A stretch of DNA of 64,000 bases. Source: Solidesulfovibrio fructosivorans JJ]. Lineage in GTDB: Bacteria > Desulfobacterota > Desulfovibrionia > Desulfovibrionales > Desulfovibrionaceae. Under the pieces are notes generated by a model. The model was not told where the DNA came from. It saw nothing but the letters and a program-made list of their open reading frames with translations, and made no database searches. Each line of letters begins with the position of its first letter. Positions within the stretch are counted from its first letter, which is position 1. A program made the position numbers and the translations under genes. The stretch is taken from positions 62,001 through 126,000 of the forward strand of contig NZ_AECZ01000004.1 of the NCBI RefSeq assembly GCF_000179555.1, given 5' to 3'. This document shows, piece by piece, positions 1-64,000 of this stretch.

Positions 1-537
1 GTAACATCTTGGTATAATTTATAGATTAAAGGTGGACCGCCCTACCCGGTGGTTCACTGTTTTTAACTGGTGTGTGCGTGGTTGCCACCAGCGCCCGGGA
101 GCAGAGCCAGTGACGCTGCTGGCCTGTTGAGGCGGAAGCCATCACTTTGGGGATACGTCGGGAAGAACTCTGGCGCTGCCGTTTCTATAAAAATCAAATG
201 ATCACGGTGAGATAAAAAATGCAGGAAGCTGCACAGACCGGAAAAGTGCTTTTTACACGATTTTTCGGAGGTCAAAACTCACAGGGTCCTATGCTTTTCA
301 CGTCCATGTCAGCTATTTTGGAGCGAAATCATTGGGAATTTCATAGAAAAAGCGGATTTTCAGTCAATTTCACCAGTCCCGATGGCAGGAGTCTGCGATT
401 TTGACCACGGGGAAGGACCAAAAATGCTGTTTCCTTCGTTTTTGAGCAGCACAGCCCACGTCAATGGAGATAGAAAGACCATTTCTTAAAAAATGCATTC
501 TTTTCTTGCAGCTGTACATTATTTTTCGACCACATCG
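1..537. other. No supported gene
   Basis: Only short overlapping open frames on both strands (about 60-70 codons), without a convincing ribosome binding site or recognisable motif. The stretch lies downstream of the minus-strand membrane protein gene that ends at 538. I see no RNA gene in it. Confidence 0.4.
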
Positions 538-1191
538 TCAGTGTATAATGTAAAACCAATGGTCATTAAGTCTTGTTATCTTATATGACTTGAGAATAAG
601 AGGGTCATCAGGGTAGCTGCCATCAAATCGGTACAAAAGCGCTTCCCAATAGCTAAAAAACCCCCATTGTGTATAAAATAGGGCTTGAGGTCTCATTGTA
701 TCGCATTCAATCTCAACATGGTCACTCATGAGAGAAAGATATTTCCATTTTTCAGGCAATTGTACGCATCGGTCACACTCACCATGTGCGAGTGCCAGTT
801 TTCCGTCACAATAAGATGTCGCAATATATTCACGCTCTTTTCTAAATAAAGAGTAATATGACATAATATTAATATTACTTGGGCTCGTATGACTGATAAT
901 AAAATGTGAAATAACAATAATAGCCAATGGATATAGTGAGCGAATTTGTATCATTTTAAAATACCGTATGGGCAGATACAGAGCATACACTTCTGTAGCA
1001 ATGACAGCAATAAAAAAAAGCAGAGGTCCCCATTCGTAGAATATTGGCGGCAAGTGAGAATATATTATAAATTTATAATAGCGAAGTGGCCATGAGAGGC
1101 ACTCAATGCAAAGTGTCCAGACAAGTGCCTGCCTGCAACGCTTTAGTGCAACATCGCGCATGGAACGGGGAGTAAGATCGATCGCCTTCAT
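538..1191 (-). CDS. Hypothetical membrane protein
   Basis: A 217-residue protein of unknown function. Hydrophobic segments lie at about residues 22-42, 53-75 and 84-102, followed by a soluble C-terminal half that contains a CDRC pair of cysteines near residues 139-142. No family is recognised. It is transcribed divergently from the toxin-44-like gene at 1343, and base composition is AT-rich like the rest of this island. A membrane-anchored immunity role towards that neighbour is possible but is only inferred from adjacency. Confidence 0.6.
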   Translation of the reverse strand: MKAIDLTPRSMRDVALKRCRQALVWTLCIECLSWPLRYYKFIIYSHLPPIFYEWGPLLFFIAVIATEVYALYLPIRYFKMIQIRSLYPLAIIVISHFIISHTSPSNINIMSYYSLFRKEREYIATSYCDGKLALAHGECDRCVQLPEKWKYLSLMSDHVEIECDTMRPQALFYTQWGFFSYWEALLYRFDGSYPDDPLILKSYKITRLNDHWFYIIH

Positions 1192-1342
1192 TGACTACGG
1201 AGAGGGGGGTAATATTTTTCAAGAATTTCAAAAAGCTATACAGAATTTATAGATGCTTGATAAAATCGGTTGACACAACGAACAACTCATGTACTTATAA
1301 AAACAGGAAAACATTGTCAAACAATAAAAAAAGGAGACGGCC

Positions 1343-2038
1343 ATGCCAAGAGATAATTATGTAAGCACTGAAGACACCGAAACCCAAGAGATGGACTCCC
1401 TTTCAGAATCATTACTTGAGATAAGTACATTCTATGCCATTCAAAACAAAATAATGAAGATACGCTATGGCACTATTGGCAATAAGGACGAGAGAGATGG
1501 ATTTATCGATCCAAACCTTCCGCCACTTAAAATTCCTGCACATCCAGCAGACGCAAACATTGACGAGAATATAACTAAGGCGAGAGAGAGTTTCAACCCT
1601 TTTTGGTTTATAGATATGGTCAAACCGAAAGGAGCATGGGACTATAAGCGCAGAAGTCGCGAATATGAAGATTTTGGCAATTTTAACTTTGGCGCAACCG
1701 CAAAAGCTTTTGGCTTTCAAGAGAAGTGGGCACTTCAAGCAGCTGGCATTGTACAAATTTTTCAACACAAGGCCAGTGCCGATTTCTATGATGAAAAATA
1801 CTTGCAGGCATTAATTGATTTTAAAAAAGCATTTAATGGTCCTCCCTATGGAGATGAAAAAAGAGATCAGGAAATGATAAAACTAGGATTTCGTTATTAT
1901 GACGATATTTATTTAAACAAATATGGCTGGAAACTAACAACAAAAGAAGATGTCCTCATAGCAGCCCAACAAGCTAGAGAAGCTGCGTTCCCATTATCCT
2001 CATACATAGCGGATCAATTGCAAAAATTGCTTAACTGA
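1343..2038 (+). CDS. Polymorphic toxin type 44-like protein
   Basis: A 231-residue soluble protein without signal peptide. Residues about 85-190 carry the pattern I associate with the bacterial toxin 44 domain: a W-F-x-x-M-V-x-x-x-G-x-W-D-Y-K block (88-102), the FGNFNFGATA block (111-120) and a PYGDEKRDQEMIKLG block (168-182). Members of that family are C-terminal toxin modules of polymorphic toxins, predicted nucleases. Here there is no long secretion or repeat region, only about 80 N-terminal residues, so it may be an orphan toxin module. AAGGAGACGG precedes the ATG. A terminator hairpin follows. Family call is from remembered motifs, not from a search. Confidence 0.6.
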   Translation: MPRDNYVSTEDTETQEMDSLSESLLEISTFYAIQNKIMKIRYGTIGNKDERDGFIDPNLPPLKIPAHPADANIDENITKARESFNPFWFIDMVKPKGAWDYKRRSREYEDFGNFNFGATAKAFGFQEKWALQAAGIVQIFQHKASADFYDEKYLQALIDFKKAFNGPPYGDEKRDQEMIKLGFRYYDDIYLNKYGWKLTTKEDVLIAAQQAREAAFPLSSYIADQLQKLLN

Positions 2039-2063
2039 CATATTTGACTGCATATACCATTAA

Positions 2064-2101
2064 AAACGGGCCGCCTCATCATACGTGACGTCCCGTTTTT
2101 T
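2064..2101 (+). terminator. Intrinsic terminator after toxin-like gene
   Basis: AAACGGG and CCCGTTT pair to form a stem, with a second weaker pairing inside the loop, followed by a run of six T. It lies 26 bases after the stop codon of the toxin-44-like gene. Confidence 0.75.
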
Positions 2102-2182
2102 CATTCTAGGCTATCGCTGCCGTTGACAACCACCGCCACAGACGGACCACAGATGCGCCAACGAGATCGAGAACTGACCTAT

Positions 2183-2519
2183 AAAAAACAAAAAATCCCG
2201 TTGGCTACTCGCCAACGAGATCACTTTTTCACAGGGGCTTTTAGAAGGATTTTAGGGGGTTAAATCACGCTTCTACTGTGTCAAGCAAGCGATCTCCCTC
2301 TAAGCTACGGTCCTATAAACAGAATCAGGGAACAGGCTAAATGCCCCAAACTCGTCCCGAAGTCAACCCCAAATCTTTCGTTCCCAAGAAAAAGTTGGGG
2401 GCCAAAACCGTTGGCTTCGTTGGCGCGTCGTTGGCTCGGGGTAAGTACGGATTTGGTACGGGGAGGTCAAGGGGTTTTTACTCTGGGTAGAAGAAAATCG
2501 GACGTTGGGGAGGATAAGA
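2183..2519 (-). repeat. Repeat R1, copy A (inverted)
   Basis: First of three copies of a roughly 250-330 bp dispersed repeat; on the minus strand it is closely similar to 20717-21070 and, over its distal part, to 32488-32740. Read on the minus strand it starts with CCAACGTCC, passes a TTGACTTCGGGAC block, then a tRNA-Val-like segment (2267-2313), and ends in a GTTGGC/GCCAAC hairpin followed by a T-rich tract (2222-2183), which has the form of an intrinsic terminator. No protein gene is supported within it. The remaining bases to 2793 hold the leader of the CBASS operon. Confidence 0.75.
2267..2313 (-). other. tRNA-Val-like 5' segment in R1 copy A
   Basis: On the minus strand this reads like the D-arm and anticodon arm of a tRNA-Val(GAC): ACCGTAGC, a D-loop-like segment, then GCTTGCTTGACAC covering the anticodon loop. 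Similarity stops just after the anticodon loop, and no T-arm or acceptor 3' strand follows, so it is not a functional tRNA. Confidence 0.45.
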
Positions 2520-2793
2520 GAAAGTAAATAGTGTGTTATTTAAGTATGCTAAATTCAATCTTCAATGATTAGAGTATCATTCTTTCCTGAGTGCGGGGTA
2601 GCCTGTATGTCAGTGATGATACGATTTCCATAAACCAGCTAGCAAATCAACATGCTGATATGATTATATTATTTAATACAGCCCGTCCGCATCAATGAAA
2701 AACGACTAAAAGCGATCTTGCTTAAAAATCGACAAACTGTTACCGTTGATCTCATGATATACATTTTTGTATAAAATTTAATACAGAAAAAAT

Positions 2794-3342
2794 ATGAAAA
2801 AAGTTTATGTCTTGTTGAGCGGAGGAATCGATTCTTCAGCTTGTGCTCACTTTTATCAACAGGCAGACTTTCTAGTAGAAGCTATTTTCTTTAGTTACGG
2901 CCAAGCTGCTTCAGCTAAAGAAGAAATAGCTTCTAAAAATATTGCAGACCATCTTGGAATCCATCTGACTAAATACAACCTCGAGACTACCCAAACATTT
3001 TCTACGGGAGAATTGATCGGAAGGAATGCTTTTTTCATTTTTTCAGCAATCTTTTTTTCACGAATAACAAATGGATCAATCAGTCTTGGCATTCATGCTG
3101 GAACAACGTATTATGACTGTTCTGCTATTTTTTTTGACAGAATTAACAAACTAGTAAATGAATACACAAATGGATGCGTCAATATTCAGGCACCTTTTCT
3201 TAAATGGACAAAAAATGATATTTATCAATATTTTTTGTCAACAAAAATTCCCATAGAACTTACATATAGTTGCGAGTTAGGATCAGATTATCCGTGTGGA
3301 AGATGTGCATCGTGTAGAGACAGGAAGGCCTTGGGATGCTAG
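2794..3342 (+). CDS. cap9: QueC-like protein of type IV CBASS (Cap9)
   Basis: A 182-residue PP-loop ATPase of the 7-cyano-7-deazaguanine synthase (QueC) family. The ATP-binding SGGIDSS motif is at residues 9-15 and the zinc-binding cysteines are C160, C168, C171 and C174 (C-x7-CGRCASC), both as in QueC. It is shorter than housekeeping QueC (about 220 residues). It is the first gene of an operon with TGT-like, CD-NTase, membrane and OGG-like genes, which is the published signature of type IV CBASS, not of queuosine synthesis. As I recall, QueC-like enzymes of these systems attach a deazaguanine to the N-terminus of the partner CD-NTase. Its end overlaps the next gene by 7 bases. Confidence 0.85.
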   Translation: MKKVYVLLSGGIDSSACAHFYQQADFLVEAIFFSYGQAASAKEEIASKNIADHLGIHLTKYNLETTQTFSTGELIGRNAFFIFSAIFFSRITNGSISLGIHAGTTYYDCSAIFFDRINKLVNEYTNGCVNIQAPFLKWTKNDIYQYFLSTKIPIELTYSCELGSDYPCGRCASCRDRKALGC

Positions 3343-4307
3343 CTAAGCGGCGACATCTTTATTTAAATGATGGCAATATTGTTGATACTCCTCTTCTTAT
3401 TCCTTCTTTTTCAAGCAAAGGATTCCCCTATATATCTGGCATAATTGATACGACCAAAGAGGTTATATGTGACGAGATACTTGTAAGCGCCTACGATATT
3501 TACTATAAAATAATTACACCTCCATTTTCGTTTCCTTCTTTGATTTTTTTGGATAGTGGAGGATATGAGGTCTCTTCTGATTATGACTTATCGGACGAAA
3601 GTGATAAGGTTCATAAACCTAATGACTAGAAATTAGATTTTTACAACGAGGTTATCTCTTCTTGGAAAAGCTCGCCCCCTTCGGTGCTAATAAGTTATGA
3701 CCATCCTAAAGAGCGCATGCCTATAACAGACCAGATAGAAAGGGCAAAAACAAGTATTTTCAAATTTGACAATCATCTAAAAGAGTTATTAATTAAACCC
3801 GAAACACCAGACCAACAAACTTTAAAAATAAAATCAATAACTGACAACATATCTGATCTTTCTTCGTTCGATATAATAGGCGTTACAGAAAAAGAGATCG
3901 GGACATCAATCTTATCCAGAATGACAAATATTGCCAAAATAAGAACTTCTTTATCAGCAATTGGTAAAGAAACGCCTATTCATGTCTTTGGGAGTCTTGA
4001 CACGATTACGACCCCACTGTACTTCGTTTCTGGCGCTGATATTTTTGATGGTTTAACTTGGCTACGGTATGCATTTTGCGATGGATATACTATGTATAAA
4101 CACAACTACTCAGCTGTCAACATCGGTGTAAATGTCAAATCGCATAATATTGACGCCAATTGCTGGTACCATAACTATTATTATCTGTCAGACTTAAAAC
4201 TGCAAATGCGTAGGTACTTAAAAGATGGAGATTTTGGTCATTTCTCATATCATACAGATCTCATTCGGAATTCATATGCAAACGTCATTGAGGCGATAGG
4301 AGATTGA
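3336..4307 (+). pseudogene. cap10: TGT-like protein of type IV CBASS (Cap10), interrupted by amber codon
   Basis: A tRNA-guanine transglycosylase-fold protein of about 323 codons. The DSGGYE motif (residues 73-78) matches the DSGGFQ catalytic block of TGT, and the ADIFDGLTWLRYAF block later in the protein matches the nucleophile region around GVDxFDC of TGT. One in-frame TAG at 3627-3629 (codon 98) splits the reading frame; translation continues in the same frame without any other stop (KLDFYNEVISSWKSS...), so this is a point change and not a frameshift. A downstream GTG at 3684 opens the second part. It starts inside the end of cap9 and is followed after one base by the CD-NTase. Either inactivated, read through, or a base-call error. 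Confidence 0.75.
3627..3629 (+). other. In-frame TAG codon in cap10
   Basis: Reading frame from 3336 meets TAG here and stays open in the same frame to 4307. A single substitution from TAC, TAT, TGG or CAG would restore a 323-residue protein. Confidence 0.9.
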
Positions 4308-4308
4308 T

Positions 4309-5246
4309 ATGGGTGGCGGCGGAGCATATACCCCATTTAGCCCTCGTAGAACACCTGAGCAAATAAGTCAACGTATCCGCGAAGAAGAAGCAAAAGCTGC
4401 TGCGGCTTCATTTAACTCAGAGCTAGGGCAGTTTATCAATAACCAACTAGCAAAATTCAACTCACGAGATATTGAGCTCGTTTCGGAACGTTTAGAGTCT
4501 CTACTTGACACCATTAAGGATAGACTCGATATATCTGTCAACACTTTATTTGGAGGTTCTGTTGCCAAACACACTTACGTTGACGGATTGAGCGATATCG
4601 ACTCAATGCTTGTCATTAACGACTCGGCATTAACTGAAAAAACTCCATCAGCCATTTTAGACTTGTTAACACGCACATTAAAAAGCACTTATACTCAAGC
4701 CGCAAAAATAGACCACGGAAAGCTGGCAATCACTGTAGATTTTTTTGACGGCATGTCTATCCAACTTCTTCCGACAATTAAGTCAGAGCATGGATTAAGA
4801 ATATCTTCAGAAGATGGCAACAAATGGTCATCAATTAACCCTTCAAAATTTCAAGAACTTTTAACCAAAAGAAATTACGAGTGTGCGTCTAAGCTTATTC
4901 CAACCATAAAAATAGTCAAATCAATCATTGGAACACTACCTGAAGCGAGACAGCTTTCTGGATACCACATTGAAAGTCTTTCTATCAACATTTTTAAAAA
5001 CTATAATGGTGCAAAAACTTGCCAAGAAATGGTAAATATTTTTTTGAAAAGGCGCGAGACGCTATTTTAAAACCAATTCGCGACAAAACAGGTCAATCCA
5101 TTCATGTTGATGACTATCTTGGACAAGAAAATAGCTCTGCCCGAATTGAAGCGAGCCATTTACTTGGAAGACTACACAAGAGAATTCTTAACGCAAACGC
5201 AGCTGCTTCAATTAATATGTGGGAAGTAATTTTGGGGATTGACTAA
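4309..5246 (+). pseudogene. cdn: CBASS CD-NTase (cyclic oligonucleotide synthase), frameshifted as sequenced
   Basis: Nucleotidyltransferase that makes the cyclic nucleotide signal of CBASS. GGS at residues 82-84 with DID at 96-98 forms the GS-x(n)-DxD catalytic motif; the third acidic position is probably D144 or D147, because the usual IDxxP block reads IQLLP. A C-terminal TGQSIHVDDYLG block typical of this CD-NTase group follows. The protein begins MGGGGAYTPF: four glycines at the mature N-terminus, the likely site of modification by the QueC-like partner. The frame starting at 4309 runs out at 5070; the rest is in the -1 frame to 5246. Adding one T to the T7 run near 5039 restores a 312-residue protein. 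One base separates it from cap10. Confidence 0.8.
5039..5046 (+). other. Frameshift point / possible -1 slippery site in CD-NTase
   Basis: In the frame of the CD-NTase the codons read ATT TTT TTG, that is T TTT TTG, which fits the X XXY YYZ form of a -1 slippery heptamer. The same position would also be repaired by one extra T in the homopolymer. The sequence alone cannot choose between programmed slippage, mutation and sequencing error. Confidence 0.5.
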
Positions 5247-5247
5247 T

Positions 5248-5832
5248 ATGTCCTACCGAAAGGATGAAATAGAAAGAGTCAAACGAGTCGCGGACATGAC
5301 TTGTTCAGCCCATGCTTTTTTGCGGGATAAATATTATTTTAAAAGTACTCTCCTTGACCTAGTGGTCGTCTCAATATCCACTTGGATTATTGCATTGGTT
5401 TTCGTTGAGCCAAAAATAAATATTATATTAACACCGTGGCATATTGAACCTATTATTTGGGTTGGTCTATTATCTATTTTAAGTTTTTTCTTTTCATTGC
5501 TTCAGTTTATCATCAACTGGAAAGAAAAATATAACTTACACAAAGCGGCCGTTGATATTTTCGCAGAATTAAAGAATGACGCACGAACATTACTTTTAAC
5601 CGTACCAAGCGAAATAGATGAAGAAAAATTTAACTACTTTTGCCAAAAAGCAGTGGATGCTTCCAAAAAATCACCGCCAATACCTGAACGCATTTTTTTG
5701 AAAATGAAAAAACGGCACCTAATAAAAATCGCTATAAGCAAGCACCTTGATATGCACCCGAACTCGAGCATTGCAATTTTTAAGTTTAAGATGTTCATCG
5801 AAGACAATTTTCGCGTGGATCCTGGACAGTAG
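5248..5832 (+). CDS. SLATT-type two-TM membrane effector of CBASS
   Basis: A 194-residue protein with two closely spaced transmembrane helices (about residues 33-53 and 68-90), preceded by an amphipathic RKDEIERVKRVADM start and followed by a cytosolic helical region with INWKEKYNLHKAAVD. This layout is that of SLATT-domain proteins, which are predicted pore-forming effectors in nucleotide-signal defence systems. The ATG at 5248 lies one base after the CD-NTase stop; an upstream TTG in frame at 5239 is less likely. The position inside the operon suggests it is the killing effector gated by the CD-NTase product. The exact family was judged by eye. Confidence 0.7.
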   Translation: MSYRKDEIERVKRVADMTCSAHAFLRDKYYFKSTLLDLVVVSISTWIIALVFVEPKINIILTPWHIEPIIWVGLLSILSFFFSLLQFIINWKEKYNLHKAAVDIFAELKNDARTLLLTVPSEIDEEKFNYFCQKAVDASKKSPPIPERIFLKMKKRHLIKIAISKHLDMHPNSSIAIFKFKMFIEDNFRVDPGQ

Positions 5833-5833
5833 C

Positions 5834-6376
5834 ATGAACAAAGCTTTATTAAATTTCTACGAAAATGCATATTCTTATTGTATCGAGAATAACTACCTCA
5901 ATGAGATAGAATGGCAATCGTCACTTGACTTTTCCACCTTCACTGAAGTCGACCTACTTCGGGAGTCTTCCTGGGTAATTCTATGCAGCGGCTTCCGCGA
6001 GAGATGCGTAAAGAAAATTTTTAATTATATATCATTATGTTTTTTTGACTGGGAATCATCAGAATCCATAGTTGAACAATCTGATTTATGTATTAATACA
6101 GCCCTGTCAATCTTTAATCACTCCAAAAAAATTGTGGCTATTACTGATGTTGCAAAATTTATATTACACACTGGATTCTCTAATTATAAATCTCAAATTA
6201 CCCGCAACCCAATTAACACACTGCAAAAACTTCCTTATATTGGCCCAATAACAGCGTTACATCTGGCCAAAAATATCGGTTTTAATACATCAAAACCAGA
6301 CCGTCATTTAGAACGGCTAAGAAAATATTTCAGCTTTAAAGATACAAATTCACTCTGCAAATTACTTTCAAAATAA
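5834..6376 (+). CDS. cap11: OGG-like HhH glycosylase of type IV CBASS (Cap11)
   Basis: A 180-residue helix-hairpin-helix DNA-glycosylase-fold protein. Its hairpin reads LPYIGPITALHLAKNIG and is followed by SKPDRHLERL, whose Asp matches the catalytic Asp of the HhH-GPD family (VDVH in OGG1). The Schiff-base Lys of OGG1 (LPGVGTK) is replaced by Ile, so bifunctional lyase activity is unlikely; it could act as a monofunctional glycosylase or use another base substrate. The ATG at 5834 is one base after the SLATT stop. OGG-like genes are the third ancillary gene that defines type IV CBASS. The role in the immune reaction is not known to me. Confidence 0.75.
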   Translation: MNKALLNFYENAYSYCIENNYLNEIEWQSSLDFSTFTEVDLLRESSWVILCSGFRERCVKKIFNYISLCFFDWESSESIVEQSDLCINTALSIFNHSKKIVAITDVAKFILHTGFSNYKSQITRNPINTLQKLPYIGPITALHLAKNIGFNTSKPDRHLERLRKYFSFKDTNSLCKLLSK

Positions 6377-6538
6377 ACGGGGCATGACATCAATTTGGTT
6401 GATCTGATTTTATGGCGCTACCTAGCGGATAATAGCAATACAGATTGCAATGATTTATTCTTTCACTAAAAATATAAGCTACGTTTTTATAAAGCTAGCT
6501 ACACATACTTCACTTAATAATTCACATACCAAATAAAG

Positions 6539-6576
6539 ACCCACGTCACCCTCTTCTCACAGGACGACGTGGGCCA
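6539..6576. terminator. Terminator-like hairpin (R3 copy 1)
   Basis: CCCACGTC and GACGTGGG form a perfect 8-bp stem downstream of the CBASS operon. On the minus strand it is followed by a T-rich tract. The same hairpin recurs at 7370 and 32262. Confidence 0.6.
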
Positions 6577-6712
6577 TAATGCGCAACTATTCCCCAACAA
6601 TCCAGCTAGCTACTTCTTTTCCAAGACAATCTTCCCCTCTTCCAGGCACGATACCTTGAACTCATCGCCCTGCTTGAAGCCGTAGTTGGCCAGGAATGCA
6701 CGGCAATAAATA
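6539..6712 (-). pseudogene. 3' end fragment of AbrB-like regulator gene (R3 copy 1)
   Basis: On the minus strand the last 27 codons encode LANYGFKQGDEFKVSCLE plus EGKIVLEKK and a stop, nearly identical to the C-terminus of the intact regulator at 7433-7750. The gene is cut off upstream at about 6712, 20 bases before the next gene. Together with the hairpin it forms repeat R3. Confidence 0.75.
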
Positions 6713-6731
6713 ACTACGAATTATTCCTAGA

Positions 6732-7349
6732 ATGGCTCTTAACTCCTCAGGATATATGCTAAAATCTAGCAAGACCCTTTTGCGTTGTTTTACAGGTAAC
6801 CTTATTAATGCGTTAATAAAAGCGCTGCCATTTTATTTAGTTTATCAAAATAATTATATTGATTTTGTTATTGAAAGGATATTCAGATGGAACAATGAGA
6901 CACTTCTTGCACTGATCTTATTTTTGTTTTTTGCATTACCACTACTCATATCACTAATTGTTCGCAAGCATTTAAATGAATTTACTCGAGAGCTTCTTTC
7001 AACTTCTTCCGAACTCCTTATATCAGCAAATCAAATAATTTTAGGCCTTCTCATTTACTCAGGCATCGTAATAATTAAGACTTGGCCCCAAACAATCACA
7101 GATTACTTAGCAACAATTTTTCATTCAATATCATTTATCGCGTTTACAGCACTTTTAACAATTGCTACAACTTTTTTGGTGTGGTTAAAAAACAATATAA
7201 TTGCCATACAAGCATCCGAAGAACACATCCAAAGACTAAAATTTTTCATGGGAAAAATGTCGTCTAGCCTACTCAAAATAGCACTAAATACAGCCTCAAA
7301 AGTAAAAAAATACTCTTTAGCTTTTTACAATAGATTAAATCGTCGCTAG
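6732..7349 (+). CDS. Hypothetical membrane protein
   Basis: A 205-residue protein with about four hydrophobic segments (residues about 23-40, 55-77, 98-118 and 130-155) and a basic C-terminal tail. No family recognised. It sits alone between two copies of R3, and its base composition is as AT-rich as the CBASS operon. A role as an accessory or separate defence gene is possible but there is no sequence evidence for it. Confidence 0.55.
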   Translation: MALNSSGYMLKSSKTLLRCFTGNLINALIKALPFYLVYQNNYIDFVIERIFRWNNETLLALILFLFFALPLLISLIVRKHLNEFTRELLSTSSELLISANQIILGLLIYSGIVIIKTWPQTITDYLATIFHSISFIAFTALLTIATTFLVWLKNNIIAIQASEEHIQRLKFFMGKMSSSLLKIALNTASKVKKYSLAFYNRLNRR

Positions 7350-7369
7350 ATACATGCAGAATAACTAAA

Positions 7370-7410
7370 GACCCACGCCAACCAATTTTTCAGCTCGACG
7401 TGGGCCTTTT
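7370..7410. terminator. Bidirectional terminator (R3 copy 2)
   Basis: Stem CCCACG/CGTGGG between two convergent genes, with CCTTTT on the plus side. It serves the membrane protein gene from the left and the AbrB-like gene from the right. Confidence 0.65.
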
Positions 7411-7432
7411 CACAGAACTATCCGAAATTCTG

Positions 7433-7750
7433 CTACTTCTTCTCCAGCACAATTTTCCCTGCTTCCAAACAGGACACATTGAACTCGTCGCCCTGGCTGA
7501 ACCCGTAGTTGGCCAGAAGCGTCGGGGACAGACGGAGACCATTCTTCGAGAACTTCACGCTTCCAGAGGCCACGCGAGCATCCATCCCTTCGATCTTGTA
7601 GAATTTCTCATCCAGCGTCATCAGCTTCGTGAGATGGTTTTTCAGGGTGGTTTTGGGAATATCGAAGGCATCCATAATTTGCTGAGCGGTTTTCCCTTCG
7701 GTGATCATGGTGCGAAGTTTCATCGCGTCAAATTTCGATGCGATAGGCAT
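7433..7750 (-). CDS. HTH plus AbrB/MazE-like DNA-binding protein
   Basis: A 105-residue predicted regulator. Residues about 18-45 (KTAQQIMDAFDIPKTTLKNH) form a helix-turn-helix and residues about 65-105 (VKFSKNGLRLSP...QGDEFNVSC...GKIVLEKK) look like a SpoVT/AbrB swapped-hairpin domain. AGGAGACC precedes the ATG (plus strand ggtctcctt). No toxin partner lies next to it. Its 3' end and terminator are duplicated at 6539-6712 and 32262-32412, which is unusual and makes it a marker of island rearrangement. Confidence 0.7.
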   Translation of the reverse strand: MPIASKFDAMKLRTMITEGKTAQQIMDAFDIPKTTLKNHLTKLMTLDEKFYKIEGMDARVASGSVKFSKNGLRLSPTLLANYGFSQGDEFNVSCLEAGKIVLEKK

Positions 7751-8221
7751 GGGTAGGTCTCCTTAAGTTTCTTCTTCGGATTTTCGTGTGGAAGATAACT
7801 TAAATTTCGTTGCTGTCAACTTGGCGTGAAGCTTGTTTCGTTAAAATGAGTTCATTTTTGGAGCTTGAGCGAAAAAACAGTGGTAGTTTTCGATTCAGGT
7901 ATTTGTCGAACAGAGTTGTCGACGCTCATCAAATGCTCTTCAAAAGCATCGTTGATGACGGTTCTGTCGCTGAAAACGAAATTATGCAGGAACCTGCACC
8001 GGCAACATGCTAAAATGACTTGAATTTTATTCTGAACTTATCCAAGCCCTCGGTCCCAGGCCTGGACTCACCCATCTTCCAGGACAGACCTCCCCTCCTT
8101 CGATCAGACAGACAGGGGCCTTCCTGAAATTTCCCACCAGGTCTTTGGGTCGACCCTCTCGGCAAAATTCCACTGCATCATAGTATCAATGGATTCTTTA
8201 CGGTTAATTTCAGAGATGTCC
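7751..8221. other. No supported gene
   Basis: Divergent leader of the AbrB-like gene, then a short open frame (7810-8013) without clear start signal or homology, then GC-richer sequence with CAGACAGACAGG-like simple repeats. Nothing definite. Confidence 0.4.
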
Positions 8222-8878
8222 TTATTGATAATCGGGCGATGCTAAGGAAAAGTCTTTCCAATTTGATATTCCTTGGTATTCAAATTTATGTTTGTCCATT
8301 AATTCAAAGAGATGTTCAAGTAGAATAATCCCAAACTTATCCCCTAGGCCTTGTTGAATCGTTGAGATTTCACTGCAAGAGCTGTTATCTATGCCAATCG
8401 ACAAAATATACAGTAGCTGACAGTCAACTCCAAAGTCATTGATTCTTTTTACATACTTTTCATAGCAATTTCCACCCCTTTGATTCCAGCTAAACGTTAT
8501 TCTATCGTAAGGCTTATTTTCAAGGATATAAATTCCCGTTTTACTAGCCAAGACAAGATCAAATATAATCCCGGAGACATCCCCCTCTTCTTCGATAAAA
8601 GCATCTTCGCCTATTGAAGTTTTAAATTTATTGTTTATATATCGAACAAGATCTTTGCCAGAAATACCTTTCTGTTTCTTTGGAACAAAAATTTCATCAT
8701 ACGTTATAAAAGGAGAAACCTTACGGGACGAGAACCATGGTGGACTTTTTTTCTCTCCAAGAAACACCGAGATTGGAATTTCTACTTTTTCTGACAAGAA
8801 TTTCACAAAGCATGGGGTCCAAAATTGCTCTTCAGCACCTTTCCTCGTTTCTGTAAGGAATGTTGAATTTCTCATCAT
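8222..8878 (-). CDS. PD-(D/E)XK-like hypothetical protein
   Basis: A 218-residue soluble protein of unknown function. FDLVLASKTGIYILENK at residues 106-122 has the D-x(n)-ExK arrangement (D107, E120, K122) and the beta-strand pattern of the PD-(D/E)XK nuclease fold. The N-terminal 60 residues include FWTPCFVKFLSE and a GEKKSPPWFSS segment. It stands alone between two gene-poor stretches in the accessory island. A nuclease role is only a fold-level suggestion. Confidence 0.55.
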   Translation of the reverse strand: MMRNSTFLTETRKGAEEQFWTPCFVKFLSEKVEIPISVFLGEKKSPPWFSSRKVSPFITYDEIFVPKKQKGISGKDLVRYINNKFKTSIGEDAFIEEEGDVSGIIFDLVLASKTGIYILENKPYDRITFSWNQRGGNCYEKYVKRINDFGVDCQLLYILSIGIDNSSCSEISTIQQGLGDKFGIILLEHLFELMDKHKFEYQGISNWKDFSLASPDYQ

Positions 8879-9242
8879 ACTGTCCAGCGCTTATAAAAAA
8901 TGCTTACTTAACATATTCACCCCGGCAGTAACAACCGCAATCCACTTTACCAAAACACTTATGGAATTTCCCCAGAGAGACTTACTGACCTTCCTGCTTA
9001 ACTACGGTTCAAGGCGAGATGTTACTCATCACCGGGGCCATTCTGTGCTCGCTGATGGAGCCACCCGGAGCCGATCTTTTCCCCTCGGCCTGTTCCCCCG
9101 GCCCCCCTCTCCAACCTTCTCTACGGGCCCTTCCTGGGACTTTTTCCCAGAACTCCCCCATTGGACTCCCCTTGGGCCAAAACCCCAGAAAATCGCAGTA
9201 TACTCCCAACGTCCTTTTTCCAATGGGTTTTTTTCGAAAAAT
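8879..9242. other. Intergenic region holding R2 copy 1
   Basis: GC content rises sharply inside this otherwise AT-rich area because of a pyrimidine-rich repeat copy (9095-9223). No protein gene is supported. Confidence 0.5.
9095..9223 (+). repeat. Repeat R2, copy 1
   Basis: Shares CTCCCCCATTGGACTCCCC, AAAACCCCAG and GTATACTCCCAACGTCC with copies at 9930 and 10566, all in the same orientation. It ends 20 bases before the stop of the next minus-strand gene. Confidence 0.7.
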
Positions 9243-9827
9243 TCACGCAGCACCAAAGCTTTCAAGGACATCACGCAATTGTTTTTTATTTTTAACATTC
9301 ATAAAAACAAACGATTTCGAGTTAGACCTGACGCTGACCATATATCTTGTTGAATACCATGAATACGGCCCTGTATTTACTGATTCATACCTTTGGGCAC
9401 CATCAAATTGAACAACGACTGGTCTAAACAATGTTTTTAGGCATCTAATATACACACACCGACCATCAATAACTATCATAGAAAGAAAATAATCAGAAAA
9501 CGAAATTAGCGATCCCACTGTCATACAGAGAAAAGCAAACCACCCCAGTAATTCCTTCAAGAATTTATAATCATGAGACAACAACATGCAGAAGAAAAAT
9601 AACGAAAAAATAGGGAAAATAAATATAAAGCAAAATGCGAATGTGCTTTTTTCTAAAACAAAAAACATTCGCTTATCTTCGAGAGTGTTAACCAACTTCG
9701 CACGAACAATCATTTTTTTCATTTCATCATCACTTTCATTTAGATAAATAGAATACAAAAACAGAGCCACTATAATTATAAAGTGAAAGGCCATAAGGCA
9801 TAATACATACAAAATATTATTATTCAT
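9243..9827 (-). CDS. Hypothetical membrane protein with PH-like C-terminus
   Basis: A 194-residue protein starting at the ATG of MNNNILYVLCLMAF. Hydrophobic helices at about residues 5-25, 62-80 and 90-115 are followed by a soluble part (IDGRCVYIRCLKTLF...YMVSVRSNSKSFVFMNVKN) that looks like a bacterial PH-type beta-rich domain. Unknown function. R2 copy 1 lies just downstream and R2 copy 2 just upstream, so the gene is flanked by direct repeats. Confidence 0.5.
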   Translation of the reverse strand: MNNNILYVLCLMAFHFIIIVALFLYSIYLNESDDEMKKMIVRAKLVNTLEDKRMFFVLEKSTFAFCFIFIFPIFSLFFFCMLLSHDYKFLKELLGWFAFLCMTVGSLISFSDYFLSMIVIDGRCVYIRCLKTLFRPVVVQFDGAQRYESVNTGPYSWYSTRYMVSVRSNSKSFVFMNVKNKKQLRDVLESFGAA

Positions 9828-9929
9828 CAACAGCCTTGCCTGCAATTAAATGACACTAGTTAGTATGACTTAACAAAATCTTTCTTTCAACCACTCCAAA
9901 TACGCATTTTTTAAGAACTGATTCCAGCC

Positions 9930-10078
9930 CCCCCCCCGGGGCCAGCCACTTCCCGGACACCCCTCCCCTGCCCTCTACCGGGCTCCTCCTGGGACGTTTT
10001 CCTAGAACTCCCCCATTGGACTCCCCTTGGACTAAAATCCCAGGGAGTCCCCGTATACTCCCAACGTCCTTTTTTCTT
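9930..10078 (+). repeat. Repeat R2, copy 2
   Basis: Second copy of R2, about 100 bp closely matching 9120-9223, including the block GTATACTCCCAACGTCC and a following T-run. It begins in a C9 homopolymer. Confidence 0.7.
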
Positions 10079-10116
10079 CGGCGTTAGATATCATCACACG
10101 TATTCTGTAAGCGTAC

Positions 10117-10503
10117 TCAGTGACTAAAATCCTTTTTACTTTGCCTAAAAAACAACCAACAGTCTTTAATTGTAACATAACATCCAACGATGCAAGATAG
10201 GAGAAATATCCATATCCAATCCCTCCAACCCCAATACACGGCTTCATACAACCCTATCAATACAGCTAAAAACGAAAATGCTCGTGATATAAAAAATTGC
10301 CTCTGAAGAGAACGTGGTACAGAGACATCATACACTGAAACACCGAGGAAGAATCCAGATTTCACTCCGCCTCTTGATGCTATTGGGAATAGTTCTTTTA
10401 ATTTTCGAGTCGCCGCCCCTCCCATATAGCCAGACACTGAAAAGAGTATAAGACCTAAAGCGATACCAGAATACATCAGGTAATCCATATTTAAGAATTT
10501 CAT
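10117..10503 (-). CDS. Small hypothetical membrane protein
   Basis: A 128-residue protein with hydrophobic segments at about residues 7-27, 68-88 and 93-113. Not recognised. It is bracketed by R2 copies 2 and 3, like its neighbour at 9243, suggesting that each R2 copy carries or captures one small membrane-protein gene. Confidence 0.5.
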   Translation of the reverse strand: MKFLNMDYLMYSGIALGLILFSVSGYMGGAATRKLKELFPIASRGGVKSGFFLGVSVYDVSVPRSLQRQFFISRAFSFLAVLIGLYEAVYWGWRDWIWIFLLSCIVGCYVTIKDCWLFFRQSKKDFSH

Positions 10504-10565
10504 CTCGCCCTCTGTTATTCAAATGGTATTATTTTACTTGCATTCAAAGCAACCCTTCAGATTTA

Positions 10566-10636
10566 TCCCTTCCTGGACCTCCCCCATGGGACAAAACCCC
10601 AGGAAATCCCAGCCTCCGCCCAACGTCTTTTTTCCT
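10566..10636 (+). repeat. Repeat R2, copy 3 (shortened)
   Basis: Shares CTCCCCCATGGGACAAAACC, CCAGGAAATCCCAG and CCCAACGTCTTTTTTCC with the other two copies but lacks internal bases. Confidence 0.6.
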
Positions 10637-10724
10637 TAGGGCTGTTTCCAAAACCCCACAAGTCCCCGTGACCACCTTCCCCGCTCCAGGGTATCCTTGG
10701 TTCTAAACAGCAAAAGGATACCGT

Positions 10725-10946
10725 ATGGACCAAAACAAGCCCGATAAAATCACGTTGAAGGACGAGATAATTATCGCATTCCGTCCTATTGAGCAGCTCT
10801 TCCAGATTATGGATTCCACTTCCGTCGAGCTTTATGGGGAGTTAACGCGCTCGTACTCGGAAGTTGGCGTCACACTGTGTAAAAACTTCCGTCAACGTCT
10901 CGATGCTATTTTAGACATGCAAAGCGGAGGTAGCTCAGATGAGTAA
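10725..10946 (+). CDS. Small hypothetical protein upstream of DUF6573-like gene
   Basis: A 73-residue acidic protein, not recognised. AAGGATACCGT precedes its ATG. Its end overlaps the start of the next gene by 8 bases, indicating coupled translation. Confidence 0.6.
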   Translation: MDQNKPDKITLKDEIIIAFRPIEQLFQIMDSTSVELYGELTRSYSEVGVTLCKNFRQRLDAILDMQSGGSSDE

Positions 10947-11331
10947 CAGCAACGCTTTTGGAAACCTCATCTACAGCTACACCAGGGCACAAGCCATCGC
11001 TGACGGCGTTCTCATCGACGTCACTGACGAGGCCAAAGCCCACGGTTTCAAAGTCCCTGTCGCCATTACCGACCATCTCTTCCACGGCTATGTCGCTTTT
11101 GTTCCTGAAGAATTAAAATCTCAAGGTCAAAGCGTGACTGGCCGGCTTCATGATCTCCTGACCCTGGCGATGATCGCTGCCCGGACGAGCAAAGGGACGG
11201 ACCGTGCGTACTTCAAAATCTCGTTTCTGATGGCACCAGGACGATCTGAAACCGTCCAAGTCATTGCCCACATCGGTCCCGGTGACACCGCTGAACCAGT
11301 TCTGACGATCATGCTGCCGGAGGATGACTGA
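10939..11331 (+). CDS. DUF6573-like protein
   Basis: A 130-residue protein with the N-terminal block LIYSYTRAQAIADGVLIDV and a following KVPVAITDHLFHGYV, the pattern of DUF6573 proteins, which I know mainly from plasmids and integrative elements. The function is unknown. It forms an operon with the preceding 73-residue protein and converges on an XRE regulator. Confidence 0.7.
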   Translation: MSNSNAFGNLIYSYTRAQAIADGVLIDVTDEAKAHGFKVPVAITDHLFHGYVAFVPEELKSQGQSVTGRLHDLLTLAMIAARTSKGTDRAYFKISFLMAPGRSETVQVIAHIGPGDTAEPVLTIMLPEDD

Positions 11332-11336
11332 TCCCG

Positions 11337-11660
11337 TTACTGGAACAGGTTCTGGGCCATGCTGAAAAAGGTTCGTAACCGATCTTCATCCGCTGAATCA
11401 ATCTGCCGGATCAGGATCGCTTTGAGCTCCTCCGGTGCCAACCGAAACTCCTCCAGACTGAACAGTTCCGCCATAGGAATGTCCAGGGCCTTGGACAGCT
11501 GCTCGATGCTGGTCAGGGATGGATTGCGCCGGCCACGTTCAATCTCTCCGATATACTGGAGGGACAGCCCGGACAGGTCAGCCAGTTTTTCCTGGGTAAT
11601 GTCCCGGGCGCGACGTATCGATTTGATTTTCTTCCCGAAAAGGTCTTGTACGCTGTCCAT
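11337..11660 (-). CDS. XRE-family transcriptional regulator
   Basis: A 107-residue protein with a classic Cro/CI helix-turn-helix at residues 9-63 (ITQEKLADLSGLSLQYIGEI; RGRRNPSLTSIEQLSKALDI) and a short helical tail. GGAGGAATGGC overlaps the start as ribosome binding site. Such regulators often control small mobile or accessory modules. The divergent neighbour is a secreted protein pair. Confidence 0.85.
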   Translation of the reverse strand: MDSVQDLFGKKIKSIRRARDITQEKLADLSGLSLQYIGEIERGRRNPSLTSIEQLSKALDIPMAELFSLEEFRLAPEELKAILIRQIDSADEDRLRTFFSMAQNLFQ

Positions 11661-11807
11661 GCCATTCCTCCGCTAGTGTAGAGGATATGGCAATGATTCT
11701 GGTTACATAACAAATGATCGGCTGGTTTAATTGCATATTATAGCAACTAAAGTTATTAATAGCTCCAGCCGAAAACAACCTTAACCAGTAAAAGCACGGG
11801 GTTTGCC

Positions 11808-12110
11808 ATGAAAACCAGGTTGATCGGTGCCGTCGTTGTCGCGCTTGCCCTCCTCTCCCCTGCCCCGGGGCTGGCTGAGGACAACATCAAGTACAGCCAG
11901 TGCCTGAATACGTTCAAGGAAAAGGATGGGATACAGACTGGAACGATCGTCAAAATGGCGACCGGGGAAGTCTTTGAAACTCTAGGGAGCGCGTTCAGCT
12001 ACGACAAGGACCTCAACAGTCCCTTGTGTACGATCATCAAGGACAGACGACACTACTATTTGCTTGTCAGCGGTGTCGGAAGGAAGATTCTGGTTCGGAG
12101 GCTGAATTAA
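11808..12110 (+). CDS. Small secreted hypothetical protein
   Basis: A 100-residue protein with an N-terminal signal peptide (cleavage probably after GLA near residue 23) and two cysteines in the mature part that could form a disulfide. Function unknown. It is followed after one base by another exported protein, so the two form an operon. Confidence 0.6.
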   Translation: MKTRLIGAVVVALALLSPAPGLAEDNIKYSQCLNTFKEKDGIQTGTIVKMATGEVFETLGSAFSYDKDLNSPLCTIIKDRRHYYLLVSGVGRKILVRRLN

Positions 12111-12111
12111 A

Positions 12112-12621
12112 ATGAACAGAGTCGTTGTTTGTTCGCTTATCCTACTGGTGTTGCCATTACCCTGTTTTGCTCAAAGAAGCACGGAACCGCTGAATTTTCG
12201 GGGTATTGAATGGGACACCTACTACTCTGCCATTCCGGGAATGACCAAGCAATATTCAAGGAATGAGAAGATCGACGTTTTCAAGAAATCCGGGGACGAG
12301 ATGGCTATCGGTGACTGCAAACTCGACACTTTAACTTACGAAGGCTTTAACGGAAGAATTTACAAAGTAAACATGACTTTTTCCTCCTGCAATCCTGGCC
12401 AAGTTTTTAATATGTTCAAGCAGAAGTATGGAGAATGTACTTCTGTAGAAGATTCTTTGGAGCAATATATAGGGACTTGGAATTGGAAACGTGCAAAATT
12501 GGTTTTCTTTATTGACGTTGATTCTTCTGCTTCTGAGATTACGTATACGTATAAGATAACGGAGAGAGAATACGAGACGTATCTGAAAGAGAAAGCTGGC
12601 GCGAAGAAGGATCAGTTTTAA
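12112..12621 (+). CDS. Secreted hypothetical protein
   Basis: A 169-residue protein with signal peptide (cleavage after CFA near residue 20). The mature part begins PLNFRGIEWDTYYSAIPGM, resembling small periplasmic proteins that carry a 'FRGIxWG' start, and has a paired cysteine (C60, C83 approximately). Function unknown. Second gene of the pair starting at 11808. Confidence 0.6.
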   Translation: MNRVVVCSLILLVLPLPCFAQRSTEPLNFRGIEWDTYYSAIPGMTKQYSRNEKIDVFKKSGDEMAIGDCKLDTLTYEGFNGRIYKVNMTFSSCNPGQVFNMFKQKYGECTSVEDSLEQYIGTWNWKRAKLVFFIDVDSSASEITYTYKITEREYETYLKEKAGAKKDQF

Positions 12622-12649
12622 CGGCAAAATTAATGCTGAAGTTAACTCT

Positions 12650-12973
12650 ATGAAAAACAATCCTACTCGTAGCGAACTTTTCCTTGCCATTTATCATAAC
12701 TCGCAACTCGAAAATATCCGCGAGGCCATAGCGATCTCTGGAGCTGAGATTGTAATTGAAAATACGGCTTATGATATTAATGGCGAGTTCATCCCAGACA
12801 GCTTTACTATTTACAGAAAGTCAGCGGATGCAAATATTGCGGGTTTTGGTGATGCATTTGCACACATCATCGGAGCTGATCTTCCCCGTGGCCCCATAGA
12901 TACATCGAAATTGCCGAAAACGACTCCAGGACTGAAGGAAGTGCTCAGTTCAATCCCCTTTGACGAAGAATAA
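12650..12973 (+). CDS. Hypothetical cytoplasmic protein
   Basis: A 107-residue protein, not recognised, without signal peptide. The segment SFTIYRKSADANIAGFGDAF suggests a small globular fold. It lies 28 bases after the secreted pair and may be co-transcribed. Confidence 0.5.
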   Translation: MKNNPTRSELFLAIYHNSQLENIREAIAISGAEIVIENTAYDINGEFIPDSFTIYRKSADANIAGFGDAFAHIIGADLPRGPIDTSKLPKTTPGLKEVLSSIPFDEE

Positions 12974-13311
12974 CGGCAAATTGCGTCAGACGGGTTCGGT
13001 CTGTCACGCAGTAATTCTATACGAATTTCAACGGGAATCGCCGCGATACTCTTTGAGACATGTGGTGAAGAATTGTCTGAAAATAGATGCTTTTCGCCAG
13101 TTAGTAGGAGACTGAAAAGTCAAACCCCGGCTTTTTGAGCACTCAATTTCTGAAATCTGGGCTGAAGTGGGAAATCGATTGATTTTCATCCATCCTCATG
13201 ATTTTTTGGCTTGGCAATGGTAGAGTCCTGCGATTGGCCGCTTCAAAATCCATCGAAAAATTCAAAAACAACAAAAAAGTGTACACATGGATACCTGCAT
13301 ATTCATGTGTA
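12974..13311. other. No supported gene
   Basis: Only short frames without motif. No repeat copy or RNA gene recognised. Confidence 0.4.
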
Positions 13312-13785
13312 TCATTTATAATGAGCCTCCTTTTCTCTATATTCTTTCCCCGTATCGAAGTATTTATGATGCTTTTCAGCAGCCGGCCTGATTCCCTTAT
13401 TGATATGATCAATGGTTAATTTGCATTCCCCTTTTTCATTCTTAATGTTTTTCACCCGCTCATTGTATTTATTTTTATGACGATACATTCCAACTTTATT
13501 TGTATAGCTATATAGTGCAGCTTCAAGAAGTTTTTCTTTGAACATAACTTTGTATTTCGATGCAAGTTTTCGTGACATTTCATAGTGCATCCTGTAGTCG
13601 CCTTTCTTCCACTCTTCATCAGCTTCGTTATTTGCTAGCACCAAAACTTCAGCTTTGATTTCCTTTGTGCTCCGCACAAACACTTTGCGTTTAAGTTTCA
13701 ATAGTTCTGTTGAATACTTTTGGGAATCGCAAAATGCATATAGTTTTAAATAATTAATTCTAATCAAAACAGCAAGACACATCAT
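13312..13785 (-). CDS. Hypothetical charged protein
   Basis: A 157-residue lysine- and glutamate-rich protein of helical character, not recognised. Start uncertain: no good ribosome binding site is visible for the first ATG. AT-rich, like its neighbour. Confidence 0.4.
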   Translation of the reverse strand: MMCLAVLIRINYLKLYAFCDSQKYSTELLKLKRKVFVRSTKEIKAEVLVLANNEADEEWKKGDYRMHYEMSRKLASKYKVMFKEKLLEAALYSYTNKVGMYRHKNKYNERVKNIKNEKGECKLTIDHINKGIRPAAEKHHKYFDTGKEYREKEAHYK

Positions 13786-13844
13786 TGAGGCTTGAAAGTT
13801 ATTATAATCAGAAGACTTCTTAAATCTTTCAATGATTATTAAGC

Positions 13845-14303
13845 CTATAACGTACCGGCAAATTCTTCAAAGTTGTTGCGGATAAAGTCAATACCCTCCT
13901 TGTCGTTTATCAAATGTATCCACGCATGATTTATCATTCCATTGAATTCATTTATTGCACTTAAAACATTTGAATAGTCTTTGATAGCGTTTTTACTCTG
14001 ATTGTCAGGGATATAATATCTAAAAACAAGTTCAGACTTAACAAGCTCAAGAGGCCTAGCTTCTTCATCTTTCCTGATGGCATTGTTAAACATCTCATAG
14101 ATCTTTGCGAAAGGAGATGCTTGAAGCTTGTTCGTTAAATCAAGCTCATAGTCGTCTAAGACTGTATGCAACGAATCGATGTGAGATGTTGATTCCTTAA
14201 ATACCTTATTATTGCTTGCAAGCAAAGAAAACGTAACAAGCGCAAAAGGATTGTTCTTGTAATAATTAAAAAGCTCTTGATTACGAGCGCGCTGCCTTGC
14301 CAT
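13845..14303 (-). CDS. Hypothetical helical protein
   Basis: About 152 residues from the ATG of MARQRARNQELF, chosen because GGAGAAAG lies five bases upstream; an earlier start at 14354 is possible. Mostly helical, no known motif. It lies upstream of the 13312 gene in the same direction and may form a unit with it. Confidence 0.4.
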   Translation of the reverse strand: MARQRARNQELFNYYKNNPFALVTFSLLASNNKVFKESTSHIDSLHTVLDDYELDLTNKLQASPFAKIYEMFNNAIRKDEEARPLELVKSELVFRYYIPDNQSKNAIKDYSNVLSAINEFNGMINHAWIHLINDKEGIDFIRNNFEEFAGTL

Positions 14304-14547
14304 AGCTTTCTCCATTTTGCAAAGCCACAGTACAACTTGGATGTTATCTAACAATTATGTATATCTAGTTAACTGGAAAAAGTAAAGATCGGACCGAATT
14401 CCTCCCCCCCAACTCACTCACTTTCCCACCCCTCATCAACTCAGTCACTACCCACATCCCACCAGGATGACTCACCTATTGCTATCGCGGGCCGAAAAAT
14501 AAAATGCGAGTAGGCCTACCCGATCCATCATAACAGAAGGAGGACAA

Positions 14548-15778
14548 ATGTCCGACGAAAACTTCGATCCGTTGGCCAATTTCCCTGGCATGTCCAACAC
14601 CAACCACAAAGAAAACCAGAAAAAAGAGAAATTGGAGGGCAGCATCAACGACAAAGACAACTCCGGGCGCACTGGCGGAACCGGAGGAGCTGGCGGTACC
14701 GGCGGTCCTGGACAAGCTGATGATCCCACCACCGTCGACGTTGGCGCCCCGAACGGCGGCAAGAATGACGGCGGCGCGGTGCCGCTCCAGCCTGAGTACT
14801 TCGCGCCGGATGAACTCGGTGAAGACCCCATGGCCTATCAGTACAAGCATATCGTCGGTTCGACGGGTGCTATGGGTGGCAAGGGAGATGCACCGAAAAT
14901 CACCAAACTTGGTCCCGGACAAATAGTTTCCTCCAAGGATATGGAGGAAGCGGCAGCTGAATTCGAGCGTAAGATCAAAACACTGAGTGAAAAGGAAACG
15001 CTTGAACAGCTGTACCGGCAGAATACCATCGCCAAAGATGTCATCTCCACTGCCCAGCGGAAAATGTTGAGTGTCGCTTGGGCACAGGGTGCCATCTTCA
15101 AACAGATGAGAAATCACATTCTCACGCGCAACGGGAATTGGGGAGAAGAGATTGATCTCATCCTCAAGGAAATCGAAATGAGCCGCGGACCATGGACAAG
15201 TACGTCAACATCAACGCGACGCCGGGTATTCTTAAGCACCCCTACCTCGGTATCGACGCGGCGGAAAATGTCATTCAGGCCATGGCCCCGATTCGACACA
15301 TGCTGGATAAGAAGGACCCCATCTCCGACTTCTTTAAGATCAATGGGGCTAACTTGGATTACACCCAGGCCAACAAACGGGAACTGAACGAGTTAACCCA
15401 GGCCGTCATTGTGCACGAGAAACTGCGCAACGCCGACATCAAGGGTGATTACAAGGTCATCAGAGACTTCCTTCGGCTGGGCAAAAAGTTCACGCCTGTC
15501 GATAAGGCTGTGATGAAAGACCGCCAGGACCGTGGGTTGAATCCCATCGAATACATGCGCGAAGTCGTCGCCGCTAAAGGAGCCCGCCCGGTGAAGGGGA
15601 AGAGAATGTTCCGCTCAAGCGGCGTATCAAGTACTTCAACGGCGAATCCGTGAAGATGGTGGACCATATCAACGCCATTCTCATGGACGACACCGCTGAC
15701 AAGGACAAGATCGACAAGACCCATCTGGAATCGCTCCGCAAGGCTCTTGACGATATGCTTACGCGGTTTTTCGCCTAA
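14548..15778 (+). pseudogene. DUF3102-like protein with glycine-rich N-terminus, two frameshifts
   Basis: AGAAGGAGG precedes the ATG. About 410 residues if repaired. Residues 40-55 are a GRTGGTGGAGGTGGPG linker. The middle (QGAIFKQMRNHI...NWGEEIDLILKEIEMSRG) followed by MDKYVNI resembles the DUF3102 pattern of a helical region before an 'rTaxkYm' motif; such proteins occur on mobile elements, and DNA-binding is suspected. The frame shifts near 15186 (one A missing gives SRGTMDKY) and near 15597 (one G missing in a G run gives KGEENVPLKRR), then runs to the stop at 15776. Both repairs are single-base insertions, so sequencing error is as likely as decay. Confidence 0.5.
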
Positions 15779-15837
15779 ACACATATGATAGCGGGCCACT
15801 TCTCCGATACATGGGGGAGTGGCCCATGGAGATAGTC

Positions 15838-16512
15838 ATGAAGATTTTCAATGCGGGAATGACGATTCCTGCACTGATGGGTTTCTGTCAGCGTTATCCG
15901 CACCACAAACCCGATGTTTTGTTATCTTATCCGTTGTTACCACCTAATCATAAAGTTTTTACACATAAACATAGGCGTTTGATTGGCAAACTTTTCCTGG
16001 ATAACGGAGCATTCGGAGCCAATCAACCAAATTCAACGATCGATGCAAATGAACTTTATACAGAATTCCTGACCTATTGTGAGTATAGTGGGAAGGATTG
16101 GGATATCATCTTCAGCTTCGACAGGAATTTTGGTTTGAATGGCTATGCGGAAAACTTGAAATACCAGGAAGAGCTAGAACAACTTGGCATTCCTGTCGTT
16201 ACTACGCTTCACAACATCTACAATGACGATGTCGAAAAAATTATCGCGCGAGGCCTCCCTGAGCACAAGGTTGTTGCCATTGGCCAATGTGATGGCAGGG
16301 AAATTTATGCCAATATAAAATCCCCCGTCATGAAGATTTACAATGCCGGGGGGAAAGTACATTTCTTCGGGGCGATCAATTTTGATCTGTTTTGCCGACT
16401 TCCAATTTATACTTGTGACGCTTCATCGTGGTCGCAATATCCGGCTTATGGCATTGTATCGTATTGGAATCCCAAAAATCCTGGCGAGGTAGAGTCCACG
16501 GAGGTGGTGTAA
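15838..16512 (+). CDS. TGT/DpdA-like fold protein, 3' end cut by IS256 element
   Basis: About 224 residues from the ATG after GGAGATAGTC; two in-frame ATGs lie upstream. LFLDNGAFG corresponds to the DSGAF/DSGGF block of the tRNA-guanine transglycosylase superfamily, IIFSFDRNF to its neighbouring strand, and VHFFGAINFD with YTCDASSW to the barrel end seen in phage and DpdA-type relatives. I therefore place it in the TGT fold with moderate confidence; its target (tRNA or DNA base) is unknown. The last codons GTG GTG TAA are formed by the left end of the IS, so the original C-terminus is lost. It follows the DUF3102-like gene by 60 bases. Confidence 0.45.
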   Translation: MKIFNAGMTIPALMGFCQRYPHHKPDVLLSYPLLPPNHKVFTHKHRRLIGKLFLDNGAFGANQPNSTIDANELYTEFLTYCEYSGKDWDIIFSFDRNFGLNGYAENLKYQEELEQLGIPVVTTLHNIYNDDVEKIIARGLPEHKVVAIGQCDGREIYANIKSPVMKIYNAGGKVHFFGAINFDLFCRLPIYTCDASSWSQYPAYGIVSYWNPKNPGEVESTEVV

Positions 16513-17881
16513 ATTCTGGAGTCGTCCAGGCCGGGGGGGCACCTCCAGCCTGGACGGGATTGGCGAGGTGGCCATCGGGCCGATTGGCTGTAAGGTGAAG
16601 TTGCGAAGCCGCACCTGCAACCAAAGGAGACCACGATGGCCGAGGACAGCATGGCATTAATCGAGTTGATGCAAAAGGCCGATGGCGGTGATTTTCTCCG
16701 CTCCTTGGCGGAAGCCGTCTTGCAGCTTCTCATGGAAGCCGATGTGGATGGCTTGATCGGAGCCAGCCGCCACGAACGAAGCGCCGAGCGAGTCAGCTAC
16801 CGCAACGGCTACCGGGACCGCAGCCTTGATACTCGCGTCGGCTCCCTGCAACTGCGCATCCCCAAGCTGCGCCAGGGCAGCTACTTTCCGCCCTTCCTGG
16901 AGCCGCGCAAGACCAGCGAGCGCGCCTTGGTGGCCGTCATCCAGGAGGCCTGGATCGGGGGCATATCGACGCGGCGCGTGGACGATCTCGTCCAGGCCAT
17001 GGGGCTTTCCGGCATCTCGAAATCCCAAGTGTCCAAGCTGTGCAAGGACATCGATGAACGGGTCCATGCCTTCCTTTCCAGGCCGCTGACAGGTGAATGG
17101 CCCTATTTGTGGCTGGACGCGACCTACCTCAAGCAACGCGAAGGCGGCCGGGTGGTCAGCGTCGCCGCCATAATCGCCGTGGCGGCGAACACGGAAGGCC
17201 GCCGGGAAATCGTGGGATTGCACATCGGCCCCAGCGAGGCCGAGCCGTTCTGGTCTTTTTTCCTCAAAGGCCTTCTTCGTCGGGGACTCGCCGGCGTGAA
17301 GCTGGTCGTTTCCGACGCCCATGAAGGTCTCAAGGCCGCCATCGCCAAGACGTTCGGGGCTACGTGGCAGCGCTGCCGGGTCCACTGGATGCGCAACGCC
17401 TTGGCTCGCGTCCCCAAATCGCAGCACGCCATGGTTTCCGCCGCCCTGCGCCAAGCTTTTTTACAGCCGGATGCTGCCAGCGCCAGCCAGACCTGGCGGC
17501 ATGTCGCCGACCAGCTTCGCGGCAAATGGCCAAAACTCGCCAGCTTCATGGACGAAACCGAGCACGACGTGCTGGCTTACATGACGTTCCCGGCGCAGCA
17601 CCGGGTCAAGCTGCACAGCACCAATCCGCTGGAAAGGCTGGACAAAGAGGTGAAACGGCGGGCGGACGTGGTCGGTATTTTCCCCAACGAGCAGTCCATC
17701 ATCCGGCTTATCGGGGCCATCTTGCTGGAGCAAAACGACGAGTGGCAGCTGCAAAGCCGCTACATGCAGGTCGAGGCCATGGCCGAACTCAACACCCAAC
17801 AAAACGAGGCGCAGCCAGCCCAAATTCCACCCAGGGCAGCCTGACCGATTGCCACCTCAAGCACACCGGAATTTACACCAC
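16504..17881 (+). mobile_element. IS256-family insertion sequence
   Basis: Bounded by imperfect inverted repeats GTGGTGTAAATTCTGG (16504-16519) and the complement of CCGGAATTTACACCAC (17866-17881), with 15 of 16 bases matching. It contains one transposase gene. The eight to nine bases flanking each side (tccacggag and gttgacgga) are not identical, so no target duplication is seen. Both flanking genes are truncated. Confidence 0.85.
16636..17844 (+). CDS. IS256-family transposase
   Basis: A 402-residue mutator-type DDE transposase: N-terminal SRHERSAERVSYRNGYRDR, catalytic YLWLDATYLK (first Asp), VVSDAHEGLKAAI (second Asp) and the C-terminal HSTNPLERLDKEVKRR containing the catalytic Glu. Full length, no frameshift, preceded by AAAGGAG, so probably active. 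It is GC-rich compared with the island to its left. Confidence 0.95.
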   Translation: MAEDSMALIELMQKADGGDFLRSLAEAVLQLLMEADVDGLIGASRHERSAERVSYRNGYRDRSLDTRVGSLQLRIPKLRQGSYFPPFLEPRKTSERALVAVIQEAWIGGISTRRVDDLVQAMGLSGISKSQVSKLCKDIDERVHAFLSRPLTGEWPYLWLDATYLKQREGGRVVSVAAIIAVAANTEGRREIVGLHIGPSEAEPFWSFFLKGLLRRGLAGVKLVVSDAHEGLKAAIAKTFGATWQRCRVHWMRNALARVPKSQHAMVSAALRQAFLQPDAASASQTWRHVADQLRGKWPKLASFMDETEHDVLAYMTFPAQHRVKLHSTNPLERLDKEVKRRADVVGIFPNEQSIIRLIGAILLEQNDEWQLQSRYMQVEAMAELNTQQNEAQPAQIPPRAA

Positions 17882-17896
17882 GTTGACGGACGTGAC

Positions 17897-18049
17897 CTAG
17901 GGAGGAGAATTTGGAACTTTTGTGATCGCCATCGTGCGGATGATTTCCTGTACTTTGAGGATATCAATCCCGAACTCTTCCTCACCGATCCCGAAAGTGA
18001 CAAGCTGGAGGAGTTCGCTCTCTTGTTTTTGGATAGTTGACTCGCTCAT
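17897..18049 (-). pseudogene. cheW: CheW N-terminal fragment
   Basis: Codes for about 50 residues that match the start of CheW: LVTFGIGEEEFGIDILKVQE and IIRTMAITKVPNSP, then a stop. The remaining two thirds of CheW are missing, and the IS256 right end lies 16 bases beyond. The ATG overlaps the stop of the MCP gene (TAATG), so MCP and CheW were one operon. Confidence 0.85.
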
Positions 18050-19665
18050 TATACCCTCCCGAGTGCAAGTGGTCTCTTGCCAGAGGGTAAGGCTGCTGAA
18101 CTGCTCTCGCCGTCTGATTTCATTTCATCAATAAGTCTCTTAAGCACTTGAGCTTGGTTTGCCAATTCGCCAACAGCTTGAGAAGATTGCCTCATAGCAT
18201 CTGTCGTTTCTGACGAAACTCGATTGACATCTTCAAGACTCCGATTGATTTCTTCGCTGGCAGAAGATTGTTCTTCAGAGGCTGTCGCTATCGAACGAAC
18301 CTGATCTGTCGTTGTTTCAGCGAGTGAAACAATCTGACGCAAAGATTCCCCAGAAGTGTTGGCCAGCTTAGTGACGTCTTCGATGGTTTTCCCTGAGCGC
18401 TCAACGTTTTCAATATTTTTCTTGGTACCGTTTTGAATACCCCTAATCGCATCCCCAACTTCCTTGGTTGCAGTCATGGTCTTCTCAGCCAGTTTGCGGA
18501 CTTCGTCGGCGACAACGGCAAATCCACGTCCCGCTTCACCTGCGCGGGCTGCCTCAATAGCTGCATTAAGTGCCAAGAGATTCGTCTGGTCAGCAATGTC
18601 GGAGATTACATTCAGAATTTGACCAATTCCTTCTGCCTGCTTGCCAAGGTTCCCCATATCTTGCTTCATCTCTTGGGATTGCTGCTGGACCTCCTCAATC
18701 CCATGGACGACCTGGGAAACCACTTTCGCTCCTTCTTCGGCTTTAACCTTAGCTTGATCAGCTGTGGATGCGGCACTTGAGGCATTTTTAGCGACTTCCA
18801 GGACGGTAGCGTTCATTTCTTCCATTGATGTCGCTGTTTCACCTATTCGGTGTGCTTGCTCTTCTGCTCCTCGACTGGATTGTTCAATCTGAGCTGAAAG
18901 TTGCTCAGAAGCAGAAGTTACTATTTCAACAACAGATTCAAGCTGATTGGCAGAATGTAAAATCCCATCTCTTAAAGCTCCTTCTGCCGCTTCTCTTAAT
19001 CGTTTTTGCTCTGTTATATCTTGAACTACTTCAACATGTCCAATATTTTTGCCTTCCGTGTCGTGAAGATAGAATGTGTTTACTTGAAAATTTTTGTCAA
19101 GACCTGGCTGGTGAAAAGTTGATTCTGCTTGTCCACGACGAAGGCGTTCAATTCCACAGCGATCTGTTTTGCAAATATCTGCTCCCCAATTTGAACATTG
19201 CATTCCGATTATATCTTCTCGTTTAGCTCCTGTAACCTGTAAGGCGGCTTTATTGACGAATGTCCAGTTCATGTTTGAGTCAGTTATTGATAATGGGAAT
19301 TGAATGCTATCAAGAATTTGCTCGTGCCAATATATTTTTTCTTTGACCTCTGCAGTGAAATATTTAAGGTTTTTTGACAATTCCCCGATTTCATCTTTCT
19401 GGTTCAGCTCAAGATTAATTGAAAATTTTTCTAAATCAATAGAACTTACAACGTCAGATATTTTTTTGATTGGGAGGATGATAGATCGAGAGGCAATTAG
19501 CCCTAAGGCTAGGGATAGTGCAAAAACAAGGCTGAGCATCGTTATCAAAAAATAGAAAGTAACAGTTGTGTCAACGTTTTTCATCGCTACCGTAAAAAGT
19601 ATGGCTACAAAAACTGGTGCACAACACGCGAAAAGGATTCGCCATTGAATTGATATACTTTTCAT
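18049..19665 (-). CDS. Methyl-accepting chemotaxis protein
   Basis: A 538-residue membrane receptor beginning [15 protein letters not shown], chosen because AGGAGG lies 5 bases upstream. Two transmembrane helices at about residues 8-28 and 37-60 enclose almost no periplasmic loop. Then come a HAMP region ([15 protein letters not shown]), a PAS domain with [12 protein letters not shown] cysteines (about 115-225) and a signalling domain whose hairpin tip reads [20 protein letters not shown]. The PAS domain and absent periplasmic domain suggest sensing of an internal, perhaps redox, cue. A CheW gene follows but is truncated. Confidence 0.92.
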
Positions 19666-20716
19666 ACAATCCTCCTGGGCGGCATCAACGACAGGCGTGC
19701 TGCTTGTGAAAGCCATATCGTTAAAAATAGAAAAAATTAAAACGGCACTTTTTACATGGAGTTGCACGTTTAACTATCATGGCACATAAAATAGTGGTGT
19801 TGCAATAGTGATACGTGTCTATTGTCTAACTCCGTAAATCCGGTATAAATTATGTTAAATCAAGCCGTTGTGGAGTAAAAAACCGCCATGGTTAAGCCAT
19901 GCCAAGGCATGGAGATCGTCACCTTCCAGAGCATACCAATTGGCCGGGTTGATCCAGGTAATGATGCCTTTTCAGAGGATGCATCAGTAAAAACGGCGAA
20001 AAACGAGGCCGAGGCACTAACAAGGTTCCAGCCATTTTTGTGACCGCTGTCAAAAATGACGCCATCATCTTTGCCAAGATAGAAGTTGTTGGTGCTGTCG
20101 ATGGCGAAAACATCAAATAAGTTCTGGTAAAGCATGTTGCACCTGGCCAAGTCGTTCGAGCATATGTATATCCTACTTATAATTTCACGTAGGGAGCCAT
20201 TCAACCAGGATAAACTAACAATATACTCCAAGCAATGCGCGCCATGGTATGATGTCCTTAAATGGATGACATCATCGTATCAATTGTGAAAGGCTTTAAC
20301 TTGGAACTTGCCATGGTTGCCTCCTTTTTGCTGGCTACTTCAATTATTCGTTACCCGTTACGATCTTGTAAGTGCAAGGTGTTCTCTGTTGAAGGGATTG
20401 CTATTGGGTTTGAAGTTCTATCTCCACAGAAGGTGGGGCTAACTAGTCTGCCTTGGTGTTGATTTTGGTTGCAGTTGTCACTTGTCCGATGTTGGCCAAT
20501 TATTTTACGAATGGGGATTTTGGTTCAACATACCATATTTTGCAATTTGACTTCAAGGGAAAAGCGAGAAGGTGTTCCGTGTAAGAAGCTTGGGCCTCGA
20601 GGAGGAGTTAGCTGGTTTAATTGGCGTTTGTTGAAAAATGCTGCCCTCCGTATCATCGCGAAATTTTTTAACGCTTCAACTTAACATTATGAAATAATAC
20701 ATTATTCACATTCTCC
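19666..20716. other. Gene-poor, decayed stretch
   Basis: About 1 kb without a convincing gene. A minus-strand frame near 19960-20130 encodes FDVFAIDSTNNFYLGKDDG, which looks like part of a beta-propeller/tectonin-type protein, and a plus-strand frame at 20262-20462 (66 codons) has one hydrophobic helix; neither has a complete gene structure. I read the stretch as remnants. Confidence 0.4.
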
Positions 20717-20907
20717 CATCCTCTCCAACGTCCGTTTTTTCCTTCCTCGAGTAAAAACCCCTTGACCTCCCGTACCAAATTCGTACTTACTCCAAGCCAA
20801 CGAAGCCAACGGTTTTGGCCCCCAACTTTTTCTTGGGAACGAAAGATTTGGGGTTGACTTCGGGACGAGTTTGGGGCGTTTAGCCTGTTCCCTGATTCTG
20901 TTTATAG

Positions 20908-20953
20908 GACCGTAGCTCGGGGGGAGAGCGCTTGCTTGACACACCACAAGCGT
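20908..20953 (+). other. tRNA-Val-like 5' segment in R1 copy B
   Basis: ACCGTAGCTC, a G-rich D-loop, GAGCGCTTGCTTGACAC: a good match to D-arm plus anticodon arm of tRNA-Val with a GAC anticodon. After the anticodon loop ACCAC replaces the expected 3' stem strand. No 3' half follows. Confidence 0.5.
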
Positions 20954-20996
20954 GATTTAACACCCTAAAATCCTTCCAAAAGCCCTTGTGAAAAAG

Positions 20997-21040
20997 TGAT
21001 CCTGTTGGCGAAGTGCCAACGGGGTCTTCTTTTATTTTTC
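20997..21040 (+). terminator. Intrinsic terminator closing R1 copy B
   Basis: GATCCTGTTGGC and GCCAACGGGGTC pair around a 5-base loop and are followed by TTCTTTTATTTTT. The equivalent hairpin is present in copies A and C, with compensating base changes in places. Confidence 0.7.
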
Positions 21041-21283
21041 AGCCTGAGAATCGTACGTTGGTCGGTCGTTGGCGGGTGCTCCCGAATTGATCCCGCTGAT
21101 AGAAAATATACAGGAACCTGCATTTTTGATGAAGCTACCCAGGACAATGGCGGGCGTGACACGGTTCTCTCGTACGAGACTTATACACCGATTGTTCTTC
21201 AGGATATGCCGGTTCGATTTATGCATCTTAAATAAGTAAAATAAGCAAATTGTGACTATACTGGGCAGCCGGGCGTGACCCTT

Positions 21284-24200
21284 TTATTTGAGAGAAGGCC
21301 GGCGCGAGAACCGCCAAGCTGCGAAGCGCTCTTGTATGGCCATCACGAAGACGAAGAACACTGGCACGAAGAAAATGGCGAGCACCGTCGCGGTGACCAT
21401 GCCGCCGAATACGCCGGTACCGATGGCGTGCTGGGTTTCGGCGCTGGCCCCGCTGGCGAACATCAGTGGCACCACGCCCAGGCCGAAGGCCAGCGACGTC
21501 ATCAGAATCGGGCGCAGTCGCAGCCGGGCCGCAGTTACCGCTGCTTCCGCCAGTCCCTTGCCTTGCTGGCGCAACTGCTTGGCGAGTTCGATGATGAGAA
21601 TGGCGTTTTTAGCCGACAGACCGATAACGGTGATCATGCCGACCTTGAAGAACACGTCGTTGGGCATGCCGCGCAGCATCACCGCCCCCACGGCACCCAG
21701 CAGGCCCAGCGGCACCACCAGCATGACCGAGAGCGGGATCGTCCAGCTCTCGTACAGAGCGGCCAGCACCAGAAACACCACCAGGATCGACAGCGCCATC
21801 AGCAGCGGCGCTTGTGTGGCGGACTGGCGCTCCTGCAGGGATTGTCCTGTCCAGGCCACGGCGAAGCCAGGTGGTAACTGTGCTGCCAGCCGTTCCATCT
21901 CGGCCATCGCCTCGCCGCTGGAGACGCCGGGAGCCGCATTGCCCGAGATGCGCGCCGCCGGGAAGCCCTGATAGCGCACCAGCTGCAGCGGCGTCTCGCT
22001 CCATGCCGGAGTCACTACCTCGGACAGCGGCATCATGCCGCCGTTGGAGTTGCGCACATAGAGCTTGAGCACGTCGTCAATCTGCATGCGGGCCGACGCC
22101 TCGGCTTGAATGATGACCTGCTGCATGCGTCCGGCATGGGGGAAGTCGTTGACGTAGTAAGACCCCATCGCGATGGACAGCGTGTCGCTGATGCTGGTGA
22201 ACGACACGCCCAACGCCTCGGCCTTGTCCCGGTCGATGTCCAGGTGGATGCTGGAGCCGGCTGGAAGGCTGTCGGCATAGACGCCGCTGACGAGTCGACT
22301 CTTCCGCGCCAGTGCAAGCAGCTTGGTCTCTGCCGCCTGGAGCGCGGCATGGCCCTGGTTGGCCCGGTCCTGTAGGCGCATGGTGAAGCCGGAGCTGTTG
22401 CCAAGCTCGTCGATGGCCGGCGGCAGCAGGGTAATCACTGTCCCTTCCCTGACGCCGGACAGGGCCGTCTGGGCCAGGGCCACTTCGCCTTGGGCCGTGG
22501 CGCCATTGCGCTCGCCCCAGTCCTTGAGCATGGTGAAGGCCATGGCCGCGTTTGGGCCGGAGCCGGAGAAGCCAAAACCGACGACGGTCATATTGGATCG
22601 GATCGATGGGCGCGAGGCCGCGTGCTGCTCGTAGGCCTTGACCACTTCCAGCGTGCGCTCGACGGTGGCATCGGCGGGCAACTGGATGGAAGCCAAGAAA
22701 TAGCCCTGGTCTTCTTCCGGCAGGAAAGACGATGGCAGATGGCGGAAAGAAACCATGAGGGCTGCACAGAGTGCGGCGAACACCAGCATCATCCGTCCTG
22801 TTCGTGTCACCAGCTTGCCCAGGCGCGTTTCATAGCGCGATGTCATGCGCTCGAAGCGGCGGTTGAACCAGCCGAAAAACCCGCGCTTCTCGTGGTGCCC
22901 CGCAGCGTGGGGCCTAAGCAACGTCGCACAGAGAGCGGGCGTCAGGGTAAGCGCGAGAAAGGCCGAAAACAGGATCGACACCGCCATGGACAGCGTAAAT
23001 TGTTTGTAGATCGCGCCAACCGTGCCGCTGACCAAGCCCATGGGGATGAACACGGCCGTCAACACCAGGGTGATGCCGATCACCGCGCCGGTGATCTCTT
23101 GCATCGCCTGGATCGTCGCGTCTCGTGGCGACAGCCCCTTCTCGGCCATGATGCGTTCCACATTCTCGATGACGACGATGGCATCGTCCACGATGATGCC
23201 GATTGCGAGCACCATGCCGAACATGGTCAGCACGTTGATTGAAAAGCCCGAAGCAAGCATCACCGCGAAGGTGCCCAGCAGTGCGATTGGCGCAACGATC
23301 GCCGGAATCAGGGTGTAGCGGATGTTTTGCAGGAAGAGGAACATGACCAGAAACACCAGCACCATCGCCTCTATCAGGGTATGGATGACCTTCTCGATGG
23401 AGATCTTGACGAACGGTGCGGTATTAAACGGGATCGAATAGCTCATGCCGGCCGGCATCGTACTGCGAAGCTCAGCCATTCGCGCCTCGACTTCCTCGGC
23501 TGTCCTGACCGCATTGGCGCCAGGCGCGAGCTGTACGGCCGCGGCAGTGGCGGTTTTGCCGTCTTCGCGGTTAATAAAGCCATAGGACTGTGAGCCGAGT
23601 TCGACCCGCGCCACGTCGCCAAGCACCACCTTGGAGCCGTCGGGGTTGGCGCGCAGCACGATGGCGGCGAACTGTTCGGGCGTGGACAGCTGGCCCTGCA
23701 CCGTGAGCGATACCGTCACGCGCTGCCCCGGCAGAGCCGGCATGGCTCCGACGCTGCCGGGCGCGATCTGGACATTCTGCTGGTTCACGGCTGCGGATAG
23801 ATCGTTCATCGACAGGCCAAAGGCAATCAACTTGGCCGGATCGACCCAAATCCGCATCGCCTGCTCAGCTCCAAACAGCTGCACGCGGCCTACGCCTTCG
23901 ATGCGGCGCAGTTCGTCGACGATGTTGCGCGCCATGTAGTCGCCCAGCGCCGCCTCGTCGAAGCGCCCGTCGTCGGATCTGAGGCCGACGAGCATCAGGA
24001 AGCCGGACGCGGAGGTCTCCACGGTCAGACCGTTTTGGCGCACCGTCTGCGGCAAACGTGGCTCGATGGCCTTGAGCTTGTTTTGCACGTCGATCTGCGC
24101 CATGTCCGGGTCGGTGCCCGGTTTGAAGGTGGCGCTGATTGACGCCGCACCCGAGGAATCGGACGAGGATTCGAAGTACAACAGGTTCTTGACACTGGAG

Positions 24201-24406
24201 AGTTCGCGCTCGATGAGGCTGATCACCCCGTCGCTCATGGTCTGCGACGTGGCTCCGGGGTAGGTCGCGGAAATGGTGACGGTGGACGGCGCCACAGAAG
24301 GAAACCGGGCGATGGGCAGATTGGGAATAGCAATCACGCCCAGCAGGATGATAAACAGGGCGACGACCCAGGCGAAGACCGGGCGATGAATGAAGAACTG
24401 CGGCAT
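21284..24406 (-). CDS. RND multidrug efflux permease, AdeB/HAE1 type
   Basis: A 1040-residue inner-membrane proton/drug antiporter of the HAE1 family, starting MPQFFIHRPVFAW. Full length with two large periplasmic loops and 12 predicted helices; TM4 carries the proton-relay aspartates in GIIVDDAIVVIENVER. Wording of many blocks (SVAPSTVTISATYPGAT, EELSSVKNLLY-like, VLPPAIDELG-like) closely recalls AdeB of Acinetobacter. It is the second gene after the adaptor (20 bases apart) and the cluster is divergent from an AdeRS-like system. No outer membrane channel gene is present, so it must borrow a TolC-type protein. Confidence 0.93.
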   Translation of the reverse strand: MPQFFIHRPVFAWVVALFIILLGVIAIPNLPIARFPSVAPSTVTISATYPGATSQTMSDGVISLIERELSSVKNLLYFESSSDSSGAASISATFKPGTDPDMAQIDVQNKLKAIEPRLPQTVRQNGLTVETSASGFLMLVGLRSDDGRFDEAALGDYMARNIVDELRRIEGVGRVQLFGAEQAMRIWVDPAKLIAFGLSMNDLSAAVNQQNVQIAPGSVGAMPALPGQRVTVSLTVQGQLSTPEQFAAIVLRANPDGSKVVLGDVARVELGSQSYGFINREDGKTATAAAVQLAPGANAVRTAEEVEARMAELRSTMPAGMSYSIPFNTAPFVKISIEKVIHTLIEAMVLVFLVMFLFLQNIRYTLIPAIVAPIALLGTFAVMLASGFSINVLTMFGMVLAIGIIVDDAIVVIENVERIMAEKGLSPRDATIQAMQEITGAVIGITLVLTAVFIPMGLVSGTVGAIYKQFTLSMAVSILFSAFLALTLTPALCATLLRPHAAGHHEKRGFFGWFNRRFERMTSRYETRLGKLVTRTGRMMLVFAALCAALMVSFRHLPSSFLPEEDQGYFLASIQLPADATVERTLEVVKAYEQHAASRPSIRSNMTVVGFGFSGSGPNAAMAFTMLKDWGERNGATAQGEVALAQTALSGVREGTVITLLPPAIDELGNSSGFTMRLQDRANQGHAALQAAETKLLALARKSRLVSGVYADSLPAGSSIHLDIDRDKAEALGVSFTSISDTLSIAMGSYYVNDFPHAGRMQQVIIQAEASARMQIDDVLKLYVRNSNGGMMPLSEVVTPAWSETPLQLVRYQGFPAARISGNAAPGVSSGEAMAEMERLAAQLPPGFAVAWTGQSLQERQSATQAPLLMALSILVVFLVLAALYESWTIPLSVMLVVPLGLLGAVGAVMLRGMPNDVFFKVGMITVIGLSAKNAILIIELAKQLRQQGKGLAEAAVTAARLRLRPILMTSLAFGLGVVPLMFASGASAETQHAIGTGVFGGMVTATVLAIFFVPVFFVFVMAIQERFAAWRFSRRPSLK

Positions 24407-24426
24407 GACGATATGCTCCCGGGCGT

Positions 24427-25587
24427 TCAGTGCGTAGATGCCGCGGTTGTAGGTTCGAGTGCCTGCCACTCGTGCGCTTGCACTTCGATGCCGTTGGACA
24501 GACGCGCCATCCCTTCGATCACGATCGTTTGCCCGGCGGCGAGGCCGGACTGGATGCGATAGTGCCGATTGAGCAGCTCGCCCAATTTAACAGGGGTGAG
24601 TTTCGCCCGGTTCTGCGCATCAATGGTCCAGATTTGCGGCTCGCCGTCGTTTCGCACCACCGCCTGCTGCGGCACCATCAGCGCCTCGGCATAGCTGGTA
24701 CGCGGCACGCGTGCGCGCACGAACATGCCCGGCAGGAGCAGACGTTGCGGGTTGTCCACCAGCACGCGCAGCAGTACGTCCCCAGTGCCGGCATCGACGT
24801 TTATGCCTGAGAACAGGATGCGTCCGGTGACATCGTACGCCTCGCCGTCGCTTCGTAAGATGGCCACGGGCAGACCCTCATCGGCGCTTGCCTGTTGCGT
24901 TGTCAGCGCTTGGCGCAGCGATTCGAGCGAGGACGCCGGGCGGCGCACATCGACGTAGACTTGGTCGATCTGATGGATACGCGCCATGGGACTGCTGTCG
25001 CCGCTACCGACCAGCGCGCCCTCGCTCACCAGCGCCTGCTCGATGCGCCCGGAAATAGGCGCTTCCACGGTGGCGAACTTCAGATCAAGCTGGCGGCGCT
25101 TCAGTGTGGCGCGAGCCTGGGCGACATCGGCGGCCGCCTGGTCGCGCAGGGAGACCGCGTCGTCGTAGACCTGGTGGCTGACCGCGCCGACCTCGACCAA
25201 GGACTGCAGTCGCCTGGTTTGCAGCTGGGCTCGCGCCAACGCGACCTCGGCCCGTTGCAGGGCTGCTCCGGTGGCGTCGGCCTCGGCCTTGAACGGCGCC
25301 GGGTTGATCTGGAACAGCGGCTGGCCGGCCCGCACCTCGGTGCCCTGTTCGAACAGGCGGCGCTGGACGATGCCGCTGACCTGCGGCCGGATTTCGGCGA
25401 TGCGTACCGCGGCAACGCGTCCTGGCAGAACCTCACTCAGTTCCAGCCGCGACGGCGTGACGGTCATAACGGATACCAGTGGTGACGGGAGCGCCTCTTC
25501 CGGTTCGGCCTGACCGCAGCCGGCCAGAAGTATCAAAACCGCTAGGGCAAACAAGCCACTATGGCGGCACAGTCGTTTGATCTTCAT
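24427..25587 (-). CDS. RND periplasmic adaptor lipoprotein, AdeA/AcrA type
   Basis: A 386-residue membrane fusion protein. Signal peptide with lipobox LLAGC (Cys about residue 24), a biotinyl-lipoyl-like half (GIVQRRLFEQGTEVRAGQPL), alpha-hairpin rich in Q/R/A (residues about 95-165), and a beta-barrel with the ILFSGINVDAGTGDVLLR block. It links the permease to an outer membrane channel. First gene of the efflux operon; the 119-bp region to the divergent regulator gene holds the control sites. Confidence 0.92.
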   Translation of the reverse strand: MKIKRLCRHSGLFALAVLILLAGCGQAEPEEALPSPLVSVMTVTPSRLELSEVLPGRVAAVRIAEIRPQVSGIVQRRLFEQGTEVRAGQPLFQINPAPFKAEADATGAALQRAEVALARAQLQTRRLQSLVEVGAVSHQVYDDAVSLRDQAAADVAQARATLKRRQLDLKFATVEAPISGRIEQALVSEGALVGSGDSSPMARIHQIDQVYVDVRRPASSLESLRQALTTQQASADEGLPVAILRSDGEAYDVTGRILFSGINVDAGTGDVLLRVLVDNPQRLLLPGMFVRARVPRTSYAEALMVPQQAVVRNDGEPQIWTIDAQNRAKLTPVKLGELLNRHYRIQSGLAAGQTIVIEGMARLSNGIEVQAHEWQALEPTTAASTH

Positions 25588-25649
25588 GGGGGATTCCTTC
25601 AGGAGCAGGCAGCCCGTGCCCGCAGAGATTGGCGTCTCCTTGCCTTGAC

Positions 25650-25690
25650 TCGATGGATTTTCAATGGATATGGGATGTAAATTCGATGGA
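25650..25690. promoter_or_regulatory. Direct repeat in divergent efflux/regulator promoter region
   Basis: TCGATGGA occurs at 25650-25657 and again at 25683-25690, 33 bases apart, between the divergent adaptor and response regulator genes. In the AdeRS system the regulator binds a direct repeat in this intergenic region, so these are candidate operator half sites. Confidence 0.35.
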
Positions 25691-25706
25691 GTAGAAAGAA
25701 ACTGTC

Positions 25707-26444
25707 ATGCTTGAACAGAAATCCCTTTCCGAGTGGCCCAAAGGTCGCGAATCCCTGGTGCTGATCGCCGAGGACGAGTCCGAGATCGCCGAAATCCTCG
25801 CCGCCTATCTGGCGCGAGGCGGCATGCGCACTGTGCATGCCGCAGACGGCCTCCGGACGCTCGAGCTGCACCAGACCCTCAAGCCCGACCTCGTACTGCT
25901 CGACGTGCAGATGCCGCGCGTGGACGGCTGGCAGGTGCTTTCCGAGATCCGCCATCGGGGTGACACGCCCGTCATCATGCTAACGGCGTATGACCAGGAC
26001 ATCGACAAGCTGATGGGGCTGCGCATCGGTGCCGACGACTATATCGTCAAGCCGTTCAATCCGGCTGAAGTCGTGGCCAGGACGCAGGCGGTGCTGCGTC
26101 GCTCCATGGGGCGCGGCAATTGCCAGAATCGGCGCATCCTGCGCGTGGCGCCTTTCCTGATCGACCTGGAGAACCACGAAGCCCGTGTGCGTGTTTTCGG
26201 CCAGCGCCATCTCCTGGCGCTAACGTTGACGGAGTTTAAGTTGCTGACCCATCTGGCGGGTGCGCCCAAGCGGGTGTTCAGCCGCACCGAACTACTGGTC
26301 GCCTGTCTGCCGGAGGGGGATGCCCTGGAGCGCACGGTGGACAGCCACGTCAGCAAGCTTCGCAAGAAGCTGGAGGATCTCGGCGTCCAGGGAATCCCGG
26401 TTGGCGTGCGCGGGGTCGGCTACAAGCTGCGGAGCGGCGAATGA
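25707..26444 (+). CDS. OmpR-family response regulator, AdeR-like
   Basis: A 245-residue two-domain regulator. Receiver domain with acidic pocket ED near residue 24 and phosphorylation Asp in LVLLDVQMPRVDGW, followed by DQDIDKLMGLRIGADDYIVK, then a winged-helix output domain ending DALERTVDSHVSKLRKKLE. These blocks are strikingly like AdeR. Divergent from the efflux operon that it likely controls; overlaps the sensor gene by 4 bases (ATGA). Confidence 0.93.
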   Translation: MLEQKSLSEWPKGRESLVLIAEDESEIAEILAAYLARGGMRTVHAADGLRTLELHQTLKPDLVLLDVQMPRVDGWQVLSEIRHRGDTPVIMLTAYDQDIDKLMGLRIGADDYIVKPFNPAEVVARTQAVLRRSMGRGNCQNRRILRVAPFLIDLENHEARVRVFGQRHLLALTLTEFKLLTHLAGAPKRVFSRTELLVACLPEGDALERTVDSHVSKLRKKLEDLGVQGIPVGVRGVGYKLRSGE

Positions 26445-27532
26445 AGTTGGTCGGGCTGAGTCGCCAGATCATGCTGGCGATGATGGCGATTGCGCTGGGC
26501 GTCACGTTGCTCGTCATCCTGACGTCGTACGCGTTCTACTATCTGTGGCAAATCTATTGGCCCGATAATTCCTTGGACTCCAGCTGGATACCTACGGGGC
26601 CGGAGTGGATATGGATAATCGGCGCTACGCTGGCCGGTCTGGCGCTGTCTATTCTCGTGGCGATCAACCTGTCGCGCCGCATCCTGGTCCCGCTGAACTC
26701 GGTGGCGGCCAGCATCCGCCGTGTGGCCCAGGGGGATCTCAACGCGCGTGCCATCGCGGGCGATCGCTCTTTGGGCGAAGCCGCCCAATTGGCGGACGAC
26801 TTCAATGCGCTGGCGAATCAGTTGCAGCGCATGACCGAGGAACAGGCGTTCTGGAACGCCGCGATCGCTCACGAACTGCGCACCCCTGTGACAATCCTGC
26901 GCGGCCGTCTGCAAGGCCTGGCCGAAGGCGTTTTCACGCCCAGTACATCCCAGTTCCTCAGCTTGCTGACCCAGGTTGAGGGCTTGACGCGATTGATCGA
27001 GGATTTGCGAGTGGTGAGTCTGGTGGAAAGCGGCCATCTGGATTTGCAGTTGCGAGAGACGCAGCTTGACGCCGAAATCAACGCCGTGGTGGACATGGTT
27101 GGTGACGCGCTGCAGTCTGCGGGCCAGCGTGCGATCCTGGAGCTGGACGCACGGTCTGTATACTGCGATCCGGTGCGTATCCGACAGGCGCTACTGGCGC
27201 TCCTTCATAACGTGTGCCGGTATGCCGTGGCGGGCCACGTGCGAATCCAGTCTCATGTGAAGGATGGCTGGTGTGAACTCAGCGTCGAGGATGACGGGCC
27301 AGGCATGCCAGCGGACTTAATTCCTTATTTGTTTACGGCGTTCCGACGCGCGCAAGGCGCTCGCTCGGGCGGCAGCGGCCTGGGATTGGCCGTGGTGGCT
27401 GCCATCGCGCGTGCGCATGGGGGACGCGCTGCATGCAGGACGGCCGCCAGCGGCGGCTCGGTTTTCACGCTGACCTGGCCCATCGACCCAGTCCATGGCC
27501 TGCCAGGGCCAGATTGTGGCGAGCACGGTTGA
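26441..27532 (+). CDS. Sensor histidine kinase, AdeS/BaeS-like
   Basis: A 363-residue inner-membrane kinase. Two transmembrane helices (about 9-33 and 58-80) flank a very short periplasmic loop, then HAMP (RRILVPLNSVAASIRRV), a dimerisation domain with H-box AIAHELRTPVTILRGRL, and an ATPase domain with VEDDGPGMP and SGGSGLGLAVV. Partner of the preceding regulator. The 65 bases after its stop lead straight into an IS5-family element, so any following gene has been separated. Confidence 0.93.
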   Translation: MKLVGLSRQIMLAMMAIALGVTLLVILTSYAFYYLWQIYWPDNSLDSSWIPTGPEWIWIIGATLAGLALSILVAINLSRRILVPLNSVAASIRRVAQGDLNARAIAGDRSLGEAAQLADDFNALANQLQRMTEEQAFWNAAIAHELRTPVTILRGRLQGLAEGVFTPSTSQFLSLLTQVEGLTRLIEDLRVVSLVESGHLDLQLRETQLDAEINAVVDMVGDALQSAGQRAILELDARSVYCDPVRIRQALLALLHNVCRYAVAGHVRIQSHVKDGWCELSVEDDGPGMPADLIPYLFTAFRRAQGARSGGSGLGLAVVAAIARAHGGRAACRTAASGGSVFTLTWPIDPVHGLPGPDCGEHG

Positions 27533-27594
27533 GCAGGGTCCGAACAGCGCTTCAAATGATGGATGTCTTATACACTTGACTTTCGAAGTTGCTG

Positions 27595-28331
27595 CTAGGG
27601 CTTGTTCACAATAGTCAAATTATTACAGCCAGATAAAGGCAACGACGAGATGCAGCATCGCCATGAATCGCCGCGCGAGTTTCTCATGCGCGTCGCCAAT
27701 CGCCGGAACTGCTTGATACGATTGAAAAATCGTTCAACAAGGTTGCGATCTTTGTAAACATGGTGATCGTATTCTCGCCCAATGATACGGTTTTTCCGGC
27801 TGGGGATGACTGCCTCTGCGTTTCGAGCCATAATGCTTATAACAAACGCGTCGGAGTCGTATCCTTTGTCAGCCACAATCGCCAAGGCATCAAATCCATC
27901 GATCAAGACTTGGGCTTGCGTTATGTCTGCAGCTTCGCCCCCGGTCAAAAGCAAACGAACGGGATTTCCCAATCCATCCACCGCAGCATAAATTTTTGTC
28001 GTCAGTCCGCCACGCGAACGTCCGATGTCTTGCGGCCCTTCTTTTTTTGGGCACCTGCCGCATGCTGGTGGGCACGGACAATGGTGCTGTCAATGAAGAG
28101 CATTTCTAAATCTGGATCACCAGAGACAGCTTCGGCTAATCGAGCCCAGGTCCCTTTCTCGCACCATCGGGCAAATCGTACATATACGCTGTGCCAGTTT
28201 CCGAACTCCTTTGGCAGATCACGCCAGGGAGAACCAGTTCGCGCTATCCAAAGCACGGCCTCAAGAAATAGCCTGTTATTCTTGGCTGTTACGCCACGAT
28301 CTCGTTGCTTCCCCGCACAGAATGGCTCCAA
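27595..28331 (-). CDS. IS5-family transposase made from two frames
   Basis: The first frame (28331-28002) encodes RTGSPWRDLPKEFGNWHSVY and LEMLFIDSTIVRAHQHAAGA with the first catalytic Asp; the second (to 27595) encodes VADKGYDSDAFV (second Asp) and DRNLVERFFNRIKQFRRLA (catalytic Glu). The switch occurs at an A7G run (28048-28041 on the minus strand), the usual -1 slippage signal of this group. The final stop codon TAG is formed with the target-site bases outside the element. Probably functional. Confidence 0.85.
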
Positions 28332-28430
28332 TCGAGCCCATTTAACAACCGTTCCATGCCTCTGCCTCCCCTGGGAGACAGGATTGAACGATCTCAGACG
28401 ATTAGTAAACTCTCAATTGAGAACAGGCCC
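27598..28430 (-). mobile_element. IS5-family (IS427-group) insertion sequence
   Basis: 833 bp with terminal repeats GGGCTTGTTCACAAT (left) and the complement of ATTGAGAACAGGCCC (right). It is flanked by CTA on the left and TAG on the right, compatible with the short TA/CTAG target of this group. It contains a two-frame transposase. Confidence 0.85.
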
Positions 28431-28432
28431 TA

Positions 28433-29555
28433 GTGTTGCGTCCTTGAAATAAGTCTATATACTGATCTCCAGTTAAGGAGGCCAGTATGGGCGCTCGGGT
28501 AAAAGTCGAGTTGACGGAGGAGCAGGCGGAGACGCTGCGCATGTGGGCCGGGTCCGGCAAGACCGAGCAGCGTCTGGCCCTCCGGGCCAGGGTCGTCCTC
28601 CTGGCGGCCGACGGGCTGGGACTTAAAGAGATCGAGGGGAAGTCTGGCCTGAACTGGCAAAGCTGTCTGAAATGGCGCAAGCGCTTTCTGGCGCGTGGCC
28701 TCGAAGGCTTGAAGGACCAGGTTGGGCGTGGCCGACCACAGTCGATCACTCCGGAAGAGCGGGTGGGGGTCGTGGCTCTGGCCTGCACCACGCCTGCCGA
28801 CGGCAGCAGTCGCTGGAGTGTGCGCAAGCTGGCTGAGGCCACCGGCCACAGCAAGTCCGCCGTCCAGAAAATCCTGGCCGAGGGTGCCATTAAGCCCCAC
28901 AAAACCAAGTATTGGTGCGGCAAGAGCCCCGACCCGGAGTTCGAGCAAAAGCAGGCGGCGATTATCGGCCTGTACCTAAACCCACCGGAAAACGCCCTGG
29001 TTCTCTCCGTGGATGAGAAGTCGCAAATCCAGACTCTCGATCGGACCCAGCCGCTGCTGCCCATGCGACCAGGGAACCCCAAGCGGCTGACCGCCACCTA
29101 CAAACGCCACGGCACAACCTGTCTCCTGGCCGCTCTGGCCGTTCACGCCTGGACCGTTGAAGGGCGGTGCGTTGAGAGCACGAACCATGAGGAATTCCTC
29201 AAATTCTTAAAACTGCTCTACCGTAAATATCCTGGCAAACACCTGCACGTGATCGTGGATAATCTGGCTGTCCACAAACACCAGAAGATCAAGGACTGGG
29301 TGGCGGGAAAGCGGCGGATGACCATGCACTACACGCCGACCTACTCCTCCTGGCTGAACCAAGTGGAAATCTGGTTCAACATCTTCGCCCGCGACGTCCT
29401 CCGGGACGGTGTCTGGCGCTCAAAGCAGCAACTCGTTGGCCAGATCATGGAGTACATCAAGAACTATAATGAGCTCTGGGCAAAGCCCTTCAAGTGGACT
29501 TATACCGGCAAACCACTCGTGGCTTAAATATCTATCAATTTTGAGGACGCAACAC
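28433..29555 (+). mobile_element. IS630-family insertion sequence
   Basis: 1123 bp with inverted ends GTGTTGCGTCC and GGACGCAACAC and a TA duplication at 28431-28432 and 29556-29557, as expected for the family. It abuts the right end of the IS5-family element, having used the TA left there, and its other side lies exactly in the stop codon of the FAD oxidoreductase gene. Confidence 0.9.
28487..29527 (+). CDS. IS630-family transposase
   Basis: A 346-residue transposase: N-terminal helix-turn-helix region (LGLKEIEGKSGLNWQSCLKW), winged-helix part, and a DDE catalytic core with VLSVDEKSQIQTLDRTQPLL (first Asp), VIVDNLAVHKH (second Asp) and SSWLNQVEIWFNIF (Glu). Full length and in one frame, so likely active. 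Confidence 0.93.
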   Translation: MGARVKVELTEEQAETLRMWAGSGKTEQRLALRARVVLLAADGLGLKEIEGKSGLNWQSCLKWRKRFLARGLEGLKDQVGRGRPQSITPEERVGVVALACTTPADGSSRWSVRKLAEATGHSKSAVQKILAEGAIKPHKTKYWCGKSPDPEFEQKQAAIIGLYLNPPENALVLSVDEKSQIQTLDRTQPLLPMRPGNPKRLTATYKRHGTTCLLAALAVHAWTVEGRCVESTNHEEFLKFLKLLYRKYPGKHLHVIVDNLAVHKHQKIKDWVAGKRRMTMHYTPTYSSWLNQVEIWFNIFARDVLRDGVWRSKQQLVGQIMEYIKNYNELWAKPFKWTYTGKPLVA

Positions 29556-31180
29556 TATGCTACTTTGTCCTCAGCGATGCTCTTGAATGCGCTTTTCCCT
29601 CCCAAGAGCGCCCCACCAAAGCCCCCTCCTGGATTTCCCCAGGCGCTGGCCAGGTAGAGCCCCGGCACACCCGTCTTGTTGGAAAGTCGACTCATGAAGG
29701 AGTTATCCGTGCTTTGATTGTAGCCGTAAAGAGCTCCAGCCGTATTCAGGGTAAAGCGAAAGTTAGTCAACGGCGTGGCGCTGTCACTCATGACAATCAT
29801 CTTTGACAAGCCCGGGATGGCTCTTTCTTCAGCCAAACTGATCAGCAGATCCGTTAGCTTCTGTTTCTTTTTATTGTATTGCGTCTTCCTCCCTGCAAGA
29901 TAATCGCCTTCCATCTCTTTCCAAGCGCCATAGCCGCAGAGACCCATTATACTTACGCTTGAGCAACCTGAAGGGGAATACCCGGAAACAAGATTGTCAT
30001 AGACCATAAGCGAGAATCCGGACTTTTTGAAATTGCAGTCAATGGCGTTTTTATAATTGGCATCCTGATCGTAGCTGGCATAGTAAGATATAGCAGGATG
30101 GCTGAACTGTTTGGTAATATCCCGGTTCAGTCCCAGCCATACGATGAAGCTGCTCGGACTATAGGTATATGTTTCCAGTTTTGACCGCTCGTCTTTGGGA
30201 ACGCTGCCACTGGGGAGAAGCTTTCCAAACACCTGCGGCGCGCTGGCGTTGCAGACAACAACTTTGGCTTTAAACTCACGGCCGTCATGGGTCTTGACCC
30301 CCGTCACCCTTCCTTTGCCCATCACTATGGAGCCCACCCTTGTCCCGTAGAGTACTTCTCCACCCGCGTCCGTGACGGCCTTAGCCAATGCATTGGACAG
30401 GTTCTGGGATGTTCCTTTGACGTAGGATCCTCCATTTTCAAGATAGTCGCCAGTCGGGAGCAGATAATAAAACGCCGAAAGTTGTGATGGGGGCAACCCG
30501 TAGTAGCCGCAGCTCTGGGTGAGGATCGCTTTAAGTTTGGGATCGCGTACGTGCGCGTCCACGAGCTGTCCAACGGTCTTGTCCCGGATCATCCAAAGAT
30601 TGGGAAACAAGGTCGGGAATTGGGACCTGTTGGATTCGGCCAGCCCCTTGTCCAGGGTATGGGTTTCAGTCATAACGCCGCGCCACATCCTGAAATACTC
30701 TGCCAGACCTTTGGCCTCCGTAGGAAACATGCCTGACAGCTGGCTTTCAAAACCTGCCAATCCGCATTTTGCAGGAACGTCAAGAGAAAGATCGGGAAAC
30801 CTCGAACACCAGGCATGGGGATGGTCGACCAGGGCGAGCTTATCCCAGACACCGAGTTCCGTCAGGAGCTGCCGAGCATGTCCCGCGCCAAGTACAGAGG
30901 AGTGAAGTGAAACCTCGCAAGGGAAATCGCCTTGTTCTGAAATACGCGTAAAGGAAGTCGCATAACCTCCCGGTACGTCGTACTGTTCGAGCAGTATTGT
31001 TTTAAAGCTATTTCTGGCCAGATAGGCCGCACAGGTCAGTCCTCCTAAGCCTGCGCCAACGACAATAGCATCATACTCGCCCTCAGGAGTTGGCTGCGGG
31101 GCTGCCCCTGCGAATTTCCACCCAAGCAAAGAGTGTGCGGCGGCAAGTGCCGAGATCTGGAGAAAAAACCTGCGATCCAT
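29555..31180 (-). CDS. Tat-exported FAD-dependent oxidoreductase, phytoene desaturase/CrtISO-like
   Basis: A 541-residue flavoprotein. Starts MDRRFFLQ, a twin-arginine signal (RRFFLQ) with hydrophobic stretch and AGAA cleavage site; GAGGAG lies upstream. The dinucleotide-binding motif is VVGAGLGGLTCAAYLARN, and the C-terminal GLYLASAWGNPGGGFGGALL is the second FAD block of the amine-oxidase/phytoene-desaturase superfamily. Export suggests a periplasmic substrate, which I cannot name. The stop codon TAG is made of the TA target duplicate plus the first base of the IS630 element, so the original C-terminus may have been slightly different. Confidence 0.8.
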   Translation of the reverse strand: MDRRFFLQISALAAAHSLLGWKFAGAAPQPTPEGEYDAIVVGAGLGGLTCAAYLARNSFKTILLEQYDVPGGYATSFTRISEQGDFPCEVSLHSSVLGAGHARQLLTELGVWDKLALVDHPHAWCSRFPDLSLDVPAKCGLAGFESQLSGMFPTEAKGLAEYFRMWRGVMTETHTLDKGLAESNRSQFPTLFPNLWMIRDKTVGQLVDAHVRDPKLKAILTQSCGYYGLPPSQLSAFYYLLPTGDYLENGGSYVKGTSQNLSNALAKAVTDAGGEVLYGTRVGSIVMGKGRVTGVKTHDGREFKAKVVVCNASAPQVFGKLLPSGSVPKDERSKLETYTYSPSSFIVWLGLNRDITKQFSHPAISYYASYDQDANYKNAIDCNFKKSGFSLMVYDNLVSGYSPSGCSSVSIMGLCGYGAWKEMEGDYLAGRKTQYNKKKQKLTDLLISLAEERAIPGLSKMIVMSDSATPLTNFRFTLNTAGALYGYNQSTDNSFMSRLSNKTGVPGLYLASAWGNPGGGFGGALLGGKSAFKSIAEDKVA

Positions 31181-31498
31181 AAGGGTACTCCTCAAGCGTC
31201 ACCTGAAAAACATTGACGAGATATGTTTGTTGCACATTCGCTCCCCCGAGACAATGGAGTTTCAAATTCGTAATTCAAAAAGAAGGGAACGATAGTTTGA
31301 TATTCTTGTACGTGGATGGGTGAATGTGAATAGTTAATAATTGTATAAATTTAGATAATAATATCGAGATGTTGTGCCAAAAGCTGAAACAGCGGATAAA
31401 TATTTTCCGCCGAAAGTGAGGATGTTACCTTAAGAAAAAAATTCATTGCCCGATACAATATATACGTGCATACGACAAACGGAACCCTTGGAGCGGCT
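31181..31498. other. Divergent intergenic region
   Basis: About 320 AT-rich bases between the divergent oxidoreductase and Ser/Thr-rich protein genes, presumably holding both promoters. No gene, no clear operator. Confidence 0.4.
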
Positions 31499-32230
31499 AT
31501 GGAAATAAACTCTATTTCATCCTCGCTATCGCAAAGCGCATCTATTCTCGGACAGCTAAGAACGAACGCTCAATCTAGCGCCCTTGACTCAAGCTTAGTA
31601 TCCAGCCAATTGCCAAATAACAACGATGCAGCTATTGCATCGAATGCATCACACTTAAAATATTCATCACTAATATCTAATACATCTTCAACTCTTGACG
31701 GTGAATCCAAATATTTGTCGACAACTAAGGAATCATTTAGAATTAAAAGCCAAGTCAGCAATTCAATAAATGAATCATTAAGCGGCTCGCTAGCCAATCT
31801 GCTCGAAGTCGCCGGGGGTGTGTCCGCGACATATGCCGACGCAACTCCTAGCATGTCAAAAAAGGAAATAGAAGACTACATCAAGAGATATGCACTTCGG
31901 CAACAGTTAAATAAACTTAACGAGGAACATAAAAAAGATATTGAGCAAGAGAAGGATAAAGAAAAGAAAAATCAAACAGAATCCACAGAGAAAGACAACG
32001 CACCTTCAGTTGAAGCCGCCTCCGATGGTCGCGGTGTTACTTCAAGCAGTTCGACGACAGACACGGCTAGCGTTGAGACTACTTTTGACGTCACAACCGC
32101 AGAATCAGTATCTAGTGCTTCCACAATCGACTCCGGCGCTTCAACTCAAAATCACCCCACTACTCATCAGGATACGAGTACGCCTCAAGAACAGAAACCA
32201 ACAGGACCTGCCATAGATATAATCGTCTAG
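31499..32230 (+). CDS. Ser/Thr-rich hypothetical protein
   Basis: A 243-residue protein from the ATG after GGAGCGGCT; an upstream in-frame GTG at 31466 is less likely. No signal peptide. Residues 1-110 are Ser/Asn-rich (MEINSISSSLSQSASILGQL), residues about 118-165 form a charged helical stretch, and the last 75 residues are low-complexity Ser/Thr. Not recognised; the composition resembles flagellar or secreted-substrate proteins that lack a signal peptide, but that is only an impression. Confidence 0.5.
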   Translation: MEINSISSSLSQSASILGQLRTNAQSSALDSSLVSSQLPNNNDAAIASNASHLKYSSLISNTSSTLDGESKYLSTTKESFRIKSQVSNSINESLSGSLANLLEVAGGVSATYADATPSMSKKEIEDYIKRYALRQQLNKLNEEHKKDIEQEKDKEKKNQTESTEKDNAPSVEAASDGRGVTSSSSTTDTASVETTFDVTTAESVSSASTIDSGASTQNHPTTHQDTSTPQEQKPTGPAIDIIV

Positions 32231-32261
32231 CACTTTAGCAACTACAACAAGTTATCAGCAA

Positions 32262-32303
32262 GGCCCCACGCCAACCAATCCTCCTGGACGACGTGGGCCT
32301 TTT
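32262..32303. terminator. Terminator hairpin (R3 copy 3)
   Basis: GGCCCCACG pairs with CGTGGGCC and is followed by TTTT. Same hairpin as at 7370 and 6539, again placed after a plus-strand cargo gene. Confidence 0.7.
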
Positions 32304-32412
32304 CACAGAACTATCAGAAAATTTTAGCTATTCTTCTTTTTCTCCAATACAATCCCCCTCTTCCGAGCAGAAAACCTTGAACTCGTCGCCCTGCTCGAAG
32401 CCATGCTTTCTC
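32262..32412 (-). pseudogene. 3' end fragment of AbrB-like regulator gene (R3 copy 3)
   Basis: On the minus strand HGFEQGDEFKVF...IVLEKK is recognisable with one frame slip, matching the C-terminus of the regulator at 7433-7750. Only about 27 codons remain. R1 copy C begins about 75 bases further right. Confidence 0.7.
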
Positions 32413-32487
32413 TTCTGCGGCGGCTTGGACCTCTACCCCAAGCAGACCTGAGCCCGGTCACCCACGGAAAACCCGGAAGGACCTTCA

Positions 32488-32740
32488 AAAAAGAGGTTGA
32501 CTTCGGGACAAGTTTGGGACACCTAGCCCCTCCCTGATTCTTTGTACAGAACCGTAGCCCAGGGAGAGAGCGCTTGTTCGACACACCACAAGCGCAATTT
32601 GCCCCCCCAAAAATCTTTCCAAAAGTCCCTACCACAAAGAGATCTTGTTGGCGAAGCGCCAATGAGGCCTTCTTTTATTTTGAAGCCTGGGATTCGGACT
32701 TTGGCGGAGCCTTGGTCCGCCGTTGGCGCGACAATAATAC
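32488..32740 (+). repeat. Repeat R1, copy C
   Basis: Third R1 copy in the same orientation as copy B but lacking its first 130 bases. It contains TTGACTTCGGGACAAGTTTG, the tRNA-like segment (32550-32594) with GCGCTTG/CAAGCGC able to pair as a 7-bp stem, and a terminator-like hairpin at 32641-32682. The YegD gene starts 10 bases after its end. Confidence 0.7.
32550..32594 (+). other. tRNA-Val-like 5' segment in R1 copy C
   Basis: ACCGTAGCCC, AGGGAGAGAGCGCTTG, then TTCGACAC: the same D-arm and anticodon-arm-like block as in copies A and B, with some changed bases. No 3' half of a tRNA. Confidence 0.45.
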
Positions 32741-32749
32741 GGAGATGTT

Positions 32750-34039
32750 ATGCCGGTGGCTATTGGAGTTGACTTCGGGACATCAAATTCCGCTGTTGGT
32801 TTTTTTAGAGATGGCTCACCTTGTCTTGTAGAATTAGAAGACAAAAGACAAACAATCCCAAGCGCCATTTTTTATGACACTGAAGAAAACTCCGTGCTGT
32901 TTGGAAACAAAGCCATATCATTTTATATGGATGGCTGTGAGGGACGTCTACTGCGATCACTGAAGAGCATCCTTGGAAGCTCCTTGATCGACGAGACAAC
33001 GGAGGTGGGTTATGAAAATATCTACTTCAAAGATATCATTGTCAGTTTTATAAAATATTTGAAGAGCAGAGCCGAATCCACTGTAGGCCATGCGGTCGAT
33101 AGTGTCGTTATGGGAAGACCTGTTCGGTTTGTGGACTCAGACGAGCAGGCAGATGCCCTTGCGCAAGAGCATTTGGAGGAAATTGCAAAAAAAGCAGGTT
33201 TTCACAACGTGCTTTTTCAGTATGAACCCATAGCGGCGGCTCTGGATTATGAACAATCGGTAAAGAAAGAAGAACTTGCTTTGATTGTCGATATCGGTGG
33301 GGGAACGTCTGATTTTTCTGTCGTTAAAGTTTCTCCGGACAGGAGAGGGAAAATGGACAGAAAGCAAGACATTCTCGCCAACACAGGCGTACATATCGGC
33401 GGAACCGATTTGGACTTGAAACTAAATCTTGAACAAATAATGCCTCTGTTCGGCTACAAGACGCGGACAAGGAGCCTTTTTCCCGGTGATGCGATATTGG
33501 ATTTGCCTCCAACGTATTATCGCGAGCTGGCGACATGGCACAAAATAGTTTTTTTATACAACAACAGAGTATTGCAACGAGTAAAGAACATTCACTATCA
33601 TGCAGAGAAGCAAGAACTGGTGGATCGGTTGGTCACGATTATCCAAAAGCAGAACGGCCATCGCTTGGCCAGTGATGTTGAGGCTGCGAAAATCGTTCTT
33701 TCGGAGCGCGATGCCGCATCACTATCGTTAGGCTATGTTGAAAAAGGGCTTCGAACTTCAGTTTCCCGGAAAAACTTTGAGTGCGATATTGAGAATGAAA
33801 AAGAAAATATCGTTCTCAAAATCAAGGAATGCCTCAAAATGGCCGAAGTATCTTCTTCACAAATACATACGCTTTTTATGACAGGTGGAAGCACGGCGAT
33901 CCCACTCATAGCGCAAGCGTGTAAAAATGCTGCTCCCGCGGCGCGTATGGTGGCAGGAAGTCGATTCGGAAGTGTCGGGATGGGCCTTGCGATTGATGCA
34001 GGAATAAAGTTCGGAAAAACGAGACGAAAGGGACCATGA
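32750..34039 (+). CDS. yegD: Hsp70-family protein, YegD-like
   Basis: A 429-residue ATPase of the Hsp70/actin superfamily without the substrate-binding domain of DnaK. Phosphate-1 motif IGVDFGTSNSAVG at the N-terminus, phosphate-2 LIVDIGGGTSDFSVV and the adenosine block FMTGGSTAIPLI are all present. The length is that of YegD. Its substrate is unknown. It lies directly next to R1 copy C in an accessory setting, without DnaJ or GrpE genes. Confidence 0.88.
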   Translation: MPVAIGVDFGTSNSAVGFFRDGSPCLVELEDKRQTIPSAIFYDTEENSVLFGNKAISFYMDGCEGRLLRSLKSILGSSLIDETTEVGYENIYFKDIIVSFIKYLKSRAESTVGHAVDSVVMGRPVRFVDSDEQADALAQEHLEEIAKKAGFHNVLFQYEPIAAALDYEQSVKKEELALIVDIGGGTSDFSVVKVSPDRRGKMDRKQDILANTGVHIGGTDLDLKLNLEQIMPLFGYKTRTRSLFPGDAILDLPPTYYRELATWHKIVFLYNNRVLQRVKNIHYHAEKQELVDRLVTIIQKQNGHRLASDVEAAKIVLSERDAASLSLGYVEKGLRTSVSRKNFECDIENEKENIVLKIKECLKMAEVSSSQIHTLFMTGGSTAIPLIAQACKNAAPAARMVAGSRFGSVGMGLAIDAGIKFGKTRRKGP

Positions 34040-34164
34040 TCGCCCAAAGCCCATAGCGGCCAGCTTGGGATGCTCGACCGCGAAGTTCACGATCGTGCCC
34101 GAGATCTCTTCATGGGACACTCCCGCGCCACCCGGTCAACATACTAAGATAGTCAACCTCCCCC

Positions 34165-34629
34165 CTACCAGGACAGCCGATTGTCCATGCCTTCCCCAAG
34201 AGCTTCGAGCAACACGGAAATCGTCGCGACCTGGGACAGGGAATAGCCGCGAAGCCGTTCCATCAAGGCCTCCTTGTCCTCGTCATGAAAACGCGCATGG
34301 GCGTCAAAGGCCTTTTGGCCAAGGGGCGTGAGTGTCAGCTGCAATTCCTTGTTGCTGTGCGGGGCCTGTTTTTTTTCAAGAAAGCCCTTGTCGCACAGCT
34401 TGGCCACCATCTGGGAGGCCGCGCTCTTGGCGATGCCGAAGGCGTTGGCCACGTCGCTGACGCTCGTCTGTTGCCGGTTGCCCACGGCCTCGATGGTATG
34501 GGCCTCACGGGGCGTGACCTCAATGCCGTCCGCAACCGGGATCGGCAGTTCCTTGATGCGGGCGTATTTGGCGGCCACACGCTGGAATTGGCGCACCGTA
34601 CCCAGGATGAGATCGTCCTTTGTTTCCAT
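34165..34629 (-). CDS. MarR-family transcriptional regulator
   Basis: A 154-residue regulator starting METKDDLILG, with upstream extension possible. Winged helix-turn-helix at about residues 45-105 (TSVSDVANAFGIAKSAASQM and a KCDKGFLEKK-like wing), flanked by dimerisation helices. No obvious divergent target gene; it faces the 35-kb membrane gene pair on the same strand. Ligand unknown. Confidence 0.85.
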   Translation of the reverse strand: METKDDLILGTVRQFQRVAAKYARIKELPIPVADGIEVTPREAHTIEAVGNRQQTSVSDVANAFGIAKSAASQMVAKLCDKGFLEKKQAPHSNKELQLTLTPLGQKAFDAHARFHDEDKEALMERLRGYSLSQVATISVLLEALGEGMDNRLSW

Positions 34630-34888
34630 ATCGCCTCGCAAAACCGCCTGATATTCCTTGTCCGGCTTCCGGGTGAACCGCGACCGCGCCAAAAGGGAAA
34701 CTCGCTAAACCAGATTTCACCCCTTCGCCCCAGGCCTCCCGCGCTCCTCATCGCTCGGCACCGAGGTGGTCGCGAAAAAACGGGAGGACCGCCAAGCGCT
34801 TTCCCCGGGGCTGGCCAGATCGACGTGGCGCCACCGCCCCAAAGGCAGATCGGCCATGAATATGGACCTGATGCGGCGCTCTCCTGTG

Positions 34889-35062
34889 TCACTTCCATTT
34901 TGTCGTGTCGAATAACCCCCGAACATTGAACTCCCTTGTCTTGTACAAATCGAAGTCGAAATCTCGCGGGAGATATCTGTGCGTTGATCGTCCGTCGACA
35001 CGAAACGTGTAAGCCAGAAAGGCAAAGACGCCCACGACAAACAAACACAAAACAATGCTCAT
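34889..35062 (-). CDS. Small single-TM protein
   Basis: A 57-residue protein MSIVLCLFVVGVFAFL with one N-terminal membrane helix and a basic, soluble tail. The ATG overlaps the stop of the preceding gene as ATGA, the reason to choose this start over the one at 35077. Unknown function. Confidence 0.5.
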   Translation of the reverse strand: MSIVLCLFVVGVFAFLAYTFRVDGRSTHRYLPRDFDFDLYKTREFNVRGLFDTTKWK

Positions 35063-35517
35063 GCCAAACCTCGGCATTTTTGAGCGTGTGCCGCGCCTTG
35101 AGCAAAAGCGTCCGTCAACATCCGCATGGCCTGTTGCGGTCCATGAATCGCAACGTCAATACAGATATTTTGTTTGACGATGTTGCGCCCCAGGCTTTCG
35201 AGCATACCTACCGCTTCGGGTAATAACCGTGATGTCGTGTCGAGCCAGAGATCGATGCGTCGCACATCGTCGGAGAGCGCATTAATCAGGCAATCCCCTA
35301 GATTTTGCAAGCAACTCTCCATCATATCTCCATAGAGAACGACCTTCATCTTGGCATCTTCGGTCGTGGCATACAGGAGCCCGCCAGCTCTGGACGACAT
35401 GTAAATGTCCTTCCTGGGGCCGCAGGCCGCCTGGTGCAACCGTATGTGCCATCGCGTGGCATCAAGACGTGAAACGGACACGGTTGCAATCTTTCTTGCC
35501 ATGTTGCTTTTAGCCAT
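35059..35517 (-). CDS. Hypothetical protein, STAS-like appearance
   Basis: A 152-residue protein starting MAKSNMARKIATV. The second half (VVLYGDMMESCLQNLGDCLI...VRRIDLWLDTTSRLLPEAVGML) alternates strands and helices in the way of STAS-type anti-sigma antagonists, but no diagnostic motif is present. Operon with the small membrane protein downstream. Unknown function. Confidence 0.5.
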   Translation of the reverse strand: MAKSNMARKIATVSVSRLDATRWHIRLHQAACGPRKDIYMSSRAGGLLYATTEDAKMKVVLYGDMMESCLQNLGDCLINALSDDVRRIDLWLDTTSRLLPEAVGMLESLGRNIVKQNICIDVAIHGPQQAMRMLTDAFAQGAAHAQKCRGLA

Positions 35518-35857
35518 GATTGCGCGACAAGCCGTCGTGGAGCTTTGGCCCCCGGCCTGTTTTCCCGATCCTTCGTGAGGGGTTGTATGGAGTGGCAGGC
35601 TTGCATCGTAACAGTCCTCGCTCCACCGAACAGCCGGACTTTCGATCAGCTTTAGCGCACCCCCCTTGTTTTGGAATCGGGTATCCGCCTGTTCGCTCTT
35701 GGGAACTTTTCCCGCATTTCCAGGAGACCTTCCCGACAATTGCCGCTTTTTTCCTATCGACCCGCAGGAGTGGGCGCATGCTAGAAACGGTGCCCGGTTT
35801 CTTCGTCCACGGCTTGCATCCAAAGACGAATCTTCAAGCAATCACTCGAGGAGCATC
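35518..35857. other. Divergent intergenic region
   Basis: About 340 bases between divergent genes; no gene or repeat recognised. Confidence 0.4.
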
Positions 35858-37498
35858 ATGCAATACGGGCAAAAGAGTAATGACGTGCTGGGAACCGCCA
35901 ATCGCGGAACCCCTGTTGAATCGGGACTATGCAGCTTGTGCCGGGTCGATTGTCCCGGCCGGTGCGAAACATGGCTTTCCAGCTTGACCGGCCGGGCTAC
36001 GCTGTACCCACGGGATTTCGGCAAAGTCACCGCCGGCGCGAACAACGCATGCCCGAGCGGCGTTTCCTACGACACGCTGCGTATCCAGGGACGCCTTTAC
36101 GGCAACCAAGGCCTCACCCCCGGCTTGTCCAGCTCCCCGGACGACTGCCTCTTCCACAATGTCGGTCTGGAGACGAGCTTCGGACGGACCCGGAAAACCC
36201 ACATCCGGCTTCCGCTCATGACGGGCGCGCTCGGATCGACCTTTATCGCGGCGCATTATTGGGATTGCTTCGCTGTGGGCTGCGCCCTGGCCGGCATTCC
36301 CATTGTGATCGGAGAGAATGTGGTCGGCGTCGACCGGCAGGCCGTCTTGGAACATGGCCGCATCCGCCACGCCCCGGAACTCGATCGCCGCATTGCCATC
36401 TACAAGCGCTACCAGGACGAATACGGGGCAATAATCGTGCAACTCAATGTCGAGGACGCATGCAACGGTGTGGCCGAATACATCGTTGAAAAATACGGCC
36501 CCGATGTGATCATCGAACTCAAATGGGGCCAGGGGGCCAAGGACATCGGCGGCGAGATCAAGGTCGGGAACATCGCCTACGCCGCATTCCTCAAAAAACG
36601 CGGCTACCTCGTGGACCCCGATCCTGAACTGTCCGAGGTCGCGCAAGCCCATGCGGCGGGAGCCATCCGGGAATTTGCCCGCCACAGCCGGCTGGGCTAT
36701 ACGGATGTGACCAGCGAGCCCCAGGTGCGGGAGGCCTTCCTGAAAAAGGTCACGGCTCTTCGCGGCCTGGGCTTCGAACGTATTTCCCTCAAGACCGGGG
36801 CGTACGGCATGAAGGCGCTGGCCATGGCCATCCGCTATGCATCGCTGGCGGGGATCGATCTGCTCACCATCGACGGATCCGGCGGCGGCACGGGCATGAG
36901 CCCCTGGAACATGATGGAGACATGGGGCGTCCCCTCCCTCCCGCTCCATGCCAAGGCCCAGGAATACGCTGCCCTCCTCGCCGCCTCGGGACAGCCCGTG
37001 GCGGACATGGCCTTGGCCGGCGGGTTCGCCCGGGAAGACCACATGTTCAAGGCCCTGGCGCTCGGCGCGCCGTTCGCCAAGCTCATCTGCATGGGAAGAG
37101 CCATCATGATCCCAGGCTTTCTAGGCTCGAATATCGAAGGCGCCCTGCATCCCGAGCGGCGGGAACGTGTGCACGGCAACTGGGAAAGGCTGCCGAAATC
37201 CGTATCGTCCCTCGGCGCCTCGCCGGAACAACTCTTCGCCACATGGCACACCCTCCAAGGCCGGCTGGGCGCGGAGGAGATGGAACGCATACCCTTCGGA
37301 GCCGTGGCCACCTTTACCTTGCTCGACAAGCTCGGGGCCGGGCTGCAACAATTCCTCGCCGGGGCGCGCAAGTTCTCCGTCCAGGCCATTTCCCGGGAGG
37401 ACATCGTTGCCGCGAACCGGGAAACCGAGCGTGAGACGGGCATCGCCTATGTCACGGAGGCCGAGGATGACGTGGCCCGGCGTATTCTGCTCTCCTGA
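35858..37498 (+). CDS. FMN-binding glutamate synthase-like protein
   Basis: A 546-residue protein from the ATG after CGAGGAG. N-terminal cysteine cluster CSLCRVDCPGRCE may bind an Fe-S centre. The body is the FMN-binding barrel of the glutamate synthase large subunit (ELKWGQGAKDIGGEIK, LTIDGSGGGTGMSPWNM, LAGGFAREDHMFKALALGA), without the glutaminase domain. Such stand-alone GltB-domain proteins are frequent in anaerobes; the substrate is not certain. Followed by a two-component pair on the same strand. Confidence 0.85.
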   Translation: MQYGQKSNDVLGTANRGTPVESGLCSLCRVDCPGRCETWLSSLTGRATLYPRDFGKVTAGANNACPSGVSYDTLRIQGRLYGNQGLTPGLSSSPDDCLFHNVGLETSFGRTRKTHIRLPLMTGALGSTFIAAHYWDCFAVGCALAGIPIVIGENVVGVDRQAVLEHGRIRHAPELDRRIAIYKRYQDEYGAIIVQLNVEDACNGVAEYIVEKYGPDVIIELKWGQGAKDIGGEIKVGNIAYAAFLKKRGYLVDPDPELSEVAQAHAAGAIREFARHSRLGYTDVTSEPQVREAFLKKVTALRGLGFERISLKTGAYGMKALAMAIRYASLAGIDLLTIDGSGGGTGMSPWNMMETWGVPSLPLHAKAQEYAALLAASGQPVADMALAGGFAREDHMFKALALGAPFAKLICMGRAIMIPGFLGSNIEGALHPERRERVHGNWERLPKSVSSLGASPEQLFATWHTLQGRLGAEEMERIPFGAVATFTLLDKLGAGLQQFLAGARKFSVQAISREDIVAANRETERETGIAYVTEAEDDVARRILLS

Positions 37499-37594
37499 GG
37501 GTGGATGGCCGCTGCCGCACCCGGGCTGGCCCGACGGTCTCACAGGTCCGGCCCGTCCCGGGGAAATGCCGCATTCGATTTGGAAAGACACACG

Positions 37595-38767
37595 GTGAAG
37601 ACCCAAAAGCGACAACTTCCGGAAGCCGAGGCCTCCGAGGAACAATGCCGGTCCGAGGGCAAGGCGGGATCCGCAGGCTTGGACGTCACGGCGGCTTTGC
37701 GCGAACGCGTCAAGGAATTGGATTGCCTCTATGAGATCACACGGCTCTCACAGCGCCACGACTGGACTCTTGAGGAAATCCTGTCCGGTGTGGGCGGGAT
37801 CGTGGCCCGGGCCTGGCAATACCCGGAAATCGCTTGCGTAAAATTGACGGTCGGCGGCCGTAGCTTCACAACGCCCGCAACGCGGCGGCCCGTAGCGAAA
37901 CAGTCGAGCCCGGTCCGGATCCACGGGGAAATCGTCGGGCACATCGAGGTCGGCTATTGCGGCCAGCGCCCCCCCTGTGACGAGGGGCCTTTCCTGCGTG
38001 AGGAGCGCCATCTGCTCGATGCGGTCGCCGACCATCTCGGGAGAATCATCGAAGCGCGCGAAAATGAGGAACGGCTGCGGCGGCTGTCCCAGGAACTCAT
38101 CAAGGCGCAGGAACACGAGCGCCAGCGCATCGCCCGCGAACTGCACGATGACGTGGGCCAGACCCTGTCCGTAACCCGTATGCACCTGGAAGGCCTCCTG
38201 CCTCTGCTCGGCTGCGACGGCCGGGACGAGTTGCAAGGGGTCCGGGAAAAGGTCCAGGAGTGTTCCACCCGCCTTGGGACGTCCATCATGGCGCTTCGCG
38301 ATCTGGCGTACAACCTCCTGCCGCCGGCGCTCACCCAACTCGGGCTGGCCGAGACCGCCTACCGGTTGTGCGAAGAATTGTCCGCCCGTCATGGCATAAC
38401 CATCACCTTCTTTGCCGACGGCATGGAGGCCCTCCGCCTGCCCTTTGAAACAAACATCAACTTATACCGGGTGTTGCAGGAAGGATTGGCCAACGCCTGT
38501 CGCCACGGGCACTGTTCCAGCATTACCGTGCGCTTGATCGCCTCGCATCCCCACTGCCTGCTGCATATCACCGACGACGGCCACGGGTTTGATCCCGAGG
38601 CGCGCCTTCCCCAGGCCCTGGCGGAAAAGCACATGGGGATCTGGAGCATGCGCCAGCGTATCCGGCTGCTCGGCGGACGGTTCACGCTGCGATCGCGCCC
38701 GGGCAAGGGGGTGCGCATCAAGGTGGAAGTCCCCACACAAGGACAGGGCGTATGTCCGGCCCCTTGA
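37595..38767 (+). CDS. Sensor histidine kinase, NarX/HisKA_3 type
   Basis: About 390 residues from the GTG at 37595; the start is uncertain. No transmembrane helix: an N-terminal GAF-like region (about 45-170), the phospho-acceptor block RIARELHDDVGQTLSV, and an ATPase domain with NLYRVLQEGLANACRHG and ITDDGHGFDPEA. A soluble sensor that phosphorylates the NarL-type regulator encoded next, with which it overlaps by 16 bases. Confidence 0.88.
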   Translation: MKTQKRQLPEAEASEEQCRSEGKAGSAGLDVTAALRERVKELDCLYEITRLSQRHDWTLEEILSGVGGIVARAWQYPEIACVKLTVGGRSFTTPATRRPVAKQSSPVRIHGEIVGHIEVGYCGQRPPCDEGPFLREERHLLDAVADHLGRIIEARENEERLRRLSQELIKAQEHERQRIARELHDDVGQTLSVTRMHLEGLLPLLGCDGRDELQGVREKVQECSTRLGTSIMALRDLAYNLLPPALTQLGLAETAYRLCEELSARHGITITFFADGMEALRLPFETNINLYRVLQEGLANACRHGHCSSITVRLIASHPHCLLHITDDGHGFDPEARLPQALAEKHMGIWSMRQRIRLLGGRFTLRSRPGKGVRIKVEVPTQGQGVCPAP

Positions 38768-39435
38768 AAGTGCTCCTGATCGACGACCACCCGTTATTTC
38801 GGGAGGGCCTGCGTTCGCTGATCGCCGGACAAACCGCCTATGCCGTCCTTGGCGAAGCCGGCACCGCCCGGGAAGCCCTGGAACTGGTTCGAACGCAATC
38901 ACCGGATATCGTCGTGCTTGACATCGGTCTGCCCGACGCCGACGGCATCGAGGTCATCAGGCAATTGCGTGCCATGAGCCAGCCTCCGCGCATCCTGGTG
39001 GTCAGCATGCATACGCGCCTGGATCTTGTGGCGGAAAGTTTACGACAAGGCGCGCTCGGCTATGTCCTCAAAGGCTCCGCCCCAGCCAGCCTGGTGCATG
39101 CCCTGGATGCCGTTTCCCGGGGGGACCGCTACCTCGACGGGGCCATCGTGCCCCAGGTGCTTCTGAAACTCGACGAATACGCGGAACGCCGCTCCAGGCC
39201 GGTTGACCCGGCCTACGATACACTGACGCGTCGCGAGCAGCAGATACTCAGGCTGTTGGCTGAAGGACGGGGCGTCGCCACGATTGCCGCGGAGCTCTTC
39301 ATTTCTCGAAAGACCGTCGAAAACCACCGATCAAACATCTTCGGCAAGCTCAGTTTTTCCAACATGGCGGAACTCGTTCATTATGCGGTCAGAATGGGCA
39401 TCATCGACGTCAATGAAGACAAGCCCTCGCGTTGA
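38752..39435 (+). CDS. NarL/FixJ-type response regulator
   Basis: A 227-residue regulator: receiver domain with IDDHPLFREGL and phosphorylation site VVLDIGLPDADGIEV, and a LuxR-type helix-turn-helix (LTRREQQILRLLAEGRGVAT; ISRKTVENHRSNIFGKL). Partner of the preceding kinase. A likely target is the adjacent glutamate-synthase-like gene, by position only. Confidence 0.93.
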   Translation: MSGPLKVLLIDDHPLFREGLRSLIAGQTAYAVLGEAGTAREALELVRTQSPDIVVLDIGLPDADGIEVIRQLRAMSQPPRILVVSMHTRLDLVAESLRQGALGYVLKGSAPASLVHALDAVSRGDRYLDGAIVPQVLLKLDEYAERRSRPVDPAYDTLTRREQQILRLLAEGRGVATIAAELFISRKTVENHRSNIFGKLSFSNMAELVHYAVRMGIIDVNEDKPSR

Positions 39436-39764
39436 GGGGTGAGGCGGTCCGGGCTGGTCGGGCAGGTCGGCGGCGCGGTCAAACCATGGTCCTGTTCAAA
39501 CAGCAGGGACGTCCTCCTTCCTTGAAGAGCATCCCCTGCGTGTGGATTCGTTGGGGAGATTGGGCCGAAACACCTCGTTGCCCCCTCTGGCGCAGGCCAT
39601 TCCCGGATTGCGCTGTTTTCTGAGGGTGGCAAGAGGTTCCCGGCGCATTATTCCATTCGGAGCTTGGTTGCGTCATTTCGGTGCGGACTATCCAGCCCGC
39701 TCCCTCCGCTCGGCCTCCAAGCACGTCCTCGGATACTTCCGTCTCCTGAACGCTCGAGGCGATC
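39436..39764. other. No supported gene
   Basis: About 330 bases between convergent genes. A hairpin-prone GC-rich beginning, otherwise nothing recognised. Confidence 0.4.
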
Positions 39765-40478
39765 CTATGGTTTTCCCGCCCCCGAAAGCATCGTTTTTTC
39801 CAGCCAGCCCGGGAGTTCCCCTTCTCCGCGCGGGGAAAGCGCGTACACCCCTCGGGATATGCGCTCAAACCAGCCGTATACGTCTTTATACACTATGCTA
39901 TGGGCGTTCGGATCCTGAAGGGCCTGGGACACTGAAGAAGCTTTGGACGGGCCGTTTTGCTGGATGTATTGGGCAATTGCCACGGCTCTCTGCCGATAGA
40001 CCGTCACAATACCCCTGTTTCTTACCGATCCTCCCAGATTGGGGTCACCAACTCTGCGGACAAACTCTCCGAGTAAGCGTTCCTGGCGGAAATTGGATTT
40101 CCGAGGCCGGTATTCACCAGGGTCGAGAAGGACCGTGACCCTTCCTTTGTCCTGATCTGGTGAAATCTGCAAAAAACCAAGACCCAGCATTTTGAGAAGT
40201 TTTAGAAGACGTCTCTGTCGTTTTCTGGCTGTTTTATTGTTCTCAAGTATACCGACATACACCTTTTGCGTAAGGGCCAATCTGTCGACAGCCTGCAGCA
40301 TGACATCGATATTGAAGCTTAATTTGAGCTCAACGACGAGAGGCATTTCCTCTCCTCGCACGGCCACAACATCGCAAGCCCCGATTTCCGACTTGACTTC
40401 ATATCCCTGTGATTCCAGGAAACGTTTCAAGGGGAGGTAAAGATCAGATTCTTTCATAGCAAAATTCGAAGCAACCAT
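39765..40478 (-). CDS. DUF2161-like PD-(D/E)XK protein
   Basis: A 237-residue protein. CDVVAVRGEEMPLVVELKL (residues 35-53) has the D36, E50, K52 triad of the PD-(D/E)XK fold, and the whole matches the DUF2161 pattern, including the C-terminal winged-helix-like GWFERISRGVYALSPRGE. Putative phosphodiesterase of unknown role. Start at MVASN or at MKESD (40457) are both possible. Confidence 0.8.
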   Translation of the reverse strand: MVASNFAMKESDLYLPLKRFLESQGYEVKSEIGACDVVAVRGEEMPLVVELKLSFNIDVMLQAVDRLALTQKVYVGILENNKTARKRQRRLLKLLKMLGLGFLQISPDQDKGRVTVLLDPGEYRPRKSNFRQERLLGEFVRRVGDPNLGGSVRNRGIVTVYRQRAVAIAQYIQQNGPSKASSVSQALQDPNAHSIVYKDVYGWFERISRGVYALSPRGEGELPGWLEKTMLSGAGKP

Positions 40479-40663
40479 GGGAGGGCCCAAGCTTCGGGAA
40501 TCATCGACAGGGCGTTCGCGGAGGACGCCTCACCCGCGTCGTCTCCGCTACAAAGAGCCGTGCGCGTTCGCCGTACCGACCGTGAGAAATCTTGGACGAC
40601 GCGATAGCCGTCGTTTCAAAAGCTCCCGCGCCTCTCCGCGCCTTGTAAAGCCCCTTTGCGGCC

Positions 40664-41653
40664 TCAGACCGCGCCCGCGGCTGGACTTTCGATGCACTTG
40701 CGGGCCAGGTCAGCCAGGATTTCCCGGGCCATCACCTCGGTCTGGGGCTTGGGAAACTGCCCGTCGGCCTTGACGGACTGGCCCTTGTGCAGGGTTTCCT
40801 CGGTGATGAGCGAGGAAAAAAGATACACCGGCAGACGGGCCAGCTCCGGGTTATCCTTGATGGACCGGCACAGGGTGTAGCCGTCCATGACCGGCATCTC
40901 CACGTCGGAAACCACCACATTGACCAGATCCGTCACGGCGCAGCCCTTTTCCTTGGCCTCGGCCAGCTTGCCCTGGAGCATGGCCAGGGCCTCCTGGCCG
41001 CTGTCGGCCGACTCCACGGTGAACGATTCGTCCTGCTCCAGGGCGCGCTTGACCATGCGCCGCACGATAGCTTGATCGTCCACGTGCAGCACGTGGATGC
41101 TGCGGTCGGCCTTAATGGCGTTGGCGACGCCAAAGAAATCCTTGCCGGAATCCGGGTTCAATTCGATGACGACCTTTTCCAGGTCGAGGATGAAGACGAT
41201 ATGCCCTTCCAGGTTCACCAGCCCCGTAAAGGCATTGTGGGAGTATTCATTGATGTACTTGTCCGGTTTTTCCACATCGGCCCAGCTCAGGCGGTAGATG
41301 CGGGTGATGCCGGAGACCAGGAAGGCGGTCATCACCTGATTGAATTCGGTGATGATCAACTTTTGCGTATCGCTTTCAATCTGGGGCTGCTCCAGATAGC
41401 GGGCCAGGGCCACCACCGGCACCACCGTGTCCCGGTCCTTGAAATGAAACGCGCCGTACACCGAATCGTGGGTGGTGAGCGGCGGGCGCATGACCTGCTC
41501 GGGAAGCCTGGTGATCTTGAGCACCTTGGCCACGTTGATGCCGTAATAAGCTCTGTAGACGGATTCTCCGGCATGAATGTCGATATAAAAGCACATGATT
41601 TCGACTTCGTTCGTGCCGACTTCGGTAAGCGCCAGATGCTGATCGCTGCTCAT
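40664..41653 (-). CDS. cheV: Chemotaxis coupling protein CheV
   Basis: A 329-residue fusion of a CheW-like domain (VYRAYYGINVAKVLKI at about 33; LVNLEGHIVFILDLEKVV) and a receiver domain (HVLHVDDQAIVRRMVKRAL, phospho-acceptor in VVVSDVEMPVMDGYTL, Lys in FSSLITEETL region). It couples receptors to CheA and tunes adaptation. Start ATG chosen because AAGGATGG lies upstream. It stands alone, as cheV often does. Confidence 0.92.
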   Translation of the reverse strand: MSSDQHLALTEVGTNEVEIMCFYIDIHAGESVYRAYYGINVAKVLKITRLPEQVMRPPLTTHDSVYGAFHFKDRDTVVPVVALARYLEQPQIESDTQKLIITEFNQVMTAFLVSGITRIYRLSWADVEKPDKYINEYSHNAFTGLVNLEGHIVFILDLEKVVIELNPDSGKDFFGVANAIKADRSIHVLHVDDQAIVRRMVKRALEQDESFTVESADSGQEALAMLQGKLAEAKEKGCAVTDLVNVVVSDVEMPVMDGYTLCRSIKDNPELARLPVYLFSSLITEETLHKGQSVKADGQFPKPQTEVMAREILADLARKCIESPAAGAV

Positions 41654-42107
41654 TGACCATCCTTCGCAAGGTGAAAGGAAACACTGTTGTGATGCCGGGC
41701 TCGCCTGACGAACAGGGACGGCGCGAATGCGCGAAAAGCGCCGTGGGCGAAGCAGTGGGTCAGGCACATCCTCGACGGCCATTTTGACGATCACATCAAG
41801 GAAAGTCGCGTGTCAAGGCTTTGCAAAATGCCGTCGGCGCATCCGGCGGGACTCCACGGCAAGTTGCTTTTTTATTCCTTTGCGCCGGCGGTTTGGCGGC
41901 ATGGCAGCTCAAGGCGACGTCCTTGCGAGTCCGGCCCCAAAAGCGCAAGGGCTCGGTGGCATCAGGATTTATGCCGGCAAGACGGAGAGCCGTCGGACGG
42001 TTCCGATCGATCCTGACTTCCTGAAGGGAACGCGGCAAAAAAGGCATCGGCGTCCGGGGATGGCATCGAGCGCGCGGGCCGAGGGCTCGCCACAGCCAGG
42101 AAGTCCC
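41654..42107. other. No supported gene
   Basis: About 450 GC-rich bases between the cheV start and the arsenic-locus remnant. Only short frames in several phases. Nothing recognised. Confidence 0.4.
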
Positions 42108-42272
42108 TCATGCCGGCAGAAAGGGTCTTGCCATGAAGTAGACGCCAAGCAAGGCGATGACGATCCCGGCTCCTTTGCGAAACCAGACACCTCCATGCCG
42201 CATGGCGCCGTTCTCCAGCCAGCGTTGCACGAGCGCGGTGGAGCTCCCGGCGACCACTTTGGCCACCAATCA
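42108..42272 (-). pseudogene. C-terminal remnant of ArsG/CcdA-like permease
   Basis: On the minus strand 54 codons end VWFRKGAGIVIALLGVYFM followed by a short tail, matching the last helix of CcdA/ArsG-type transporters that usually close this kind of arsenic operon. A stop lies just upstream, so only the end of the gene remains. Downstream of the thioredoxin-like gene, as expected for the original order. Confidence 0.5.
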
Positions 42273-42330
42273 TAGCGACCGATGGCCAAGCTTCACTCAA
42301 AAGAGCAAATTGCTTCCGCGAGAACCATGC

Positions 42331-42564
42331 CTAGGCTTTGAGCCAAGAGAGCAGTTCGCTTTTGGAGGGGACCTTGCCCACCACCTTGACTTCACCGTCG
42401 ATGACAATCGCGGGCGTGGAAAATACTCCATAGCCGGCGATTTGTTGAAAATCAGAGACCTTTTCCACAGTAGCGGTCACACCGGCCTCGTCGACGGCTT
42501 CGCGGACCAGCTTTTCCGCTTCCTTGCACTTTGCGCAACCAGGACCGAGCACCTTGATCTCCAT
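42331..42564 (-). CDS. Thioredoxin-family small redox protein
   Basis: A 77-residue thioredoxin-fold protein with redox pair CAKC in MEIKVLGPGCAKCKEAEKLV and the cis-Pro strand GVFSTPAIVIDGEV. This is the 'redox-active disulfide protein 2' type that accompanies ArsP-like permeases. It probably supplies electrons for organoarsenical or thiol handling. Good AGGAAAATC site before the ATG. Confidence 0.88.
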   Translation of the reverse strand: MEIKVLGPGCAKCKEAEKLVREAVDEAGVTATVEKVSDFQQIAGYGVFSTPAIVIDGEVKVVGKVPSKSELLSWLKA

Positions 42565-42597
42565 GATTTTCCTCCAAAATAAATCTTTGTTTCGCTC

Positions 42598-43686
42598 TTA
42601 AATGACGGCATTGAAGAGATACCCCACGACAAGGATGCCGAGCCCCACAACACCGGCAAAAACAAGGATCAGGCGGGGCCTTAGCACCTTGCGCAGGATC
42701 ACCATCTCGGGCAACGACAGGGCGATGACCGACATCATGAAGGCCAGGACGGTCCCAAGCGCGGCCCCCTTCCCGAGCAGCGCCTCGACCACGGGCACGA
42801 TCCCGGCCGCATTGGAATACATGGGCACGCCGACCAGCACGGCGGCCGGCACCGACCACCATGCGTCCTTCCCCATGATCGAGGCCATGAACCCTTCGGG
42901 CACATATCCGTGGATTCCGGCTCCCACCGCGATCCCGGCCACGACATAGATCCAGACCTTGCCGACGATGTCCTTGACCGCGTGCAGGCCGGCCTCGATG
43001 CGATCCGTCCAGGTCTGCTCGTCGGCGGGGACGACGGAAGGATCGGTGCGGATTTTCATGACCCAGTCTTCGACATAGGGCTCCAGGTTGAGCTTTCCGA
43101 GCACCCACCCCGCGAGTACGGCCACGAACAATCCCGTGCCGAGGTACAAGGCCGCCACCTTCCAACCAAGAAGGCCGTAGAGCAGGACAAGGGCGATTTC
43201 ATTGACCATGGGCGCGGAAATAAGAAAGGAGAACGTCACCCCCATAGGGACGCCGGCCGTGACGAAGCCGATGAAAAGCGGCACGGCGGAACAGGAGCAA
43301 AAGGGCGTGACGATACCGAGCAGGGCCGCCATGACGTTGCCGGCGGACTCTCTTTTCCCGGCAAGGATTCTTCTTGTCCGCTCGGGGGTAAAGAAGGTCC
43401 GGATGATGCCCACTCCAAAGACCACGAGGGTGAGCAACATCAGCACCTTGGGCGTGTCGTAAAAGAAGAACTCCAAAGAGTCGCCGAGATGGCTTCCCTT
43501 TGCGAGCCCGAACACATTGTAGGTGAGGAGCCGGGAAAACCCGGGCAGCAGGCCATAGACCAGCCACCAAGCGACCAGGACCGGCGTGAGCATCAGAAGA
43601 TAGCGGACAAGCTTCCCGTTGCCCGCCCCGGCCCCCTCGGGCACGGCTTCCTTCACGCAGCAGGTCTTGCATTCAAGTGGTTCCAT
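42598..43686 (-). CDS. Permease of the ArsP/DUF318 family
   Basis: A 362-residue inner membrane protein starting MEPLECKTCCVKEA; the N-terminal CKTCC may bind metal(loid). About eight transmembrane helices, with the family block GIVTPFCSCSAVPLFIGF, in which the CSCS cysteines are typical of ArsP-type (organo)arsenical or SO_0444 Cu/Zn efflux permeases. Second gene of the arsenic-type operon. Confidence 0.85.
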   Translation of the reverse strand: MEPLECKTCCVKEAVPEGAGAGNGKLVRYLLMLTPVLVAWWLVYGLLPGFSRLLTYNVFGLAKGSHLGDSLEFFFYDTPKVLMLLTLVVFGVGIIRTFFTPERTRRILAGKRESAGNVMAALLGIVTPFCSCSAVPLFIGFVTAGVPMGVTFSFLISAPMVNEIALVLLYGLLGWKVAALYLGTGLFVAVLAGWVLGKLNLEPYVEDWVMKIRTDPSVVPADEQTWTDRIEAGLHAVKDIVGKVWIYVVAGIAVGAGIHGYVPEGFMASIMGKDAWWSVPAAVLVGVPMYSNAAGIVPVVEALLGKGAALGTVLAFMMSVIALSLPEMVILRKVLRPRLILVFAGVVGLGILVVGYLFNAVI

Positions 43687-43762
43687 TGAACATCTCCTGG
43701 TTCCCGGGGCAGCGCTCTGGCCGCCGAAACGGCCTCCCGCGTCATGCCCCTGTCGCATCCGA

Positions 43763-44149
43763 CTATTCACACGGGTTGGCAAAATGGGGGGCAACCGCCA
43801 TGGCCACCGACAGCACACGGTCTTCGGTCACAGGGCTTTCGCCCTTGGCAAATCCCAAGTCAGCAAGCTGGACGTGCATGAAATCCGTAAAACCAGCCTG
43901 TTCCAAGGTGTTGCGCGCACAATTCAAGGAGCAGCCGTCAATGGCGACCACCTTGGCGGCGGCTTCGGTGGTCTTCATGATCCCGCTGACGCGCCCGCCG
44001 ATTCCAGCCAGACAAAACATCTTCGCCGCGCCGTCCGCGGTCAGCTTCCGGGCCGCCCGATCGGCCAGGGCGCCGACATCGGCTCCGCCGGAGCAGGCGA
44101 AAACGAGTTTGGGGGCAGCGGAACAGCAGCAGCTTTTGTTCTCGGACAT
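43763..44149 (-). CDS. DGC-domain putative zinc-binding protein
   Basis: A 128-residue protein with MSENKSCCCS at the N-terminus, LVFACSGGADVGALADRAAR, and VVAIDGCSLNCARNTLE, the D-G-C motif giving the domain its name. Conserved cysteines suggest metal binding. Always near ArsR and an ArsP-type permease in related bacteria. Function unproven. Confidence 0.85.
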   Translation of the reverse strand: MSENKSCCCSAAPKLVFACSGGADVGALADRAARKLTADGAAKMFCLAGIGGRVSGIMKTTEAAAKVVAIDGCSLNCARNTLEQAGFTDFMHVQLADLGFAKGESPVTEDRVLSVAMAVAPHFANPCE

Positions 44150-44212
44150 GGCGTTCTCCAGGTTTGTCATCGGGTTCGCGACGCAAGGCTCAATCCCGAC
44201 GGAATTTGTATA

Positions 44213-44230
44213 TTTTGCCAATCAGCAAAA
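44213..44230. promoter_or_regulatory. Inverted repeat between arsR and DGC gene
   Basis: TTTTGC, six bases, GCAAAA. It lies after the arsR stop and before the next gene, and shares the TTGCCAAT/GCAAAATAAC wording with the repeat upstream of arsR, so it may be a second operator. Confidence 0.45.
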
Positions 44231-44247
44231 TAACAGGGCAAAAAAAA

Positions 44248-44559
44248 TTACGCGCTCTCGCCCTGCCGGACGCAATGCGCCCGGGTGGAGACATGCTGCA
44301 CGCGGGTGAAAGGCTTCAAGACGCACGGGGGCAACAGCCGAGAGGAGACCCGCATACCCTGTTTTTCGGAATCGACAATTCCAGCCTCTCGCAACACACT
44401 TGAAGGTTTCGACATCGTCGAGATATCGATTCCCGCCAGCTCGGTCCGTTCGCAAACGCACCGCTGCCCGCGCGACAGCCCATCGACGACAAGCATGCGC
44501 GTTTCATGCGCGAATGCCTTGAAAATTTTTACTTGCTCTGAGAATCGGCGCGACGCCAT
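44248..44559 (-). CDS. arsR: ArsR-family repressor, possibly impaired
   Basis: A 103-residue winged helix repressor starting MASRRFSEQVKIFKAFAHET. The metal-site CVC is present in RCVCERTELAG. The recognition helix reads DISTMSKPSSVLREAGIV; relatives have HL in place of PS, so a proline sits in the DNA-reading helix. Other positions also look changed (GMRVSSRLLPPCVL). The protein may bind DNA poorly. First gene of the operon, under its own operator. Confidence 0.8.
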   Translation of the reverse strand: MASRRFSEQVKIFKAFAHETRMLVVDGLSRGQRCVCERTELAGIDISTMSKPSSVLREAGIVDSEKQGMRVSSRLLPPCVLKPFTRVQHVSTRAHCVRQGESA

Positions 44560-44579
44560 TGCACACTCCAAGCATTGCC

Positions 44580-44601
44580 TAATTGGCAAAATAACCAATT
44601 A
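44580..44601. promoter_or_regulatory. Likely ArsR operator
   Basis: TAATTGG and CCAATTA form a 7-bp inverted repeat with an 8-base spacer, 21 bases upstream of the arsR start. Typical size and position for autoregulation. Confidence 0.6.
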
Positions 44602-44706
44602 ATGACACTTGTCAAGCCGTTCCGCGCCAGACGGACCCAACCTGGTACAGAACAATAACATACTTATTTTATTTGATAAAGCAGGAAACAGTCATTTCTC
44701 TGCCAA

Positions 44707-44728
44707 GAAAAAACGCCCCCATGGGGCC
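44707..44728 (-). terminator. Intrinsic terminator after radical SAM gene
   Basis: On the minus strand GCCCC and GGGGC pair around ATG and are followed by a T-run (TTTTTT), 12 bases after the stop codon of the gene at 44740. Confidence 0.65.
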
Positions 44729-44739
44729 ATCCCCCGCCC

Positions 44740-46134
44740 TTATCCACAATGTTTCAATTGCTCCCGGACGTTTGTCATCTCCATTGCGCCTTGCTTTTTA
44801 AATTCCCCTCCCGCGTCATCCTGCCCCATGCACTGGAGCAATCCCATGCTCCACAAGCAATCCCCGCAAGGCACCGTCTCGCCATAGCAGTCATTTTCGA
44901 AATCGACGGAATCGATGTCCTCACACGGATAGACGTTGCACCCCGGGCAGTGAGGATACCTTCCCCGCAGGACATCAGCCCGAAACTGCTTATATTCCTT
45001 GTTATTCCATATATCGAATATGGATTTCCGCGACAGGTCACCAAACACGCGTTGCGCCACCTGCTTCCTGCGTCCATACAAATAACAACTGAAGCTTCTC
45101 CACAAAAAGTGACACGGGGAAACCTTTCCATCCCAAGCGATAAACATTCCGCCCTGCTTGACGCCGACGCAGGCATGCGCCGTCAGCGGCCGAAGCGAGG
45201 GAAGGACAAGATGCAGATCGACGGCGGCGGCAACCTCCTCCGCCTCACGAAAGACCTCCTCCGCCTGATGCAGCTTTTCACCGGCAATGAGATTGCCTAT
45301 ATGAAAAGGGATATCATGCTGGCATGCCTGCGTGGAGATGCGTTGCACCAATTCTATCAATCTCTTTTCATCAGGAGTTTTATTGTATTTCCAAAGCGCA
45401 CTGAAATACTGGCTCAGATCGATTCCCCGCTGCTGCGCTCGCAAAAACCAATTCTTATAAAACAACTCCCCGGATGCCGTATTGATCCCAAATATCGGCT
45501 GATCCGCCATGGCGCTGCCAAACGGCAAGATGTGGGAGACGATGAGCCGCGTCACGCCCCGCGACGCGAGCCACCGCACCAACGCGGGAAGCTCAGGCAG
45601 GTTTTCGCGCATGACGACGAATTCCGCTCCGACTTCCAACGCCCTTCCCTTTTTTTCCTTCCGCACCATGGACAGGGTTTGCAGAGCCCGTTCCACGCGA
45701 CCGATGCTTCCCCCGCTCCGGACAACCCGGAACAACTCCGGAGAAGTCGCATCCACGGAAAGAAATATTCTGTCCAATCCGGCCGCAACGAGAGAACGCG
45801 CCCTCGCCGCGTCGAGAAGATGCCCATTGGTTTGAAACCCGACCCAGCTTGCGGCGGGCATGGATTTCTTGGCCGCCCGGATAAAGTCCTCAAGGTTGGG
45901 ATGCAGAAGCGGTTCGCCGATGCCATTTAAGATCAGGGCATCGAGAGAGGGAAACGCCCGCCCCAGCGATGCGAAAATCTCGGGAGCCATGTCCCCTTCA
46001 GGACTTTTCTCCGGACCGGAATGTTTCACGCACATCGGGCAATGCAAATTGCACCGGGACGTCACTTCCACGAAGAGGCGGGACGGCTGCGGCAAAAGCG
46101 CGCATTCCAGGCCGGACGGCGGAAAACCAGTCAT
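44740..46134 (-). CDS. Radical SAM/SPASM domain protein
   Basis: A 464-residue enzyme. The CNLHCPMC motif binds the SAM cluster; GIGEPLLHP and the LSVDATSPELF block follow in the barrel. The C-terminal part holds many cysteines (YPHCPGCNVYPCEDID and VPCGDCLWSMGLLQC), the SPASM region for extra Fe-S clusters. Members modify peptides or act as anaerobic sulfatase-type maturases; no precursor peptide gene is visible nearby. Start at MTGFPPSG chosen for length. Confidence 0.85.
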   Translation of the reverse strand: MTGFPPSGLECALLPQPSRLFVEVTSRCNLHCPMCVKHSGPEKSPEGDMAPEIFASLGRAFPSLDALILNGIGEPLLHPNLEDFIRAAKKSMPAASWVGFQTNGHLLDAARARSLVAAGLDRIFLSVDATSPELFRVVRSGGSIGRVERALQTLSMVRKEKKGRALEVGAEFVVMRENLPELPALVRWLASRGVTRLIVSHILPFGSAMADQPIFGINTASGELFYKNWFLRAQQRGIDLSQYFSALWKYNKTPDEKRLIELVQRISTQACQHDIPFHIGNLIAGEKLHQAEEVFREAEEVAAAVDLHLVLPSLRPLTAHACVGVKQGGMFIAWDGKVSPCHFLWRSFSCYLYGRRKQVAQRVFGDLSRKSIFDIWNNKEYKQFRADVLRGRYPHCPGCNVYPCEDIDSVDFENDCYGETVPCGDCLWSMGLLQCMGQDDAGGEFKKQGAMEMTNVREQLKHCG

Positions 46135-46620
46135 GTTCCATCCTGAAGGAGAAGTATTGCCGGGACCGGGAGGCATGGGCCGGACGAGCCCCCAAGGGCG
46201 CTCCGCATCGCTTGCCGCCTCCCCCAACGCCGCGCCAGCCGCGCCAGACGTTGCCCATTCGCATCAATCACGCACGAAGACGTGCCGCACGCGCCAAAAC
46301 GGGCACGGATCATCGGCGTATTGCAGGCCATGCCGCGTTGTCAATGTTCCAAATTCCAGCCGCTTCACCGGGACGGCCTCGGCAGCACTCGCCCCCACCG
46401 CAATCGCAGGAAGGCGGCCCGCCCTTGATCCAGCCGCAAGGAGAGGGGGCAAAGGCGGCGCGCCGCCTGATGGCTTCCGCATGGGGAGCGACTGTTACGC
46501 CAAGTATGTGGCGCGCCGTATCCGGGACTGGCAATACGCGTTCACGCGGCCGTAGCGGCGAAGGCAGCGGGTCATGACGCACACAAATGCGCCTGGCCCG
46601 CCGCCTCCTTGCCGGCCAAT
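46135..46620. other. No supported gene
   Basis: About 490 GC-rich bases between the radical SAM gene and ureG; open frames on both strands show no motif. Possible urease operon end without a clear terminator. Confidence 0.35.
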
Positions 46621-47250
<630 letters not shown>

Positions 47251-47259
47251 ACTCCCTCA

Positions 47260-47946
47260 TTACGACCGGAACAGGCGCACCCGTTGCCCGGCATGCCGCA
47301 ACTGGGCCAGGGCGCGCCCCGGCGCGTTGGCGAAAAAAGGCCCATCCAGACGGGCCAGGGCTTCCTGAACGGCCGCCGCCACCCGTTCGGTCATGGCCGC
47401 CAGAACGCGCTGGCCGGCCGCCTGCCCAAGGGGCACGAGCTTGACGGCGGCCATGGTCTGCCCCTCGGCGAGCACCCAGCCGAACGCGAGCAGCGTTTCG
47501 CGGGTCGTCGCGCCCCAGCCCGCCCCGGCCAGGGCGAAGGCGCAGGCGTAGGTGGCGTCGCCGGCCTCGGCCAGCAGGCGCGCCGCCGACCGGGCCAGGG
47601 CCGCATCGTCCGCAGCGGCCAGTATCCTGGCCAAACTGCCACCGAGCTGCCGCTCCTCGGCCCGGGCCTCGGCGTTGTCCCGCCAGGCAAGAAGTTCCCG
47701 GCTCGTCTCCAGGGCCGCATCCGCGTCCCCGGCCGTCCAGGCGGCGTGCATCCGGGCCAACGCCGGCAGCTCCAGCGAGGCCATGTTCGCCTCGAACACA
47801 CCGGATAGCCACGAGGCAAACGTTGCAGCGTCCCGTACCCAGCCGGCCTCCACAGCCCACTCCAACCCCTGGGAATAGGCAAAGCCACCGATCGGCAAGG
47901 CCGGGCTGGCCAGACGCAACAGGCGCAGCAGGGTTAGGGAATCCAT
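47260..47946 (-). CDS. ureF: Urease accessory protein UreF
   Basis: A 228-residue all-helical protein with SPALPIGGFAYSQGLEWAV near the N-terminus, the UreF hallmark. It acts with UreD and UreG in the apo-urease activation complex. Overlaps ureE by 13 bases. Confidence 0.96.
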   Translation of the reverse strand: MDSLTLLRLLRLASPALPIGGFAYSQGLEWAVEAGWVRDAATFASWLSGVFEANMASLELPALARMHAAWTAGDADAALETSRELLAWRDNAEARAEERQLGGSLARILAAADDAALARSAARLLAEAGDATYACAFALAGAGWGATTRETLLAFGWVLAEGQTMAAVKLVPLGQAAGQRVLAAMTERVAAAVQEALARLDGPFFANAPGRALAQLRHAGQRVRLFRS

Positions 47947-48413
47947 GTTCCCCCTACGCCGCCCACGGCGGCGTCGAAGACGAATACATAGGCCCCGTCC
48001 TCGGGCTCGAAGGGCCCGTGCACTGCCTCCGGCAAAAAACCCAGGCCACGCAGCATGTCGTCGAGCACCGCATCGGTCGGATAGCTGATGCAGCCCGGCT
48101 CGATCATGATGGTGGCATGGCGGTTGCCCAGGTGAAAGGCGGCCCGGGCCAGCAGGACCGGATCACCGCTCCGTACGACGCTTAACGCCTCGTCCGCGGC
48201 CGTGATGACCGCCGACCGGCCGTCCCCGGCGACCACGCGGTCGCCGGCGCGCAGGACCGTTCCCCGGGGTAAAAAGAGCGCCGCTTCGAGGCCGGATTCG
48301 GTCGCCACGCGTTGCCGGGTCTTGCGGCGAGCCTCGTGATCCAGCCGGATGGCCTCGCCCAAAGTCGCTCCCACAGCCTCCCGAGGCGGCAGCACTCGCA
48401 CATATGTCACCAT
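47934..48413 (-). CDS. ureE: Urease accessory protein UreE
   Basis: A 159-residue nickel metallochaperone. The RHATI block (FHLGNRHATIMIEPG) holds the conserved metal-binding His. It lacks the His-rich tail seen in some species, ending GGTWIP. Nickel donor for UreG. Confidence 0.92.
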   Translation of the reverse strand: MVTYVRVLPPREAVGATLGEAIRLDHEARRKTRQRVATESGLEAALFLPRGTVLRAGDRVVAGDGRSAVITAADEALSVVRSGDPVLLARAAFHLGNRHATIMIEPGCISYPTDAVLDDMLRGLGFLPEAVHGPFEPEDGAYVFVFDAAVGGVGGTWIP

Positions 48414-48521
48414 GCGCCTCGCCTCCCCTGCACGGGAGCCCGAAGGGCAAAACCCACCGGCCGCCCAAGCCCTTTCCCGCGCGCGCCCCTGTCCGTACCG
48501 ATCGCCTCCACGCCTTTCCTC

Positions 48522-50225
48522 CTAAAACAGGAAATAGCGCTGGGCCAGGGGCAGGACCTTGGCCGGTTCGCAGACAAGTAGCTCGCCGTCGGCCCGGACC
48601 TGATAGGTCTGGGGATCGACCTCGATGACCGGCAGGGCGTCGTTTAAGACCATGTCCTTCTTGCGCAGCCCTCGGCAGCCGGACACGGCCGACACGGGCT
48701 TGCGCAGCGCGTACCGCTCGCCGACGCCGGCCGCCGCCGCCGCCTTGGACACGAAGGTCACGGACGTATGGGCCAGGGCGTTGGGGAGCGCCCCGAACAT
48801 GGCGCGGTAATGCACGGGCTGGGGCGTGGGGATGGAGGCATTAGGGTCGCCCATGGGCGCGGCGATGATCATGCCGCCCTTGATGACCATATCGGGTTTG
48901 ACGCCGAAAAAGGCCGGATTCCACAGCACGATGTCGGCCAGCTTGCCCGGCTCCAGGGAGCCCACCTCCCCGGCGATGCCATGAGCGATGGCGGGATTGA
49001 TGGTGTACTTGGCCAGATAGCGCCTGGCGCGCAGGTTGTCGTTGCCCCCGGTCTCGCCGGCCAGGGGACCGCGCTGGGCGCGCATCTTGTGGGCGGTCTG
49101 CCAGGTGCGGATGACGACCTCCCCCACCCGGCCCATGGCCTGGGAATCCGAGGCGATCATGCTCATGGCCCCGAGGTCGTGCAGGATGTCCTCGGCGGCG
49201 ATGGTTTCCCGCCGGATGCGCGATTCGGCAAAGGCCACGTCCTCGGGAATGGAGGCGTCCAGGTGGTGGCAGACCATGAGCATGTCGAGATGCTCGTCGA
49301 TGGTGTTGACCGTGTAGGGACGCGTCGGATTGGTGGAGGACGGCAGCACGTTTTCCACGCCGCAGGCCTTGATGATGTCCGGCGCATGGCCGCCGCCCGC
49401 GCCCTCGGTGTGGTAGGCGTGGATGGTGCGGCCCTTGAAGGCGGCCAGGGTGGATTCCACGAAGCCGGATTCGTTGAGGGTGTCGGTATGGATGGCCACC
49501 TGGACGTCCTGGCGCTCGGCCACGGACAGGCAGCAGTCGATGGCGGCCGGGGTGGTGCCCCAGTCCTCGTGGAGCTTGAGCCCCATGGCTCCGGCCGCGA
49601 CCTGTTCGTCCAGGGCCTGGGGCTGGCTGGCGTTGCCCTTGCCCAAAAGGCCGATGTTGACGGGCAGGCTGTCGGCCCCCTGGAGCATCCGGGCCAGATG
49701 CCAGGGCCCGGGGGTGCAGGTGGTGGCGTTGGTGCCGGCGGCGGGCCCGGTGCCCCCGCCGAGCATGGTGGTCACGCCGGCGTAGAGTGCCTCCCAGGCC
49801 TGTTGGGGACAGATGAAGTGGATGTGGCTGTCGATGCCGCCGGGGGTGGCGATGAGGTTCTCGCCGGCGATGATCTCCGTGCCCGGGCCGATGATGATGT
49901 CCACTCCGGGCTGCACGTCGGGATTGCCGGCCTTGCCGATGCCGGCTATGCGGCCGGCCTTGATGCCGATGTCGGCTTTGACCACGCCCCAATGGTCGAG
50001 GATCAGGGCATTGGTGATGACCGTGTCGGCGCACTCGATGTCGGGCCGCTGGCTTTGGCCCATGCCGTCGCGGATGACCTTGCCGCCGCCGAATTTGACC
50101 TCTTCGCCGGGGATGGCGAAATCCTTCTCCACTTCGATGACGAGGTCGGTGTCGGCCAGGCGCACCTTGTCGCCGACGGTCGGGCCGTACATATCGGCAT
50201 AGGCCTGACGGGTGATCTCAGCCAT
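48522..50225 (-). CDS. ureC: Urease subunit alpha
   Basis: A 567-residue catalytic subunit starting [16 protein letters not shown]. Nickel ligands and catalytic residues are visible: SHIHF, carbamylated Lys in [24 protein letters not shown] and the flap motif MVCHHLD. Full length. It overlaps ureB by 8 bases. Hydrolyses urea to ammonia and carbamate in the cytoplasm. Confidence 0.98.
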
Positions 50226-50541
50226 GACGCGCCTCCTCCACGGGGCCCATGATCTTGCCGCCGAATCCGTAGACAAGACGGTCGCCGGCATAGGGCACCA
50301 GGGTCACGGTACGGCGCTGGCCGGGCTCGAAGCGCACGGCCGTGCCGGCGGCGATGTCCAGCCGACGGCCCAGGGCGGCCTCGCGGTCGAAGCGCAGTGC
50401 CTCGTTGACCTCGTAAAAATGAAAATGGGACCCGACCTGGACCGGCCGGTCGCCGGCATTTGCCACTTCCACGCGCACGGTCTCCCGCCCGACGTTGAGG
50501 GCGATGGTTCCCGCGGCCACGATCATTTCTCCGGGTATCAA
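50218..50541 (-). CDS. ureB: Urease subunit beta
   Basis: A 107-residue beta subunit: [36 protein letters not shown] and RFEPGQ, the conserved blocks. Separate from UreA, as in most bacteria. Confidence 0.97.
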
Positions 50542-50564
50542 GGTGAGCCTCCAGACATTCCTGC

Positions 50565-50867
50565 TTACAGAATGGGATTATGGACGGTGACCAGTTTGGT
50601 GCCGTCGGGAAAAGTCGCCTCCACCTGGATTTCGTGGAGCATTTCCGGGACGCCTTCCATGACGTCGTCGCGGCCGAGAATGGTGCGGCCGTATTCCATG
50701 AGCGCGGCGACGGACTGCCCGTCGCGGGCTCCTTCCAGGATGGCGGCGGTGATAAGGGCCACGGCCTCCGGGTGGTTGAGCTGAAGCCCCCTGGCCCGGC
50801 GGCGTTCGGCCACGAGGGCGGCCGTGAAAACGAGCAGTTTGTCTTTTTCGCGTGGCGTCAGGTGCAT
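50565..50867 (-). CDS. ureA: Urease subunit gamma
   Basis: A 100-residue gamma subunit: [27 protein letters not shown] and [20 protein letters not shown]. Standard length. 18 bases after ureD. Confidence 0.97.
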
Positions 50868-50885
50868 GATCCCCCTCGCCTGTGG

Positions 50886-51737
50886 TTAGGTGTTCCAGAT
50901 GCGCGGCGGGCACGGAGTCAAACCGGCCACACGCGTACGCCAAAGCGCCCAGGCCGCGCCGAACTGACGTTTGGCCTCCCAGGCGTCCCGTCCGATGTAG
51001 CGCCCAACGAGCAGGCCGTCGCAAACGCCGAAGGCGGCCGGACCGGGGCCGACCGCATCGGCAAGCCAGGCCGCGTCTCCCTCGGGCAGCCCCGCGCCCG
51101 TCGGCGCGGTGGCCCAGAAAAGTCCGCACACCCTGTCGCCGCCAAGCCCCCAGGCGGCGTCGAGCATGTCCGCGCCGCCGTGGAAATGGCAGCGGTCGGC
51201 CAAAAGCGGCCGCCCCTCCCGGACAAGGTGCAGGCCCTGGCCGAAAAAACCCGACGCAAAGCCTTCCCCCGCCGCCGCCAGTCCCAGGCAGCAAATCTCC
51301 CAGCCGGCAAAGGACGCATCGCCGGCAAGCTCGACCAGGGTCTCCTGCCTGGCGCGGGCGGCGTCGTGCACGATGGTTTCCTGGGGCAGCCATTCGAGCG
51401 AAGCGCTGCCGGCCACGGCAAAGCGCTGGTCGATTAAGGACTCTGTCCCGGCCGAGCGGTAGATCTTGGTCGCGGCGGGCGTGGTGACCAGGGCCCGGGC
51501 CCCCGCCTCCACAGCCACCTCGAGGCGCAACCGGTCGCCGCCGACCACCCCGCCCGGCGGGTGCAGCACGTAGACATGGCAAACCTCGGGGCCTTCCGGG
51601 TAAAAGGGGCGCTGCACGCAAAGCGGCCCTTCGTGCCGCCGCCCGGCCAGGACCGTGCGGCCGTCCCGGGCGGCGAAACGCAGGTCGAGCCGGGCCCGCC
51701 AGCACGCGTCGCGCGTCTCGCCAGCATCAGCGCCCAT
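50886..51737 (-). CDS. ureD: Urease accessory protein UreD
   Basis: A 283-residue scaffold for urease maturation. VYVLHPPGGVVGGDRLRLEV and ATKIYRS are family blocks. It sits between urtE (7 bases) and ureA, linking the transport and enzyme halves of the operon. Confidence 0.93.
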   Translation of the reverse strand: MGADAGETRDACWRARLDLRFAARDGRTVLAGRRHEGPLCVQRPFYPEGPEVCHVYVLHPPGGVVGGDRLRLEVAVEAGARALVTTPAATKIYRSAGTESLIDQRFAVAGSASLEWLPQETIVHDAARARQETLVELAGDASFAGWEICCLGLAAAGEGFASGFFGQGLHLVREGRPLLADRCHFHGGADMLDAAWGLGGDRVCGLFWATAPTGAGLPEGDAAWLADAVGPGPAAFGVCDGLLVGRYIGRDAWEAKRQFGAAWALWRTRVAGLTPCPPRIWNT

Positions 51738-51744
51738 ACAATGC

Positions 51745-52440
51745 CTACACCTTGAGATGCTTGTTGATCAGTTCGTCGTCCAGTTCGGCCATGGCTCCCG
51801 AGGCCACGATGCGGCCCTTGTCCATGAGCTGGAAGGTCTTGCCGAGTCGTCGGGCGATGGGGAGTTTCTGCTCCACCCACAGCACGGTCAAGCCCATTTC
51901 CCGGTTGAGCCTGGAGATGACGTCGCAGATATGGCTGATGATGTTTGGCTGGATGCCTTCGGTGGGCTCGTCCAGGATCATGAGCTTGGGATCGCAGGCC
52001 AGGGCCCGGCCGATAGCCAGCTGCTGCTGCTGGCCGCCGGACAGGTCGCCGCCCTGGCGGCCGAGCATGTCCTTTAGGACCGGGAAGAGTTCGAAAATGA
52101 AGGACGGCACGGCGCGCAGGCCGTCGCGGCGGCCGACCAGCCCCACCCGCAGGTTCTCCTCCACGGTCATGCGCGGGAAGATGTCCCGGCCCTGGGGCAC
52201 GTAGCCGATGCCGTTTCGGGCCCGCATGGGCGCCGCAAGCCGGGTGAGGTCCAGGCCGTCGAACAGGATTTTCCCGGAACGCAGGGGCAAAAGCCCCATC
52301 AGCGCCTTGAGCAGCGTGGTCTTGCCCACGCCGTTTCGGCCCATGAGGCACACGCAGTCGCCGGGCTCCAGGGTCAGGTCGACATCCCAGAGGATCTGGC
52401 TGCCGCCGTAGGCCTGGGACAATTTCTCGATACGCAACAC
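51745..52440 (-). CDS. urtE: Urea ABC transporter ATPase UrtE
   Basis: A 231-residue ABC ATPase of the branched-chain amino acid/urea (LivF) type. Walker A GRNGVGKTTLLKAL, signature LSGGQQQQLAIGR, Walker B LMILDEPTEGIQ. One base after urtD. Confidence 0.96.
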   Translation of the reverse strand: MLRIEKLSQAYGGSQILWDVDLTLEPGDCVCLMGRNGVGKTTLLKALMGLLPLRSGKILFDGLDLTRLAAPMRARNGIGYVPQGRDIFPRMTVEENLRVGLVGRRDGLRAVPSFIFELFPVLKDMLGRQGGDLSGGQQQQLAIGRALACDPKLMILDEPTEGIQPNIISHICDVISRLNREMGLTVLWVEQKLPIARRLGKTFQLMDKGRIVASGAMAELDDELINKHLKV

Positions 52441-52441
52441 G

Positions 52442-53233
52442 TCAGGCCCCCAGGTAGACTTCGACCACGCGCGGGTCGTGTTGGACGAAATCCATGTTGC
52501 CCTCGGCCAGCACCCGGCCCTCGTGGAGCACGGTGACGCGCTGGGCGATGGCCCGCACGAATTCCATATCGTGTTCGATGACCACCACCGTGTGCCGGCC
52601 GGCCAGGGATTTGAGCAACGCCACGGACACGTCCAGCTCGTGCGGCGTCATGCCGGCGGCCGGCTCGTCCAGAAGCAGCACCCGGGGGGCCTGCATGAGC
52701 AGCATCCCGATTTCCAACCACTGCTTCTGACCGTGGGACAGGAGCCCAGCCGGACGACGGCGCTCGGCGGCAAGGCCGATGGTCTCCAGGGTCTCGTCGG
52801 TGGCCTCGCGCAGCGCCTTGGTCTTTTTGGCGAAAAGCGTGGGGCGCACCCCCTTGTCGCAGGCGAAGGCCAGCTCCAGGTTTTCGTCGAGGGTGAGGTT
52901 TTCGAAGACCGTGGGCTTTTGAAACTTGCGCCCCACGCCCATGCGGGCGATTTCCCATTCACTTAGATCCGTGAGCACTAGATTCTGCCCCAGCACCACC
53001 CGGCCGGCCGTGGGCCTGGTCTTGCCGGTGATGATATCGAGCAGGGTGGTCTTGCCGGCCCCGTTGGGACCGATGATGCAGTGCAGGCACCCCTCGTCCA
53101 CGCACAGCGACAGGTCGGTCAGGGCGTTAAAGCCGTCGAAGCTGACGCTGACGTTTTCCACGTACAAAATGACGCCCGAATCCGAAACCACCGCCTCGGG
53201 CTTGGCGTAACTGGCCGAGCTGACGCTTTTCAT
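52442..53233 (-). CDS. urtD: Urea ABC transporter ATPase UrtD
   Basis: A 263-residue LivG-type ATPase. Walker A GPNGAGKTTLLDII, signature LLSHGQKQWLEIG, Walker B VLLLDEPAAGMT. The SHGQKQWLE form of the signature is typical of UrtD. ATGA overlap with urtC. Confidence 0.96.
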   Translation of the reverse strand: MKSVSSASYAKPEAVVSDSGVILYVENVSVSFDGFNALTDLSLCVDEGCLHCIIGPNGAGKTTLLDIITGKTRPTAGRVVLGQNLVLTDLSEWEIARMGVGRKFQKPTVFENLTLDENLELAFACDKGVRPTLFAKKTKALREATDETLETIGLAAERRRPAGLLSHGQKQWLEIGMLLMQAPRVLLLDEPAAGMTPHELDVSVALLKSLAGRHTVVVIEHDMEFVRAIAQRVTVLHEGRVLAEGNMDFVQHDPRVVEVYLGA

Positions 53234-54366
53234 GCCCTGGCCTCCTCACCGGAAGCGGCGTCGCCGCCCCCGTCATCGACGGGCTTTTTACGCCCGGCCG
53301 TCAAAAGCCCCAGCAGGCCGCGCGGCAAAAAGAGCGTGGCCAAAATGAAGATGGCGCTCAGCACGAACAGCCACAAATCCGGGGCCACGGCCGTGAAAAT
53401 GCTCTTGGCCCCGTTGACGGCGAACGCGCCAAGAAGCGGTCCGGCAAGGGTTCCCCGGCCGCCGAGGGCCACCCATATGGCGATTTCGATGGAGTTGGCC
53501 GGGGCCATCTCGCTGGGGTTGATGATGCCGACCTGGGGCACGTAGAGCGCCCCGGCCACGGCGCACATGAAGGCCGAGAGCGTCCAGACGAAGAGCTTGT
53601 AGCGCAGGGGATCGTAGCCGAGAAACATCACCCGGGACTCGGCGTCGCGCACGGCGGTCAGCACCCGGCCGAGCTTGGAGGCTGTCACCGCCCGGCACAG
53701 CAGGTAAAAAAGCAGCAACACCAGCCCCGAACAGAGGAAAAGCCCGGTCTTGGTGGCCGGCTCGGCCAGGGAAAAGCCGAGCAGCCGCTTGAAGTCGGTC
53801 AGGCCGTTGTTGCCGCCGAACCCGGTGTTGTTGCGGAAAAAAAGCAACATGGCCGCATAGGTGAGCGCCTGGGTGATGATCGAGAAGTACACGCCCTTGA
53901 TGCGCGAACGAAAGGCGAAAAAGCCGAAGACAAACGCCAGAAGGGCCGGGACGATCAAAATGACCAGCAAGGCGAACCAGAAATGGTCAAAGCCGAGCCA
54001 GAACCAGGGCAACTCCTTCCAGTCCAAAAAGACCATGAAGTCCGGAAGCTTCGAGCGGTAGACACCCTCCCCGGCCATGGCCCGCATAAGATACATGCCC
54101 ATGGCGTAGCCGCCGAGGGCGAAAAAGAGGGCATGGCCGAGGCTCAGGATGCCGGTATAGCCCCAGACGAGATCGAGGGCCAAAGCCAGGATGGCGAAAC
54201 ACAGGAATTTTCCCAGAAGCTGGACCATATAGTTGGGCAGGTGCAGCGCCGCGCCTTCCGGCACGGCGAGATTGAGCACCGGCGCGACCACGAAGACCAG
54301 CGCCGCCAGGACGAAAGTGACGGTCCAGGCCGTACGGGACTGCAGATTCCACAATTGGCGAAACAT
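53230..54366 (-). CDS. urtC: Urea ABC transporter permease UrtC
   Basis: A 378-residue LivM-type permease starting MFRQLWNLQ; about ten membrane helices with ALDLVWGYTGILSLGHALFF and YLLCRAVTASKLGRVL blocks. 16 bases after urtB. Confidence 0.95.
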   Translation of the reverse strand: MFRQLWNLQSRTAWTVTFVLAALVFVVAPVLNLAVPEGAALHLPNYMVQLLGKFLCFAILALALDLVWGYTGILSLGHALFFALGGYAMGMYLMRAMAGEGVYRSKLPDFMVFLDWKELPWFWLGFDHFWFALLVILIVPALLAFVFGFFAFRSRIKGVYFSIITQALTYAAMLLFFRNNTGFGGNNGLTDFKRLLGFSLAEPATKTGLFLCSGLVLLLFYLLCRAVTASKLGRVLTAVRDAESRVMFLGYDPLRYKLFVWTLSAFMCAVAGALYVPQVGIINPSEMAPANSIEIAIWVALGGRGTLAGPLLGAFAVNGAKSIFTAVAPDLWLFVLSAIFILATLFLPRGLLGLLTAGRKKPVDDGGGDAASGEEARA

Positions 54367-54382
54367 GAAAGGCTCCTTGGGC

Positions 54383-55999
54383 TCAGTCCGAAGCGCGGCC
54401 CTTGAAGGCGAAAAGCCCCTGGGGACGTTTCTGGATGAAGACGATGACAAGCGCCAGGACGATGATCTTACCGAGCACCGCGCCCATGAAGGGTTCAAGC
54501 GCCTTGTTGATGACGCCAAGGCCCAAGGCCCCGACCACGGTGCCGATGAGCTTGCCCACGCCGCCAAGGACCACCACCATGAAGGAATCCACGATGTAGC
54601 CCTGGCCGAGCTCGGGTCCGACGTTGCCGACCTGGGTAAGCGCCAGCCCGCCCAGCCCGGCGATGCCGGAGCCCAGGGCGAAGGTCCACATGTCGATCTT
54701 CCAGGTGTAGATGCCCATGGCCTTGGCCGTGTCGCGATCCTGGGTCACGGCCCGCACCTGCAGGCCGAGCGTCGTGCGGTTGAGCAAAAACCAGCACAAA
54801 AAGACCACAAAGGCCGTAAAAACGATGATGGCCAGCCGATTGTAGGTCAGGGTCAGGCCGGAAACGACCTCCAGGCCGCCGGAAAGCCAGGAGGGATTTT
54901 GCACCTCCACGTTTTGCGCTCCGAAAAGGAGGCGCACGGTCTGGATCAGGCCCAGGCTGATGCCCCAGGTGGCGAGCAGGGTTTCCAGTGGGCGCTTGTA
55001 GAGAAACCGGATGATGCAGCGTTCCAGGGCCATGCCCACCAAAAACGGCACGGCAAAGGAAAAGGGAATGGCCGCCAGCAGGTAATAATCCACTGCGCCC
55101 GGAAAATAGGCCCGAAAGGACTGCTGCACCATATAGGTGGCGTAGGCCCCGAGCATGAGCATCTCGCCGTGGGCCATGTTGATCACGCCCATCAGCCCGA
55201 AGGTGATGGCGAGTCCCAGGGACGTCAGCAGCAAGACGCTGCCGAGGCTCACCCCGAAAAAGAGGTCCCCGAGCCGGCTGACCACGACGGCCTTGCGCTG
55301 CAGAGAGCTCAGGGCGTCCTTGGCGGCTTGGCGCACCCGCGGGTCGGCCGCGCCCGGATCGTCCTTGGCGGCCAACAGCTGGCGCAGGTTGGAAATAAGC
55401 GAGGTGTCGCCGGAATCGCTGATGATGCCGATCGCCCGCAGCTTGCGGGCCGGATCGGGACTACCCAGGTTGATTTGCGCCACGATCGTGCGCAACGCCG
55501 CCTTGACCTGGGAATCCTTTTCCTTGGCCAGGGCCGCCTCGACGGAGACCAACTGCGATTCGGACGGCGACGACTGCAACTCCTGGGCGGCGGCCAGCCG
55601 GACCGCCGGATCATGGTCGGCCAGATTGATCTGGGCGACGGCCTTCTTGACGGCGAGGCGCACGCGGTTGTTGACGAGCGGCGGCTCCACCTGGTCCACG
55701 CCAGGCACGGCCAGCCCGGAAGCCAGGTCCACGGCCTGCCCGCCCTCTTCCCCGGGCAGCATGACGCAACGGCCCTCGGCGTCGGTCCCGACGCGGTAGT
55801 CGAGCAGCGCGCGCAGCACGGCCGCGTCCCGGGGCGCGCCCGATGCGCCGAGCCTATCCACGGCCGCGACAAGCTCGGTGCGGCTGCCGGCGCACAGCCC
55901 GGACAATCCCGGAGCTTTGGCCCCCTGCCCCCGCGCGGCCGGGGCGACCGCGGCCAAAAGGACAACAACCACGGTCAATTGCGAGAAAAAGCGCAACAT
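54383..55999 (-). CDS. urtB: Urea ABC transporter permease UrtB
   Basis: A 538-residue permease with a cleavable signal, a periplasmic helical-repeat domain of about 220 residues (DPAVRLAAAQEL, SPDPARKLRAIG repeats) and a LivH-type membrane part (GVINMAHGEMLMLGAYATY). The long N-terminal domain is characteristic of UrtB as opposed to LivH. Confidence 0.95.
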   Translation of the reverse strand: MLRFFSQLTVVVVLLAAVAPAARGQGAKAPGLSGLCAGSRTELVAAVDRLGASGAPRDAAVLRALLDYRVGTDAEGRCVMLPGEEGGQAVDLASGLAVPGVDQVEPPLVNNRVRLAVKKAVAQINLADHDPAVRLAAAQELQSSPSESQLVSVEAALAKEKDSQVKAALRTIVAQINLGSPDPARKLRAIGIISDSGDTSLISNLRQLLAAKDDPGAADPRVRQAAKDALSSLQRKAVVVSRLGDLFFGVSLGSVLLLTSLGLAITFGLMGVINMAHGEMLMLGAYATYMVQQSFRAYFPGAVDYYLLAAIPFSFAVPFLVGMALERCIIRFLYKRPLETLLATWGISLGLIQTVRLLFGAQNVEVQNPSWLSGGLEVVSGLTLTYNRLAIIVFTAFVVFLCWFLLNRTTLGLQVRAVTQDRDTAKAMGIYTWKIDMWTFALGSGIAGLGGLALTQVGNVGPELGQGYIVDSFMVVVLGGVGKLIGTVVGALGLGVINKALEPFMGAVLGKIIVLALVIVFIQKRPQGLFAFKGRASD

Positions 56000-56060
56000 A
56001 AGCTCATTCCGGGAGCGGCGCCCGCGTATGGACGCCGCTCCGCTTCCGGTTCATTCACGT

Positions 56061-57362
56061 TTAGTACTTGGGCTTTTCACAGTTGCCGCACACCCACGGA
56101 TAGGTCCAATCCGCCGTCTTCTTGGCGCTGTCCGGAATGAAGCGGCTCCAGGGTTCGGCCCGGATGGGGCCCTTGGTCTTCCAGACCACCTCGAACTGGC
56201 CGTCGGGACGGATCTCGCCGATGACCACGGGCTTGTGCAGGTGATGGTTCTTCGCGTCCATGACCACGGTGTAGCCGTCGGGGGCCTTGAACTGCTGGTT
56301 CATCAGGGCCTGGCGCACGGCGTTCACGTCGGTGGTGCCGGCCTGCTTGACGGCCTGGGCCCACATGTTGATGCCGATGTAGGTGGCTTCCATGGGGTCG
56401 TTGGTCACGCGCTTGTCGCCGCCGGGCAGGTTGTTCTTCTTCACGTATTCCCGCCACTTCTTGATGAAGGCCTCGTTTTGCGGGTTCTTCATGGACATGA
56501 AGTAGTTCCAGGCGGCCAGGTGGCCGACGAGGGGCTTGGTGTCGATGCCGCGCAGCTCTTCCTCACCCACGGAGAAGGCGACGACCGGGATGTCCTCGGC
56601 CTTGACGCCCTGGTTGGCCAGTTCCTTGTAGAACGGCACGTTGGAATCGCCGTTGATGGTCGAAATGACGCAGGTTTTCTTGCCGGCCGCGGCGAACTTC
56701 TTGATGTTGGAAACGATGGTCTGGTAGTCGCTGTGGCCAAACGGCGTGTAGACTTCCATGATGTCGGCGTCGGCCACGCCCTTGGAATGGAGGAAGGCCC
56801 GCAGGATCTTGTTGGTGGTGCGGGGGTAGACGTAGTCCGTGCCGAGCAGGACGAAACGCTTGGCCTCGCCGCCGTCCTTGCTCATGAGGTATTCCACGGC
56901 GGGAATGGCCTGCTGGTTGGGGGCCGCGCCGGTGTAGAAGACGTTGTAGGAGCACTCCTCGCCTTCATACTGCACGGGGTAGAACAGCAGCCCGTTGAGC
57001 TCCTCGAAAACGGGCAGCACCGACTTGCGCGACACCGAGGTCCAGCAGCCGAACACCACGGCCACCTTGTCCTTGGTCAAAAGCTCCCGGGCCTTTTCCG
57101 CGAAAAGCGGCCAGTTGGAAGCGGGATCGACCACCACGGGCTCGATCTTCTTGCCGAGCAGCCCGCCCTTGGCGTTGAGTTCGTCGATGGTCATCAGGGC
57201 GACGTCCTTAAGCGACGTCTCGCTGATGGCCATGGTGCCGGACAGCGAATGGAGGATGCCCACCTTGATGGTGTCTTCCGCCAGTGCCGGACGCGAGGCC
57301 AGCACACCGGCCAAAACGGCCAGGCAAGACAACAAAGCCAAAATTCGGCGCCTCACACCCAT
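56061..57362 (-). CDS. urtA: Urea ABC transporter substrate-binding protein UrtA
   Basis: A 433-residue periplasmic receptor starting MGVRRRILALL, signal peptide cut after ALA. Body with TIKVGILHSLSGTMAISETS and GCWTSVSRKSVLPVFEELNG, the urea/short-amide binding family. First structural gene of the operon; the 62 bases before urtB hold no clear terminator. Confidence 0.96.
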   Translation of the reverse strand: MGVRRRILALLSCLAVLAGVLASRPALAEDTIKVGILHSLSGTMAISETSLKDVALMTIDELNAKGGLLGKKIEPVVVDPASNWPLFAEKARELLTKDKVAVVFGCWTSVSRKSVLPVFEELNGLLFYPVQYEGEECSYNVFYTGAAPNQQAIPAVEYLMSKDGGEAKRFVLLGTDYVYPRTTNKILRAFLHSKGVADADIMEVYTPFGHSDYQTIVSNIKKFAAAGKKTCVISTINGDSNVPFYKELANQGVKAEDIPVVAFSVGEEELRGIDTKPLVGHLAAWNYFMSMKNPQNEAFIKKWREYVKKNNLPGGDKRVTNDPMEATYIGINMWAQAVKQAGTTDVNAVRQALMNQQFKAPDGYTVVMDAKNHHLHKPVVIGEIRPDGQFEVVWKTKGPIRAEPWSRFIPDSAKKTADWTYPWVCGNCEKPKY

Positions 57363-57484
57363 ACAATCTCTCCTTCTCGTTACGTGTTGCGGCGTTCCCC
57401 GGCAGGGGCAGCCTGAAACCACGGCTCCGGGCGTTTCGGACGACACTGCCGCCCGGTCGCGCCCGAGGCCATTCCCTCTCTCTC

Positions 57485-57535
57485 GATGCTCTCTCTGTCT
57501 TGATGCTCTCTCTGTCTTGATGCTCTCTCTGTCTC
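57485..57535. repeat. Three tandem copies of a 17-bp unit
   Basis: GATGCTCTCTCTGTCTT is repeated three times in the leader between the GntR-type regulator and urtA, the last copy ending in C. May be slippage-prone or regulatory. Confidence 0.85.
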
Positions 57536-57546
57536 CGGCGCGCCTC

Positions 57547-58278
57547 CTACGCCAGATGCAGGGCGATATTGGCCCGGGCCGCCGCCGCCGCGATGTGCCG
57601 CCGCATGGCCCGGCGGGCCGCGCCCGGCGCATGGAGCGCCAGGGCCTCGACCAGGGCTTCATGCTCGGCCACCGCCTCCTCGACCGGGGAGACGCCCGGC
57701 TGCTGGTTTTCGATCAGCTGGGAAAGGGACGGGGCCAGGGACTTGGTGAAAAACGGATTGTTGGCGGCTTCGACGATCTGATGATGCAGCGTGCAATTGA
57801 GGCGGGAGAGCAAGGCCCCATCCCGCCTCTCGAGGGCCTCGCGCATGCGCGAGGCGAGATACTTGAGGTCCTCGAGCTGGGCGGCGGTGGCGTTTTGCGC
57901 CGCCAGCCCGGCCACGGCGGGCTCCACCACGTAGCGGAACTGGTACATCTGGACGAGCCGGGAGGGGCGCTGCAGCGCGTCGGCCCGCGCGATCCGGCAA
58001 TCCTCCCCCAAGGATTGGTCCGTCGCCTCGCCGGCCAGGTAAATGCCCCGGCCGGGGCGGATGCGTACGCGGCCCAGGGTTTCCAGCGCGACCAGGGCCT
58101 CACGCACGGTCGGCCGGCTCACCCCCAGGCGGATGGCGAGCTGGCGCTGGGAGGGCAGTTTCTGGCCGGGCGCCCAGTTCCCGCTTCCGATCAGGGCCAC
58201 GAGCGCGTCCATGGCGCTCTGATCGGGGGCCTGCGGGCTGCCGGCCATGCCGTCCTCTTGGATATTGGAGCCTGCCAT
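57547..58278 (-). CDS. FadR/GntR-family transcriptional regulator
   Basis: A 243-residue regulator: winged helix LPSQRQLAIRLGVSRPTVRE and a C-terminal all-helical FCD domain with conserved His/Asp region (RLNCTLHHQIVEAANNPFF). Located 185 bases upstream of urtA on the same strand, so the likely controller of the urea operon; the ligand is not deducible. Start at MAGSNIQ or 4 residues earlier. Confidence 0.85.
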   Translation of the reverse strand: MAGSNIQEDGMAGSPQAPDQSAMDALVALIGSGNWAPGQKLPSQRQLAIRLGVSRPTVREALVALETLGRVRIRPGRGIYLAGEATDQSLGEDCRIARADALQRPSRLVQMYQFRYVVEPAVAGLAAQNATAAQLEDLKYLASRMREALERRDGALLSRLNCTLHHQIVEAANNPFFTKSLAPSLSQLIENQQPGVSPVEEAVAEHEALVEALALHAPGAARRAMRRHIAAAAARANIALHLA

Positions 58279-59053
58279 ATGTTGTCTCAAAATTGTCGTA
58301 TCTAAAAAACAACCTGTATTTCGCTAGAATGCGACGTCAAAATTTAACGAAAACGTATTTTTGTCAATACCGGTCTTGCCGGTCTGACCAGATTCGGCGT
58401 TTTCCGGTTCCCGCGCCACGAACCGCCCCGGCGAGCGCCTTTCCCGGTTGTCACCGGAGCGAACCATGCGCTGACGTGGCTTTCCGCCAACCGGAAGCGA
58501 CGACCGGCCGAAGCGAATCAAACCATATACCATACGATTTCCAAAGGATTGTAAGAATCAAACGACTACGACGCCGATAGGGCTACTGCCAAGGGCGGGA
58601 AAATTCTCGAGGCAAAAACGGCGGGGATCAAGGGAAAGGACGCGGCCCGCTGCCCGGCAGCCGCTTCGGGGAAGAACTTCAGATGGTCCGCTGGACTTCG
58701 AAACAAAGGCGGAGTCTGTACACAAAATTGTGCTTGCGATACTCCTGGCACAGCTCTTTATTGCTTTCCATTCCAAGCAAAGAGCGCTTCCAATGCGTTA
58801 CATCCACAAAGAAAGACACTTCGTATTTTGCATATGACAAAATAGTCGTTTCCCTCCCATGTCCATCGCCGGACGCGCCGGCTCCCCCGCGCCACCGCGC
58901 GAGAACGAAAAGCCGGGAGGCGGACGAAAAAGAGACCCATTAGGGGCGATGCCGCCGCAGGACGGCGAAAAACGCCGGGAGCGGCCATGACGACATGGCC
59001 GAGGCGTTCCCCGAACGCCTCCGGTCGGGAAACGCCCGGCGCGCATCCGGCGG
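58279..59053. other. No supported gene
   Basis: About 770 bases upstream of the GntR gene and downstream of the NlpC-like gene; overlapping short frames only. The first 70 bases carry AT-rich promoter-like sequence. No repeat copies of the island type. Confidence 0.4.
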
Positions 59054-60793
59054 TTACACCGTGAACCCGTCCAGGAGGCCCGAAGCCTTGAGCCCGGCCA
59101 CGGCCTTGGCGATGGTTACTATCCGGGTCCTGTACCGCGACAGCCCGATCCGCCGCAGCGCCTCCTTGGGATTGGCCGAGGCGAGCGCGGCGCGCATTTC
59201 CGCATACGTGCCCCGCCCCTGATGCAGGATATCCATGATCCACAGCGCCGTTTCCCAATCCGAACCGACCAGGCCGGGCACCTTCGTCTTGGCCTGTTCC
59301 AGATTCTCCTTCGCCTGCGCAAGGAAGACCGCGATCTGCAACTGCTTCGCCCGGGGATCGAGCCGCAGCCAGTTCATGAGCCGAGCCGCCACGAGAAGTT
59401 CCACCTCGTCGACCGCCGTCGGGGAAGTGTTGCAATAGGCCATCAGCTTCGCGAGTTGCGGTTCCTTGACCCCATTGGGACGGGTGACCATCACCACCTC
59501 CTCGAGATCGACCGGTCCCGTGTCCGATTGCAGATGGATCGTGATCTTGCCGTCGCTGTTGGGACGCAGCGCAAGTTCGGGGAAATGCCGGTCCGCCAGC
59601 GGCAAAGCGAGGAGCTGGCGAAAGTAGGCCACGAAATTCCGCCCTGGCGTATGCGCGGCGAGCTGCGGCGCGCCAAACGTAAAGGCGGCGCGATCGTAGG
59701 TGTTCAAGGTCGCGAAGCGGGCCTCACCCTCCGCCAACAGGGTGGGCTCGATGAAATGCGCCCATGGCCCGAAGTCGGAAACAAAATCCCGGCCACGATA
59801 GACACCGAAGCGCAGGCTGTCCTTGATGGCGGCGTTCCCCTGAAACAGGCCGGTCCGGTGCATGTCGTCGGTATAGGTCGTTATGGAACCGATGATGAAC
59901 TTCTCGCCCGACGCCGTTGTCGCGGAGAAGGTCTTGCCCGACTGCGTGATGCCGGCGATCGCGTCGAACCCGTCCGGGGATGGCGGAAACGTCAGCGGAC
60001 AAGGTCCCTTGGGTTTGACGACCTCGTTGAAGAGCCGCACGTCCTCGACGCCTTCCGCGAGAGGGAACGGCAGCCCGAGCGCCCGGGCGGTCGCCGGTCC
60101 GACGACGCCGTCGACCTCGATCCCCCGCATGAGCTGAAACGACAGCACCGCCGCATGGGTCATCGGCCCGAAGGCGCCATCGATCGGCCCTGGATCGAGT
60201 CCCTGGCCGAGCAGAGCCTTTTGCAGCGCGACAACGGCCGCGCCCTTTATGGGCGACGTTTTGAACCAGAGAAAAATATCCGGAAGGGACGTCGCCCTCG
60301 GCCGTGAACCGGACGTCAGCCCGGCAAGGCGCTCCGTCCCGTAATCGACCCCGGGCAGGAGGCAGCCAATGGTCCAGGGCCGCGACGCCGCGCCCGTGAA
60401 GATATTGATGCCAAACGCCGCGCCGCGCGCTTCCAGCGTTCGCTCGCCATCGCCCACGGCAAACGCGACATGGCCGGGCCTGCCCGTCGCGGGGGCCCGG
60501 ATCAACGCCGCGCCGGGAATATGCAGGGCTTCCTGCCAGGAAACGACATGTCCTGATTTCTTCGCCTCCGCGTGCCAATACCCGGAATAGGGCTCGGCCT
60601 TGGCCGGCCGTGTCGCGCCCCCCGCTCCGAAAATCAACCCGTAGGCCTGATAGGCGCACCAGGACGCAAACTCGGCGCAATCCCAAGGGCCTTTCCATCC
60701 TGGATTATCGAGTGGAACCACAGCGCCGAAAACGTATTGTTGCCCAACCCGCGTCAAACCGATGTCGATGACATCCTGTCCCATCCGCGACAT
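59054..60793 (-). CDS. NlpC/CHAP-like protein with peptidoglycan-binding domain
   Basis: A 579-residue protein. N-terminal DCAEFASWCAYQAYGLIF (Cys about 39) and RPGHVAFAVGDG resemble the Cys and His of NlpC/P60 or CHAP hydrolases. A PG_binding_1 domain follows (ALQKALLGQGLDPGPIDGAFG ... VDGVVGPATARALGL, about 185-240). The rest, about 330 residues, is unknown. No signal peptide is visible, so export, if any, is by another route. Single gene, GC-rich. Confidence 0.6.
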   Translation of the reverse strand: MSRMGQDVIDIGLTRVGQQYVFGAVVPLDNPGWKGPWDCAEFASWCAYQAYGLIFGAGGATRPAKAEPYSGYWHAEAKKSGHVVSWQEALHIPGAALIRAPATGRPGHVAFAVGDGERTLEARGAAFGINIFTGAASRPWTIGCLLPGVDYGTERLAGLTSGSRPRATSLPDIFLWFKTSPIKGAAVVALQKALLGQGLDPGPIDGAFGPMTHAAVLSFQLMRGIEVDGVVGPATARALGLPFPLAEGVEDVRLFNEVVKPKGPCPLTFPPSPDGFDAIAGITQSGKTFSATTASGEKFIIGSITTYTDDMHRTGLFQGNAAIKDSLRFGVYRGRDFVSDFGPWAHFIEPTLLAEGEARFATLNTYDRAAFTFGAPQLAAHTPGRNFVAYFRQLLALPLADRHFPELALRPNSDGKITIHLQSDTGPVDLEEVVMVTRPNGVKEPQLAKLMAYCNTSPTAVDEVELLVAARLMNWLRLDPRAKQLQIAVFLAQAKENLEQAKTKVPGLVGSDWETALWIMDILHQGRGTYAEMRAALASANPKEALRRIGLSRYRTRIVTIAKAVAGLKASGLLDGFTV

Positions 60794-61100
60794 GTCTTCC
60801 TCCTTGCGGGAGACATTGACCTGCGAAAAGGAGACATCGAAAAATCATATTGAGGTCACCCCCGCCTTTGTTCGAGTTTACCACTCGATCCCATATCGCA
60901 TAACAGATATCCCAGGTCGAGTTTTTATTCTTCCATGCCCGCTCCCTTCGGCCCGAAGCACCCCATAAAATTGCTCTCCCGGTTGACGGAAACCCGCTTT
61001 TTACGACAGGCTTTCCATAGGAAACCGTTTTGCGGCCGGCCCCGCCGGCCGGTCACGGCGCGCTGGCGGCGCGCCAAAGCCAAAGGAGGCAGCCGACCCC
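60794..61100. other. Divergent intergenic region
   Basis: About 300 bases between divergent genes. AAAGGAGG at 61081 serves the ClC gene. Nothing else recognised. Confidence 0.4.
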
Positions 61101-62456
61101 ATGCAGGAAACCGGGCCCCATAGCCGCTGGATGCCGCGCTCCCTGCGGCAGTTCGAGGTCATGAACCGCAAGCTGGCCCCCATCTTTGTGGTGGCGGCGC
61201 TCACCGGCGCGGCCACGGGATGCATCGCGGCGGCACTTTTGCAAAGCGTCTCCCTCGTCGACGCCGGCCGGGCGGCGCTTGCCGGCGCGGCCGAAACGGC
61301 CTTTGGCGGCGGGGCCGCCGTCTCCATGCTCCTCTCGGCGGCCATGACGGTCGGCGCGGTGGCCCTGGTCCGCTTTTTCGCCCCCGAAGCGGCCGGCAGC
61401 GGCATCCAGGAGATCGAAGGCGTCCTTGAAGGCATGCGGGCGTTGCGTCCCGACCGGGTGCTACCGGTGAAGCTTGCCGGCGGCATCCTTTCCCTCGGCA
61501 GCGGCCTTTCCCTGGGCCGCGAGGGGCCGACCATCCATATGGGCGGGGCGCTCGGCCGGCTGCTCGGCCGGCTGTGCCGCCAGAGCGACCCGCAAGTGCT
61601 GCATTCGCTGGTGGCCGCGGGCGCGGCCGCCGGGCTGGCCGCCGCCTTCAACGCCCCCCTGGCCGGCATTCTTTTCGTGATGGAGGAGATGCGCCGCGAG
61701 TTCCACTTCAATTTCGTTTCGTTTCACTGCGTGGTCATCGCCGCCGTGGTCGCGGACGTGATGTTGCGGCTGCTCCTCGACGCCGGCCCGGCCATCGCCA
61801 TGACGGTCTTCCCCGTGCCCCATGTCCAAAGCCTGTGGCTCTTTTTCCTGTTCGGCCTGCTGCTCGGCGGCGTGGGCGTGATGTTCAACCGCCTGCTTCT
61901 GGCCTCGCTCAGGCGGGTGGACCGGGCGGCCGCGCGCTGGCCCTGGCTCTTCGCCCTGGCCGTCGGCGCGGCCTTCGGGCTGATTGCCTGGGTCTATCCC
62001 GATCTGGCCGGCGGCGGCTACCACGTGCTCCACCACGCCCTGACCGGACAGGTGGCGGTGCCCTTGCTCGTGCTGCTTTTCGTCTGCCGTTTCGCCGGGA
62101 CCCTTTTTTGCTACGCGACCAGCGCGCCGGGCGGCATTTTCGCGCCCATGCTGGCGCTTGGCACACTGCTTGGCATGGCCTTCGGCCAGCTCGCCGTGGG
62201 GCTCGGGCTGACCACCTTTCCCGGCATGTTCGCCGTGGCCGGCATGGGGGCGCTTTTCGCGGCCACGGTGCGCGCGCCCCTGACCGGCATGGTGCTCATC
62301 ATGGAAATGACCCGCAATTACGCCCTGACCCTGCCCCTGCTCGTGACCTGCATCGCCTCGGTGGTCACGGCCGAAACCCTGGGCGGCCGGCCGATCTACT
62401 CGCTGCTCCTGGACCGCACCCTGCGCCGGGAACAGGACCCGGCGGCGTCCCGATAA
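61101..62456 (+). CDS. clcA: ClC-family chloride channel/antiporter
   Basis: A 451-residue membrane protein. Selectivity blocks GSGIQE (usually GSGIP), GREGPTIHMG with the gating Glu, and GGIFAPMLALG are present; about 10-12 membrane helices. No CBS domains. Start at 61101 after AAAGGAGG or at an internal ATG (61161). Probably Cl-/H+ exchange for acid tolerance. Confidence 0.92.
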   Translation: MQETGPHSRWMPRSLRQFEVMNRKLAPIFVVAALTGAATGCIAAALLQSVSLVDAGRAALAGAAETAFGGGAAVSMLLSAAMTVGAVALVRFFAPEAAGSGIQEIEGVLEGMRALRPDRVLPVKLAGGILSLGSGLSLGREGPTIHMGGALGRLLGRLCRQSDPQVLHSLVAAGAAAGLAAAFNAPLAGILFVMEEMRREFHFNFVSFHCVVIAAVVADVMLRLLLDAGPAIAMTVFPVPHVQSLWLFFLFGLLLGGVGVMFNRLLLASLRRVDRAAARWPWLFALAVGAAFGLIAWVYPDLAGGGYHVLHHALTGQVAVPLLVLLFVCRFAGTLFCYATSAPGGIFAPMLALGTLLGMAFGQLAVGLGLTTFPGMFAVAGMGALFAATVRAPLTGMVLIMEMTRNYALTLPLLVTCIASVVTAETLGGRPIYSLLLDRTLRREQDPAASR

Positions 62457-62504
62457 CGCCCGCCCCCCTCCCTGGCGTTCACGCTCAACCAAGGACACGC
62501 GACC

Positions 62505-62848
62505 ATGAAACGCCTTTTCGTGATGATCACCACCAAAAACCCCGACAAGGCCACCCGGGCCGCCCAATTCGCCAAGCTGGCCGGCGAGTCCTTGGCCGGC
62601 ATGATGCTGGTGGACGACGGCGTGTACCTCGCCATTCCCGAAACCCTGGACCGGACCAAGGCCGTGACCGGCGACGACTTCGTCGGGCACTTGGCCGCGT
62701 TGCCAAGGTCCCCCTGCTCGTGTGCAAACCCTGCTGCGCGGCCCGGGGCATCGCCGCCGAGGACCTACACCCGGCCTTCAGGGTCGGCACCGGCGTGGAC
62801 GCCATGGCCGTCATCCTCGAGGACGACGTCACCACGCTGACCTTCTAG
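62505..62848 (+). pseudogene. DsrE-like protein with one frameshift
   Basis: About 114 residues when repaired. MKRLFVMITTKNPDKATRAA with MMLVDDGVYLAI is the DsrE/DsrF-type fold; after LAA (near 62700) the frame must shift by one to give AKVPLLVCKPCCAARGIAAE and VDAMAVILEDDVTTLTF. Conserved cysteines CKPCC are in the second part. One missing base, so error or recent inactivation. 48 bases downstream of clcA. Confidence 0.75.
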
Positions 62849-63049
62849 GCGCGGGCCACGCCCGCCCAGGCTCCGGGGCCGCGCTCCGGGCGGACGGAAG
62901 CGGTGCGGACGGCGACGCGAAAAAAAGCCCGCGCTGCCCACACACGCGACGAAGCTGCGCGGCCCCCCCCCCTGCGCCCGCCCTCCTTCCGGCTGGGCAA
63001 GCCAGGCCCGGCGCCTTGCTTGCCCGCCGCAGTGCTGGTAGCTACCGGC

Positions 63050-64000
63050 ATGGCCACTCCTCCCTCCGATGCCGAAGTCCCCTGCGCCGCGGCGCTGCCG
63101 CCGGGACGCCTGGGCCGCCGGCTGTTTCTTTATTTTGCGGCCACGCTCCTGGCCCTGGCCGTGGGGGTGGCCATGGCCACCATCGTTCCCCTGCTCGGCC
63201 GCCTCACCCGATCCGAACAGGCCGGGCTGGCCCATGTGGCCGAAACCAAGGCCCTGGCCATCGGCGAATGGTATCGCCGGGCCGAGGACCTGGCGCGGCA
63301 GATCACCAGCCGCACCCAGATCCGCGACGTCCTGGAGGACGTCTACGCCGGGCGCGTCTCCCGGGAACATTTCGCGGCCTACGCCGGGCCGCGGCTCGCC
63401 GACGCCATGAAGCGCTCGGCCGACGTAGTCGGCATCACCCGCCTGTCCAGGGACGGCGAGCCTGTCGTCTCCTGCGGCGAGGCGATCCCGGAAAACGCCT
63501 GGCGCATTCCGCCGGAAGGCTCCGGCAAGGTGCTGGTCTCCGCGCCCGTCATGCTTTCGGGAAAGCTCTGCATCGTTGTCGGCGCGCCCGTCACCGGCCG
63601 CGACGGCAGCCGCGTGGCCACCGACCTCGTGGCCGTGGACACGGCCCAGCTCGCCGGAAAGATCCTGCAGCCGCCGGGCGAAGACCCGGCCGCCCGGCTC
63701 GCCCTGGCCCTGCGGGAAAAGGACGCGGTCCGCACCTTCCTTGTCGAACCGAAGCCCCTGCCCCAAGCCCTGGCCCCGGCCATGGACAAGGGACTGGGGC
63801 AGGCGCTTGCCGGCCGCGCCGGCATCCTGGCCGCGACCGACACCGTCATCGCCTACACGCCGGTGGCCGACACCGGCTGGGGACTGGCCCTTTCCGCCGA
63901 CAGCCGCCTGCTCTACGCCCCGGTCCGGACCGAACTGGCCGCCATGCTCGCCTCCACGGCCGGCGTCTACGCGCTGTGCCTGCTCGGCTTCGGCGTCCTG
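63050..64000 (+). CDS. Membrane sensor protein, partial
   Basis: At least 317 residues, open to the window end. One N-terminal membrane helix (about 25-48), a periplasmic Cache-like region of about 240 residues (HVAETKALAIGEWYRRAEDL; DTGWGLALSADSRLLYAPVR) and a second helix at the window end. The output domain (kinase, GGDEF or MCP) lies outside. Start ATG chosen as first in frame after a stop; no strong ribosome binding site. Confidence 0.75.
   Translation, partial: MATPPSDAEVPCAAALPPGRLGRRLFLYFAATLLALAVGVAMATIVPLLGRLTRSEQAGLAHVAETKALAIGEWYRRAEDLARQITSRTQIRDVLEDVYAGRVSREHFAAYAGPRLADAMKRSADVVGITRLSRDGEPVVSCGEAIPENAWRIPPEGSGKVLVSAPVMLSGKLCIVVGAPVTGRDGSRVATDLVAVDTAQLAGKILQPPGEDPAARLALALREKDAVRTFLVEPKPLPQALAPAMDKGLGQALAGRAGILAATDTVIAYTPVADTGWGLALSADSRLLYAPVRTELAAMLASTAGVYALCLLGFGVL

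What the first reader, a model, noticed from the sequence alone, without database searches (positions are those of the whole stretch)
4309..4340. CD-NTase starts with four glycines: likely substrate of the QueC-like enzyme
The predicted mature N-terminus is GGGGAYTPF. As I recall, QueC-like proteins of type IV CBASS conjugate a 7-deazaguanine to the N-terminal glycine of their CD-NTase (deazaguanylation). The glycine run followed by an aromatic and Pro-rich stretch and then a long helix (EQISQRIREEE) fits a tail exposed for modification. The tail precedes the nucleotidyltransferase domain.
Basis: partly seen in the sequence, partly recalled or inferred. Interest (0 to 1): 0.8.

Follow-up and report, generated by a model that had tools for sequence, protein, structure and literature searches.

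The report
Glycine tail of a type IV CBASS cyclase
A bacterial immune-signalling enzyme here begins with the glycine tail that, in related systems, a neighbouring enzyme tags with a modified nucleobase; this copy of the operon looks broken, and a similar tail also appears in a second kind of operon where a TIR protein stands in for the enzyme.

Summary
The only start of the CD-NTase (ATG 4309, AGGAG 6 nt upstream) gives MGGGGAYTPF, inside a type IV CBASS operon: Cap9/QueC, Cap10/TGT, CD-NTase, 2TM effector, Cap11/OGG. The closest solved structures are CdnD complexes carrying the NDG modification. Corrections: MGGS is the usual motif, and this copy looks inactivated (in-frame TAG in Cap10, frame break in the CD-NTase), although Cap9 is intact. 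Following the cassette outward gave the more novel result: 36 operons with a distinct QueC, a TGT (TIR-fused in 20), OGG in 35 and no CD-NTase hit, but a small TIR protein starting M-G-G in 35 of 36. This suggests a tagging cassette that moves between signal-making enzymes. No mass shift was measured.

The parts
2794..3342 (+). Cap9 (QueC-like), 182 aa, intact
   Evidence: PADLOC QueC 3e-76; 8.9e-57 to solved Cap9 9nto_B; SGGxDS, YxQ(x)5E, RN, YxDC, CE(x)6CxxCxxCxD present
3336..4307 (+). Cap10 (TGT-like), one frame interrupted by an in-frame TAG
   Evidence: PADLOC TGT on both sides of the stop (5.7e-33 and 1.5e-81); solved Cap10 9ntn_A 3.2e-59 for the second part; 'stops_inside 1 TAG'
3627..3629 (+). 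in-frame TAG inside Cap10, at a column that is one conserved residue in 43 of 45 other rows (2 gaps)
   Evidence: column; in-frame reading; no PylS over the cut-off in the genome
4298..4302 (+). AGGAG, Shine-Dalgarno-like, 6 nt before the CD-NTase ATG
   Evidence: sequence
4309..5070 (+). CD-NTase (SMODS), first frame, 253 aa; lacks its C-terminal part because of a frame break
   Evidence: PF18144 1.7e-11; PADLOC Cyclase PDLC00790 4.3e-89; 9ntn_G CdnD 2.6e-63
4312..4323 (+). four glycine codons after the start: predicted NDG acceptor at Gly2 and its tail
   Evidence: conservation
5034..5246 (+). C-terminal part of the CD-NTase in another frame; the frame break lies at a T run around 5035-5046
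   Evidence: PDLC00790 positions 241-308 at G000:C4:67034-67237 = window 5034-5237, E 3.8e-22
5248..5832 (+). 2TM effector
   Evidence: PADLOC Effector/2TM 4.2e-59 (run on 5263-5829)
5834..6376 (+). Cap11 (OGG-like)
   Evidence: PADLOC OGG 7.7e-71; no Pfam hit

Best explanation
The glycine run is the start of the substrate tail of a type IV CBASS CD-NTase (CdnD type). By homology, methionine aminopeptidase removes Met1 (inferred). Cap9 then activates 7-carboxy-7-deazaguanine with ATP and joins it to the amine of Gly2, and Cap10 binds the tagged N-terminus, so that the CD-NTase can take part in defence, here presumably through the 2TM effector (chemistry and Cap10 binding published for relatives). 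Shown here: operon content, a unique start, a Gly tail whose conservation is tied to this operon type, intact Cap9 motifs, a second full QueC and a QueE-like match elsewhere in the genome. Inferred: that this protein is modified. In this genome Cap10 and the CD-NTase are each interrupted, so the copy as sequenced is probably a decayed locus that still shows the tail.
For: Five operon genes by PADLOC. The nearest solved structures are the NDG-bearing Cap10-CdnD and Cap9-CdnD complexes. Gly2 in 41 of 44 type IV loci, Gly2-Gly3 in 38 of 44; with a glycine-blind start rule 41 and 38 of 45 rows, against Gly2 in 3 and Gly2-Gly3 in 0 of 132 Cap9/Cap10/2TM/OGG starts, Fisher 6.5e-32 for Gly2-Gly3, ignoring kinship. 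Thinning 40 aligned rows (window plus 39 of the 44) to 36 below 80% identity leaves Gly2 in 33 of 36. Gly2-Gly3 in 0 and Gly2 in 1 of 15 other SMODS CD-NTases. Disordered tail before a helix at 16-51. Own genome: full QueC match at C13:39952 and a QueE-like match at C13:39294.
Against: Cap10 carries an in-frame TAG and the CD-NTase C-terminus is out of frame. No second Cap10 was found in the genome with the C-terminal part as query, and 0 of 58 other sampled relatives have this CD-NTase family, so there is no close intact copy to compare. Three of 44 loci have Ala or Thr at position 2, so the pattern does not demand glycine. The QueE-like match is below the family cut-off (70.9 against 206.1 bits). 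No modification was measured.
Confidence: 0.9

Rival explanations
1. The operon is intact and working; the TAG and the frame break are assembly or sequencing errors.
For: Draft genome in 75 contigs; the frame break lies at a T run; Cap9 and the tail are well preserved.
Against: Two separate lesions in two neighbouring genes, one a stop codon inside an otherwise open frame. Split ORFs occur in other loci of the set (L019, L024, L028, L047, L048), so decay is plausible.
Confidence: 0.3
2. The glycines are a plain flexible linker of low complexity without a modification.
For: The Gly-rich start is predicted disordered, and Ala or Thr replaces Gly2 in 3 of 44 loci.
Against: Gly2 is a nearly invariant column, Gly2-Gly3 is absent from 132 partner-gene starts and 15 other SMODS CD-NTases, and the tail recurs on an unrelated fold beside another QueC.
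Confidence: 0.04
3. The lesions are programmed recoding (frameshift and stop read-through).
For: A T run at the frame break; L019 also has a split CD-NTase.
Against: L019 breaks about ten residues earlier at a different sequence. Among 45 type IV loci Cap10 is split only in L047 and L048, and the CD-NTase is split or short only in L019, L048 and (at a contig end) L040. No PylS over the cut-off.
Confidence: 0.02

Closest known systems
Type IV CBASS with Cap9/Cap10/CdnD and NDG modification (abstract PMC11996544; Science 2025 doi 10.1126/science.adx6053, not held; PDB 9ntn, 9nto)
   Same: Same gene set; CD-NTase 40-42% identical to the CdnD chains in the fold alignment; N-terminal glycine tail; Cap9 motifs
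   Different: GGGGAYTPF in place of the commoner MGGS start; Cap10 and CD-NTase frames are interrupted here
qatABCD (passages and Discussion of PMC13279940)
   Same: QueC-family enzyme paired with a protein that has an essential N-terminal Gly motif (MGTS)
   Different: Different substrate protein (QatB), and its gene set has neither a CD-NTase nor a TGT (as I recall it); QatC replaces the Tyr/Asp base-recognition residues with Thr
Thoeris ThsB-type TIR proteins (compared with the second operon type, not with the window)
   Same: Both Gly-tailed TIR proteins tested match ThsB_TIR PF08937; the modelled one is nearest to B. cereus TIR 8fz9, then ThsB structures
   Different: Three TIR relatives with no QueC annotated within 4 kb (L114, L115, L116) start at the domain without a Gly tail

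Membership tests
Type IV CBASS | QueC-like Cap9 in the operon | tested here: met
Type IV CBASS | TGT-like Cap10 in the operon | tested here: met
   present but interrupted by TAG
Type IV CBASS | CD-NTase | tested here: met
   GGS (82-84) and DxD (96-98) in conserved columns
Type IV CBASS | effector gene | tested here: met
   2TM model 4.2e-59
Type IV CBASS | OGG-like Cap11 (found in part of the loci) | tested here: met
   other loci
Type IV CBASS | all operon genes open | tested here: not met
   Cap10 TAG and CD-NTase frame break; this lowers the claim of a working system, not of descent
NDG (deazaguanylation) substrate | N-terminal Gly exposed after Met removal, on a disordered tail | tested here: met
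   sequence; mean pLDDT 47 for residues 1-10; Met removal is inferred
NDG (deazaguanylation) substrate | covalent 7-deazaguanine on Gly2 | not testable with these tools
   needs mass spectrometry
Second operon type as an NDG system | QueC with ATP loop, zinc cysteines and base-binding residues | tested here: inconclusive
   SGGxDS, YGQ(x)5E, RN and CH(x)6CxxCxxC in 36 of 36; FPD (Asp in 36 of 36) instead of Cap9's YxDC (0 of 36)

The most novel reading that the evidence does not exclude
QueC-TGT-OGG is a portable protein-deazaguanylation cassette. Besides type IV CBASS it forms a second, CD-NTase-free immune operon in which the tagged substrate is a small ThsB-like TIR protein with an M-G-G tail, and the effector is a TIR fused to the TGT or a SLATT 2TM protein. 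Tagging the N-terminus of a signal-making enzyme, with the TGT as reader, would then be a general licensing step shared by cyclic-nucleotide and TIR signalling.
Probability: 0.6. Interest if true: 0.8.

Novelty: new member of a known kind. Interest (0 to 1): 0.45.

Why it matters
The window's gene adds a divergent, apparently decayed member to type IV CBASS. The test around it shows the Gly start across many bacterial groups and in two Methanothrix (archaeal) records, with rare Ala or Thr variants that could test the acceptor rule. If true, the TIR operons would extend nucleobase-protein conjugation to a second class of signalling enzyme and give a clean comparison for what the tag does.

Tried and rejected
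Cap10 (C-terminal part) against viral contigs (5 pattern stretches, none a relative) and phages (no match): nothing. Relatives of the genome with the CD-NTase family: 0 of 58 others. Pyrrolysine read-through of the TAG: best PylS match 23 bits against a cut-off of 178.15. Programmed frameshift: L019 breaks elsewhere. I considered that the QueC of the TIR operons is 'Cluster 4' of PMC13329287, whose neighbourhoods hold a PfkB-domain gene (about 88% in operon; section read): 17 loci including L009 have a PfkB-like gene (PF00294 in both tested), but the published Cluster 4 cysteine motif fits 0 of 36, so I do not equate them.

Faulty steps: the Cap10 read-through was out of frame after the X, so only its stop column is used, and repeats it in frame. 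In one search the control CD-NTase starts were read on one strand only, and redid them. One search picked wrong start positions for the TIR genes of L062 and L085; they were left out of alignments A3 and A5.

Literature (openly licensed PMC full text only). In the listings I saw no paper whose title or abstract start joins TIR with QueC, TGT and OGG. PMC10952713 holds both TIR and QueC; in the one QueC passage I saw QueC is tied to qatABCD and type IV CBASS. PMC7699616 holds TIR, QueC and Thoeris and was not opened. The Science paper, Millman 2020 and two papers that I recalled as possible prior descriptions are not held, so an earlier description there cannot be excluded.

Full report
What is there. 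Window 2794-6376 encodes, in order, Cap9 (QueC-like), Cap10 (TGT-like), a CD-NTase, a 2TM effector and Cap11 (OGG-like), each matching a PADLOC model of that kind. By sequence the best solved relatives are Cap9 9nto_B (8.9e-57), Cap10 9ntn_A (3.2e-59) and CdnD 9ntn_G (2.6e-63). By fold the top three hits of the CD-NTase model are chains of the Cap10-CdnD and Cap9-CdnD complexes 'containing NDG modification'.

The start. ATG 4309 is the only start codon found at the N-terminal end of its stop-to-stop frame (row L100). It follows the Cap10 stop by 1 nt and has AGGAG 6 nt upstream. It gives MGGGGAYTPFSPRRTPEQISQRIREEE. In an AlphaFold2 model built on 39 sequences residues 1-10 average pLDDT 47 and a helix runs from 16 to 51. 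Of 235 mechanical ORFs of at least 80 aa in the window, three start M-G-G and one M-G-G-G-G.

Conservation test. One scan of genome contigs with a Cap10 alignment gave 164 stretches and 105 relatives, of which the best 80 were kept. With four further loci (L008-L011) 84 loci were labelled with HMMs that I built from one to three seeds each. Forty-five carry type IV Cap10 (L008, L011, L012-L054); in 44 the neighbouring CD-NTase start can be read (L036 has no CD-NTase hit; its sequence ends within Cap10). Gly2 is present in 41 of 44 and Gly2-Gly3 in 38 of 44. The exceptions are L015 (Ala), L049 (Ala), L054 (Thr), and L035, L037, L038 with Gly2 but Ser or Ala at position 3. A start rule that ignores glycine gave 41 and 38 of 45 rows, one row being a C-terminal fragment of L019. 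Under the same rule Gly2 occurs in 2 of 39 Cap9, 0 of 41 Cap10, 0 of 25 2TM and 1 of 27 OGG starts, so in 3 of 132, and Gly2-Gly3 in 0 of 132 (Fisher 6.5e-32 for Gly2-Gly3, which ignores kinship). Forty aligned rows (the window and 39 of the 44, with L015 trimmed to its ATG) thin to 36 below 80% identity, of which 33 keep Gly2. As a control, 15 other SMODS CD-NTases from the same phylum (the 16 matches less the window's own; two of the 15 are below the Pfam cut-off) have Gly2 in 1 and Gly2-Gly3 in 0; two more have an unpicked in-frame start that would read M-G. Position 4 is Ser in 33 and Gly in 10 of 45 rows, so the window's GGGG is the minority form. With L015 read from its ATG, the residues at position 2 are Gly, Ala and Thr, all small; that Met is removed before small residues is stated in a passage of PMC13279940.

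Mechanism and literature. From passages and the Discussion of PMC13279940, passages and two sections of PMC13329287 and the abstract of PMC11996544: Cap9 uses ATP and 7-carboxy-7-deazaguanine to make an amide with the N-terminal glycine of the CD-NTase; Cap10 binds the modified terminus; Cap9, Cap10 and the modification are needed for defence; G2D blocks it; the motif is described as MGGS. The Science paper itself is not held. The window Cap9 has the published Cap9 motifs. The genome has a separate full QueC match and, about 170 bases before it, a QueE-like match below its cut-off, so a CDG source is likely.

Damage. The Cap10 frame is interrupted by TAG 3627-3629, at a column with one conserved residue in 43 of 45 other rows and gaps in 2 (in-frame reading). 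The CD-NTase frame breaks at a T run around 5035-5046, and its C-terminal part continues in another frame to 5246. A search with the C-terminal part of Cap10 finds no other copy in the genome, and there is no PylS over the cut-off. Several other loci have split ORFs too (L019, L024, L028, L047, L048). I read this as a decaying locus, with assembly error as the main rival.

Where it led. Thirty-nine of the 84 loci (L009, L010, L055-L091) belong to another operon: a TGT, an OGG and a QueC of a distinct subfamily, then a small TIR protein, with no hit to my CD-NTase HMM in the held stretches. L063, L079 and L084 show only part of it. In the other 36 the TIR gene is present, and 35 of these have an OGG hit (not L072). 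Both TIR proteins tested match ThsB_TIR. A start reading M-G-G is present in 35 of 36, the exception being L064 (MAGSGGG); in 31 of the 35 loci where its place could be measured it lies 0-21 nt after the QueC stop and in four it overlaps that stop by 1-14 nt (L085, not placed). L062's TIR gene is split after this start, and L058 starts with GTG. The blind rule gave 36 rows, 29 of them Gly2-Gly3: 34 rows are these TIR genes (L062 and L085 gave none), missed in L059, L064 and three loci with an extra ATG just upstream (L071, L074, L080), and two rows are other, tail-less TIR genes of L081 and L085. Among 114 QueC, TGT and OGG starts of this kind (three of the OGG rows come from type IV loci L045, L046, L050) Gly2 occurs in 8, six of them QueC, and Gly2-Gly3 in 0. 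TIR relatives with no QueC annotated within 4 kb (L114, L115, L116) start without the tail. In the model of the L066 TIR protein residues 2-13 have pLDDT under 50, and the fold is nearest to a B. cereus TIR protein. Two flavours exist: a TIR domain fused to the TGT in 20 of 36, 17 of them with a PfkB-like gene; and 16 without a detected fusion (L076 is cut at the contig start), 13 of which have a SLATT 2TM gene upstream. The TIR-operon QueC keeps the ATP loop, YGQ(x)5E, RN, an FPD Asp and a CH(x)6CxxCxxC cysteine set in 36 of 36. In the two operons tested the PADLOC TGT and QueC models match (8.5e-23 and 8.5e-24; 4.2e-29 and 4.8e-20), the OGG model does not. I found no paper describing this operon in the searches named under Tried and rejected.

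Verdict. The finding is a correct reading of a known mechanism in a new, probably inactive member. The added value is the conservation test with controls, the notice of damage, and the TIR operons, which make the generality of the modification directly testable.

Noticed in passing
L009:3868-8279, L010:2893-6178, L055-L091: Operons without a CD-NTase hit: TGT (fused to TIR in 20 of 36), OGG, QueC and a ThsB-like TIR protein that begins M-G-G in 35 of 36; candidate second deazaguanylation immune system.
   Followed up: partly
window 3627-3629 and 5035-5046: In-frame TAG in Cap10 and a frame break in the CD-NTase: the operon looks inactivated.
   Followed up: yes
window 6609-6693 and 7432-7516: 85-nt direct repeat, 82% identical: the first copy resembles a remnant of the small gene at 7433-7750, just downstream of the CBASS operon.
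   Followed up: no
window 9124-9219 and 9979-10074: 96-nt direct repeat, 88% identical.
   Followed up: no
window CD-NTase residue 152 (IQLLP): Gln in 42 of 45 aligned type IV CD-NTases near where, as I recall, many CD-NTases have a third acidic active-site residue; register not tested.
   Followed up: no
L015, L049, L054: Type IV CD-NTases with Ala or Thr in place of Gly2; in L054 the Cap9 also has Ala for the Cys of YxDC and Leu for the Glu of the CE motif.
   Followed up: partly
L116:3510-4462 and L115:4046-5360: DUF4231 and TIR genes side by side with no QueC annotated nearby, on plasmids: possible two-gene parent of the SLATT flavour of the TIR operon.
   Followed up: no
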